Of a stretch of 39,503 nt of DNA, positions 1 through 39,503 are shown piece by piece. The first letter of the stretch is position 1; each line of letters begins with the position of its first letter. This DNA comes from a virus, in the IMG/VR virus record IMGVR_UViG_3300048442_000651, positions 1 to 39,503 of that record; one strand, given 5' to 3'. The position numbers were made by a program, and so were the translations under genes. The notes beneath the pieces were generated by a model. It was not told the DNA's origin. It was given only the letters and a program-made list of their open reading frames with translations, and did not search any database.

Positions 1-1036
1 TGCCTAAAATCTTCTTCCACCCATCACCACCTGGTCCTTGTGTCCAGTTTTGCCAAGATTCTGTATTCCAAATTAATGCTTGACGAGTACCAGATCTCTT
101 ATACCAACCCTTCAATCTTGCGTTACCACCCCATGTAGGATCCTCACCTCCATCAGCATGATTAGGAGGAAATCCTGATGTTCTCATAACCTCAGTTTTG
201 AGATTCATCGCATCAGTTCTAGCATTACCACCACCAATTAAATATGAATAACCTCCTTGGAATTCATAATCTTGGAATGAACCCATAGATCCTCTACTAA
301 CAGTCATATCCCAGGAACTCTGGTGAGTAATACCTGACTCAGAGGTCATACTGAATCCAGATGTATAGTTAGAAGAACCTCTATAAGTGTTCTCCATTGA
401 GTGGAACCAGTGACGATTATCTGAGAATGACCCTGCCATGTAAGCACCAGATCTATCTAAAGTATTACCAAGGTTTGTAGATGTGTCTGTAGAATGAACA
501 GTACGGTTTACATTATTCCAGGGACTACCACTTTGATAACCTCCACCAACATATCCATGCGTCCAAATTCTTGCCATGCTCCATTCAGTTGCCTGACCAG
601 CAATTTCCCAATAAGCATTAGTTCCGTCTGATTTTAGTACGGCACCCTTAGAATAATCAAAACTATATCTATCTGTAGATTGATTAGGTGTTCCGCCACC
701 AGCACCAGCAATTGGTCCCCATTCTACAGCATTAGTACCTTCATTGAAAGAATACCCTTCAAAAGTTCGGTCTGTTGAGTTATATCTAAATAAACCTTCA
801 ACGGGTGATCCTGGTCTTTGAGCAGTTGTTCCTACAGGTACAATGATGCCATCAGTAGTAGCAATATCTAAAGATGCTCTTGGTGTAGTAGTACCAATCC
901 CCACCTCATTATTTGCACTATCAATGTATAAAGTGCCAGTGTCAAAATTAAAGTTACCACTAGACTCTAATTGAATGTAGGCAGTACCACCACCTCCACC
1001 TAAGGATATTAATCTGTCAACATTTAATTGAGACAT
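1..1036 (-). CDS. Tail-fibre-like structural protein (3' end outside window)
   Basis: The frame is open from an ATG at 1036 to the window edge, so the C-terminus is missing. The protein starts MSQLNVDRLISLGGGG and contains VPVGTTAQRPGSPVEGLFRYNS, the small module shared by the next four genes. The rest is rich in G, W, S and N (for example WTHGYVGGGYQSGSPWNN), as in fibre tips of cyanophages. AAGGA lies about 10 nt upstream of the ATG, and a late promoter element lies inside the end of the upstream gene. Role as a virion fibre or adhesin is inferred from context; no enzyme motif is seen. Confidence 0.8.
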   Translation of the reverse strand, partial: MSQLNVDRLISLGGGGGTAYIQLESSGNFNFDTGTLYIDSANNEVGIGTTTPRASLDIATTDGIIVPVGTTAQRPGSPVEGLFRYNSTDRTFEGYSFNEGTNAVEWGPIAGAGGGTPNQSTDRYSFDYSKGAVLKSDGTNAYWEIAGQATEWSMARIWTHGYVGGGYQSGSPWNNVNRTVHSTDTSTNLGNTLDRSGAYMAGSFSDNRHWFHSMENTYRGSSNYTSGFSMTSESGITHQSSWDMTVSRGSMGSFQDYEFQGGYSYLIGGGNARTDAMNLKTEVMRTSGFPPNHADGGEDPTWGGNARLKGWYKRSGTRQALIWNTESWQNWTQGPGGDGWKKILG

Positions 1037-1058
1037 TACGGTTCTGTTTCCTTCGTAT

Positions 1059-1065
1059 TATTTAT
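1059..1065 (-). promoter_or_regulatory. Late promoter element ATAAATA
   Basis: The minus strand reads CATAAATAATACG, 23 bp before the ATG at 1036. ATAAATA matches the T4-type late promoter recognised by a gp55-like sigma factor. It overlaps the stop of the upstream gene. Confidence 0.55.
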
Positions 1066-2168
1066 GCAGGACGAACGAGCACAACTCCTCGTTTTATATA
1101 TGTGTCTTCATTACTAGAATCTTGGTCTGAATGAATGACACAATGTAAGTTTTGAGGATGGGTTTGACCTAAGTCCATTTCATACCAAGCATCACCAGTA
1201 AAGGCATTAGGTACAGTGCCACCACTACTATCTCCAGCGTATGGAGTAAAGTTTCTAACATATTCTGTACCATAACTACTACCTTCCCTAGAAAAACAGC
1301 AGAACCTAGTACCCATAAATGCACCAGGATTAGTTCCTACCCGTACATGTGAGGGAAATGTTGGAGTTGCAGAAGGGCAACCATTGCTGTCATTATTGGA
1401 GATAGCAGAATAATATGTAAAAACATGTTGGGCATCCCCTTCAGAACTATTATCTCTCATAATTGTTACGCCATCACCAACATTAGAACTAATACCTAAA
1501 AAGTTTCTAGCAGTAACACCATCATTTGAATAATAGTTGTAAAGATTGAATTTCATCTTCACATAACGATATTGTATGCCTCGAACATCCATTGTAGCGT
1601 ACTTAAAGTCACTCCCACCTGTATTTCTATAATATCCATAAGTACCATTATTTGCCCAGTTCCCTGTAGGAGTGGTATCACCTTGATTATTAAGTTGATT
1701 GCCACTTAATGCACTAGCATTTTGCAAAAACTTATCAGCACCACCACCCCAGTTACCAACCAGAATATAGTATGGATGACTATTCAATGGTACAAAATAT
1801 TGCCTAGCAGTACCATCAAAGTTAATCCAATATGATCCATCTGTTACTTGTCCAGCATCATATAATGCTTGCACTGATTCAACTGCAAGTGCTTCAGTAG
1901 ATCCGTTTGGTGCAGCACTAGAACCAATAAAGTTCTGCCAAACGGTTCCATCATAAAACTCAAGACGTTCAAGTGTAGAATTATATCGCAACATACCTCC
2001 TATAGGTGATGTTGGTCTTTCAGCAGATGTTCCTACAGGTACAGAAAAAGATGCACCAGAGTCAAACTCAATAGTTCCTTGAATTTCAAAGTTATCATTG
2101 GGACTTACATTGATAGAAAAATCATTATCTGATAATGCTCTAAGTTCGTCTACTCTAATAGTGCTCAT
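1062..2168 (-). CDS. Tail-fibre-like protein with fibrinogen-like domain
   Basis: I chose the ATG at 2168 (MSTIRVDELRALSD), which has TAAGGAG 5 nt upstream; a longer open frame to 2228 only overlaps the upstream gene. Residues about 40-85 hold the shared module (VPVGTSAERP...GGMLRYNS...EFYDGTVW). After a short linker, residues about 115-150 read DGSYWINFDGTARQYFVPLN...YILVGNWGGG. This resembles the start of a fibrinogen C-terminal domain (G-x-Y-x-I ... GG-W-x-x-V), a fold used for sugar recognition. A host-surface binding fibre is likely. The fibrinogen call is by eye and needs a profile search. Confidence 0.8.
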   Translation of the reverse strand: MSTIRVDELRALSDNDFSINVSPNDNFEIQGTIEFDSGASFSVPVGTSAERPTSPIGGMLRYNSTLERLEFYDGTVWQNFIGSSAAPNGSTEALAVESVQALYDAGQVTDGSYWINFDGTARQYFVPLNSHPYYILVGNWGGGADKFLQNASALSGNQLNNQGDTTPTGNWANNGTYGYYRNTGGSDFKYATMDVRGIQYRYVKMKFNLYNYYSNDGVTARNFLGISSNVGDGVTIMRDNSSEGDAQHVFTYYSAISNNDSNGCPSATPTFPSHVRVGTNPGAFMGTRFCCFSREGSSYGTEYVRNFTPYAGDSSGGTVPNAFTGDAWYEMDLGQTHPQNLHCVIHSDQDSSNEDTYIKRGVVLVRPA

Positions 2169-2176
2169 AGTTCTCC

Positions 2177-3169
2177 TTATTTTACAAAAATCCAACCATT
2201 TTTTGGATAGCGAACAGTGCCATTCCAACGGAATCCGCCAGCAGCAGCATTTCTATCACCACTAGTATTTTGATTATTTGTATAAACTCCAAATCCAATT
2301 GATGAGTCATTAGAATTACACTCGTTTTCATTGTTCATAGTAATACCAAATCTCATACCTGTAGCACTAGAATCAGTTCGATTAAAACCAATTCTATTAC
2401 AATAGGGTTGATTATCCCATTCGTTTCTACTGATACCAGTGTTACCAATCCAACTCAAAAAGTTTTCTCTATCGACTGAAGATATGTTAGTTTGTCCTCC
2501 AATAAAGGCATTTCTAGCAGTAACACCTGTTCTAGGAATTGATTTAGGATATAACCAGTTACGATAGTCACCCATCGCAAAGATAAAACCTTCAGTCAAA
2601 GTATAACCATAATACCCTCTATTTAAGGCATCTCCACCATTGATATTTTGGCATTCTGACTCGTTAGTAGTAGATTGCTGTGACCATCTAGCACCACTAT
2701 ATGACCAAGGATTGCTAGTATCGCCAGGAGACTCAGGTATTTTACCTACCAACATAAATCCTCCTGCGTCCATCAAACAATACGTTTGATATGCACCACT
2801 ACCATGATTTATCCAATAAACACCATCAGGTGCTCCAGGATTTACAGCACGAATAGCAGCAGCAGAAGTTGCAGCAGTTGCAGAACTTTTACCTAAGTTA
2901 GATACTGACCCACCACCACTTGAGGTTGTATATTGAGTCCAACTCGATCCATTATAAATCTCAATCTTCAAATCAGAAGTATTCCATCTCATATATCCAG
3001 CAGATGCACTAGCAGGTCGTTCTGCGGTAGTACCAGCAGGTAACTGAAATGCAGTAGTGCTTGTATTAAATACATGACCTTCAACATCTAAAATGTTGCC
3101 AGCAGGAATTGTTATCTGATTCAGAGTCTCAGGTATCCCACTTAAACCGCTTACGGATAATTTACTCAT
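2177..3169 (-). CDS. Tail-fibre-like protein with fibrinogen-like domain
   Basis: Starts MSKLSVSGLSGIPETLNQITIPAG, 330 aa. The shared module is at about residues 42-80 (FQLPAGTTAERP...GYMRWNTSDLKIEIYNGSSW). The second half begins AIRAVNPGAPDGVYWINHG followed by YCLMDAGGFMLVGKI. This is the pattern D-G-x-Y-W-I ... Y-C-x-M-x-x-G-G-F of fibrinogen-like domains, and closer to that pattern than the neighbouring gene. The gene ends 8 bp before the next start, so the two are probably co-translated. Likely a receptor-binding or adhesin subunit; partner and ligand are unknown. Confidence 0.8.
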   Translation of the reverse strand: MSKLSVSGLSGIPETLNQITIPAGNILDVEGHVFNTSTTAFQLPAGTTAERPASASAGYMRWNTSDLKIEIYNGSSWTQYTTSSGGGSVSNLGKSSATAATSAAAIRAVNPGAPDGVYWINHGSGAYQTYCLMDAGGFMLVGKIPESPGDTSNPWSYSGARWSQQSTTNESECQNINGGDALNRGYYGYTLTEGFIFAMGDYRNWLYPKSIPRTGVTARNAFIGGQTNISSVDRENFLSWIGNTGISRNEWDNQPYCNRIGFNRTDSSATGMRFGITMNNENECNSNDSSIGFGVYTNNQNTSGDRNAAAGGFRWNGTVRYPKNGWIFVK

Positions 3170-3175
3170 TATTTA

Positions 3176-3436
3176 CTATTCCTTCTCAATCCAGTTAACA
3201 CCATCATATAGTTCTGGTTTTTGAGTAGTAGTATTATATCTCAATTGACCTTTAACATATCCTCTAGGTCCACCAGCAGTTGATGCAAATCCATCAGTAG
3301 TATTTGCAGGAAGAGGTACATATGTTTGATTAGTCAGCAATAACTGACTAGCAATATCTAGTTCACTATCATTACTTAATGTAATTCGATAGTTTGGAAA
3401 ATTGCCTTGGAGACTACCAACGTTTAATACTCCCAT
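3176..3436 (-). CDS. Small tail-fibre-module protein
   Basis: 86 aa, MGVLNVGSLQGNFPNYRITLSNDSELDIASQ at the N-terminus. It consists almost only of the N-terminal leader and the shared module, ending GQLRYNTTTQKPELYDGVNWIEKE. No C-terminal effector domain is present, so it looks like a fibre base or connector, or the remains of a longer paralogue. Its start overlaps the upstream stop by one base (TAATG), pointing to translational coupling. Function is inferred from paralogy with its neighbours. Confidence 0.75.
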   Translation of the reverse strand: MGVLNVGSLQGNFPNYRITLSNDSELDIASQLLLTNQTYVPLPANTTDGFASTAGGPRGYVKGQLRYNTTTQKPELYDGVNWIEKE

Positions 3437-3852
3437 TATCTAACACTCCATGCTCCACCACTTTCAATAGTAACCGTAAATCCGTTTGCAATACTAATTG
3501 GACCTGCCGACATTCCATTTGCAAACTCACCACCTGCTGAAGGACCAACAGTTAAGTTTTCTGAAATTGTATTAGCATTAGTTCTAACAATACTATTTTC
3601 ACCTAATGAAGGACCACCACCTGCAACAGGTGCCCATCCTGCGCTGCCAGTGCCAGCATCTGCTTTATAAATCTCTGCTGAATCTAAATCAGTATTGAAT
3701 CGTAAAGTACCAACAGAAACACCAGTCGGTTGCTGTGCAGTTGTTCCCGAAGGCAATCTAAAGACGCTATCAGTGTTAATAAAAGATAGCGTGCTAATAA
3801 TTGCTTGAGTTGTTGTGGAAATCTGATTCCCACTAATTTTTGAAAGTGCCAT
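3436..3852 (-). CDS. Tail-fibre-module protein
   Basis: 138 aa. Starts MALSKISGNQISTTTQAI, then the module FRLPSGTTAQQPTGVSVGTLRFNTDLDSAEIY, then a short C-terminal part with NTISENLTVGPSAGGEFANGMSAGPISI and an ending GGAWSVR. Such Gly/Ser-rich beta segments are common at the ends of phage fibre subunits. AAGGAG lies 14 nt before the ATG, longer than normal spacing, and no better ATG is in frame. A late promoter element lies at the end of the upstream gene. First of the five module-bearing genes in transcription order. Confidence 0.75.
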   Translation of the reverse strand: MALSKISGNQISTTTQAIISTLSFINTDSVFRLPSGTTAQQPTGVSVGTLRFNTDLDSAEIYKADAGTGSAGWAPVAGGGPSLGENSIVRTNANTISENLTVGPSAGGEFANGMSAGPISIANGFTVTIESGGAWSVR

Positions 3853-3875
3853 GGCAGTGCTAGTTTCTCCTTAGT

Positions 3876-3882
3876 TATTTAG
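3876..3882 (-). promoter_or_regulatory. Late promoter-like element CTAAATA
   Basis: The minus strand reads CTATCTAAATAACTAAGGAG, overlapping the stop codon of the 1321-aa gene and 24 bp before the next ATG. CTAAATA is a common variant of the T4-type late element. Confidence 0.4.
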
Positions 3883-6800
3883 ATAGGCAGTTCTAAAATG
3901 TGAATAGTATCAGTAGATAATGGAGCATCACCAGCACTGAACACAACATTAGCACCGTTAGAATCAACAGTGTAGTTTGTACCTGCAATCTGTACAACAC
4001 CATTTAGTGATACTAAGAGAGAATCATCAGAGTGCTGAATACCACCGCCATAGGTAGTAACTGCAAATGTAAGAGTTGTGCCGTCTCCAGTATATGTTTT
4101 AGTAATATACTTATCAGCACCAACACCACCTCTACCAGTAACAACTAAGTCTCCATCAACTTTAGCATTACCTAAGACACCAACTCTAAATCCAGCAACA
4201 GCAGCAGTACCAATACCCATGTGCTGCTCATTATTAAATGTGGCAATATCAATATCTCCAGTATCTGTAAGACCGAACTCTTTCCAGACACCACCATAGT
4301 AGATCCAACCTAAAGATTTACCAGGAGTCCAGTTGATATTGTAAACAAGATCGCCATCAGCAGGTGTAGTATATCCTGTGATATTAGCAAAACTGGGTTG
4401 ACCGTTAGCATCTTCAGGTGCAAGTAAAGTTTGCTTGATTACAGTACCATCTTGGTTGTAATAAGAAATCTTCTTCGCTTGAATATTATTTGTGAATGTA
4501 GTCAGTCCTTGGAATGTGACAGGACCAGCAAAGATTGATTCTAACTGGTTAGATGCACCACCAATAACAGTCAGTTTATCAGTAAGAACCAACTCAGAGA
4601 ATGTTTCAATCGTTGTATTCTCTTCACCGATAACATTCAGTTGTGCAATATCTTCATTAGTAATCTGTCCAGTAACAGGGTTAATAATCTGGTTACCAAT
4701 GAACAAGTCACCATTGGAGTTTAGACCTGAGTAGAATGCAACACCTGCTTCCTCTTTAATAGACTGAGAGAACTTAATCTGGTCAGTAGATAGCGTCTCT
4801 ACTTGAGTCTGAGGGAATGCAGTTGAGTAGTTACCAGGACCGAAACCAAGATATTCAAAGGTATGGTTACCAGATCTCATAATTGAGTGGCGTCTAAACT
4901 CAACGGGGATAGGAGCAACAGTACCATCATTATTCTGTCGGATATTAATCTTTCTGACTTCTTCATCACCAGCACGAGCAGTAAGATCTATATTACTAAG
5001 GCGCTTGTTGACACTATCATAGTTAGGTGTTGTTCCTGGTTGTGTCCAACCTGTATCAGTCAGTAAGAATTCAACTCCTTCCTTGGTAATTGATCTCTTA
5101 GGATCTTTATTAGGTGTAGGTGATGCACCATCAGTTGAATTTACTAGACCTATAGTTTCATTGTCAGCGACGGATATCGCAGCATCAGGGTCAGCAAGAG
5201 GGTTGTCTCTGTCAAACGTAGGATAGACTTCGTTGACGTTTTGAGAGAACTTTCTGTCGTTAAAGTTAGAAGTTGAAGGTGAAATAGATGCACAAAGCAG
5301 GGTAAGGTAGAAGATTCCATCAGAAACGCCTCGTTCAAATGCTTGGACAATCTCAATATCATAGATGTAGAATGCTCTCTGGAGATTGTAGTTAGTTGTA
5401 TCGCTATTCAGCGGTTGCATAACATAACCGCTAAGGGGATCACGAGGAAGAGGATTAGTCTTATCCTTATCAATTACAAGACGAACACGATAGGTTCTAT
5501 CTTGTAAATCACGAGGGTCAGGAATTCTCTTTAAGAATGCACTAGGAGTAAAGTTAACATTATTATACTGTGTATTTGTAGATAACGTTGTATAAATTTC
5601 GTTATCGGTTGCATCAACATTCAAATACCATCCACCAACAGATCCAGCAACACCATTAATTGTGTATGTGGCACTATCATATTGGATAGGTGAACCTGCT
5701 ACACCAGCAGCAATACTAGAGACAGCAGGACCATATGGAGAAATTTTTGCTGACTGAACACTCGCAGACGCTGCACCATTAGCAACCAAAAGAATATTCA
5801 ACTTGTCAGGAACTGCATTAACACCAGTACCATCTTGGCGAGCACCTACAGCATAACCCTGTACTTTTGTTGTTGGTGGTGATGCTTCTGTCGTGTAACC
5901 ATAAAGATATAATCTACTACCAGGAGTTCCACCAGAACCTGCAAGAGCAGCATTAACTACCTTTGTACGCTGAATATCAACGTTTACCCAGTTAACTGAA
6001 GTTTCTTCACCAAAGATGATATTGTTATTGACTGTACCTGTATTAGTTGCAGATAAAGTTATAACTCTGGTATTTACATTGAAAGAGACAACCGTTGCAC
6101 CAGGTGCAATATTAGATCCATTGACGGTCATACCTTGAATGACACCGTTAATAGAACCATCATTTGTAAGTGTGATGGAAGATGCACCAGATGTACCCGT
6201 AGCAGTTGTTGAAATAACATTCAATGCCTTGGGAGGAATAACATGCGTAACTGCTCCTGCTTTATCTTTAGAGAATGCTTTTGCTTTGAATCCAGCAGAC
6301 CTTAGAGCAGTGTTTCCGAAGTTACTGTTAGAGTTAGTAATCGACATGTCAGCACCACTAAGTGCTGTAAAGTGTGTGCCATATCCAACAGCAAACACCG
6401 AAACTGCCTGGATGAATGAGTCATTACTACACTTAATGTGCTCATGTGCCCAACCCTTACGATACTCAGCAAAACCATCTAAGTGAGCACCATCACCAGC
6501 AACTGCTGCATCATAGTTACCAGTAGAAGCATTATATCTTACAAATGCTCTATCATCTTTTTGAAGACTCAAACCAGTGAACTGAGCAACAACCATTGAT
6601 TTGAAACCAGTTGCCTTACTACCATCAGCGTGCATACCATTCATGCCCCAGACACTTCTCAGTGACAAGTTAAACGCATATGGTGATGCAGAGTCAACAG
6701 TATCAATCTCCGTCTTAACAGTGATGTTAGAACCTACAGCGTTTCCTGTTGGTACTGATGATAACTGATATGTGAATGTGCTACCTGTTGGTGTTGACGT

Positions 6801-7844
6801 AACAATAAAAGAACCATTGAATGTTGAAGCATCAACCTCAGATGAAGGTCCAGTCGATCCAGTAACACCACTAACATTAATGTTAACACCAACAGAGAAT
6901 CCATGGTCTCTAGGGTTATCAAACTCATCAACAGTTACTGCTGTTGCTGTTTGACCATTTCTTGTAATCTGCAGAACTCTATATTCATCAGAAATAGGAC
7001 CAACGATTCTATTTTCTTCTACCCTTGCCTGAATCTGGTCATTAGCAGGATCTCCAGATGTATCAGGAATAGTAGCAAATGCTTTCGATACTTTCTGATA
7101 GTAGATATCTAAGTCAGTTCTCTCAAGAATATTAGGTACGGCAGTATAATCTGCGTTAGGAACTGTACCATTAGTAATCAATGTAGATAGGTTGTTCAGA
7201 CCATCTGCAAACTCAAAGCAAGTGATTCTATGATGAGAGAACTTTGGAGAAAGTGTTTCTGTACTATCTGGTTTGAAGTATACGCCTTCTTCAGCACCAT
7301 CAAAGAACGAGAACTGCCAGAAATATGTACCACCAGTTACCTTAAAAATTGCTGTTCTAGAAGGTACTTGATCTTCTGTGTTAATACCCTTTGCAGCATA
7401 CACTGTAGGATATGGAATATACTTGGGAATAATTTTTGTACGACGAAGGTCAGTACCTACGAGAGAACAACCTCTGGGAACGATAACTCCACCTTCAACA
7501 GAGTTGTACTTATATAGTACATTGTTTGGTGATGTTAAATCAAGGTTGGAGTTCTCATCAATAGGAGGAACATTCGTATATAATACTTCACCTGGACGAT
7601 TGTCAATGATATATTCTGCTGGATACAGCATGATCGAGAAGGCGTCAAATTCATCGTTTGACAGACCAACTCGATACGAAAATCTAGCAACCTCTAGAAA
7701 TGCTCTCTGAATAGACTTGAACGGTCTCAATGCAGAGTTTCCCCTGTTATCGATAGCATCAGAAGCATCAAAATCATCGGGATTGACGTAAATGATACGT
7801 CCCGTCCTCGAAGTAATAATATTCTTAAGTCTAGTTAGAGACAT
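3879..7844 (-). CDS. Large virion structural protein, beta-helix fibre type
   Basis: 1321 aa, starting MSLTRLKNIITSRTGRIIYVNPDDFDASD. The early segment NRGNSALRPFKSIQRAFLEVARFS is typical of the first turn of pectate-lyase-like beta-helix proteins in phage fibres. The middle (about residues 400-550) has repeats of short aromatic and Gly turns (GMNGMHADGSKATGFKSM, GYGTHFTALSGADMSI). The C-terminus reads MGIGTAAVAGFRVGVLGNAKVDGDLVVTG and then KYITKTYTGDGTT...SDDSLLVSLNGVVQ, a known kind of fibre stalk and tip segment. It is probably a long tail fibre or baseplate-attached fibre. The exact T4 counterpart cannot be assigned from sequence alone. Confidence 0.8.
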   Translation of the reverse strand: MSLTRLKNIITSRTGRIIYVNPDDFDASDAIDNRGNSALRPFKSIQRAFLEVARFSYRVGLSNDEFDAFSIMLYPAEYIIDNRPGEVLYTNVPPIDENSNLDLTSPNNVLYKYNSVEGGVIVPRGCSLVGTDLRRTKIIPKYIPYPTVYAAKGINTEDQVPSRTAIFKVTGGTYFWQFSFFDGAEEGVYFKPDSTETLSPKFSHHRITCFEFADGLNNLSTLITNGTVPNADYTAVPNILERTDLDIYYQKVSKAFATIPDTSGDPANDQIQARVEENRIVGPISDEYRVLQITRNGQTATAVTVDEFDNPRDHGFSVGVNINVSGVTGSTGPSSEVDASTFNGSFIVTSTPTGSTFTYQLSSVPTGNAVGSNITVKTEIDTVDSASPYAFNLSLRSVWGMNGMHADGSKATGFKSMVVAQFTGLSLQKDDRAFVRYNASTGNYDAAVAGDGAHLDGFAEYRKGWAHEHIKCSNDSFIQAVSVFAVGYGTHFTALSGADMSITNSNSNFGNTALRSAGFKAKAFSKDKAGAVTHVIPPKALNVISTTATGTSGASSITLTNDGSINGVIQGMTVNGSNIAPGATVVSFNVNTRVITLSATNTGTVNNNIIFGEETSVNWVNVDIQRTKVVNAALAGSGGTPGSRLYLYGYTTEASPPTTKVQGYAVGARQDGTGVNAVPDKLNILLVANGAASASVQSAKISPYGPAVSSIAAGVAGSPIQYDSATYTINGVAGSVGGWYLNVDATDNEIYTTLSTNTQYNNVNFTPSAFLKRIPDPRDLQDRTYRVRLVIDKDKTNPLPRDPLSGYVMQPLNSDTTNYNLQRAFYIYDIEIVQAFERGVSDGIFYLTLLCASISPSTSNFNDRKFSQNVNEVYPTFDRDNPLADPDAAISVADNETIGLVNSTDGASPTPNKDPKRSITKEGVEFLLTDTGWTQPGTTPNYDSVNKRLSNIDLTARAGDEEVRKINIRQNNDGTVAPIPVEFRRHSIMRSGNHTFEYLGFGPGNYSTAFPQTQVETLSTDQIKFSQSIKEEAGVAFYSGLNSNGDLFIGNQIINPVTGQITNEDIAQLNVIGEENTTIETFSELVLTDKLTVIGGASNQLESIFAGPVTFQGLTTFTNNIQAKKISYYNQDGTVIKQTLLAPEDANGQPSFANITGYTTPADGDLVYNINWTPGKSLGWIYYGGVWKEFGLTDTGDIDIATFNNEQHMGIGTAAVAGFRVGVLGNAKVDGDLVVTGRGGVGADKYITKTYTGDGTTLTFAVTTYGGGIQHSDDSLLVSLNGVVQIAGTNYTVDSNGANVVFSAGDAPLSTDTIHILELPI

Positions 7845-7864
7845 TTCTTACTCTTCTTTATTAG

Positions 7865-7871
7865 TATTTAT
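7865..7871 (-). promoter_or_regulatory. Late promoter element ATAAATA
   Basis: The minus strand reads CTAATAAATACTAATAAAG, 21 bp before the ATG at 7844. It lies in the short gap after the 494-aa structural gene. Confidence 0.55.
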
Positions 7872-7883
7872 TAGAGGTTATTA

Positions 7884-9368
7884 TTAGCTACCACCACCAC
7901 TGGCAGCATCGGCAGCAATACTGCCAAAGTTCCTTACAGTGAATGCGCTAGAAGCATCTTCAAATCCAACGAGATTGAAAGAGCAGTGCCCACCATTACT
8001 TTCAACGATAACCCTTTCACCTGGACCAAGAACTAATGACTTAGTTTCTTCGCTTACATCCGAAGCAATCGCGTTATCTTTTTTAAGGAACATTTCAACA
8101 CTTGCTGCTGTTGTTGCTAATGCAATTGAACTAATAGCAACAGAACTACGAGAAGCAGTTGCCAACAGAGGTGAATCTTGGAAGACATCAGAAGTTGTAA
8201 AGTCTGCGGAGTTAAGACCCTTAACAACTTTACAAGCAGTTCCTGTGAAATCTCTCACATAACCATAAGCACCAGCAGTTTTTGTTTGAACAGTATACGA
8301 AACACCGTTTGCCAAGAAAGTATCTGTAGCATCTACCCATGTTCCATCAATGTCATAAACATAGATAGCACTATATGCAAAGTCAGTGCTGACTACCAAC
8401 AGTCTGTCACTACCACCATAAGCAGACTTTGCTGCTGTTCCTGTATCACCATCATAAAAATATAGATTACCTGTTAAAGTTGCTTGTGAGAAATCATACT
8501 GAACATATGCACCACCAGAACCAGCAGTACCATTTGTAGTTTTTCCAGTCGTAAACTCTGTACCATCATCAGAAGTTCCAGCAGTATTATCAGGACCCCA
8601 CTCACCATTAACAGTGATAGAAAGTTTGAAATCTGTACCACTCATGCTACTGTCAGAGGTATCAAAACGATACACTCTATCAGAAAATACAGTAAGGTCA
8701 GTACCTAAGAACATATTATAGGTAACACCAGCATCAGTAGAGAAAATATATTCATCAACGGCAGTTCCAACACCACCCGTTTCAACTGCTCCAGTAGCAC
8801 CACCAGATGCAGTTAAAGCATCAGCATCAGTAAACTCACTACCACTACCATTAATTGTAGAAGGTCCAATGTAAACAATCGTAGATCCAGAACCTTGCTG
8901 CACAGCGTAGACAGTTCCTACGGTATCATTTGGACTAGTACCTTTACTAATAGTTTCACCAACAGAAAATGTTCCTACAACACTAGTAACTGCGACTGAA
9001 CGAATAGCAATTTCTTTTACATTGATTGTAGTAAAAGGTTCGAGATAATAAGATTCAAAGATTGCAGTCTTCTCACCGTCCTCAGATGTAAGAGTATTGC
9101 CTGATTGTAGAGCAGAAGTTACTGGAATATTTGTTGATAAATTAAAACGATATCCAGTAATAACATCACCCTGATGCAATTTATAGGTACTTGCGTCAAG
9201 AGTGAGATTTTGATCGTGGTCTTTAATAGCAATGTCGTATGAATCAGCAGAACCTTGAGCAGCAACACTCAGTACCGTACTTGCCGAGGAAGCAATCGGT
9301 GCAGAATATAATACAGTATTAGTTCCCGCTGCTGGTTTTACTTGTCCAAGAAGTCCTTGTTTAGCCAT
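7884..9368 (-). CDS. Virion structural protein
   Basis: 494 aa, MAKQGLLGQVKPAAGTNTVLYSAP at the start. The sequence is rich in Ser, Thr, Gly and Asp, with many short beta-like stretches, no signal peptide and no catalytic motif. The end is SAFTVRNFGSIAADAASGGGS. Near the C-terminus, LVLGPGERVIVESNGGHCSFNLVGFEDAS resembles decoration or baseplate proteins that coat an extended surface. It sits five bases after the next structural gene and shares its transcript. I do not recognise a T4 homologue; structural role is inferred from position in the late fibre cluster. Confidence 0.75.
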   Translation of the reverse strand: MAKQGLLGQVKPAAGTNTVLYSAPIASSASTVLSVAAQGSADSYDIAIKDHDQNLTLDASTYKLHQGDVITGYRFNLSTNIPVTSALQSGNTLTSEDGEKTAIFESYYLEPFTTINVKEIAIRSVAVTSVVGTFSVGETISKGTSPNDTVGTVYAVQQGSGSTIVYIGPSTINGSGSEFTDADALTASGGATGAVETGGVGTAVDEYIFSTDAGVTYNMFLGTDLTVFSDRVYRFDTSDSSMSGTDFKLSITVNGEWGPDNTAGTSDDGTEFTTGKTTNGTAGSGGAYVQYDFSQATLTGNLYFYDGDTGTAAKSAYGGSDRLLVVSTDFAYSAIYVYDIDGTWVDATDTFLANGVSYTVQTKTAGAYGYVRDFTGTACKVVKGLNSADFTTSDVFQDSPLLATASRSSVAISSIALATTAASVEMFLKKDNAIASDVSEETKSLVLGPGERVIVESNGGHCSFNLVGFEDASSAFTVRNFGSIAADAASGGGS

Positions 9369-9373
9369 TGTTA

Positions 9374-10699
9374 TTAGAATCCAGAGTAGAAGAATTGTTG
9401 TTGTCTTGTTTGTCCTGTGAGGTTGTTTGCGCCAATACCAGCACCAAAGTTAACATCCTCAAGTGTTACGTTATCAGTAGATAACAGAGTTGCATTAGAA
9501 TCAGGGAATCTAATTACTCTAGGACCAGTAATATTATCAGTAGTAATTGTTACTTGACCAGCAGTATTACCGCTATTTTTTAAGACAGGGGCGAATAAAA
9601 TTTTATTTGAAAGATCTTGACCTGCAAGTTCCGTAACGAGAACATTATCTCCACCGCCACTATTTAGAGTGTTTGTTGGTGGAAAGACTACAGTAGAATT
9701 AGTAAGAGTAGTTTGATTACTAACTTGGAATGTAATCTTCTTAGTATTATCGGCAGGATCCTGAATAACAAGAACCTCATAGTTCTTGTTTTTAATAATT
9801 TGGTTCGCAACTGTTCCTACAAGAGTCAAACTCTGGTCAGGAAGAGTAATAGTTCTATTTTCAGTTAATGCTGACGTATTAATCTGTGCATATTTTGTAT
9901 CTACCGCATCATCAGGAACAAACTTAACATCAACAAATGTTTTGTTAAATGAGACTTGTGTAGTTTTAGTGTCAAGAAGTGTAGAATCTAAACCCTGAGG
10001 GTTTGCAACCGTAACAGAAGAAATACCAGCATCTGGCAGAAAGTATCTACGAGTCTGACCAATAGAATCAGAGTATGATAACTGGAACTTTGCAACATCG
10101 TCCCCATCAACGATACTTAAATTATCTTCATCAATAACAATTGATTTGTTTCTTAAAGTTTGATTGGTATCATCACCAACAATAGTTGTGCCATTACCAG
10201 AAGTAATAGCAGGGAATGTGAATACTCTAGTATTAGTACCAGTACCTACATTACTAACTTCAAATCGTGCCCTAGGACCTTGTGAATCAGAAAGAACAAA
10301 AGATTGGTCATCAATCAAAAACTGACCTGTTACTTGAACAGCACCAGTTCCTTTTGGTGCTAATACAATATTCGTGTTACTGGCAGTTTCATCAGTTGCT
10401 GTAATATAAAGAGATGTACTACCACCACCGTTGTCGATTCTAGACATATAGAATCCACCATCACCAAAACCTAAACCAAGTTGGTCATATGCGTTTTGGT
10501 ATAATCCAGTATCTCGATCCAAGTCAAAAGATAAACCAGGTTCTACTTTTGTGCCTTGCGATACTCCTCTAAAGAGTTGTTTAACGGTTGCTTTTCGGTT
10601 GGGAATCAAAGGGTCAGATACTACAATGGGCAGAATTGCTTCTCCCGATACATTTGCATCTGAGATTGTATCCAACTGAGAAATTTTTCTGGTTCCCAC
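9374..10699 (-). CDS. Virion structural protein, fibre or baseplate
   Basis: 441 aa. Starts MGTRKISQLDTISDANVSGEA, a frequent N-terminus of phage fibre and baseplate-attached proteins. At about residues 55-85 it carries PGLSFDLDRDTGLYQNAYDQLGLG, the D-x-D-T-G-x-Y motif that opens many fibre stalk domains. The rest has several beta repeats such as NRTITLPDQSLTLVGT and PRVIRFPDSNATLLST, each with the pattern R-x-I-x-(L/F)-P-D, consistent with a trimeric stalk. A perfect TATAAATA lies 28 bp upstream. It is first in the leftward late fibre transcript. Confidence 0.75.
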   Translation of the reverse strand: MGTRKISQLDTISDANVSGEAILPIVVSDPLIPNRKATVKQLFRGVSQGTKVEPGLSFDLDRDTGLYQNAYDQLGLGFGDGGFYMSRIDNGGGSTSLYITATDETASNTNIVLAPKGTGAVQVTGQFLIDDQSFVLSDSQGPRARFEVSNVGTGTNTRVFTFPAITSGNGTTIVGDDTNQTLRNKSIVIDEDNLSIVDGDDVAKFQLSYSDSIGQTRRYFLPDAGISSVTVANPQGLDSTLLDTKTTQVSFNKTFVDVKFVPDDAVDTKYAQINTSALTENRTITLPDQSLTLVGTVANQIIKNKNYEVLVIQDPADNTKKITFQVSNQTTLTNSTVVFPPTNTLNSGGGDNVLVTELAGQDLSNKILFAPVLKNSGNTAGQVTITTDNITGPRVIRFPDSNATLLSTDNVTLEDVNFGAGIGANNLTGQTRQQQFFYSGF

Positions 10700-10725
10700 G
10701 AATAATCACACGATTTGCTACAAGG

Positions 10726-10830
10726 TTATTTATACGGAAATAATTCGTTGTATCTCAAAAATCTTCGTTTATTAGGTTCTATACCAAAAGATGCACACAC
10801 ATCAGTATATGATTCCCATTCAACTTCCAA
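10726..10830 (-). other. Unlisted small frame, possible C-terminal continuation
   Basis: This 34-codon frame starts at a TTG inside the end of the 100-aa gene. It contains LEVEWESYTDVCASFGIEPN and ends NELFPYK. It looks like genuine coding sequence, while the annotated end of the upstream gene (MESLHSFSLGS) does not. The same frame is open further upstream. It may be a separate peptide coupled to the gene above, or the true C-terminus of that gene displaced by a one-base change. Its stop overlaps the late promoter TATAAATA. Confidence 0.4.
10727..10734 (-). promoter_or_regulatory. Late promoter TATAAATA
   Basis: The minus strand reads CCGTATAAATAACC, a perfect T4 late consensus, 28 bp before the ATG at 10699 of the first fibre-cluster gene. 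Confidence 0.7.
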
Positions 10831-11122
10831 GTGAGAAGGAATGGAGAGACTCCATTGGTCTGTGTCCGAGCATGAGTTCTTTGAGTTCAACTGCCTTTTC
10901 CTGACTTGATTTGTGATATTGAATCGTATTATCTATACAAGATAGCATCTCTTCGTATGCTCTTCGTGCATCAACTCTATCATCATTTAGATAATCTTCA
11001 ATGGCATCGTGCATACGATCCTTTCTCTGTCTGCTGTATTCAGCAGTCCAATCAACATCAATAGTCTCCTCAGTTTCTGGTTTTTGAGTTCGTGTCCAGT
11101 ATTCGTTGATCAAATCATTCAT
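10820..11122 (-). CDS. Conserved small hypothetical protein
   Basis: 100 aa, MNDLINEYWTRTQKPETEETIDVDW. It is highly charged and predicted helical (YSRQRKDRMHDAIEDYLNDD, then YEEMLSCIDNTIQYHKSSQEKAVELKELMLG), without membrane segments or catalytic motifs. It overlaps the upstream gene by 8 bp, so the genes form a tight early operon from the promoter at 11899-11927. The last residues (after LMLGHRP) may be out of frame, because the neighbouring frame continues into protein-like sequence. Function unknown. Confidence 0.7.
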   Translation of the reverse strand: MNDLINEYWTRTQKPETEETIDVDWTAEYSRQRKDRMHDAIEDYLNDDRVDARRAYEEMLSCIDNTIQYHKSSQEKAVELKELMLGHRPMESLHSFSLGS

Positions 11123-11318
11123 TTTTTTGCTCTTTTAACGTTTTGAAATAAAGTTTGTAATAAGGCTTTTTCATGTCATTAAGCGTGTTCATATCCTCTT
11201 CAAACCCCATGTATTTACAGAGTTGATATGAACCTTCTAACTCACTAATCAATCTTAGTATGTTAGCAGGGAGACGTTCAAGACCGTTGAATTCATACTT
11301 ACTTAGATCCTGTGTCAT
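11115..11318 (-). CDS. Small hypothetical protein
   Basis: 67 aa, MTQDLSKYEFNGLERLPANILRLISELEG then YQLCKYMGFEEDMNTLNDMKK. It is helical and charged, with one cysteine and no known motif. It overlaps the preceding small gene by 20 bp and the following one by 8 bp, which is normal for this compact early operon. Function not recognised. Confidence 0.65.
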   Translation of the reverse strand: MTQDLSKYEFNGLERLPANILRLISELEGSYQLCKYMGFEEDMNTLNDMKKPYYKLYFKTLKEQKNE

Positions 11319-11457
11319 AACCTAGTCGATCATCTTCATCTTTTAAGTTGCGTTTACGGATGTCATTGTGCAGACGAGCAATTGCTGCACGTACTTCAGG
11401 AGTTTCTTCATACTCCCACTGAGCATCTTTTTTACTCTTAAATGTTTTCTTAGTCAT
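11299..11457 (-). CDS. Small basic-acidic hypothetical protein
   Basis: 52 aa, starting MTKKTFKSKKDAQWEYEETP and ending DRLGYDTGSK. Its ATG overlaps the stop of the preceding small gene (ATGA), and its end overlaps the next start, so it fits exactly into the operon. The first ten residues are strongly basic and the remainder is mixed. No domain is recognised. It is short enough to be missed by common length cut-offs. Confidence 0.65.
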   Translation of the reverse strand: MTKKTFKSKKDAQWEYEETPEVRAAIARLHNDIRKRNLKDEDDRLGYDTGSK

Positions 11458-11600
11458 TTTCCAGTATAAAAATAAAGTTTGTAATTACAATTGTATCTAT
11501 TTACATACTTCTCAGCATGTTCTTCACAGGTAAACCAACACTTTTTATTCTCACTCATGTCTTGCATGAAGTATGGAAAAGTTTCGACCCAAGGGAACAA
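11454..11600 (-). CDS. Small hypothetical protein, start uncertain
   Basis: The convincing part is the 48-residue stretch FPWVETFPYFMQDMSENKK then CWFTCEEHAEKYVNRYNC, ending LYFYTGK. The frame stays open upstream to 11870. That extension is Lys/Ser/Thr-rich and is only the other frame of the acidic gene at 11608-11877, so I do not accept it. A TTG at 11600, just after the upstream stop, is the simplest start, although no good Shine-Dalgarno precedes it. An ATG inside (MQDMSENK) is the alternative. The three cysteines could bind metal; function unknown. Confidence 0.45.
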   Translation of the reverse strand: MFPWVETFPYFMQDMSENKKCWFTCEEHAEKYVNRYNCNYKLYFYTGK

Positions 11601-11607
11601 ATCTTTT

Positions 11608-11877
11608 TTACGAGAGTTTACTACCTTTACCTTTATTTGCTTCTGGACCGTGCCAGAAGTCTTCCCAGTCTTTCGGAGTCGCTTCTTTGGAGTTTCCATC
11701 TTCTCCAGATTTTTCTCCAGATTCTTCTGTGTCTTTACTGAGTTCTTCTTCTGCTGCCCAACGGAGGAAGTTTGTGAAGTCCTCTTTGGTCCAGTCGTTG
11801 AAGATACTTTCTGCTTCGTCGTTTTCATCCCATTCGATGACGAACGAACCGTCTTCGTTGTCTTTGACATTGATCAT
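11608..11877 (-). CDS. Acidic conserved hypothetical protein
   Basis: 89 aa, MINVKDNEDGSFVIEWDEND followed by EAESIFNDWTKEDFTNFLRWA and an acidic, Glu/Ser-rich tail. The DNEDGSF-IEWDEND opening looks familiar from small cyanophage early proteins, but the function is unknown. The frame continues upstream to another ATG near 11967. I prefer the ATG at 11877 because a strong sigma70-type promoter at 11899-11927 lies directly before it and the longer start would lie upstream of the transcript. Confidence 0.7.
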   Translation of the reverse strand: MINVKDNEDGSFVIEWDENDEAESIFNDWTKEDFTNFLRWAAEEELSKDTEESGEKSGEDGNSKEATPKDWEDFWHGPEANKGKGSKLS

Positions 11878-11898
11878 CTTAAAAAGAGAACTGAGTGT

Positions 11899-11927
11899 AC
11901 TATACCATGATTTATGAAAGAGGTCAA
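11899..11927 (-). promoter_or_regulatory. Sigma70-type promoter TTGACC-17-TATAGT
   Basis: On the minus strand TTGACC and TATAGT are separated by exactly 17 bp, with TGG before the -10 (extended -10 character). It lies 22 bp before the ATG at 11877 and should drive the small early operon down to about 10.7 kb. Confidence 0.75.
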
Positions 11928-11984
11928 CCTTCCAATATGGTGCGTACAGAGGATAATTGTAATTCATAATATATTTTTTACTAA

Positions 11985-12057
11985 CTCCTCCACCTGGACT
12001 CGAACCAGGGACAGGGTGATTAACAGTCACCTGCTCTACCAACTGAGCTATAGAGGA
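11985..12057 (-). tRNA. tRNA-Asn (GUU)
   Basis: Complete cloverleaf: acceptor TCCTCTA pairs with TGGAGGA, D-arm GCTC/GAGC, anticodon stem GGTGA/TCACC with loop CTGTTAA (anticodon GTT), T-arm CCTGG-TTCGAGT-CCAGG. The discriminator base is G, normal for tRNA-Asn. CCA is not encoded. Confidence 0.95.
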
Positions 12058-12062
12058 TTGAG

Positions 12063-12134
12063 AGCCTCTGACAAGATTTGAACTTGCGACCTGAGCTTTA
12101 CAAAAGCCCTGCTCTACCACTGAGCTACGGAGGC
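12063..12134 (-). tRNA. tRNA-Thr (UGU)
   Basis: Acceptor GCCTCCG pairs with CAGAGGC apart from one C-A mismatch. D-arm GCTC/GAGC, anticodon stem GGGCT/AGCTC with loop TTTGTAA (anticodon TGT), T-loop TTCAAAT. The acceptor mismatch and a weak T-stem suggest a somewhat degraded but probably functional tRNA. CCA is not encoded. Confidence 0.9.
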
Positions 12135-12140
12135 GTTGAT

Positions 12141-12182
12141 TGGGGGCGCTGCTTCTACATGCAGATCTTTTGTACTCCCCCA
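12141..12182 (-). other. Two-part hairpin between tRNA genes
   Basis: The minus strand has TGGGGG ... CCCCCA at the outer ends and CTGC ... GCAG as an inner stem, 42 nt in total. It is not a tRNA. It may be a processing signal in the tRNA transcript or a tRNA remnant. Confidence 0.4.
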
Positions 12183-12188
12183 GGTATA

Positions 12189-12273
12189 TAGGAGTAGGGA
12201 GACTTGAACTCCCACGACCTTATTGGTCAACAGATTTTAAGTCTGGTGCGTCTACCGATTCCGCCACACTCCC
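12189..12273 (-). tRNA. tRNA-Leu (UAA)
   Basis: Class II tRNA: acceptor GGGAGTG, the typical TGGCGGAATCGGTAGACGC D-region, anticodon loop CTTAAAA (anticodon TAA), a long variable arm (GACC...GGTC) and T-arm GGGAG-TTCAAGT-CTCCC. The first and last acceptor pairs are G-U. CCA is not encoded. Confidence 0.93.
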
Positions 12274-12489
12274 ATCAATACAAAGGATACCAATTTGTTT
12301 GGTATTACCAATTTCCCAGGTAGGAGGATGAAAAGCACAATACTCATTAAAGGTGATTTTCATCTCCTTATCTGTCAGATTACAGTTTCTTGCTGCCTTT
12401 GGTAAGTTCCATTTTGCTGACCAAAGGTTTTCCATTGATTCACGAGTTTCAGGTCTCATTAGTTTCCATAAATTGCTTTTGAAATTCAT
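12220..12489 (-). CDS. Small hypothetical protein whose frame ends inside tRNA-Leu
   Basis: 89 codons, MNFKSNLWKLMRPETRESME then NLWSAKWNLPKAARNCNLTD and EYCAFHPPTWEI. The first 70 residues look like a real helical protein, with conserved-looking W and P residues. The last 17 (GSVAESVDAPDLKSVDQ) are simply the translation of tRNA-Leu. The native C-terminus may have been replaced when the tRNA was acquired, or the message ends before. CAGGTAG lies just before the ATG. It overlaps the upstream gene by 41 bp. Function unknown. Confidence 0.55.
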   Translation of the reverse strand: MNFKSNLWKLMRPETRESMENLWSAKWNLPKAARNCNLTDKEMKITFNEYCAFHPPTWEIGNTKQIGILCIDGSVAESVDAPDLKSVDQ

Positions 12490-12667
12490 CTACCTGAGTT
12501 TGAATCTCATCGGGAATAGGAGAGACTTCATTTACAGGAACCATCATTACAGACTTTCCATCAGGACGAGTAATTTTCCAACAAACATGTTGATTATCTG
12601 TGAGATCTAAAAGAAACTCAAAATTATCTTCTGCCTGTTGAAGTGTGACTCCAATAGGTCCAATCAT
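12449..12667 (-). CDS. Small hypothetical protein
   Basis: 72 aa from the ATG at 12667 (MIGPIGVTLQQAEDNFEFLL). This start overlaps the upstream stop as ATGA; an earlier in-frame start at 12682 only overlaps the upstream gene. It has alternating hydrophobic stretches (CWKITRPDGKSVMMVPVNEV) suggesting a small beta-sheet, then an acidic helical end (QVDEFQKQFMETNET). No known domain. It is second in the operon from the promoter at 12881-12909. Confidence 0.65.
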   Translation of the reverse strand: MIGPIGVTLQQAEDNFEFLLDLTDNQHVCWKITRPDGKSVMMVPVNEVSPIPDEIQTQVDEFQKQFMETNET

Positions 12668-12858
12668 TTTACAGCAAAGCAATAAGTGATCATATCAGCA
12701 TCAAGAATATCTTCAATCTCACTGACTGTTTCAGAGAAACCTTCAGAACCTTCTTCATCCCATTTCCAGTTTACAGTTTTATCATATCCTTCATCGTCTA
12801 CGATGTTGATAGACCGTTTTGAAAAGTTGACAAAGACATGTGCGAGATTAGTGCTCAT
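12664..12858 (-). CDS. Small acidic hypothetical protein
   Basis: 64 aa, MSTNLAHVFVNFSKRSINIV then DDEGYDKTVNWKWDEEGSEG. AGGAG lies 5-6 nt before the ATG at 12858, and a consensus sigma70 promoter lies just upstream, so this is the first gene of a short early operon that continues into the tRNA cluster. Function not recognised. Confidence 0.7.
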   Translation of the reverse strand: MSTNLAHVFVNFSKRSINIVDDEGYDKTVNWKWDEEGSEGFSETVSEIEDILDADMITYCFAVK

Positions 12859-12880
12859 GCGAACTCCTGACTACTTATGT

Positions 12881-12909
12881 AGTATAGCAGGTCTGAGGCA
12901 AGGTGTCAA
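12881..12909 (-). promoter_or_regulatory. Sigma70-type promoter TTGACA-17-TATACT
   Basis: Minus strand: perfect TTGACA, 17-bp spacer, TATACT, immediately after the stop of the gp5-like gene and 23 bp before the ATG at 12858. It should drive the small genes and the three tRNAs. No terminator is seen between gp5 and this promoter. Confidence 0.85.
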
Positions 12910-12912
12910 GGG

Positions 12913-15492
12913 TTAGTTCAGTTTGATTGTCAGAGCAGTCAGTTGCATAATGCCAGCAGCAGCAGTTAATGCCATGGCACCTGCACCAGCAGTGAGGGTT
13001 ACAGCACCAGCAGCAACGGTTGTTGTCCATGCACCTGCGGCAACATTACAAACATATGCACCAGCAGCAACGTTTAAGTTATATCCCCCTGCTCCACACT
13101 GTCGAGTAATCGATCCTGCTGCAATGATAATCGAGTTGGTAGGAACAGTATCAACACCATTCAATGCTCCAGGAATCTGTGTTGTAATAATAGATCCTGC
13201 ACAGACTGTAGTAATACCAACCTTTGCTGCCAATGGATTGGGTGGAGTATTAATCAACTGTGTTAAATGTGTTGTGGACATATTGATTGTACTGTCCCCT
13301 GCCAGGGTAAGTTCACCAGCAGCATAAGTCTGCTTGGAACAACTATTATCTAGAACCGCACCAGAAATTTGATGCTTATTTGCATGAAGATCCATTTCTG
13401 CCGACTGCATGTTCAATCTAGCACCAGAAACATTCAAATCAAGGTCAGAACCAAATCGCACAGTATGCTTCTGAATCGATTGTCCTGATGAATTTTCTTT
13501 CCCATTCTTATCTACCATTCGAGGAGCACCCTCAGCAGACAAGAAGAATCCACCACCAACTTCAAGATGACAGTTGCCAGTAACTTTTAAGAAATAATCT
13601 CCATTAATAGTTCTAACGTAATCATTATCGACAACTTTACAATCATCACCAGCAACTGCTGCGGTTATGTTTCCTGCGTAACTGACATCATCAGCAATTA
13701 ATGAACCAGTATCCCCTTTACCAGAGTTTGAATCTTTTGTATACTGAGATACTACTTTCTCAAGTTCTTCAGGAGAAATATTAGGATTTGCTTTTTGTGC
13801 TTGTGACCTTGCATTATATTCAGCAGCAGCCTTCTGATTAATATTTGTAGAGGTATGTGTAGTGCCGCTAGCACTTTTTACAACACTTGCTTGACGACCA
13901 GGAGTACCAACATGCAATTCATAGGCACCATCTAAAAATGTTTTTGCAGAAACTAGATAAGGATCTGCTTTTTCTAAGATAGAATCTATGAGAGTACCAG
14001 CACCAAAAGCATCTCCACAAGATTTCATTCCCCTATCAGTACCTAAAATCTTTTGAATACTAGCAAGTTCTTCATCTGTACAATGAGTTACACCATATAA
14101 AGGATACCAACCAACAGTATCTTTACCACCATCAGCACTTCTACCACAACCAGTAGGAATAAACTTAATGAATAATTGAATAAGACCTGTGAGACTTGTA
14201 ATACCATTCACAAGACCATCAAATCCTGCAGCAAAGATTTCAGAACCTGCTTGCCATGCATCTATAATTTCAGTTGCTTGTTCGTATCCTGCAACAATAC
14301 CCTTTACAGTATCAACTACAGACAGCATAGTAGACAGCACAGACTGTACACTACAGACAATGTTATTAACAATGTCCTGTACACTTTGAACAACCATTGC
14401 TGCCTTATCAATCAAACCATCCAAAAATGAATCCAAGACTGAAGTTAGTGCTCCAATAGGATCTTGAACCATGCCGATCAATTGATTATCGACCACACAC
14501 AATGCTTTTAAGATAACAACGACTGCTGCCTGAATTGCTGTTGTAAGAGCGAGAGGAATACCTGCACCAATCGTACCTAAAAGATTCACTAACTCTAGTT
14601 GTTCAGCAAGAGCACTAATCTGTTGTCTAATTGCAGCAACAATTTGAGCAAATACAGCACCTAAAAAGTTTTGCATCTTAGCAGTTAGTGCTTTTGCACT
14701 AACAAGTTTGCCTGTAACAATATTTAAAAAGTCACCATCTTCTGCTTTAACTAAGTTAGCTGCATGATTTGCAATGTCTTCTACAAGATAAGATAGTTGA
14801 TACTCCAACGTCTTCCAAGGTCCGCCAACACCATTCGCAGCAGGAATAGGTTCCGTTACAGTCTTTGGTTTTCCTGGATTGCCAGAACTACCAGCGACTT
14901 TTTGTGCAAGACTTGTACCAGGAGCTCCTGGACCATTAACAGGTGATGTTTTTGTAGCACCAGGAATAGGAACACTATTATTAGTAGAGTTTCTTGACTT
15001 ATTACCTTGATTACCTCTATCGTTGACTACACTATAAGTTGGATCTGCAGGATTATATAAGACTGGATTTACATGACCAGTGCTACCTGGTTCCATAGTT
15101 TCGCCTGTAAAAGCAAAAACATTCTTATCATTAGTTTCAGGGGATTTATCGACTCGCATAACACCCATAACAATGGGCATTTGAGCATTTTCTCCATCCA
15201 TGAAGAATCCCATAACAATTGCACCTGGTTGCAACTGTCCAGAACTTTCTCCTTGACCATCATTACCTGGTTGAGAGGTATGTTGTAGTACAGTTGCCCA
15301 TGGTAGTGCTTCCGTAGGAAGATCGGCAGTTGTTCCACCTCTTACATTAGTATAGTATCCAAGAACTCGAACTTTTACTCGTCCGAGTTCCATAGGATCT
15401 TGGTTATCTTCTACTTCACCAACCCACCAGTAGAATCCATCCTTACCAACAAAATTGATAGTAGGTTCATTAATAATACCGTCAATTGGCAT
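12913..15492 (-). CDS. gp5: Baseplate hub spike protein, gp5-like
   Basis: 859 aa. Residues about 1-125 form an OB-fold-type domain as in T4 gp5 and VgrG: GKDGFYWWVGEVEDNQDPMELGRVKVRVLGYY and GAIVMGFFMDGENAQMPIVMGVM. The C-terminal 150 residues contain short alternating repeats (NVAAGAYVCNVAAGAWTTTV and similar) like the triple beta-helix needle of gp5. Between them lies a long helical, hydrophobic segment (about 230-450) and a Cys-containing part, where T4 carries lysozyme; I see no lysozyme signature. The protein should pierce the outer membrane during infection. A late promoter lies 26 bp upstream. Confidence 0.8.
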   Translation of the reverse strand: MPIDGIINEPTINFVGKDGFYWWVGEVEDNQDPMELGRVKVRVLGYYTNVRGGTTADLPTEALPWATVLQHTSQPGNDGQGESSGQLQPGAIVMGFFMDGENAQMPIVMGVMRVDKSPETNDKNVFAFTGETMEPGSTGHVNPVLYNPADPTYSVVNDRGNQGNKSRNSTNNSVPIPGATKTSPVNGPGAPGTSLAQKVAGSSGNPGKPKTVTEPIPAANGVGGPWKTLEYQLSYLVEDIANHAANLVKAEDGDFLNIVTGKLVSAKALTAKMQNFLGAVFAQIVAAIRQQISALAEQLELVNLLGTIGAGIPLALTTAIQAAVVVILKALCVVDNQLIGMVQDPIGALTSVLDSFLDGLIDKAAMVVQSVQDIVNNIVCSVQSVLSTMLSVVDTVKGIVAGYEQATEIIDAWQAGSEIFAAGFDGLVNGITSLTGLIQLFIKFIPTGCGRSADGGKDTVGWYPLYGVTHCTDEELASIQKILGTDRGMKSCGDAFGAGTLIDSILEKADPYLVSAKTFLDGAYELHVGTPGRQASVVKSASGTTHTSTNINQKAAAEYNARSQAQKANPNISPEELEKVVSQYTKDSNSGKGDTGSLIADDVSYAGNITAAVAGDDCKVVDNDYVRTINGDYFLKVTGNCHLEVGGGFFLSAEGAPRMVDKNGKENSSGQSIQKHTVRFGSDLDLNVSGARLNMQSAEMDLHANKHQISGAVLDNSCSKQTYAAGELTLAGDSTINMSTTHLTQLINTPPNPLAAKVGITTVCAGSIITTQIPGALNGVDTVPTNSIIIAAGSITRQCGAGGYNLNVAAGAYVCNVAAGAWTTTVAAGAVTLTAGAGAMALTAAAGIMQLTALTIKLN

Positions 15493-15517
15493 GGTTATAC
15501 TTTATCCTTACGTCAAT

Positions 15518-15524
15518 TATTTAT
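15518..15524 (-). promoter_or_regulatory. Late promoter element ATAAATA
   Basis: The minus strand reads GAATAAATAATTGACG, overlapping the stop of the upstream secreted-protein gene and 26 bp before the gp5-like ATG. Confidence 0.6.
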
Positions 15525-16201
15525 TCGTCAATGTATCCGAAGTCTACAAGATACTTTCTAGTGAGAGCAGTAGGTTCATAAACTTCCCACATCTTACCAC
15601 CAGCACATGCAGCAAGAGCATTCATAGTCATGTTTTCAGTACGACCTGCCCAACCTGCTTCTGCTTCCCATGGCACTGCATTCTTAGGATAGGTGCGTTC
15701 TGCTAGCACACGCCAAATCATAGGAACTTCATCCTCTGGTTTGATGATAGCAATCAGACTGTTATCAATCGTTCCTGCCATACAATCTTGTGCAGCGTGC
15801 CATCCTTCATGACGCATAACCATCATCAGAGTACCAGGTTTACCCATAAAATCTTTGTTTAGAAAGAAGTTATTGGATACAGTATGGTATACACCACGAT
15901 GACCATATGGGAAATACTTCTCATCAGCAAGGAATACATTGACTCCAATCTCGTTCAGAGAGTGAAGCATGTTATGAAACTCACCAGTGACACCAGTGAA
16001 TTCTTCAGTGTTAGGATACTCAGATGAGATATCAAGCATCGAGTATACTTTCTTAACACCATCAGTACACTCACCAAGGAGCATACACCCCATAGAATGA
16101 TTAGTTCTGTATTCACTCTCAGTAATAGGTTCTGCCATGGCAGGAACTACGGATCCTAAGAGTCCGAGTGTCAAAAAAGCATTAATAAGTTTGTTGTTCA
16201 T
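15521..16201 (-). CDS. Secreted HExxH (zincin-like) protein
   Basis: 226 aa. Residues 1-23 are a clear signal peptide (NNKLINAFLTLGLLGSVVPAMA then EPITE). Residues 131-135 are HEGWH, the HExxH zinc motif, within VMRHEGWHAAQDC. An acidic stretch WEAEAGW at 178-184 could give the third zinc ligand. The mature part has four or more cysteines (CMLLGEC, QDC, AAC), fitting a disulfide-stabilised periplasmic protein. It starts 17 nt after tRNA-Val without a Shine-Dalgarno. It probably is a metallopeptidase acting in the periplasm or on the envelope. Substrate and whether it is active are unknown. Confidence 0.7.
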   Translation of the reverse strand: MNNKLINAFLTLGLLGSVVPAMAEPITESEYRTNHSMGCMLLGECTDGVKKVYSMLDISSEYPNTEEFTGVTGEFHNMLHSLNEIGVNVFLADEKYFPYGHRGVYHTVSNNFFLNKDFMGKPGTLMMVMRHEGWHAAQDCMAGTIDNSLIAIIKPEDEVPMIWRVLAERTYPKNAVPWEAEAGWAGRTENMTMNALAACAGGKMWEVYEPTALTRKYLVDFGYIDE

Positions 16202-16217
16202 AATAATAAGTTGAACA

Positions 16218-16289
16218 TGCCCGAAGAGGGGATCGAACCCCCGACAATCTCCGTGTAAAGGAGGTGCTCTACCGCTGAGCTATTCGGGC
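16218..16289 (-). tRNA. tRNA-Val (UAC)
   Basis: Acceptor GCCCGAA pairs with TTCGGGC, D-arm GCTC/GAGC, anticodon loop TTTACAC (anticodon TAC), T-arm GGGGG-TTCGATC-CCCTC. The outermost anticodon-stem pair is mismatched. Discriminator A; CCA not encoded. Its first 10 nt overlap the end of the cpeT-like gene. Confidence 0.93.
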
Positions 16290-16738
16290 TTCCTAGTGAA
16301 GCGATACAATTCTGTACTACCCCACATAAGTTCACCTGTTTCCAAGTCTCTTCCTTGGTCACAAGTATGCAGTTTGTCTTTGTAGACATGTATTTCAGAG
16401 ATTACACGGTCTCCCCTATAACCTCTACATTTATCTCCAGCAAGTTGACCGTGCCAAGCATTGCCATCGAACTTAAATATCATATCACAATCTTCGTGTC
16501 TTGTCCAGTCCAAATGATAGTTCTCTACTAACACTTCAGTTTCGGACAATACAACTATCTTGTGATTCTTCTGACGATAAGGAGAATTTGGTCCTTCTCG
16601 TCTCTTAAAATTTATAGATTGGAATCCATCATCATGACGTTTCCAAATAATTTCTACAGAAACCCAATTGCATGGATCAGATTGTGCCTGGTGACGATTC
16701 TCCCAATGGCCTAAGATATAGTCTTCAAATTTAGCCAT
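16280..16738 (-). CDS. cpeT: CpeT-like phycobiliprotein lyase
   Basis: 152 aa. CpeT/CpcT proteins attach bilin chromophores to phycobiliproteins, and cpeT is a known auxiliary gene of cyanomyoviruses. Visible family features: the start GHWENRHQAQSDP (usual G-x-(W/F)-x-N-x-x-Q-A), a central NSPYRQKNHKIV, the segment DCDMIFKFDGNAWHGQLAGDKCRGYRGDRV, and the end HTCDQGRDLETGELMWGSTELYRF (usual S-x-D-x-G-x-D-x-x-T-x-E-x-x-W-G...Y-x-F). Cyanobacterial members are longer (about 190-200 aa), so this is a compact version. It has its own sigma70 promoter. The stop TAG is part of tRNA-Val. It probably keeps host light harvesting working during infection. Confidence 0.82.
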   Translation of the reverse strand: MAKFEDYILGHWENRHQAQSDPCNWVSVEIIWKRHDDGFQSINFKRREGPNSPYRQKNHKIVVLSETEVLVENYHLDWTRHEDCDMIFKFDGNAWHGQLAGDKCRGYRGDRVISEIHVYKDKLHTCDQGRDLETGELMWGSTELYRFTRKPE

Positions 16739-16764
16739 AACTATCTCTGAACCCTTACATGGTT

Positions 16765-16793
16765 ATTCTAAAAGAAATGTTCTCTTTTGTCAA
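16765..16793 (-). promoter_or_regulatory. Sigma70-type promoter TTGACA-17-TAGAAT
   Basis: Minus strand: TTGACA, 17-bp spacer, TAGAAT, 27 bp before the cpeT-like ATG. The -35 box abuts the end of the cp12-like gene. It should give early expression of cpeT and tRNA-Val inside an otherwise late region. Confidence 0.8.
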
Positions 16794-16794
16794 G

Positions 16795-17022
16795 TCAATC
16801 TTCGTAAACCAAGCATTCTGGTTCTGAAGGGTTTGCGTCACAAAACAATTCTAAGTAAGTAGGATCATGATGATCTCCTGCCTCAATCTCTTCTTTGTGA
16901 TGCTCTGCGTATTCTTCTAATTCATGCAACTCACCTTCAATATGACGGCGTTGTTGTGGAGATATAGACGAATTGTCTAGGATCTCTTTGTCAATAGCAA
17001 TGTGCTTTTCGATACTGTCCAT
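16795..17022 (-). CDS. cp12: CP12-like Calvin-cycle regulator
   Basis: 75 aa. CP12 binds GAPDH and phosphoribulokinase and switches off the Calvin cycle; cp12 is a known cyanophage auxiliary gene. The C-terminus HDPTYLELFCDANPSEPECLVYED carries the CP12 signature: Cys61 and Cys70 with eight residues between, NP in the loop and an acidic Y-E-D end. The N-terminal part (about 1-50) is charged and helical and lacks the N-terminal cysteine pair of many host CP12 proteins. GGAGG lies just before the ATG, with an ATAAATA late element upstream. It may divert host carbon flow toward NADPH production during infection (inference). Confidence 0.78.
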   Translation of the reverse strand: MDSIEKHIAIDKEILDNSSISPQQRRHIEGELHELEEYAEHHKEEIEAGDHHDPTYLELFCDANPSEPECLVYED

Positions 17023-17042
17023 GTATCCTCCTGTTGTAATAA

Positions 17043-17049
17043 TATTTAT
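17043..17049 (-). promoter_or_regulatory. Late promoter element ATAAATA
   Basis: The minus strand reads CAAATAAATATTATTAC, 20 bp before the cp12-like ATG and just after the hub gene stop. Confidence 0.5.
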
Positions 17050-17053
17050 TTGA

Positions 17054-18427
17054 TTAAATGGTAGAATCCTTCATTAAAAGCAATTCCGTAGTCATACTAG
17101 TACCATTTGTATCATGAGTCAAGCTAGCAATTAGATATCTACCACTATATCTACGGTCTACTTTAGGTGCCTTTCCAGATTTTGCTGTGGTAGGAATAAC
17201 AATATCAATTCCTGAACCAACATACAAATCCATATTTCCTGGAATAGTTATTTGTAGTTTAATAGTCTTCAGACTTTCAATCCTCATCCATTGGTATGCC
17301 TGGAGTTCTACGAGTGACTCATAATTTTTTTGAGGATTATCTTCAAATCTTTGATCAAAAATTTGATTCGGAAGAATTGTGTATCTAACTCTCTTTGGAT
17401 AATCAATTAATTGCTGAACTCCTTCATCCATAGAATTGATAATATTCTTATTACCACCATCTTTCAAGTGAGACATACTATTCCAGTATGTGTTGATATT
17501 ATAATAATGAGCATCTACAGAGATGTCTGTACTAATACCCATTTTAGATTGTGTAATGGTAGTTGGGTCAAATCCAATACTATAACCAGACCATGATCCA
17601 TGACGCAATCCCATCAAAAAGTTCTTTTCTTCAGGAAAAACTACAGTACTAATTCTATACTGGTCTGCAGCACCATCACCCTCTATATTTTTTGGTGCTT
17701 GAGTGTACTTATACAATCTTGGTTGTCCAGTATTGACATTAGTTTCTTTACTATCCTCCATGGAATTTGCATCATCAATCATCTTATCGATAGACTTGTA
17801 ATGATATCCCAATGCATTCTCAAAAAATGCAAATCCATTCTGCAATGAAGTACCTGATGTTTTACGAATAGATCTCTCAGTCATCCAGTAGATTGCATCA
17901 AATGGTCTCCAGTTAGGAATGATAAATTTGTGGTCATTTAATGTTTCTTCTAGATACAGTCTTTTTTTAGTCCCAATGTATCTGTTATTCTTTAATATAG
18001 TTTCAACAATCTGAGAAGTTTCAGTTTTATTCTTAAAGATAACATCAGTCATACCAAATATGTTTACTGCTTCATTCTTAATAAACTCATCTGATGCTAA
18101 GTTGATAATGTATAAATCAGTACCTTGATTTGTTCTAGCACGAGATAGGATAGTATATGAACGCATATAAAATGTTCGATCAATAATACTTCCTGTAACT
18201 TTCACCCTAAAAAGTTCGGATCCTGTGAAGGCATTAATCATGCCAGCAGAATCTTCAATAACGATCTTTGCTTCCATTGTGGCAGAAGTAATAGATTCAT
18301 ATACCTGAAATCCCCTAACAAAATCTTTGATGTCATATTCACCAGTGGGAGACTTTAATTTTTCACCGTCGCGAAAAATAGTTACGGAGATCTCTACATC
18401 CCCAGGATTTTCTCTAAAAATTGTCAT
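17054..18427 (-). CDS. gp27: Baseplate hub protein, gp27-like
   Basis: 457 aa, MTIFRENPGDVEISVTIFRDG. The pattern of an N-terminal beta domain (DFVRGFQVYESITSATMEAKI, FRVKVTGSIID), then LYIINLASDEFIKNEAVNIFG and NWRPFDAIYWMTERSI, and a mid-region with FAFFENALGYHYKSIDKM is that of tail hub proteins of the gp27/VgrG N-terminal class. Position between tape-measure-like genes and the gp5 spike supports this; in T4, gp27 and gp5 form the central hub. It is longer than T4 gp27 (391 aa). It overlaps the upstream stop by 4 bp (ATGA). Confidence 0.65.
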   Translation of the reverse strand: MTIFRENPGDVEISVTIFRDGEKLKSPTGEYDIKDFVRGFQVYESITSATMEAKIVIEDSAGMINAFTGSELFRVKVTGSIIDRTFYMRSYTILSRARTNQGTDLYIINLASDEFIKNEAVNIFGMTDVIFKNKTETSQIVETILKNNRYIGTKKRLYLEETLNDHKFIIPNWRPFDAIYWMTERSIRKTSGTSLQNGFAFFENALGYHYKSIDKMIDDANSMEDSKETNVNTGQPRLYKYTQAPKNIEGDGAADQYRISTVVFPEEKNFLMGLRHGSWSGYSIGFDPTTITQSKMGISTDISVDAHYYNINTYWNSMSHLKDGGNKNIINSMDEGVQQLIDYPKRVRYTILPNQIFDQRFEDNPQKNYESLVELQAYQWMRIESLKTIKLQITIPGNMDLYVGSGIDIVIPTTAKSGKAPKVDRRYSGRYLIASLTHDTNGTSMTTELLLMKDSTI

Positions 18428-21186
18428 TTGAAGATACCTTTAAGGGGATTATTTGTAGAACCAAGAAGAGCAGCAGCAGTTCCGACGAGAGCACCACCAA
18501 TGCCACGACCTCCAGAGTGACCTCCTCCATCGCCACCACCAACAACTACAGGAGGTCCAGGTCTACTTGCTACCATTGCGTTCTGAATCGCTGATGACGC
18601 TGCTGCAACCATCTCAGCGTTCATACCATTTACTTGTCCAACTTGTTCTATAACAGCACCTACCATCTCACGAGTCCTTTCAGTTATTTGGGTTTTTGCA
18701 TTATTACGATCTTGAGTGGATTGTGAAAGACTGCCTCGTCTTCCCCGACTCCTAATCTCTGCTTCGCGGTTACCATATGTATATCTTTGGTCACTTCTTC
18801 GTTGTCCTGCTACTGGTGCTGAGTATCCTCCAAGAATAGTTTTACCACCAGCACGCTGAGACCTAGGAGTTTCCATATCGAAACCAGAATTTGCTGCATA
18901 AGAAGAACCATAATCACCAGCACCATGACCGCCACCAGTACCACCATTTTCAATCTCGGCAATATGAGATTTTACACTGGCATTTCCTGCAGTATTGAAG
19001 AAGTGATTCTTGTACTTAACAACATTAACATTTTGAGACTCATCCTTAAACGCAGCACCAGTTCTAAATCCAGTTGATCCCATCAAATAATTAATATTCT
19101 CTGCACGCATACCCTCTGCCTCAAGATTACCCCTAAGACTTGTAGTATTTCTTGCCATCTCAATTGCATCTCTTGCCTGTGCCATCTGTGTACTAGTTCT
19201 TGCGTCATCAATTGATCCATTTTCTATAGGTTGATATTGACGCCTACCCATAATGACGCCAGTGACACTCTTATCATTTGCCATGAACATTCCCTTTCCA
19301 ACCTTACCAGATTGAATAAGTCCCGCACGATTCAATACACTGCGTGCTACCAATGCCATACCCAATTTACCCTCACTACCTGCCTCTGCAAGAACTAAAC
19401 GCTGCAATAAGTTATACTCACCACTATTAAGTTGTCCATTTGGTCCATTAGGACCACCAGCACCAGGTCCAGCTTCATTTAATATAGGAGGGTTTTTCAT
19501 ACCCATATACTTTTTCATCATTTGACGAAGTTTATCGCCACCTGTACCATCTTTATCAGATCCCTTTAACTTATGTAAGTCGGACCTTTCACCCGTACCA
19601 CCCCACCAAGTAGGACCATAGTTATCATGAGGTGACCTACCATCTTTATTCGACGCTGCTTCAGCGTGCGTCATAACATTTTTAATACTTACATCACCTG
19701 GTTTCCAACCCCAACCTTTAGCAATAGTTGCTGCTTCGGCAGTCATCGCCTCAAGTTGCTTTGGTTTGGGAGCATAAGCATTCCAATTGTAGTCTTTCAT
19801 TGCAGCAACTGAAAGACCTACATTTCCCGTGTTTCTATAATATGTGTGAGCAGTATGTTGGTCATAAGGGAGATGCTTATATAGAGAACCATCGCCCTGA
19901 ACAGTGGTATGATATGGACCATTTTTCCAGTTGTATCCACCTGCTGTCCAATGCATATAAATTTGCTTATTTAATCCACCTCCATTTGCAAAACTAGGAA
20001 GTCCACCACCTTGAGACATAAATTTAGACTCAGGTGCATAACTAGGCATAACATTCTTAGACATAGGAGTATCAAAACCCTTTCCTGGATTAAATCCACC
20101 TTGGAATGCATTCACCATTCCACCGATGTCAAATCCTTGACTCTGTGCTTCACCCATCCTTTTAGAAGTTAGATGGGGTTGCGTTTTTGTTCCAGGAGTA
20201 TTAAGAGGAACGACGAAAGCTCCCCCATTGCTCTTTCTAGCAACATATTCACGTCCGTGTCCGATGAACGAGGTTGATCTCCCCCCATCCAGTGATACGG
20301 GATATCCCGATTGTGGTCCATTAATAAATCCTCCTTGTGCTCTACCTGGAAGATTCTTTACTGAACCTCCTTGTGCAAACTCTTCATCCCCATCCCTATT
20401 ATTTAATGCATTGATGCCCATACCTGCACCAATTGCTATAGCAGTTCCAGTCGCCACCTTTGCAAGACCACCCCCCCTTCTACCAAGACGACCAGCACCA
20501 CGTCCACGAATAAGTGTAATCAGAGCTCTAACACCATTTGCAATATCAGTAATAATTTTAGTTGGATTTTTTAAGTATCTAAGACCCAATACAATTGAAC
20601 CAATACCAACAACTGCTTTACCAAATCCTAAAAGTCTCTCTTGCCACGTCGCATCATCTTTAAATAAATCATAAAGACCATCAATAGTAGTTGTAATACT
20701 AAATTTTGCCCAAGCTGCAATAAAGTTAATAACCTTCTTAATGACTTCTAAACCTGCAACAAGTGCTTCTTGATTTTTCGGATCACCCAACCATTTAAGG
20801 ACTGGAATGACAATTGCTATTTTGAATAAACCTCCAAATAACTTAAGAAGTCCTTCCAGAAAACTTCCACTTTTTGCTAAGAGGCCAGATACAAGACCAC
20901 CTTGCTTCTTTTGTTTTTGGGGTTTGTTATATTCTGCTTTAAATTTAGTTTTCTGAGATTGTTGTGCTTCTAAATTACTAAGGCTAACTTTTTTGAGATC
21001 TACAAGAACTTTAGCAAGAGAATTTACAGTATTTCCTAAGTTGTTGATTGCATGAGTATTCGTGTTTATTGACTTTGCTAAAGCAATATCCGATTTCGTC
21101 ACTTCAGGGTCAAGACTGCCCGAAGGATCTTTTACCTGTACGAACTTATAAAAATTAATTTTTGAATTTTTTTGTACAGTTGCCAT
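18424..21186 (-). CDS. Tape-measure-like protein with two peptidoglycan-hydrolase domains
   Basis: 920 aa. The N-terminus (about 1-220) has coiled-coil and hydrophobic helices and is paralogous to the 926-aa neighbour. About 405-545 is an amidase_2/PGRP-like domain: IYMHWTAGGYNW (first His), AHTYYRNTGNVGLSVAAM, then VMTHAEA and RSPHDNYGP (second His and probable Asp ligand). About 590-730 is a SleB/Hydrolase_2-like domain: LLQRLVLAEAGSEGKLGMAL, RSVLNR, VIMGRRQYQPIENG and KNHFFNTAG. The Gly-rich remainder ends LLGSTNNPLKGIFK. It is likely delivered through or mounted on the tail to open the cell wall, replacing T4 gp5 lysozyme (inference). Its start overlaps the upstream stop (TAATG). Confidence 0.75.
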   Translation of the reverse strand: MATVQKNSKINFYKFVQVKDPSGSLDPEVTKSDIALAKSINTNTHAINNLGNTVNSLAKVLVDLKKVSLSNLEAQQSQKTKFKAEYNKPQKQKKQGGLVSGLLAKSGSFLEGLLKLFGGLFKIAIVIPVLKWLGDPKNQEALVAGLEVIKKVINFIAAWAKFSITTTIDGLYDLFKDDATWQERLLGFGKAVVGIGSIVLGLRYLKNPTKIITDIANGVRALITLIRGRGAGRLGRRGGGLAKVATGTAIAIGAGMGINALNNRDGDEEFAQGGSVKNLPGRAQGGFINGPQSGYPVSLDGGRSTSFIGHGREYVARKSNGGAFVVPLNTPGTKTQPHLTSKRMGEAQSQGFDIGGMVNAFQGGFNPGKGFDTPMSKNVMPSYAPESKFMSQGGGLPSFANGGGLNKQIYMHWTAGGYNWKNGPYHTTVQGDGSLYKHLPYDQHTAHTYYRNTGNVGLSVAAMKDYNWNAYAPKPKQLEAMTAEAATIAKGWGWKPGDVSIKNVMTHAEAASNKDGRSPHDNYGPTWWGGTGERSDLHKLKGSDKDGTGGDKLRQMMKKYMGMKNPPILNEAGPGAGGPNGPNGQLNSGEYNLLQRLVLAEAGSEGKLGMALVARSVLNRAGLIQSGKVGKGMFMANDKSVTGVIMGRRQYQPIENGSIDDARTSTQMAQARDAIEMARNTTSLRGNLEAEGMRAENINYLMGSTGFRTGAAFKDESQNVNVVKYKNHFFNTAGNASVKSHIAEIENGGTGGGHGAGDYGSSYAANSGFDMETPRSQRAGGKTILGGYSAPVAGQRRSDQRYTYGNREAEIRSRGRRGSLSQSTQDRNNAKTQITERTREMVGAVIEQVGQVNGMNAEMVAAASSAIQNAMVASRPGPPVVVGGGDGGGHSGGRGIGGALVGTAAALLGSTNNPLKGIFK

Positions 21187-23966
21187 TATTGTGATCTCGT
21201 CGTTATGCTAGAAGGAGTCGCTCTAACTACTTCGCTACCACCAGTATTTATGGGAACAGCAGTAGGAATAGGCACCAACTTCTCAAGAATAACAGGAATG
21301 GGAATGAAGTCTAATGTCTGATTCATAGCATACTCAGCAGATATACCACCTTCAGACAATGCTTGAGATGCTACATTCTGTACCCCACCAATAACTTTAG
21401 GATCGACTCCTAGTTGTCCTGCTATCTCTCCCATAGCAGATGTCATATCTCCACCCATCGCACCAGTAACCGCATTATAAATGCCACCCAGTCCAAAGTG
21501 ACTTGCAGCACCTTGAATCATGTTCATAGGATTAAGTCCACCACTTAACATAGAACCAGCAAATTGTCCTATAGAAGGGTTAAGCATCCCAAGTCCAGTA
21601 CTCAAAGCACCTCCAAAGTTTCCACTCAATACACTAGATGCAATATTGCCAATGGGACCATTCATAAAATTACCAACTTGACCCATAATCCCACTTACGC
21701 CAGGAATCATTCCCAACATTGACATAGGATTGCCCGTAGCAAGTGTATTGATACCTGCCATAATAGGTGCAGCACCAGGAATAAACGATGCAGCAGTTCC
21801 AAGCACCTGTCCAACAGGACTTTGCATAACATTACTAACTGCATTACCTACACCTTTAAAAGCATTACCAACACTCTTAACTACACCACCAAGGAACATT
21901 TCTTGTTGAGGAACTTCTTGTCCTGTGATTTCTTGGAATGTATTTGGTCTATGTAAAAACTCCCAGATTGCAGGACCAGAGTTCCATACAGAACCAATAG
22001 TATCAAAGATTGGTTTGATACCTTTGTCATAAACATATCCTGGAAAATTACTAACAATTTTCCACGTTTCATCAATTGCCTTGATAGCAGGTTCAATATA
22101 TCCCATGATGGGATCAATAATCATCTCCCCAATTTCTTTTGTTTTTGCTATTGCTTGACTAATCTTTTTGCTAGTTGCAGCACCAACAGCTTTCATCATC
22201 TCAGGAATCTGTGTCAGTGGTGCTCCAAGCATCACTAACAATGAACCCAACTTGCTAAGTGCTTCTCTTGGTCTGAATCCTACTATAGCATCTCGGATTC
22301 CTTCAACTAAACCTCGGACTTTATTAAATGCCCACTGAATTGCTGATTCAGCAGAAGTTTTAATAATAGACATCAAAATAGGAGCACCCTCAGCAAAAAT
22401 TCGCCCAAGTCCTTTAGCACCAGATAGGATCGTGTCAAAGATAACTTTGACTAACTCTTGTGGACCATTAACAACATATTTTTGGAAGGCATCCCACATT
22501 GCTTCACGCCAGGGTTTCGAGACTTCCATCATATGGGTAAAGAAATCTGCTGCAGCACCAGAAGCATAATTCCACATGTTCATCATAGAGCCCCAGGCAC
22601 TACTCATAACATCTTTACCGATGTTTAAGAATGTTTCCCAGGCACCTGCCCAGAAATCTCCATTCATAATATAGTCATTCCAAAGAGACTTCATACCACT
22701 GACAAGTTTCTTGCCCATAGCACCAAGGTCAGCACCTAAGTTTGCCTTACCTAGCATCATGTCATATAAGTATCCGCCGATTGCCTCACCTGCAATGCCA
22801 CCAAGCATTGCACCAACAAATGCACCTAAAGGTATTGTAATGGGTGCTGCAGGACCGCCCAGAGCACCTATAGCGCCACCTGCCCAACCACCTAAGAATG
22901 TACCAATACCATCACCAATACCCATCATGAGTGATTTGGCGATAGACTCACCCATGATCCAGTTCAATGCAGCAGTCAGTAAACCACTTATAAGTGGTAA
23001 CTTAAATGCGCCGATTAATTTCTTCAATCCTTTTACGCCACCTCTTCCAATAACTTTCAGGAAGAAACGATGCGTTGCCTTAGATATATTTTTACCACCA
23101 TATTTAAAAACCTGTCCAGTAGCTTTCTTACCAACCTGTTCACCAGTTGTTTCAGTAGCTTCTTTAGTGGCAAGCTTTCGTGCTTGCTCTAATTGGAAAG
23201 GAGATAGTTTAGGACTAGGTTTTACTGTTGGTTTTACACCTGGTTTTACACCTGGTTTTGTTGGTTTTTTTGGTTTATCGGGACCATCAAGAAGATCTCG
23301 CGCATCAAGAAGGTCTCGAATACCACCTGCTGCTGCAATTATTCCAGAAATACCACCGATTGCAAGAGCAATTTTACCGAACGCATCAAGACGTTGACCA
23401 ATAGTCGTCTCTTTACCAAAGATAAAATCTAGACCAGAAGTAAAGGCATTATAAATGCTCATCGCAAAGTCTTTTAACTTATCAAAAACGAAAAGTGTTT
23501 TATCTAAGAATAATTTAATCTTCTCAATATTCTCAGGATTACCTAGATAATTTAAAAGTTCTAGACCAAGAGTAAATGTAGCAAGTTTTACTAATAATCC
23601 ACCAAGAGGACTAAGGAATTTTTCAATCGTTCCAAAAATACCCTTAGTGCCTTTCTTTACCTTTTCACCTAACCTTGATTTCTCATTAGCTCCTTCTTTT
23701 TTTAATGCTTTCGCTTCTTGCTTAGTTTCAGAAGAAGAATCTTTCTCTCTACGCTTACTTCTTCTTTCTGCTTTTTCAGTCTCTTTCTTACTCTTAACTG
23801 TTAAGGTGGAGATTTTCCCCAAATCACTAACTACACTCGATAAAGAGCTAACTGTAGTACCAAGACGATTAAATGCTAACGTCTGTACTTTTGCAGCAGA
23901 AATTGCTGGAGTAGTAATCGACGATACTCCAGGATTGACTAGTTTATATGGTTGTAGTTTAGCCAC
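21186..23966 (-). CDS. Tape-measure-like tail protein
   Basis: 926 aa with a GTG start (MAKLQPYKLVNPGVSSITTP). Residues about 60-110 are a strongly charged Lys/Glu coiled-coil. Then come alternating hydrophobic helices (GGLLVKLATFTLGLELLNYL, LGGWAGGAIGALGG) and a Gly/Met-rich C-terminal third with repeated GNPMSMLGMIPG-like units. A short Lys-Pro repeat (KPGVKPGVKPTVKPSPK) forms a linker near residue 245. Long helical, Gly/Ala-rich proteins directly after a chaperone-like pair are typical tape measures; T4 uses gp29 (590 aa). It overlaps the preceding small frame by 8 bp. Length determination by this protein is inference. Confidence 0.65.
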   Translation of the reverse strand: MAKLQPYKLVNPGVSSITTPAISAAKVQTLAFNRLGTTVSSLSSVVSDLGKISTLTVKSKKETEKAERRSKRREKDSSSETKQEAKALKKEGANEKSRLGEKVKKGTKGIFGTIEKFLSPLGGLLVKLATFTLGLELLNYLGNPENIEKIKLFLDKTLFVFDKLKDFAMSIYNAFTSGLDFIFGKETTIGQRLDAFGKIALAIGGISGIIAAAGGIRDLLDARDLLDGPDKPKKPTKPGVKPGVKPTVKPSPKLSPFQLEQARKLATKEATETTGEQVGKKATGQVFKYGGKNISKATHRFFLKVIGRGGVKGLKKLIGAFKLPLISGLLTAALNWIMGESIAKSLMMGIGDGIGTFLGGWAGGAIGALGGPAAPITIPLGAFVGAMLGGIAGEAIGGYLYDMMLGKANLGADLGAMGKKLVSGMKSLWNDYIMNGDFWAGAWETFLNIGKDVMSSAWGSMMNMWNYASGAAADFFTHMMEVSKPWREAMWDAFQKYVVNGPQELVKVIFDTILSGAKGLGRIFAEGAPILMSIIKTSAESAIQWAFNKVRGLVEGIRDAIVGFRPREALSKLGSLLVMLGAPLTQIPEMMKAVGAATSKKISQAIAKTKEIGEMIIDPIMGYIEPAIKAIDETWKIVSNFPGYVYDKGIKPIFDTIGSVWNSGPAIWEFLHRPNTFQEITGQEVPQQEMFLGGVVKSVGNAFKGVGNAVSNVMQSPVGQVLGTAASFIPGAAPIMAGINTLATGNPMSMLGMIPGVSGIMGQVGNFMNGPIGNIASSVLSGNFGGALSTGLGMLNPSIGQFAGSMLSGGLNPMNMIQGAASHFGLGGIYNAVTGAMGGDMTSAMGEIAGQLGVDPKVIGGVQNVASQALSEGGISAEYAMNQTLDFIPIPVILEKLVPIPTAVPINTGGSEVVRATPSSITTRSQ

Positions 23967-24168
23967 CTGCTGCTTGCTGCTCCTTCATTCTACGTTCTTC
24001 TTCTTTTAAGAATTGTATTAACAAATTCACATAAATTTCTTTTTCCCAAGGCATCAGATTATCGATATGTTCGATACTCCATTTATGGTGATGCATCAGT
24101 GCAAAGTTACCTTCATAATAAGAACGGAGATTGTTGTGAAGGAGTGCTATGCGAAAAAACTCGCTAAT
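23959..24168 (-). CDS. Small gp51-position ORF, probably reached by -1 frameshift from gp26
   Basis: Up to 69 codons between a TGA and TAA at 23959, reading ISEFFRIALLHNNLRSYYEG, then LMHHHKWSIEHIDNLMPW and a Glu/Lys/Gln-rich end (KEEERRMKEQQAAGG). The upstream part has no ATG, GTG or TTG: the position where a start is expected is ATT (24166-24168), with GAGGG directly against it, too close to act as its Shine-Dalgarno. The first ATG in frame is at residue 25. The frame is the -1 frame of gp26 and begins over its last codons. In T4, gene 51 (hub assembly) follows gene 26, the same position. It is very likely a real protein part; how translation enters is the open question. Confidence 0.7.
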   Translation of the reverse strand: MSEFFRIALLHNNLRSYYEGNFALMHHHKWSIEHIDNLMPWEKEIYVNLLIQFLKEEERRMKEQQAAGG

Positions 24169-24857
24169 CCCTCAAGAACAATTTCAGATTCAACCCCAGT
24201 ATTAGGATTGGTTACTTGTACCTTATGCAACAATTTAGGCATAGTTTCAAAGAATTTTTGAAGTTCTCCAAACTGTTTGCTACTCAGTTGATCAAGAAAT
24301 TCTAAAATTTCTGATTTTGGTAAATCTTTACATTCATAGATTTGATTGGTATCAGCAATAGTTTCAATACAACCTGCTGCCATTTCAAAAATCTGGTCAA
24401 TTTGATTGGTATCTTCCCCAAAATTCGACTCTACAAAAGATTCGAGATTGGGATATCCCATAGTAACGGCAATCTCAGCGTCAAGTTTTAATTCTTTTTT
24501 ATGACCTCTAGTCTTTACGACCTTAATTTCATCCAAAGGAATCGAAACCTCAACCTCAGTTTCTCCATCATCAGGACAAGTCACTGTCACATCAACGTTT
24601 TCACCAACAGATTTTGTACGAATTTGTAAGAACAAATATTCAATATCAAATGTTGCTAGTTTATCAACTGAAGCAATATCAGTACATTCTGTAATGATGT
24701 TTTTGATTGCACCAATAATCTCTTCTTGCTCTCCCGTTTCTGTAGCGAGGAGAAGTAACTTCTCTTCTTTAACAAGAAATGGTCTATAGTTCACATTTCT
24801 ACCATCAGATGGCAGTTTCAGTTTGTACTTAGGTACATTTAATTTAGGTAATGCCAT
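24147..24857 (-). CDS. gp26: Baseplate hub assembly protein gp26
   Basis: 236 aa, MALPKLNVPKYKLKLPSDGR then NYRPFLVKEEKLLLLATETG and FDIEYLFLQIRTKSVGENVD. This is the T4_gp26 family pattern (T4 gp26 is 208 aa), including the CPDDGE segment. gp26 acts in central baseplate hub assembly. Its last codons are S-F-F-A-stop, and the FF codons form a T_TTT_TTC slippery heptamer. A -1 shift there would give a product of about 299 aa with the small downstream frame. A late promoter lies 22 bp upstream. Good confidence on identity. Confidence 0.88.
   Translation of the reverse strand: MALPKLNVPKYKLKLPSDGRNVNYRPFLVKEEKLLLLATETGEQEEIIGAIKNIITECTDIASVDKLATFDIEYLFLQIRTKSVGENVDVTVTCPDDGETEVEVSIPLDEIKVVKTRGHKKELKLDAEIAVTMGYPNLESFVESNFGEDTNQIDQIFEMAAGCIETIADTNQIYECKDLPKSEILEFLDQLSSKQFGELQKFFETMPKLLHKVQVTNPNTGVESEIVLEGLASFFA
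24153..24173 (-). promoter_or_regulatory. Candidate -1 frameshift signal (GAGGG ... T_TTT_TTC)
   Basis: On the minus strand GAGGG (24173-24169) is followed after 9 nt by the heptamer T_TTT_TTC (24159-24153) in the correct gp26 phase, one codon before the gp26 stop. This copies the layout of the E. coli dnaX frameshift, where an SD-like sequence about 10 nt upstream stimulates slippage. I found no clear downstream pseudoknot by eye. Confidence 0.6.
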
Positions 24858-24878
24858 AAAAATTCAATTCAGTAATTT

Positions 24879-24885
24879 TATTTAT
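24879..24885 (-). promoter_or_regulatory. Late promoter element ATAAATA
   Basis: The minus strand reads CCGCATAAATAAAATTAC between gp54 and gp26, 22 bp before the gp26 ATG. Confidence 0.6.
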
Positions 24886-24891
24886 GCGGTA

Positions 24892-25737
24892 TCAGCCAAT
24901 CTGTGCGTTGAAAGCACTGATGATTGATGCTCCTCCATTTGTCACAGGTGTAGATGTATTGATTCTTTCCACTTCCTGGTTTCTATCAGTCTCTTGAGTA
25001 GTAACATCACCACCACTTGATGGAATAGTAATAATATTCCTTACTCCAGGAGCATCAAATTGGTCTTCAGTAAAGAACCTATATCTCTCATAATAAAACT
25101 GAACACTAAGATCCATTGTCTTTGCTTGATTATTATCTAACTGAACAGAACCGATATTATATGGAAATACATTTTTTAGTACCCAGGCAGCAGTCAGTTT
25201 ATTCTTTTTTGCAAGTAAAAAGTTATCCCCACTTTGCCTGAGTGCCCTAATAGATTTTGGATCTGCATATGCATAGTCTCCACCACCTCTCTCCCACTTA
25301 TAGATGATTACCTGAGGAGCACAGTAGGTATCATAATAATCAGTATACTGATTGGCATCATTTGTCATCAAACTTGTCCATCTCTCAAAAAAGTTTCGTG
25401 TTTGTTGAGAACGAGGCATAGTAAACGTCATGGAGATTTGACTAAATGCCGTTCCAGTCGCAAACTTATATCCAGCACCAACATTGGTGACTTGACCTGT
25501 AGTAATTTGTTTGCTAGGAAGATTTACCGTTTTTGCATAGTAATCCAAAAGCAATGACATCTCTCCAACTTCAGGTCTAAACTTATTACCTGCAGTTTGC
25601 TCCGCAATCATCGGAGGAGAAGAAAAATGCACTGAAAATAAGTTAGTAAAACTAGGAGAGGTATCAGTTTTGTTAGAAAAACTAATAAACTCCTGAAGAG
25701 AACTATATCTTGCAGATTCTTGCCTTGGAATGCCCAT
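24892..25737 (-). CDS. gp54: Tail tube initiator at baseplate, gp54-like
   Basis: 281 aa (T4 gp54 is 320 aa). Starts MGIPRQESARYSSLQEFISFSNK. The core (about 30-190) has features of gp54/tail-tube-related proteins: SFTNLFSVHFSSPP, LLLDYYAKTVNLPSKQITTG, FATGTAFSQISMTFTMPRSQ, FFERWTSLM and YCAPQVIIYKWER. The C-terminal tail is acidic and Ser/Thr-rich. gp54 sits on gp48 at the top of the baseplate and starts tube polymerisation. It lies between gp4 and gp26, with gp48 across the divergent region, consistent with T4 clustering of 48 and 54. The stop of gp4 is one base upstream. Confidence 0.75.
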   Translation of the reverse strand: MGIPRQESARYSSLQEFISFSNKTDTSPSFTNLFSVHFSSPPMIAEQTAGNKFRPEVGEMSLLLDYYAKTVNLPSKQITTGQVTNVGAGYKFATGTAFSQISMTFTMPRSQQTRNFFERWTSLMTNDANQYTDYYDTYCAPQVIIYKWERGGGDYAYADPKSIRALRQSGDNFLLAKKNKLTAAWVLKNVFPYNIGSVQLDNNQAKTMDLSVQFYYERYRFFTEDQFDAPGVRNIITIPSSGGDVTTQETDRNQEVERINTSTPVTNGGASIISAFNAQIG

Positions 25738-25738
25738 T

Positions 25739-26158
25739 TTATACCTTAAGTTCCTTTTCTGTGATTAACATAAACTCCCAATTATTATCATTACAAAATT
25801 CTGTTGCTGCTTTCCACTTTGCTTGATTGACAGCATATGTCACAACTTCATTAATATATCGTTTTGTGTGCCTTTTTTGAGTTTTGGGTTCTTTAGTCTG
25901 TTTATAGGGTTTTACTTCAACCAGATATTTTTTCTTACCAACCTTAACATAAAAATCTGGAAAATATCTATGTCTTCTACCATCAACTGGAGAAACATAT
26001 GGAATGATAATTTCTTCACTACCCCACTCTTCAACAGATGGTGTATTATCACACCATTTCATAAATTTATACTCCCAGGAGGAGCGATAAATCACATTAC
26101 TAGGATCGCCTTTATATTTCCTAGGAAAGGAGGGGCGGTATTTACCTTGATATCGCAT
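25739..26158 (-). CDS. gp4: Head completion protein gp4
   Basis: 139 aa, close to T4 gp4 (150 aa). Start MRYQGKYRPSFPRKYKGDPSN then VIYRSSWEYKFMKWCDNTP and IIPYVSPVDGRRHRYFPDFY, the typical gp4 pattern. Asp68 and the VEVK at 80-83 are the D...E-x-K residues of the PD-(D/E)XK/TnsA-like fold, suggesting a DNA-end role in packaging completion. It shares a short divergent region with gp48; the plus-strand late promoter overlaps this gene's start codon. Confidence 0.9.
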   Translation of the reverse strand: MRYQGKYRPSFPRKYKGDPSNVIYRSSWEYKFMKWCDNTPSVEEWGSEEIIIPYVSPVDGRRHRYFPDFYVKVGKKKYLVEVKPYKQTKEPKTQKRHTKRYINEVVTYAVNQAKWKAATEFCNDNNWEFMLITEKELKV

Positions 26159-26163
26159 AAATA
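26157..26163 (+). promoter_or_regulatory. Late promoter element ATAAATA for gp48
   Basis: Plus strand GCATAAATACATAG, 33 bp before the gp48 start. The element overlaps the first codon of the divergent gp4. Confidence 0.6.
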
Positions 26164-26179
26164 CATAGAGGTCACACTA

Positions 26180-26186
26180 TATTTAG
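26180..26186 (-). promoter_or_regulatory. Late promoter-like element CTAAATA for gp4
   Basis: The minus strand reads GACCTAAATATAGTG, 22 bp before the gp4 ATG. It lies between the plus-strand late element and the gp48 start, so the two late promoters are interleaved. Confidence 0.45.
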
Positions 26187-26195
26187 GTCCGACTG

Positions 26196-27143
26196 TTGGC
26201 AATATTTAGATACCCATTACAAGCACCAGAAACAACTGGTTCTGCTAGCACGTCTGATGGTGCTACAGAAGCAATTGACTATGCATGTTTTCAACGAACA
26301 AGTATAAAATATGATGATAAAGGATTTAGAGGATATAGTTTACCTAGTAATTCTGCAAAAAGAAGGTTAGATCCTAATAGGGTCTATCTTGCAATGCCAA
26401 AAGGACTACAAACTTCATATCGACCAGCATATCGTCAAATTGATCTTGGTGTTGTCGGTGCGGCCGCAGTTCAAGCAATCAATAGTGGTGGTGATACTGA
26501 AGCAATTGCCCAAATTATTGGACAAACAGCGAGAGCAGGAATGCCAGAGTTTGCATCGTCGGCAATAGCGGAAACTGCCAACGGTCTTGCTCAAATAGGA
26601 GGACTGCAAGGAGGTCTTGATGCAAGCTCACTTCAAGCATTATCACGAGGTAGAATCTTTAATCCATTTAAAGAAAATATCTTCACTGGTATGAATTTTA
26701 GAACACATAACTTTACTTTCAAACTCCTTGCTAGAAGTTCAGAAGAAGCAAGGGAAATGAAAGATATTCTTGACTATTTTAAGCAGGGTGCTGTACCCGA
26801 AGTCACTGGTGAAGAAGTTTCAGGTGGAAATGAAAAGTTAAATGATTTAATTAATAAGGGTACTGCAGGTGCTAGATTTTTCACAGTGCCAGATAGTTTC
26901 AATATTAAATTTATACGACTAAAACCAGACGGATCGGCAAGTGCCAAGAACGATGATTTTATGCACTTTAAAATGCATCCGTCAGTTTGCAGTAATATTA
27001 CAGTCAATTATACGCCAGATGGTCAATACACGTCATTCAAAAATCTTGACGGTGACGCAATACAAGTACCAGCATTAGATCTAACATTAGAGTTTACAGA
27101 AACTAAACTTATTACTTCTGGCGATATCACCAAAGGATTCTAA
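26196..27143 (+). CDS. gp48: Baseplate tail-tube cap protein gp48
   Basis: 315 aa, starting MAIFRYPLQAPETTG from a TTG; the only other upstream choice is CTG and a TAG lies four codons back. AGGT is 7 nt upstream. Conserved-looking parts are GLQTSYRPAYRQIDLG, then NPFKENIFTGMNFRTHNFTF and KLLARSSEEAREMKDILDYF, the segment typical of gp48, ending with a beta-rich domain (LDLTLEFTETKLIT). gp48 with gp54 forms the platform for the tail tube. It is read in the plus direction, opposite to most of the window, together with gp53. Confidence 0.82.
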   Translation: MAIFRYPLQAPETTGSASTSDGATEAIDYACFQRTSIKYDDKGFRGYSLPSNSAKRRLDPNRVYLAMPKGLQTSYRPAYRQIDLGVVGAAAVQAINSGGDTEAIAQIIGQTARAGMPEFASSAIAETANGLAQIGGLQGGLDASSLQALSRGRIFNPFKENIFTGMNFRTHNFTFKLLARSSEEAREMKDILDYFKQGAVPEVTGEEVSGGNEKLNDLINKGTAGARFFTVPDSFNIKFIRLKPDGSASAKNDDFMHFKMHPSVCSNITVNYTPDGQYTSFKNLDGDAIQVPALDLTLEFTETKLITSGDITKGF

Positions 27144-27144
27144 C

Positions 27145-28083
27145 ATGGCATCTTATTTTTCCTATTTTCCAAATGTATATGTTGGTGAAGGCGTAACCTC
27201 TAATGAGGGGTTCAAATATCGTCTCACAAAAAACATATTCCGTAGAGTTAAAGCAAGAGACGACTTAGATCGATATGTCACATCGTTTGAAGCGTATTCT
27301 ATTCGAGATGGAGAAACCCCTTCATTTCTTGCAAATAGTCTATATGGAGATCCTTTCTTAGATTGGGTTATCCTTCTCTCTAATAATATTACAGATTTCT
27401 ATAGTCAGTGGCCAAAATCTGAAGATAATCTGCAAAAATTTGTATCAGAATCATATGCAGATCCTGATTCTATTCATCATTATGAAACAAATGAAATTAT
27501 GTACGAAGATATCGTTTACATTAAAAAGGGTATTGACGTAAATGCTGGTTTTAGAGCTACCATGCCCGATGGTTCAATCAAAACTGAAGAAGAGTCTAGA
27601 TATCCTGTATCAAACTATGAGTATGAAAATTACCTGAACGAACAAAAAAGATTGATTGGAATTCCTAATGGAATTATGGTTGATCTCATGAAAGAAGAGA
27701 TGTCTTCTCTTCTTGAGTATCAATTACATTCTGAAGTTGATAAATTTGGAAATAAGAAAACAGAAATGAGTATGGCATCTAGATTTATTACTAATGACAC
27801 TAGCGTCACTGGTAGTGGAAGTCGTACAATTGCTAATAATGATGTTGTGACCTCATTTGATAATGGTCCTAGCGCATCAGGCACTACGTTAGCAGGTGTA
27901 GCAGGTACAGTAAGTTCTACAGCAGCAGCAACAGTATCAACTACTACAACAACGTCTGCCTCCAGTAGTAGTTCTAGTTCTTCTAGTAGCAGCAGTTCCA
28001 GTTCTTCTAGTAGCAGTAGTAGCAGCAGTTCTAGTTCCTCCAGTAGTTCAGGTTCTAGTGGTGGAGGATATGGAGGATACTAA
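27145..28083 (+). CDS. gp53: Baseplate wedge protein gp53 with poly-serine tail
   Basis: 312 aa against 196 aa in T4. Residues about 1-215 match gp53: YFSYFPNVYVGEGV, then PSFLANSLYGDPFLDWVILL with SNNITDFYSQWP, and a helical end. Residues about 216-312 are an added Thr/Ala/Ser low-complexity tail that contains 30 serines in a row (27961-28050) and ends GSSGGGYGGY. The serines use TCC, TCT, TCA, AGT and AGC codons mixed. gp53 joins baseplate wedges; the tail is likely exposed. It starts 1 bp after the gp48 stop. Confidence 0.88.
   Translation: MASYFSYFPNVYVGEGVTSNEGFKYRLTKNIFRRVKARDDLDRYVTSFEAYSIRDGETPSFLANSLYGDPFLDWVILLSNNITDFYSQWPKSEDNLQKFVSESYADPDSIHHYETNEIMYEDIVYIKKGIDVNAGFRATMPDGSIKTEEESRYPVSNYEYENYLNEQKRLIGIPNGIMVDLMKEEMSSLLEYQLHSEVDKFGNKKTEMSMASRFITNDTSVTGSGSRTIANNDVVTSFDNGPSASGTTLAGVAGTVSSTAAATVSTTTTTSASSSSSSSSSSSSSSSSSSSSSSSSSSSSSSGSSGGGYGGY
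27961..28050 (+). repeat. Poly-serine-encoding tract
   Basis: Thirty consecutive Ser codons at the end of gp53, mainly AGT, with TCT, AGC, TCC and TCA interspersed. The codon pattern is irregular, not a pure triplet repeat. Confidence 0.9.
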
Positions 28084-28261
28084 TTCCGAAGATTATATAA
28101 ACATAGACATATCAAAAGACGGACTGTACTTAACATACAAGTCCGTCTGTTTTTATCTTGAGAAATGGCCAGGTGGTGATTCGTTTGAGCAACAAGCATT
28201 AATGTCACTAAAAGAGAATCTTCTTAGGATTGTGTTAGAACAACAATTCAGAAAACCCTAG
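28070..28261 (+). CDS. Small conserved-looking hypothetical protein
   Basis: 63 aa, MEDTNSEDYINIDISKDGLY then YKSVCFYLEKWPGGDSFEQQ, ending LLRIVLEQQFRKP. The sequence looks like a genuine folded small protein and I recall similar proteins after gp53 in cyanophages, but the function is unknown. GGAGG is close before the ATG, which overlaps the end of gp53 by 14 bp. The gene contains a strong inverted repeat followed by five T residues, so its transcription may be attenuated. Confidence 0.6.
   Translation: MEDTNSEDYINIDISKDGLYLTYKSVCFYLEKWPGGDSFEQQALMSLKENLLRIVLEQQFRKP
28117..28154 (+). terminator. Intragenic terminator-like hairpin
   Basis: AGACGGACT at 28117-28125 pairs perfectly with AGTCCGTCT at 28140-28148, extended by GTA/TAC with one bulge, and is followed by GTTTTTAT. 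It lies inside the small gene after gp53. Confidence 0.5.
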
Positions 28262-28265
28262 AGAC

Positions 28266-28298
28266 CGAAAAATTGGCGGGGATTTTTTGCCCCGTTTC
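28266..28298. terminator. Bidirectional terminator between convergent transcripts
   Basis: CGGGG (28277-28281) and CCCCG (28290-28294) with an 8-nt loop. On the minus strand the stem is followed by CCAATTTTT; on the plus strand by TTTC. It lies where the plus-strand gp48-gp53 block and the minus-strand replication operon meet. Confidence 0.6.
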
Positions 28299-28327
28299 AG
28301 GGAATCAAAAGTCGAATTTCGTTTTGG

Positions 28328-28612
28328 TCAATGTATCTCAATGTTTAGGAAGGGAACTCTTGGGTGTCGGTGATACCTATACTCATGATGTCCCCTGTGA
28401 TGATTGCCATGCTTTCTATGAGGATGGTAATGATATGATCCATCTCCATGCCAATGATAGTGGCGATGTCTCGGAGGGTGATGGTAATGTTTTTCAATAT
28501 ACAAATCTTGATATGCTCTTCGATTTGACCTATCACCAATGCTTTCATGGTGTGCTAGTGCAGGTGAAGCACTAGCGATAAGCATTAGAGTAGAAAGTAT
28601 AGCAACTCTCAT
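28328..28612 (-). CDS. Histidine-rich secreted protein
   Basis: 94 aa from the ATG at 28612, which overlaps the gp32 stop (TGATG), so the two are probably translationally coupled. Residues 1-20 (MRVAILSTLMLIASASPALA) are a clear signal peptide. The mature part of about 74 residues has 20 histidines in clusters (KHYHHPPRHRHYHWH, HHRGHH) with many Arg, Tyr and Pro. This suggests a periplasmic metal-binding protein. No homologue is recognised. A plus-strand frame covers part of the same DNA but has no start signal or sensible protein. Confidence 0.7.
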   Translation of the reverse strand: MRVAILSTLMLIASASPALAHHESIGDRSNRRAYQDLYIEKHYHHPPRHRHYHWHGDGSYHYHPHRKHGNHHRGHHEYRYHRHPRVPFLNIEIH

Positions 28613-29541
28613 CAATCATCCTCAGCAAGTTTAGCGAAGTAAGACAGAGTGTCATCTTCGTCAGCAACAGGAGAGGCAGCGACTGCTTTTTGGCGGAAGT
28701 CAGAAACTTCTTTGCCCCAGTTTTCTACTGGTTCAGGTTTGGCAAACACTTCCTCTTCATCCTCACGAATGGTAGGAGCAGATGCAGTCGAAGTCTTACC
28801 GAGAACCAGACTCAAGCGTGCTTGTAGTTGCTCGTAGGACTTGAAGTTCTTAGTGGCTTCAAACTCTGCAAGGGAGTATCCTTCATTCCAGATACCTTCC
28901 AGTTTGTCATCATCAAAGTTACCAAGAGTGCTAGGTGCAGCAAACTCAGACTTGTCATAGTTCCAGTAACCTTCGACCTTACGAATCTTCAGTTTGAAGT
29001 CAGCACCTTTCCAGAAGTTGAAAGGATCGATAGGAGATTCATCAACGAATGCAGGTTGCATTGCTTCAGTCAGTTTGTCAAAGATTTTCTTGCCAAACTT
29101 ATAAAGGAATACACGACCTTCGTTCTCAGGATGAGCAGGATCACTCACAACATAGATGTTGGAGTAGTAAGAGAGTTTACGTTTCTGAGCACGAGCGATC
29201 TCTTTATCGCTATCACGACCACTGTTCCACAGTTGGCGATTCATTTCACCGACAGGATCATCCTTACCAAGAGTGGTGAGTGAGTTCTCGATGTACCATT
29301 GTCCACCAGGACCTTTGAATGCGTGACTCCAGACCTTTGCCCAAGGCATCTCTTCTCCATCAGGAGCAGGCAGGAATCGGATAACAGCATAACCATTGCC
29401 AGACTTATCCATTTCTGGTTTCCAGAAACGTTCGTCAGCAGAAGAACCAGCAGCAGGCTGATTCAGTTTTTCAATCTCTCGTGTCAGTTTAGCAAAGGTG
29501 TCTCCCTTGCTGGACGCTTTTTTGAGACTTGCGAAAGACAT
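28612..29541 (-). CDS. gp32: Single-stranded DNA-binding protein gp32
   Basis: 309 aa, close to T4 gp32 (301 aa). MSFASLKKASSKGDTFAKL at the start is the cooperative basic region. The OB core includes RFWKPEMDKSGNGYAVIRFLP, then KRKLSYYSNIYVVSDPAHPE with NEGRVFLYKFGKKIFDK as in T4. The C-terminus is acidic (DEDDTLSYFAKLAEDD), the segment that binds replication partners. The protein has no cysteine at all; where T4 has its zinc-binding Cys cluster this has DDPVGEMNRQLW. The gene has a sigma70-type promoter and starts the last minus-strand cistron pair. Confidence 0.93.
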   Translation of the reverse strand: MSFASLKKASSKGDTFAKLTREIEKLNQPAAGSSADERFWKPEMDKSGNGYAVIRFLPAPDGEEMPWAKVWSHAFKGPGGQWYIENSLTTLGKDDPVGEMNRQLWNSGRDSDKEIARAQKRKLSYYSNIYVVSDPAHPENEGRVFLYKFGKKIFDKLTEAMQPAFVDESPIDPFNFWKGADFKLKIRKVEGYWNYDKSEFAAPSTLGNFDDDKLEGIWNEGYSLAEFEATKNFKSYEQLQARLSLVLGKTSTASAPTIREDEEEVFAKPEPVENWGKEVSDFRQKAVAASPVADEDDTLSYFAKLAEDD

Positions 29542-29592
29542 TTAGTATTCTCCGTATTGAATGTGTGTAGTTGTATTGTTTGCTACTGGGTT

Positions 29593-29621
29593 ATCGTAGC
29601 ATACTATATATCAGGTGTCAA
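29593..29621 (-). promoter_or_regulatory. Sigma70-type promoter TTGACA-17-TACGAT for gp32
   Basis: Minus strand: TTGACA, 17 bp, TACGAT, overlapping the end of the DUF1825 gene, 52 bp before the gp32 ATG. It would give gp32 its own early transcript in addition to read-through from the operon. Confidence 0.75.
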
Positions 29622-29940
29622 GTTCCCTCTGTGCCGCTTGTTCAAGTGTCTCGAACATGGCATCCATGCATTCCCCAAGGTCACGATACCCAAACGCTTG
29701 AGACAGTGCATTAATCCTGGTCTTCATGTCTGATGCTTCAGGATCTTCTGATGAAGCAAGACATAATCGACCATAGAAATTCTTCTGCTTGTCGATAAGG
29801 ACTTTGCAATCTTCAATATGGTCTAATCGTTCTTCTCTATCCATCTTTCCTAGTTGGGAAGTCATAGATGCAACTTCCTGATAAGTTTCAAAGATGTCTT
29901 GTAAATTTGTTTGTACTTGTTCCGATTTAAAAAAACTCAT
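29611..29940 (-). CDS. DUF1825 family protein
   Basis: 109 aa. MSFFKSEQVQTNLQDIFETY, then GKMDREERLDHIEDCKVL and KNFYGRLCLAS match the pattern of DUF1825 (F-x-S-E-x-V-Q...F-E-x-Y-Q...GK-x-D-R-E). That family is found in cyanobacteria and their phages and has no assigned function. It is helical and acidic. It overlaps gp59 (ATGA) and lies between gp59 and gp32, in the heart of the replication cluster. In T4, genes 59 and 32 are neighbours, so this is an insertion relative to T4. Confidence 0.75.
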   Translation of the reverse strand: MSFFKSEQVQTNLQDIFETYQEVASMTSQLGKMDREERLDHIEDCKVLIDKQKNFYGRLCLASSEDPEASDMKTRINALSQAFGYRDLGECMDAMFETLEQAAQRELDT

Positions 29941-30536
29941 AGTTTCGTTCTAATGACTGACAATATTTCTACTCTGTATTTGCTGCAATCAACTTTTAAA
30001 AATGGTTGATACTTCAGTACTCTTCTACGAGTCTCTTTCCAAATAGGATCCTTTAGTTTTTTATCAAATGCTTTGACATATCCTAGGCAAGTTTCAAATA
30101 CAACGAGTGTTTCTAGTGTTATCTCCCCTGAAAGATAATGTTTAAGGAGTGGAGGGTGACTACCTTCTTTTACTTCAAAGATCTTATCAAACTTATCTTG
30201 ATACGGGGATTCAAAATATGTTAGTAGAAGATGCACATCCTGTTTAAATTTATACGAGAACGACTCCTGATTAATTCTCCACCTTTCGTAGTTACCGTCA
30301 TTAAATGATCTGATATATCCTTTAGGATTATCCATAAAATTAGCGACAAAGTAATCTAGGATTTTACTCCTGTCATACTTTGTCGCTAGTTTTTTAAAGA
30401 AATAGCGGTCGCGACGTTCTTCAAATGATTTCTCAGAGGCAGAAACTTTGCCTTTATACTTTATAAAATCATATGAGTCTTTGGTGAAGTGCATTTTTAA
30501 TGCAAGATACATTTGATACACTTCAAATCCAGTCAC
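29937..30536 (-). CDS. gp59: DNA helicase loader gp59
   Basis: 199 aa (T4: 217 aa). FEVYQMYLALKMHFTKDSYDF, then ERRDRYFFKKLATKYDRSKI corresponds to the T4 RRDKYFFQKLSEKY stretch. The C-terminal half (FETCLGYVKAFDKKLKDPIW, RVLKYQPFLKVD) also follows T4. gp59 loads helicase gp41 onto forked DNA covered by gp32. It overlaps gp33 by 4 bp, as the genes 33-59-32 cluster in T4. Confidence 0.92.
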   Translation of the reverse strand: MTGFEVYQMYLALKMHFTKDSYDFIKYKGKVSASEKSFEERRDRYFFKKLATKYDRSKILDYFVANFMDNPKGYIRSFNDGNYERWRINQESFSYKFKQDVHLLLTYFESPYQDKFDKIFEVKEGSHPPLLKHYLSGEITLETLVVFETCLGYVKAFDKKLKDPIWKETRRRVLKYQPFLKVDCSKYRVEILSVIRTKL

Positions 30537-30784
30537 AGTGGCAATACTCCTTTAGATCGTTTCTTCATATAGTTTAAACGTTCTGCTTCATGTCGCAGAC
30601 GTTCTTTGAGGGGTTTAGACATCAACTTAGGGACGGTCTCTATTTCAATTTCATTCTCTTGGCAGTAAGTTACTACTGCTTCAATGTATGAAATCAAACC
30701 ATCACTCCTTTTAACTAACCTCTCAATTTCTTGAGAGAATTTGATAGGAGTAAGAAACTTATCGTCTCCTTGGTCTTTAGGCAT
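30533..30784 (-). CDS. gp33: Late transcription accessory protein gp33
   Basis: 83 aa from the ATG at 30784 (MPKDQGDDKFLTPIKFSQEI), with GGGGAAG before it. The frame is open further but only overlaps the exonuclease gene. Core: YIEAVVTYCQENEIEIETVP then KLMSKPLKERLRHEAERLN, the gp33 pattern in cyanophages (T4 gp33: 112 aa). gp33 links RNA polymerase to the sliding clamp for late promoters, fitting the ATAAATA elements found across the window. It directly precedes gp59, as in T4. Confidence 0.8.
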   Translation of the reverse strand: MPKDQGDDKFLTPIKFSQEIERLVKRSDGLISYIEAVVTYCQENEIEIETVPKLMSKPLKERLRHEAERLNYMKKRSKGVLPL

Positions 30785-31460
30785 AAGTTCTTCCCCTAAC
30801 AAATTCTTCAATGTAGGACTTGAGTAATTGTAAATAGTCATCAAGATTGTACTTCTCAAACACTTGAATAGTTCCTTCTTCGGTGGCGATAAGTGTGACA
30901 ATTTTCTTTACCTCTAAACCAGATCTTTCTAGGAACATTGCTGCGTATGCAGTCTCTTGAACAAAATAGTTCTCGATGTAGGATTCCTTTTTTTCTTTAG
31001 TTGAAGTTTTAAAATCGATTACTGCCAACTCACCATCGAATTCAGCAATGCAGTCAACTCGACCCGCTAAACCTAAGTAATGCGAATACAAAAATGTCTC
31101 TAGACAATGGATATTGTCTATTCGATCTAGCGTAGACTTTGCTGATTGAAACATTCTAACAGACAATGGGTTATTTGTCATGTATTGTTCCAAATTTAAT
31201 ACACCTTTGATATAATCTTCGGTGATGCTATGAAAGGCAGTGCCTCTCTGTGTTGCTCTAGCGGTAATACGATTCGCTTCAGTTTCACCAATTTTCTTGC
31301 GCCATTTTTTAAAAAAGTCTGCGCTCTTATACGATGTGATTGAAGTAACACTCGGATAGTATTTATCAGCACCAGGGATGGGATAAAATCTAACTCCATT
31401 ATCATTCACAGCTTCGACCTCAACATGTTCGTTGAGTTCGACATCAATAAAATTAAACAT
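30777..31460 (-). CDS. PD-(D/E)XK exonuclease, Cas4/RecB-like
   Basis: 227 aa. Motifs in order: RGTAFH at about 72-77, GRVDCIAEF at 133-141 (motif II Asp), AVIDFKTS at 146-153 (D-x-K motif III) and QETAYAAMF at 168-176 (Q-x-x-x-Y). These are the RecB-type nuclease motifs. No Fe-S cysteine cluster as in Cas4 is visible. It probably resects DNA during recombination-dependent replication or degrades host DNA. It overlaps phoH (TAATG) and gp33. Confidence 0.85.
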   Translation of the reverse strand: MFNFIDVELNEHVEVEAVNDNGVRFYPIPGADKYYPSVTSITSYKSADFFKKWRKKIGETEANRITARATQRGTAFHSITEDYIKGVLNLEQYMTNNPLSVRMFQSAKSTLDRIDNIHCLETFLYSHYLGLAGRVDCIAEFDGELAVIDFKTSTKEKKESYIENYFVQETAYAAMFLERSGLEVKKIVTLIATEEGTIQVFEKYNLDDYLQLLKSYIEEFVRGRTYA

Positions 31461-32221
31461 TAGAAACCAAGATTGTATTTTGTAAGTAGATATGACTTAA
31501 CTAAACCCGAGCGAACGATATCATCAATACCAAACTCAACGCAAGTAAACTCACGCATCTGCTGAAGGATGTTAATGAAATCTGATACTCCATTCTTTTC
31601 GTTACTCTTAACCAAATCAGATTGAGTAATGTCACCACAGAACATGATCTTAGAATCTTCACCAACACGGGTAATCATTGAATCTAATTCATGAAAGTTA
31701 AGATTCGAGAACTCATCGACAATAACAATGGCATTGTCAAGAGTAACTCCACGGATAAAAGAAGTAGACCAAAATGAAATAGTCTCTTGCGCTCGGAGGT
31801 TGTCATAAAGCATATCAAAGGAATTGTCATCAGGCATACTAAACATATACCTCACCATATTTTTGTATGGAATTTGGTACAATGCTGACTTATCTTCATG
31901 GTCTCCAGGAAGGAAACCAATCTCTCTTGTAGGTACAAGAGACCTCACAATGTATATCTTATCATACGGTGTGTTTTCGTCAAGTACTTCCTGTAAAGCA
32001 AGATAGAGGGTGATAAATGTCTTACCTGTACCAGCAGCACCATGTAGCAGCATGTGCTGCCCTTCATTATACTGCTCAAACACGGTCTCCTGATTTGGAG
32101 TCAATGGTTTAATAGGAACCATGTAACTCTTATCAAGAGGTTTTTTCCTTTTGATTTGCTTTGCACTCATGTTGGAACCAACAGGGTTGCTAGTGGTGTT
32201 TCTCTTTCTTGCTCTTGCCAT
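31460..32221 (-). CDS. phoH: PhoH-like ATPase
   Basis: 253 aa. Walker A GAAGTGKT at 61-68, Walker B IVIVDE at 165-170, and MFCGDITQSD as sensor region. The N-terminal 40 residues are basic. phoH is one of the most constant cyanophage genes; its biochemical role in infection is not settled despite the link to phosphate stress in bacteria. No pho-box could be recognised. Two bases separate it from the upstream small gene. Confidence 0.93.
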   Translation of the reverse strand: MARARKRNTTSNPVGSNMSAKQIKRKKPLDKSYMVPIKPLTPNQETVFEQYNEGQHMLLHGAAGTGKTFITLYLALQEVLDENTPYDKIYIVRSLVPTREIGFLPGDHEDKSALYQIPYKNMVRYMFSMPDDNSFDMLYDNLRAQETISFWSTSFIRGVTLDNAIVIVDEFSNLNFHELDSMITRVGEDSKIMFCGDITQSDLVKSNEKNGVSDFINILQQMREFTCVEFGIDDIVRSGLVKSYLLTKYNLGF

Positions 32222-32222
32222 A

Positions 32223-32453
32223 TCAAGTAAATCTACTGAGGTTTGATCGAGGGTGTGCTGCTTGGACTTTGGACATTACTTCCTTGAATCCATCAGACTG
32301 TTTAGGATTCCCGTATGTTGTTCCTGCGACACCAGCGTGCCAATCTTTGTCCCAATCAGGATTATCAATTTTCCATTGCTCGTATTCGGCAACGGTGCAG
32401 CGAAACTCTTGTTTTTCGCCAGTGACCTTATTTAGTACATTGTATAAAGGCAT
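32223..32453 (-). CDS. Small conserved T4-like phage protein
   Basis: 76 aa, MPLYNVLNKVTGEKQEFRCT, then EYEQWKIDNPDWDKDW and GVAGTTYGNPKQSDGFKEVM, ending PRSNLSRFT. The N-terminus recalls FmdB-type zinc-ribbon proteins (MPxYxx...) but has a single cysteine, so no zinc site. The end with GFKEVMSKVQAAHPRSN is characteristic of a small protein I recall from T4-like cyanophages near phoH. Function unknown. AAGGAG lies inside the end of the upstream gene. Confidence 0.75.
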   Translation of the reverse strand: MPLYNVLNKVTGEKQEFRCTVAEYEQWKIDNPDWDKDWHAGVAGTTYGNPKQSDGFKEVMSKVQAAHPRSNLSRFT

Positions 32454-32629
32454 TATTGCTCCTTCTTGAATTGTTTACGACATAATTTAACTTCTTTGAG
32501 TTCATCCTTAATCAACTGATAGGCATCTTCAGGTGATATCTTTCGTGCCATTTCCATAGCAGTGATGATTTCAACTCTTGTTCCGAAGTGCTTGAGTGCT
32601 TCTTCAAAACAATTTAACTCTTCATACAT
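32453..32629 (-). CDS. Small hypothetical protein downstream of thyX
   Basis: 58 aa, MYEELNCFEEALKHFGTRVE then AMEMARKISPEDAYQLIKDE, ending RKQFKKEQ. It starts at 32629 with ATG overlapping the thyX stop and ends overlapping the next ATG (TAATG), so it fits the operon exactly. It is short enough to be lost by length filters. Predicted all-helical with two cysteines; function not recognised. Confidence 0.75.
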   Translation of the reverse strand: MYEELNCFEEALKHFGTRVEIITAMEMARKISPEDAYQLIKDELKEVKLCRKQFKKEQ

Positions 32630-33339
32630 CAATCAATCCTCAGAGCAGGTTGGATGCAGTTGCAATCATCTAGTTGCTCAGGGCATCCGCAATCACCCTC
32701 AGGACACCACTCAAGCGCCTCAGAGATGACTGGGAACTGACAGATGAAATGCTGCTTCGCAAGTTCTGCAATGTCCATGTGCTCCTTCTGGGTGCCATTG
32801 GAGGACCTCAGAGAGATGTAATGGATCCAATTTCTGAGATTGCCCGTCATGTACATTTTTGTGCCTACGCATAAAGGAAGCACATTTCTTGCACATTCCT
32901 TTGCAATACCAGAGTCCAGCATATCTTGATACAAATTCATCGACTCCTTGAAGTGATGCTGCATCAAGATTTCATACTTCTGTTTGGTAAACGGGTCAAC
33001 ATCATTAATAGAATTCTGACGATTCTTGGTGTCCTGTCTGCGTAGTTCAGGTAGAGGGATCTCCTCCGAGAGTAGGGAAGAATCAGCATAGCGTTGTGAA
33101 AACTCTTGGAATGTAAATGACCTATGACGCAACACCTGAGCTGCGATTGCCCTAGTGGTGTGAATCTCTAGAGTCATTGTTGCCTGCTCAAATACAGACC
33201 AATGTCCATGCTTGATACAATACTTTAGAAGTCCAGAAATTTTAGGGTTCTCCTGATTTGCTGGATTACTTACACGAGCAATGTATCCAATTGTTTTCTC
33301 TGCCTCAGGAGTAACAGAGATCAAACATACTTTAGTCAT
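32629..33339 (-). CDS. thyX: Flavin-dependent thymidylate synthase ThyX
   Basis: 236 aa. The ThyX signature RHR-x7-S is present as RHRSFTFQEFS at 71-81. Further family parts are HGHWSVFEQATMTLEI, LPLCVGTKMYMTGNLRNWIHY and ISLRSSNGTQKEHMDIAELA. It makes dTMP from dUMP using FAD and folate, supplying replication. The last 25 residues have an added cysteine-rich tail (CPEGDCGCPEQLDDCNC, 5 Cys), which is not part of the catalytic fold and could bind metal. It overlaps the upstream membrane-protein gene by 8 bp. Confidence 0.94.
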   Translation of the reverse strand: MTKVCLISVTPEAEKTIGYIARVSNPANQENPKISGLLKYCIKHGHWSVFEQATMTLEIHTTRAIAAQVLRHRSFTFQEFSQRYADSSLLSEEIPLPELRRQDTKNRQNSINDVDPFTKQKYEILMQHHFKESMNLYQDMLDSGIAKECARNVLPLCVGTKMYMTGNLRNWIHYISLRSSNGTQKEHMDIAELAKQHFICQFPVISEALEWCPEGDCGCPEQLDDCNCIQPALRID

Positions 33340-33586
33340 TCTTATCGATAATAATACGGGCGATCAAGTACAAACCAAACGACTTTAGATAACCGATAGT
33401 GGCAAGTCCAAAGATACCTGGCATCAACCAGTTCCATAGTAGCATAAAAACTAATGGTTTGGTAAAGAAAAGAAATGTTGCAACGATAGCTGCTGCTCCC
33501 TCTTCTCTTTTCTTTAGGATTTCTAGTTCCTCTTCGTTCTCTTCTTCTTTCTGTTCAAATGCACGTTTATCAAAGTAGATCGTCAT
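33332..33586 (-). CDS. Small membrane protein
   Basis: 84 aa from the ATG at 33586 (MTIYFDKRAFEQKEEENEEE), which overlaps the upstream stop as ATGA; an earlier ATG at 33622 is possible. A charged N-terminal coiled-coil is followed by two hydrophobic segments (AAAIVATFLFFTKPLVFMLL and ATIGYLKSFGLYLIARIII), so it is probably a two-pass inner membrane protein. Holin-like topology could be imagined but there is no positive evidence. Function unknown. Confidence 0.6.
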   Translation of the reverse strand: MTIYFDKRAFEQKEEENEEELEILKKREEGAAAIVATFLFFTKPLVFMLLWNWLMPGIFGLATIGYLKSFGLYLIARIIIDKND

Positions 33587-33852
33587 TTGCTTTTCTTTTT
33601 CTTCTGATTTGGATCTTGCCATGTTCTAGGATTAACTCTACCTTCGGTTGCTGACATATTAATTAGGTCTTTTTTATACAAGTCCCAATAATAATCAAAA
33701 ATTTCTGACTGTTTACTAGAAGCAACGATATCAAATTTAGTGATACCGTCCTGACTATACTCAATTATAAATGAAGTATATGGAAGTGACCGATCCTGTG
33801 CAAGGGTTGGGTCGCATTCCTTATGAATAAAGTTCAACCTCTCTCGCCCCAT
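33583..33852 (-). CDS. Conserved hypothetical protein
   Basis: 89 aa, MGRERLNFIHKECDPTLAQD then SFIIEYSQDGITKFDIVASS and a basic end (NPRTWQDPNQKKKKSK). A small alpha/beta protein with the aromatic pattern IFDYYWDLYKKDLI. It overlaps the upstream gene by 19 bp. Not recognised; the Lys-rich tail may bind nucleic acid. Confidence 0.65.
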   Translation of the reverse strand: MGRERLNFIHKECDPTLAQDRSLPYTSFIIEYSQDGITKFDIVASSKQSEIFDYYWDLYKKDLINMSATEGRVNPRTWQDPNQKKKKSK

Positions 33853-34301
33853 GTAATGTTAGGAAACGCTTCCTGAATTACTGATTTGGTGATGCGTTTG
33901 TATTTGTCGTTCATACGACCATCCTTTGCGAGAACAAGCAACTCTGCTTCTTCCTCAGAAAGACCTTCTAACAATTGAACGAACATTGTTTCTCTCTTCA
34001 TCGAAGTCAGATTGTCTGCACCTCCTTTAAAGAAACGATACAGACCACGATACTCTTGCTCTAAGCGAGAATGATCTGTACCAACTGGTGCATCATTTGG
34101 CGTGTATGGAACGTCTCCTTCAGGCAACAAACAAGTAAGACTATCGTCAAAGTTGATGATCAACAATTGACGAAGTGCAACACTGTTATGTTTGCGAAGG
34201 AGACTCACCTTTTCACTTTTTGTTTTTGCATTAGAGACCTTTCGCAAGACCTCACTAAGAAGCAACCTAGAGTTGCTATTATCAATCGATCGTGTAGGCA
34301 T
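33834..34301 (-). CDS. Conserved cyanophage protein (DUF6433-like)
   Basis: 155 aa. RLLLSEVLRKVSNAKTKSEK, then LRQLLIINFDDSLTCLLPEG and VPYTPNDAPVGTDHSRLEQE followed by YRFFKGGADNL and LLEGLSEEEAELLVLAKD. I recall this pattern as a very common T4-like cyanophage protein (DUF6433); the number is from memory. No function is known. It is helical and cytoplasmic. It starts with a good gap after the small membrane protein gene. Confidence 0.75.
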   Translation of the reverse strand: MPTRSIDNSNSRLLLSEVLRKVSNAKTKSEKVSLLRKHNSVALRQLLIINFDDSLTCLLPEGDVPYTPNDAPVGTDHSRLEQEYRGLYRFFKGGADNLTSMKRETMFVQLLEGLSEEEAELLVLAKDGRMNDKYKRITKSVIQEAFPNITWGERG

Positions 34302-34316
34302 AATTAACTCCTGAAT

Positions 34317-34553
34317 TCATTCATCATCTTCATCATTTTCTATGTCTGACCAATACTGAATGTCTGGTCTAACATAGATGAGGTCATCATGCAACATATT
34401 ACCATCCTTATCAAACATTTCTGGATGTGTTACGGATTTTGCGTATGCTGCATTCTCGATGAAGTCCTCTACATACCCCTTTGCTAACCAAGAAACTGTG
34501 ATTCCTAAGATAAATGCTCCGAGGATTACTAATACTACTAGCGCAACTAACAT
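34317..34553 (-). CDS. Small single-pass membrane protein
   Basis: 78 aa. Residues 1-25 (MLVALVVLVILGAFILGITV and SWLAK) form one transmembrane helix or uncleaved signal anchor; the rest is acidic and soluble (YVRPDIQYWSDIENDEDDE at the end). GGGGGAAGG is 5-10 nt before the ATG. The ATG overlaps the end of a 25-codon frame. Function unknown; likely inner-membrane anchored with the C-terminus outside the bilayer. Confidence 0.7.
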   Translation of the reverse strand: MLVALVVLVILGAFILGITVSWLAKGYVEDFIENAAYAKSVTHPEMFDKDGNMLHDDLIYVRPDIQYWSDIENDEDDE

Positions 34554-34624
34554 GGTTCCTTCCCCCTTTTAAGTCTTGTGTAATAATATGGAACCAACTC
34601 CTCCCATGTATTAACTTCAAAAAT
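34547..34624 (-). CDS. Possible 25-codon peptide without ATG
   Basis: The frame reads IFEVNTWEELVPYYYTRLKR then GKEPC and stop. The amphipathic, aromatic sequence looks like a real peptide and its stop overlaps the ATG of the membrane-protein gene (ATGTTAG). It has no ATG, GTG or TTG; the only plausible start is ATT at 34622-34624. It is in the same frame as glutaredoxin, seven codons-equivalents after that gene's TAG stop, so read-through would also reach it. Confidence 0.4.
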   Translation of the reverse strand: MFEVNTWEELVPYYYTRLKRGKEPC

Positions 34625-34633
34625 ATTTAGACA

Positions 34634-34870
34634 CTATAGCATATTGTTTTCTCTCATATAACGCACCGTCTCTGTACATCCCCCAAGATTAATAGTATCT
34701 TTAACTACTTGTGGAAAAGTACTACCAACACCGAACTGCTTATAGAAATCTTCACGAGTAAAATCTCTATTCAATTGCCTTTCAGTGTATGAATACCCCT
34801 TACCTTCAAGAACTTGCTTTACTTTTGTGCAGTATGGGCAACCAGTTCTCGTATAAACTTGAAAATTCAT
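34634..34870 (-). CDS. Glutaredoxin
   Basis: 78 aa. The active site CPYC is at residues 11-14 (YTRTGCPYCTKVKQVLEGKG), followed by FPQVVKD with the cis-Pro and GGCTETVRYM near the end, as in class I glutaredoxins. Phage glutaredoxins serve as electron donors to ribonucleotide reductase, as NrdC does in T4. AGAGG lies 4-5 nt upstream of the ATG. It stands behind a strong terminator, so it must have its own start or rely on read-through. Confidence 0.93.
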   Translation of the reverse strand: MNFQVYTRTGCPYCTKVKQVLEGKGYSYTERQLNRDFTREDFYKQFGVGSTFPQVVKDTINLGGCTETVRYMRENNML

Positions 34871-34880
34871 AATACCTCTA

Positions 34881-34907
34881 GAATAAAAAAGGGACTCCTA
34901 AGAGTCC
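34881..34907 (-). terminator. Rho-independent terminator
   Basis: Minus strand GGGACTC-TTAG-GAGTCCC followed by TTTTTTATT. A strong 7-bp G/C-rich stem with a six-T tail, between the outer-membrane-like gene and glutaredoxin. Confidence 0.9.
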
Positions 34908-34952
34908 CATGGGTGTTCCGACTTTTGTAGAGACCGCACGAAAGGTCTCCAC
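34882..34952 (-). ncRNA. Candidate small RNA
   Basis: Between the outer-membrane-like gene and glutaredoxin lie, in order on the minus strand, an ATAAATA late element (34955-34961), a hairpin (GTGGAGACC...GGTCTCTAC, 34927-34952) and the terminator above. This would give an RNA of about 65-70 nt with two hairpins. It could instead be only a double terminator for the upstream gene. Confidence 0.4.
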
Positions 34953-34965
34953 ATTATTTATGGAA

Positions 34966-35337
34966 TCAGAAGGAATACTTCACACCCAGTTTAGCACCGT
35001 AGCCGCGGTCAAGATCTTCGTCGCCTGAACCTACGAAGGACACTTCACCATATGCACCCAGAGCATCGCTCAAGGACACACCAACACCTGCCTTACCAGA
35101 AGGAACGGTGTCGCTCTCACCGCCGTCAGGAGTCAGCACAGTAGCGCCACCCTGCACGTAGTAGGAAGCAGACTCACCAAGAGCACCTTCGTACCCTACG
35201 TGCAGGTCTGTTCCAGCACCATTGTACTCGGATCCAGTCCAACCAGCATTGGTCTCGACGTTGACATAGGGTCCTGCGAAAGCAGCACCAGCAGAAGCGA
35301 ACAGAGCAGCGGTTGCTGCAAATACAGTTTTGATCAT
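34966..35337 (-). CDS. Small secreted outer-membrane-like beta protein
   Basis: 123 aa from the ATG at 35337 (MIKTVFAATAALFASAGAAF then AGPYV), with AAAGGTAA upstream. The longer frame to 35382 runs through the leader hairpins and is rejected. The signal peptide ends at about residue 22. The mature 101 residues alternate polar and hydrophobic residues (LHVGYEGALGESASYYVQGG, KAGVGVSLSDALGAYGEVSF) and end GAKLGVKYSF, with a C-terminal Phe as in outer membrane barrels. It is short for an 8-strand barrel. GC content is visibly higher than its neighbours, suggesting later acquisition. It has both late and sigma70-type promoters. Confidence 0.75.
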   Translation of the reverse strand: MIKTVFAATAALFASAGAAFAGPYVNVETNAGWTGSEYNGAGTDLHVGYEGALGESASYYVQGGATVLTPDGGESDTVPSGKAGVGVSLSDALGAYGEVSFVGSGDEDLDRGYGAKLGVKYSF

Positions 35338-35412
35338 TTGAAAAATTACCTTTAAGTATGTTACTCGTGGAGTTGAACCCACGGATGAAAGAGAGATCGA
35401 CTGTCTCTCGTT
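35338..35412 (-). promoter_or_regulatory. Structured 5' leader with two hairpins
   Basis: After the sigma70 promoter the leader forms GAGAGA-CAGTCGA-TCTCTC (35391-35409) and CGTGG-GTTCAACT-CCACG (35366-35383), then the Shine-Dalgarno. The second hairpin resembles a tRNA T-arm. Confidence 0.5.
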
Positions 35413-35418
35413 GGATTA

Positions 35419-35447
35419 AGTATAACACATCCTACCTGGTTTGGCAA
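35419..35447 (-). promoter_or_regulatory. Sigma70-type promoter TTGCCA-17-TATACT
   Basis: Minus strand TTGCCA, 17 bp, TATACT, about 80 bp before the ATG of the secreted outer-membrane-like gene. Confidence 0.8.
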
Positions 35448-35461
35448 GCGTGTTGAATGAG

Positions 35462-35469
35462 TATTTATA
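35462..35469 (-). promoter_or_regulatory. Late promoter TATAAATA
   Basis: Minus strand GTATAAATACTC, perfect late consensus, just after the upstream gene stop and before the sigma70 promoter. The outer-membrane-like gene can thus be read both early and late. Confidence 0.6.
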
Positions 35470-35473
35470 CAGA

Positions 35474-35710
35474 TTAAATATTATCTTTTTTATTTTTTCT
35501 CTCAAGTCCACGAAGTTCCTGTAGTTTTTTGCGTGCTTCGATTAACTTACGAGCAGTTTCTTCGCGCTGAACATTGAGCTCATCGAGGGTGTACCCAAGA
35601 TTGAGAACATCTGATGGGTTCATCAGAGAATCAAACTCTGCGTCAGAATCTCCTAACATTTCTTTAAGTTTGTCAGGGAGATCTTCATTTTTAATTTTGG
35701 GTAAGTCCAT
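35474..35710 (-). CDS. Small helical hypothetical protein
   Basis: 78 aa, MDLPKIKNEDLPDKLKEMLG, then DAEFDSLMNPSDVLNLGYTL and a long charged helix to the end (REETARKLIEARKKLQELRG). The C-terminal half is a probable coiled coil. Its ATG overlaps the stop of the 737-aa structural gene (TAATG), but a sigma70-type promoter inside the end of that gene would also express it early. Function unknown. Confidence 0.65.
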   Translation of the reverse strand: MDLPKIKNEDLPDKLKEMLGDSDAEFDSLMNPSDVLNLGYTLDELNVQREETARKLIEARKKLQELRGLERKNKKDNI

Positions 35711-37923
35711 TAGATTTGATAGTATTCGTATCCAGACGCCATCCTAGTATGCCATACTATATTTGAACTGTCAAGTGCAGTAGATAAATCGAGAGAAGAA
35801 GCAATAACACTTTCATCAACTACGGTAGTAACATTCTCACTTGTTGTTGAGGATACTGCTCCATTAGATTTGACTGATGATATTATTAGTTTAGCATTGC
35901 AGTCATCATCATCCCTGTCCATAAAACATAACTGACTATTATTATTTCTCCGTCTAAATCCGTTTGGATTATCAGAGATGTTTATTGAGTAAGTCTGACC
36001 TGCCGTTGCCGTAAACTTATAGGAATCTGAACCCTCATCCTTACCTGCAGTTTGAGTAAAGGTTTTACCAGCAATCCTTATCTGTCCTAATGCAGTGCCA
36101 TATCTGTTTGGATCATCATCCCACTCAAAAATTAATTGTATTTGTCCACTACCAACTCCTGTAACTACGATATCACCATCACTATTAAACTCTGCATCAA
36201 TATCATTAGGGACATCAGATGTAGTCGTAACTACTCCCTGAGTTGATGATGCAGGTCTAGTAATAGTCCATGCAACACCAGCAGGATTTTTCGCCCAATT
36301 ATTAGTAACGTTTGCAGGTTGTGCAGCATTGGTAACTGTTGCTTGGATAGTATGAGCACCAACAGTTAACCCAGTCAATGTAGTAGTTGTACTACTATTA
36401 AAACCAGCGTGAGTCCCTATGGTACTCCCATCTAAGCTAAGAGTAGCAGTATTATCGGCAGAATATTCTAACACATAGTCATCTGTATCTGGAACACTAA
36501 TATTCCAGACTGCAGTTTGAGGTACACCAACCAATGTGTCTGAAACTGAGGGGAATACTGCATACTTATTCATAAAATTAGACCAAGCAGGTGTTGGTCC
36601 TGAGGGAAACCAATCAGCAATACTATTACTTGATACACATGCACCACCTTTACAGATCTTGATGAACCATCCTCCAGGATTATCGGACCACCTATAAGAT
36701 GCACCAGTTGGTTTACCATCAGCATCAACTTGGTTTGGTACATTAAGACAGGAAACTGTCAATAAGATTGTTCCCCTCTGCAAAGTTCTAGTCGTTGTAT
36801 GAGGTGTACTTTGTGCAGCAGTTGCCCACGTATCAAAAATTCCTGCTCCAACATCATTGAATAAAATATCAGAATCATTTAGTATAAGAGTTCCTCTATT
36901 GTCAGCGCCAAAACTAAATCCATAGACACCAGTCTCTTCAATATCAATTGTATATGTTACTTCTTGTTCAATTGCAGGTAGTGTACATACTGCAGGGTTT
37001 ACCCAAACACCATAGTTTCTTCCGTCTTCATTCCACTGATTTTCCTCATATCCAAACTCTTGATTAGAGTTGTCCTGAATCTTGAACGATGCATTTGTAT
37101 CATCATCGTCACCGTCCTTTAACTTTAGGGTATCTCCATCAACATTAATTGGATTATTTGCAGAGTTCAAACCAGTATATGCTAGGTTATAAGTCCCTGC
37201 TGTTAATGCAACTACTTTATCTTCTTGTCCCTTTTCCCCAGATTGAGTCCAGGTAACACTATTATTATCAGAATCAACAATTGTAATAGTATCTACAGCA
37301 GTTCCTGAATCACTTGGGTTATCATCCCACTTTAATCTGAGCACTACATTAGAACTACCACTACCAGTAGCTACCAATGCTGTTCCTGTACTATCCCATT
37401 CAACAGTCAGTCCTGCTGATAGAACAACATATCTAGACCCAGCAGAAACATCAAAGGTAACTGGTGAAGATTTTTCTCTCTTGTATCTTAGAATAGAAGT
37501 TCCATCAGCAAGAAATACTTTTTTAGGTAGAATATTAATATCTGGATCAAATGGAGAGCAAGAGTTTGGGGTAAAGTCAGGAAATATAAAGTTGTCCCTA
37601 AGTCCAATAAGTTCATTAGGGGTTTGAGGTTGCTCTAGAATAAACTCGTCGGTTATATACTGATAAATGCAATCATAAAAACTACCATCTGGTGCTTGCT
37701 TACACTTAATAGATTTTAATGCTGTAGGAATAAAACCTAATGTCTTTTCTAATTCCTCCCACCAAGGTATTCCAATGTCCCCATCTTGAGGATAAACGAA
37801 AACTCTCTCATCAATAACTTCTTGTTCAACAGGCGTCAACCTATTTCTAAATGCAATTTCCTCAGCAGTTGCTGGAGAATCACAAATAGGTCCAAAATAT
37901 CCTTCAGGATAATAATACGCCAT
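35710..37923 (-). CDS. Large modular virion structural protein
   Basis: 737 aa, MAYYYPEGYFGPICDSPATA. After an N-terminal domain of about 160 residues there are four beta modules in the order A-B-B-A. A modules contain LRLKWDDNPSDSGTAVDTITI and LIFEWDDDPNRYGTALGQIRI, each followed by a T-Q-(S/T) turn and a (DG)DDD(D)-x-N-A stretch near the end. B modules are lectin- or PA14-like, with IDIEETGVYGFSFGADN...WSDNPGGWFIKI and ISVPDTDDYVLEYSADN...WAKNPAGVAWTI. It is likely a fibre or surface decoration protein, late-expressed from the element at 37949. It is isolated amid early genes. Confidence 0.75.
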   Translation of the reverse strand: MAYYYPEGYFGPICDSPATAEEIAFRNRLTPVEQEVIDERVFVYPQDGDIGIPWWEELEKTLGFIPTALKSIKCKQAPDGSFYDCIYQYITDEFILEQPQTPNELIGLRDNFIFPDFTPNSCSPFDPDINILPKKVFLADGTSILRYKREKSSPVTFDVSAGSRYVVLSAGLTVEWDSTGTALVATGSGSSNVVLRLKWDDNPSDSGTAVDTITIVDSDNNSVTWTQSGEKGQEDKVVALTAGTYNLAYTGLNSANNPINVDGDTLKLKDGDDDDTNASFKIQDNSNQEFGYEENQWNEDGRNYGVWVNPAVCTLPAIEQEVTYTIDIEETGVYGFSFGADNRGTLILNDSDILFNDVGAGIFDTWATAAQSTPHTTTRTLQRGTILLTVSCLNVPNQVDADGKPTGASYRWSDNPGGWFIKICKGGACVSSNSIADWFPSGPTPAWSNFMNKYAVFPSVSDTLVGVPQTAVWNISVPDTDDYVLEYSADNTATLSLDGSTIGTHAGFNSSTTTTLTGLTVGAHTIQATVTNAAQPANVTNNWAKNPAGVAWTITRPASSTQGVVTTTSDVPNDIDAEFNSDGDIVVTGVGSGQIQLIFEWDDDPNRYGTALGQIRIAGKTFTQTAGKDEGSDSYKFTATAGQTYSINISDNPNGFRRRNNNSQLCFMDRDDDDCNAKLIISSVKSNGAVSSTTSENVTTVVDESVIASSLDLSTALDSSNIVWHTRMASGYEYYQI
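35746..35774 (-). promoter_or_regulatory. Sigma70-type promoter TTGACA-17-CATACT
   Basis: Minus strand TTGACA, 17 bp, CATACT, inside the last codons of the 737-aa gene and 36 bp before the ATG at 35710. Confidence 0.6.
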
Positions 37924-37924
37924 T

Positions 37925-37948
37925 AAAAAAGAGGAGTCTTAACTCCTC
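37925..37948 (-). terminator. Rho-independent terminator after purM
   Basis: Minus strand GAGGAGT-TAAG-ACTCCTC followed by TTTTTT, 13 bp after the purM stop and immediately before the ATG at 37923. Confidence 0.88.
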
Positions 37949-37955
37949 TATTTAT
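37949..37955 (-). promoter_or_regulatory. Late promoter ATAAATA overlapping the purM terminator region
   Basis: Minus strand AAAATAAATAGAGGAG, directly adjoining the terminator stem. A transcript starting 5-7 nt downstream would begin within the GAGGAGT stem. Confidence 0.6.
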
Positions 37956-37960
37956 TTTGA

Positions 37961-38890
37961 TTATTCAACCTTTCCAATAACCCAGGATCTCATACCAAAT
38001 GGAGTGTCAGCAATCAAAGTTTGAGTATGTTCTACTACCTCTTGTGGCACAACTAAACAGAATCCAATACCAAGATTGAATACATTACGCATCTCACTCT
38101 CGGCAATGTCTCCTGCTTCCTGAATCTTATTAAAGAGTTCTGGTCTCTCCCAAGCAGAATAGTCAACGTCAACTGTAAGACCCATTGGAAGGCATCGTGG
38201 GAGGTTCTCAGGCAGTCCTCCACCTGTGATGTGTGCCATGCCTAGGATAGGAACTTCATCCAACAGGTATTGAATAAGACGAGCATAGATGGTGGTAGGT
38301 CTCAGCAACTCTGGCATCTCCTTATAGAAAATATAATTTCTCCACAGCATATCATTGACCAGTGTGTATCCATTACTATGAAGACCACTACTCTCAATAC
38401 CTATGACTACATCACCAGGTCTGATGTTACTACCGTCAACAACGTCATTCTTCTCTACAATACCAGTACAGAAACCAGCAAGGTCATAATCATGTGCCCT
38501 GAAATGCTCTGCTGTTTCTCCACCTAACAATTCCATTCCTGCCATTGTACATCCAACATTGATACCATACACAATGTCACTGACGTTAGCATCTAGTGTT
38601 TTGGTAGAGACATAATCTAGAAAATATAATGGTTTAGCACCAGAACATATAACATCATTGACGCACATAGCAACGAGATCTTGACCAATAGTGGAGTAAT
38701 CACCAGCAATCCTACAGATATTAATTTTAGTTCCTACACCATCAGCACCAGATACCAACACAGGTTTCTCATATCCTGATGGAATCTCCATCATTCCATT
38801 GAACCCACCAATACTAGGTGCCAATACTTTTAGATACTCTACAAAGGAACGTCCCTTGATAATGTCAACACCAGAAGTTTTGTAGTCCAT
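37961..38890 (-). CDS. purM: Phosphoribosylformylglycinamidine cyclo-ligase (AIR synthase)
   Basis: 309 aa; bacterial PurM is about 340-350. MDYKTSGVDIIKGRSFVEYL, the ATP-binding segment SGADGVGTKI at 47-56, VAMCVNDVICSGAKPLYFLD, and the GGETAEH motif, SSGLHSNGYTLV and MAHITGGGLPENLPRCLP all match PurM. It makes aminoimidazole ribonucleotide in purine synthesis, a known cyanophage auxiliary function boosting nucleotide supply. Its C-terminus is shorter than in bacteria. A strong terminator follows. The start overlaps the upstream stop by one base (TAATG). Confidence 0.95.
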   Translation of the reverse strand: MDYKTSGVDIIKGRSFVEYLKVLAPSIGGFNGMMEIPSGYEKPVLVSGADGVGTKINICRIAGDYSTIGQDLVAMCVNDVICSGAKPLYFLDYVSTKTLDANVSDIVYGINVGCTMAGMELLGGETAEHFRAHDYDLAGFCTGIVEKNDVVDGSNIRPGDVVIGIESSGLHSNGYTLVNDMLWRNYIFYKEMPELLRPTTIYARLIQYLLDEVPILGMAHITGGGLPENLPRCLPMGLTVDVDYSAWERPELFNKIQEAGDIAESEMRNVFNLGIGFCLVVPQEVVEHTQTLIADTPFGMRSWVIGKVE

Positions 38891-39063
38891 TAGTCAGTTT
38901 TTCCTAGTCGAATGTACAATGTAATAAGTGATTGTGATATTAAATCACAAGAATATGTGAATCCAATTTGGTCTTCTTTGTCCCAGTGGTCTCTTTGACT
39001 TCTAAGAAGTGCAGAAAACTCTTTGATCTTAGACCTCATCTCTTCGTTTGTCAACTTATCCAA
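38890..39063 (-). CDS. Small hypothetical protein, TTG start
   Basis: 57 aa starting at a TTG at 39063 (read MDKLTNEEMRSKIKEFSALL), chosen because AAAGGAG is 6 nt upstream; an earlier in-frame TTG at 39090 lacks this. The TTG overlaps the stop region of the upstream gene. A helical, charged protein ending LITLYIRLGKTD. No homologue is recognised. It overlaps purM by one base. Confidence 0.6.
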   Translation of the reverse strand: MDKLTNEEMRSKIKEFSALLRSQRDHWDKEDQIGFTYSCDLISQSLITLYIRLGKTD

Positions 39064-39328
39064 TGATTTCTCCTTTAATAATACCGTCAAGTCGTTTTAG
39101 TTTCCATACAATGTACTCCATGGTGGGTACACACTGGGGATTCCACCCAGCAAAAGTAGAGTGTTCTCCACTTGGAATCTGCCAACAGGGAGCATCATCA
39201 TTGTCAAGGTCTAGTGATTCTCTGTAAGCATCATCACCAAGTAGAACACATGCTCTCTCTGCTTGATTCAAACTACCGAAGCAAGCAAATCCATTCTTCT
39301 TAATCTCCTCAGGGATTTCGTGTTTCAT
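39056..39328 (-). CDS. Conserved hypothetical protein
   Basis: 90 aa, MKHEIPEEIKKNGFACFGSL then NQAERACVLLGDDAYRESLD and PCWQIPSGEHSTFAGWNPQC. It has four cysteines and several Trp residues, without a recognisable metal-binding spacing. The ATG overlaps the stop of the HNH gene (ATGA), and its end contains the Shine-Dalgarno of the next gene. Function unknown. Confidence 0.65.
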   Translation of the reverse strand: MKHEIPEEIKKNGFACFGSLNQAERACVLLGDDAYRESLDLDNDDAPCWQIPSGEHSTFAGWNPQCVPTMEYIVWKLKRLDGIIKGEIIG

Positions 39329-39503
39329 TTACGAAATTGCTCTCCCGTTTTTTCTCTATGACAATCATAACACAGAAGTTGACATTTTTCAATTTCTTTC
39401 CATTGTCTCTCTGTCATAGTTTTACATTCCATTCTAGGACGGGGATCGAATTCTTTATCTTCTTGGTTGATATGGTCTAATTCCAATCTTTCATATGTTC
39501 CAC
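39325..39503 (-). CDS. HNH endonuclease, 5' part outside window
   Basis: The open frame runs from the window edge to a TGA at 39325 and reads GTYERLELDHINQEDKEFDP then RQWKEIEKCQLLCYDCHREK and a short end. This carries the HNH signature: D-H-I-N, then an aromatic/charged stretch, C-x-L-L-C-x-x-C-H and K-T. It is likely a homing-type or packaging-associated endonuclease. The stop overlaps the next ATG (ATGA), so it belongs to the operon, not to a free-standing intron. Only the C-terminal 58 residues are visible. Confidence 0.8.
   Translation of the reverse strand, partial: GTYERLELDHINQEDKEFDPRPRMECKTMTERQWKEIEKCQLLCYDCHREKTGEQFRK

Follow-up and report, generated by a model that had tools for sequence, protein, structure and literature searches.

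Genes 26 and 51 of an uncultivated T4-like cyanophage: a probable gpG/gpGT-type pair made by -1 frameshifting on a conserved heptamer

Immediately before its tape measure gene, phage lambda encodes gpG, a short protein, and gpGT, the longer form of it reached by a -1 frameshift. For T4-like phages, the tail assembly chaperone (TAC) genes were reportedly identified by Vladimirov, Gautam and Davidson (Virology 2022, 566:9-15, doi 10.1016/j.virol.2021.11.003). That work is reported to find a conserved frameshift in several groups of T4-like phages and, in T4, the use of genes 26 and 51.

A 2016 review (PMC5009743) describes G-T frameshifting as conserved in long-tailed phages "except T4". PMC12846349, citing Vladimirov et al., places poly-T slippery sites in the TAC-N genes of T4-like phages, and PMC10885494, citing the same authors, states that in some T4-like phages the pair is encoded instead by one short gene and one long, fused gene. 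Cyanophage gp51 is described in PMC3037559 as only about 20% of the usual length, with the first ~200 residues missing. The frameshifted reading of gp26/gp51 is in essence already published (2022), and the locus described below is an additional example from an uncultivated cyanophage, not a new mechanism.

The DNA analysed here, hereafter the window, is the whole of a 39,503 nucleotide stretch, positions 1 to 39,503 of the IMG/VR virus record IMGVR_UViG_3300048442_000651. The nearest named cyanophages are S-RIM12 and Syn33. The locus is on the minus strand and has the following features.

24857-24147, minus strand: gp26-family gene, short form (TAC-N), 236 aa, matching PF12322 (T4_baseplate) and PHROG 150
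24173-24169, minus strand: GAGGG, possible Shine-Dalgarno-like upstream stimulator, 9 nt 5' of the heptamer
24159-24153, minus strand: slippery heptamer T_TTT_TTC in the gp26 frame, kept in relatives
24149-24147, minus strand: 0-frame stop TAG of gp26, one codon past the heptamer, TAG in 96 of 96 close relatives
24159-23959, minus strand: -1 frame, starting on the slippery codons (TTT TTT CGC ...) and ending at TAA, 64 aa after S-F-F, homologue of the gp51 C-terminus (TAC-C), recognised by PHROG634 and under selection by dN/dS
24096-24094, minus strand: internal ATG of the -1 frame; the matching ATG is the start of database gp51 ORFs (e.g. Syn33)
23966-21186, minus strand: downstream gene, 926 aa, tape-measure-like; its GTG start (23966) overlaps the end of the -1 frame

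The gp26 product matches PF12322 with an E-value of 1.9e-76 and 257 bits, against a curated cut-off of 24.5 bits, and the PHROG150 profile with 7.1e-90. As had been read from the sequence in the original prediction, the gene ends S-F-F-A-stop over the heptamer; its 3' end on the minus strand is GTT CTT GAG GGA TTA GCG AGT TTT TTC GCA TAG. From 24171 the -1 frame runs open as far as the TAA at 23961-23959, and it reads ... GAG TTT TTT CGC ATA GCA CTC ... across the site. A slip on T_TTT_TTC would join 235 residues of gp26 to 64 residues of the second frame, giving a predicted fusion of 299 aa, the length originally estimated. The -1 frame matches PHROG634, "baseplate hub assembly catalyst" (gp51), with 1.2e-33. 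The beginning of this frame additionally aligns with the final stretch of the PHROG150 profile (227-277), and some members of that family are therefore single fused chains. The second frame ends where it had been said to end, at the start of the next gene. The best match of this 926-aa gene is PHROG790 (4e-265, labelled endolysin); we call the gene tape-measure-like after its secondary match to PHROG167, tail length tape measure (8.8e-13).

We suggest that the two frames very likely encode a gpG/gpGT-type chaperone pair of a T4-like cyanophage, and that the 299-aa fusion arises by -1 frameshifting on T_TTT_TTC. Among the 11,032 codons of the window's main genes this heptamer is found in frame a single time, exactly 13 nt from the end of gp26. 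It had been proposed that the gp26 ends of other cyanomyoviruses be aligned for the heptamer and for a start codon in the second frame. We compared 96 distinct junctions of close relatives, the window's own counted in, and a divergent set of 79 junctions from IMG/VR with 44-66% identity to the nearer query. In all 96 close junctions TTTTTTC begins 10 nt before the TAG, the gp51 frame is in -1, and the phase never varies. The divergent junctions carry T_TTT_TTC (61), T_TTT_TTT (12) or T_TTT_TTA (6), with the gp51 frame always in -1 (79 of 79), and the site, T_TTT_TT[C/T/A], is kept across all 175 related sequences compared. The 0-frame stop of the divergent set lies anywhere from the codon right after the heptamer to 8 codons further; therefore the heptamer, not the stop, is the fixed element. 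A start codon conserved among the relatives was not found in the second frame.

The heptamer is also kept in Pelagibacter phage Mosig, P-HM1, S-CRM01, S-CREM2, C48C1, Vibrio R11Z, Cronobacter S13, Aeromonas PX29, pf16, Stenotrophomonas Ps15, ORM_20 and Desulfovibrio 7757, and phiM9 has the variant T_TTT_TTG at the site. The same layout is found in phages of Pelagibacter, Vibrio, Aeromonas, Cronobacter, Pseudomonas, Stenotrophomonas, Sinorhizobium, Ochrobactrum and Desulfovibrio. The two Phe codons at the site show no synonymous change at all in the 96 sequences, where the expected codon identity is 0.58; outside the site, Phe in these gp26 genes is more often written TTT than TTC (826 to 307). 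It should be noted that the next -1 codon begins with the C of the heptamer, which makes the constraint on the Phe codons partly common to both frames.

Upstream of the heptamer, none of the 96 close junctions has an ATG, GTG or TTG in the -1 frame, and the window has no such codon ahead of the ATG at 24096. A -1-frame stop lies directly 5' of the heptamer in 13 relatives, four of the close set and nine of the divergent set. The frame can therefore be entered there only at the T run. From the gp26 stop to the first common ATG the -1 frame has a dN/dS of 0.086, a sign of strong purifying selection and similar to that of gp26 itself (0.117); the other frames give 1.7 and 2.6, so the selection is confined to the -1 frame. 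The conserved heptamer, the lack of an upstream start, the 5' stops and the selection on the -1 frame together have a single economical explanation, -1 ribosomal frameshifting. The original suggestion that the gp26/gp51 pair is made by frameshifting is in this way supported, by a heptamer that is universal in the relatives and by the lack of a conserved start codon for the second frame.

One alternative is the gene model annotated in Syn33 and many cyanophages, a separate 45-aa gp51 protein starting at the internal ATG (24096). We consider it very unlikely. An ATG is present there in 81 of the 96 junctions, but it is missing in the other 15, and an SD-like core precedes it in only 15 of the 81. 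The first common ATG sits 63 nt past the start of the heptamer, and the 16 codons ahead of it are selected as strongly as gp26. A start at this ATG also gives no account of the invariant heptamer, and T4 gp51 carries a whole gp26-like domain fused to it. On this evidence we reject internal initiation as the main route; it could take place in addition to frameshifting.

Also very unlikely is a separate small gp51 gene translated by coupling, with AUU or some other non-AUG codon close to the gp26 stop as its start, an alternative that the original prediction had itself named. At the beginning of the -1 frame in the window the only codon of this type is an ATT (24168-24166), with no ATG, GTG or TTG, as had been noted; an ATT stands at the head of the frame in 52 of the 96 junctions, and in some distant phages an ATG overlaps the stop (TAATG or TGATG). 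However, 40 of the 96 junctions lack even an ATT, ATC, ATA or CTG, in 13 relatives a stop directly before the heptamer cuts any upstream codon off from the conserved frame, and the feature that does not vary is the heptamer. The ATT noted for the window is thus not invariant among relatives, and initiation at AUU is largely refuted by the unconserved start codons and the upstream stops. Transcriptional slippage on the homopolymeric T run, a source of the -1 message that we hold to be just as improbable, usually needs runs of 8-9 or more, and is rejected because the 96 close relatives have a run of just 6 T, held in codon register as X_XXY_YYZ.

Ribosomal frameshifting at this site may be assisted by GAGGG, which had been likened to the stimulator of E. 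coli dnaX. The element does lie 9 nt upstream of the heptamer, and it gives the strongest anti-SD pairing within 60 nt upstream (mean -6.6 kcal/mol). Controls with synonymous codons that keep Glu-Gly reach -5.7 kcal/mol, leaving GAGGG only about 0.9 kcal/mol better. The SD-like purines are mostly dictated by the Glu-Gly codons, and GAGGG is not invariant among relatives, where GAAGG also occurs. Its position thus stands as claimed, and its role as a dnaX-like stimulator is weakly supported. A search for a conserved 3' RNA structure or stem-loop after the heptamer found none (alifold -1.2 kcal/mol); the 53 nt after the heptamer have a mean z of -1.16, with control windows at -0.5 to -1.1. The comparison with dnaX is plausible for the upstream element only.

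The slippage, its efficiency and the action of the products we infer to be as follows. Most ribosomes would stop at the gp26 TAG, yielding the short chaperone of 236 aa (TAC-N, the counterpart of lambda gpG). A smaller share, whose P and A sites hold tRNA-Phe on UUU UUC, would slip back one nucleotide on U_UUU_UUC and read the overlapping frame, giving a 299-aa TAC-NC (like gpGT), the last 64 residues of which include the part annotated as gp51. By homology, both forms would coat the tape measure protein from the next gene, the C-tail of the long form would recruit tail tube or hub components, and neither form would end up in the virion.

The predicted structure of gp26 is consistent with this role. 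With a gp26 model of pLDDT 87.6, 999 PDB chains were aligned, and the best match, to residues 1-84, was 2OB9, the tail assembly chaperone of HK97, a 107-residue chain (Z 7.6, 83 of 107 residues, rmsd 4.1 A, only 10% identity over the aligned residues; the next-best chain scores 5.3). Foldseek also gave 2OB9 the highest probability among the chains listed (0.54), at an E-value that is not significant. A sequence search of the PDB with the family profile gave no match, and for the model of T4-type gp51, the long form, neither Foldseek nor VIA-align listed a clear TAC match. The cyanophage proteins have no sequence relation to lambda gpG/gpGT, and their heptamer is T_TTT_TTC and not the lambda site. 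In addition, cyanophage gp26 (236 aa) is larger than gpG, and its model has extra beta-rich parts. The frameshift site and the pair of sizes fit the gpG/gpGT class, and the position before a tape-measure-like gene and the predicted fold probably do so too. The likeness to gpG/gpGT had been drawn from the arrangement of the genes; it is now supported by T4 gp51, a natural full-length fusion, and tentatively by the predicted fold of the N-domain.

In T4 gp51 (249 aa), residues 1-201 match PF12322; the protein also covers positions 13-280 of the 282 in PHROG150 and matches PHROG634 (1.2e-23). The fused protein therefore exists as one gene in T4-type phages. T4 gp26 matches the gp26 family without the C-tail. 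Thus gp51 of T4 is homologous to the whole cyanophage fusion, and gp26 of T4 to the short form. In contrast to the cyanophages, genes 26 and 51 of T4 are separate and divergently transcribed, and the slippery site is lacking (GTTCTTT); in RB43 the two genes are in tandem. A tree built on the shared domain puts the short and the long T4-type protein in one group (97/92), apart from all frameshift types. Branches in this tree are long, and the grouping is consistent with one duplication that may have replaced frameshifting in the T4-type phages.

Another arrangement within this protein family is found in Ackermannviridae and related Vibrio and Aeromonas phages, where the two pieces are still in -1 and the heptamer is missing. 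The site in these phages (CRW-SP2, AV101, GG32, phiMAM1, RCIP0012, Kuja, Vibrio D532/K382/K452 and TSW001) is NTT_TTY_NNN(_NNN)_stop, i.e. the stop follows within one or two codons. Some of the phages without the heptamer have an ATG overlapping the stop. In five of the nine examined (GG32, RCIP0012, phiMAM1, Kuja and TSW001) at least the first nine residues of the second frame come before any standard start. Phages of this type may frameshift on a minimal U_UUY tetramer or use another coupling mechanism, although the gene relies on a complete heptamer in other groups, a proposal for and against which we see an even balance. A scan of viral contigs with an Ackermannviridae query found no relative, and no treatment of this heptamer-less arrangement was found among the papers searched.

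The small "gp51" ORF of the cyanophages very probably represents the C-tail that frameshifting adds to gp26. The shortness of cyanophage gp51 (PMC3037559) would then be explained, since the part annotated as gp51 is the frameshifted tail, and the truncated annotation is present in many database records. New here are the depth of the evidence from cyanophages and Pelagibacter-type phages, and the ruling out of AUU and internal ATG starts as the main route. The results favour reading T4 gp26 and gp51, for many years catalogued as a hub component and an "assembly catalyst", as the short and the long chaperone, divided between two genes. They pin down how two T4-type genes that have long caused confusion should be read in abundant marine myoviruses.

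The -1 frame that follows gp26 is bordered downstream by a tape-measure-like gene, and two further genes of the window were annotated:

21186-23966, minus strand: tape-measure-like gene, 926 aa, a member of PHROG790, labelled 'endolysin'
18424-21186, minus strand: 920-aa protein with an Amidase_2 match and a sub-threshold Hydrolase_2 match
27145-28083, plus strand: 312-aa ORF with a long poly-serine run, then a Gly-Tyr tail at its end

The 'endolysin' label looks doubtful for the 926-aa protein, as its other matches are to glycine zipper and tape-measure families. The N-terminal part of the 920-aa protein shares some PHROG matches with this 926-aa protein, whose gene lies upstream. The poly-serine run and Gly-Tyr tail of the 312-aa ORF are possibly a low-complexity or assembly feature.

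In public cyanophage records gp51 is annotated as an ORF beginning at an internal ATG, leaving out conserved residues upstream, and several records list no gp51 gene at all:

L162 (compared phage sequence), 1576-1713: annotated 45-aa gp51 ORF, the same in many cyanophage records

We compared the ends of gp26-family genes in Ackermannviridae and related Vibrio and Aeromonas phages (sequences L270, L275, L276, L277, L278, L279, L280, L281 and L169). In these phages the gp26-family frame and its C-tail still overlap in -1, with NTT_TTY in place of a heptamer; a nearby start codon is also absent in five of the nine.

T4 gp51 is a gp26 paralogue bearing the additional C-tail. The gene pairs of T4 and RB43 are as follows:

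L177, 1003-2429, and L272, 1501-2794: gp26 and gp51 genes

The two genes are divergent in T4 and in tandem in RB43. The paralogy and these two gene arrangements suggest that a single gene duplication replaced frameshifting in the T4-type gp26/gp51 pair.
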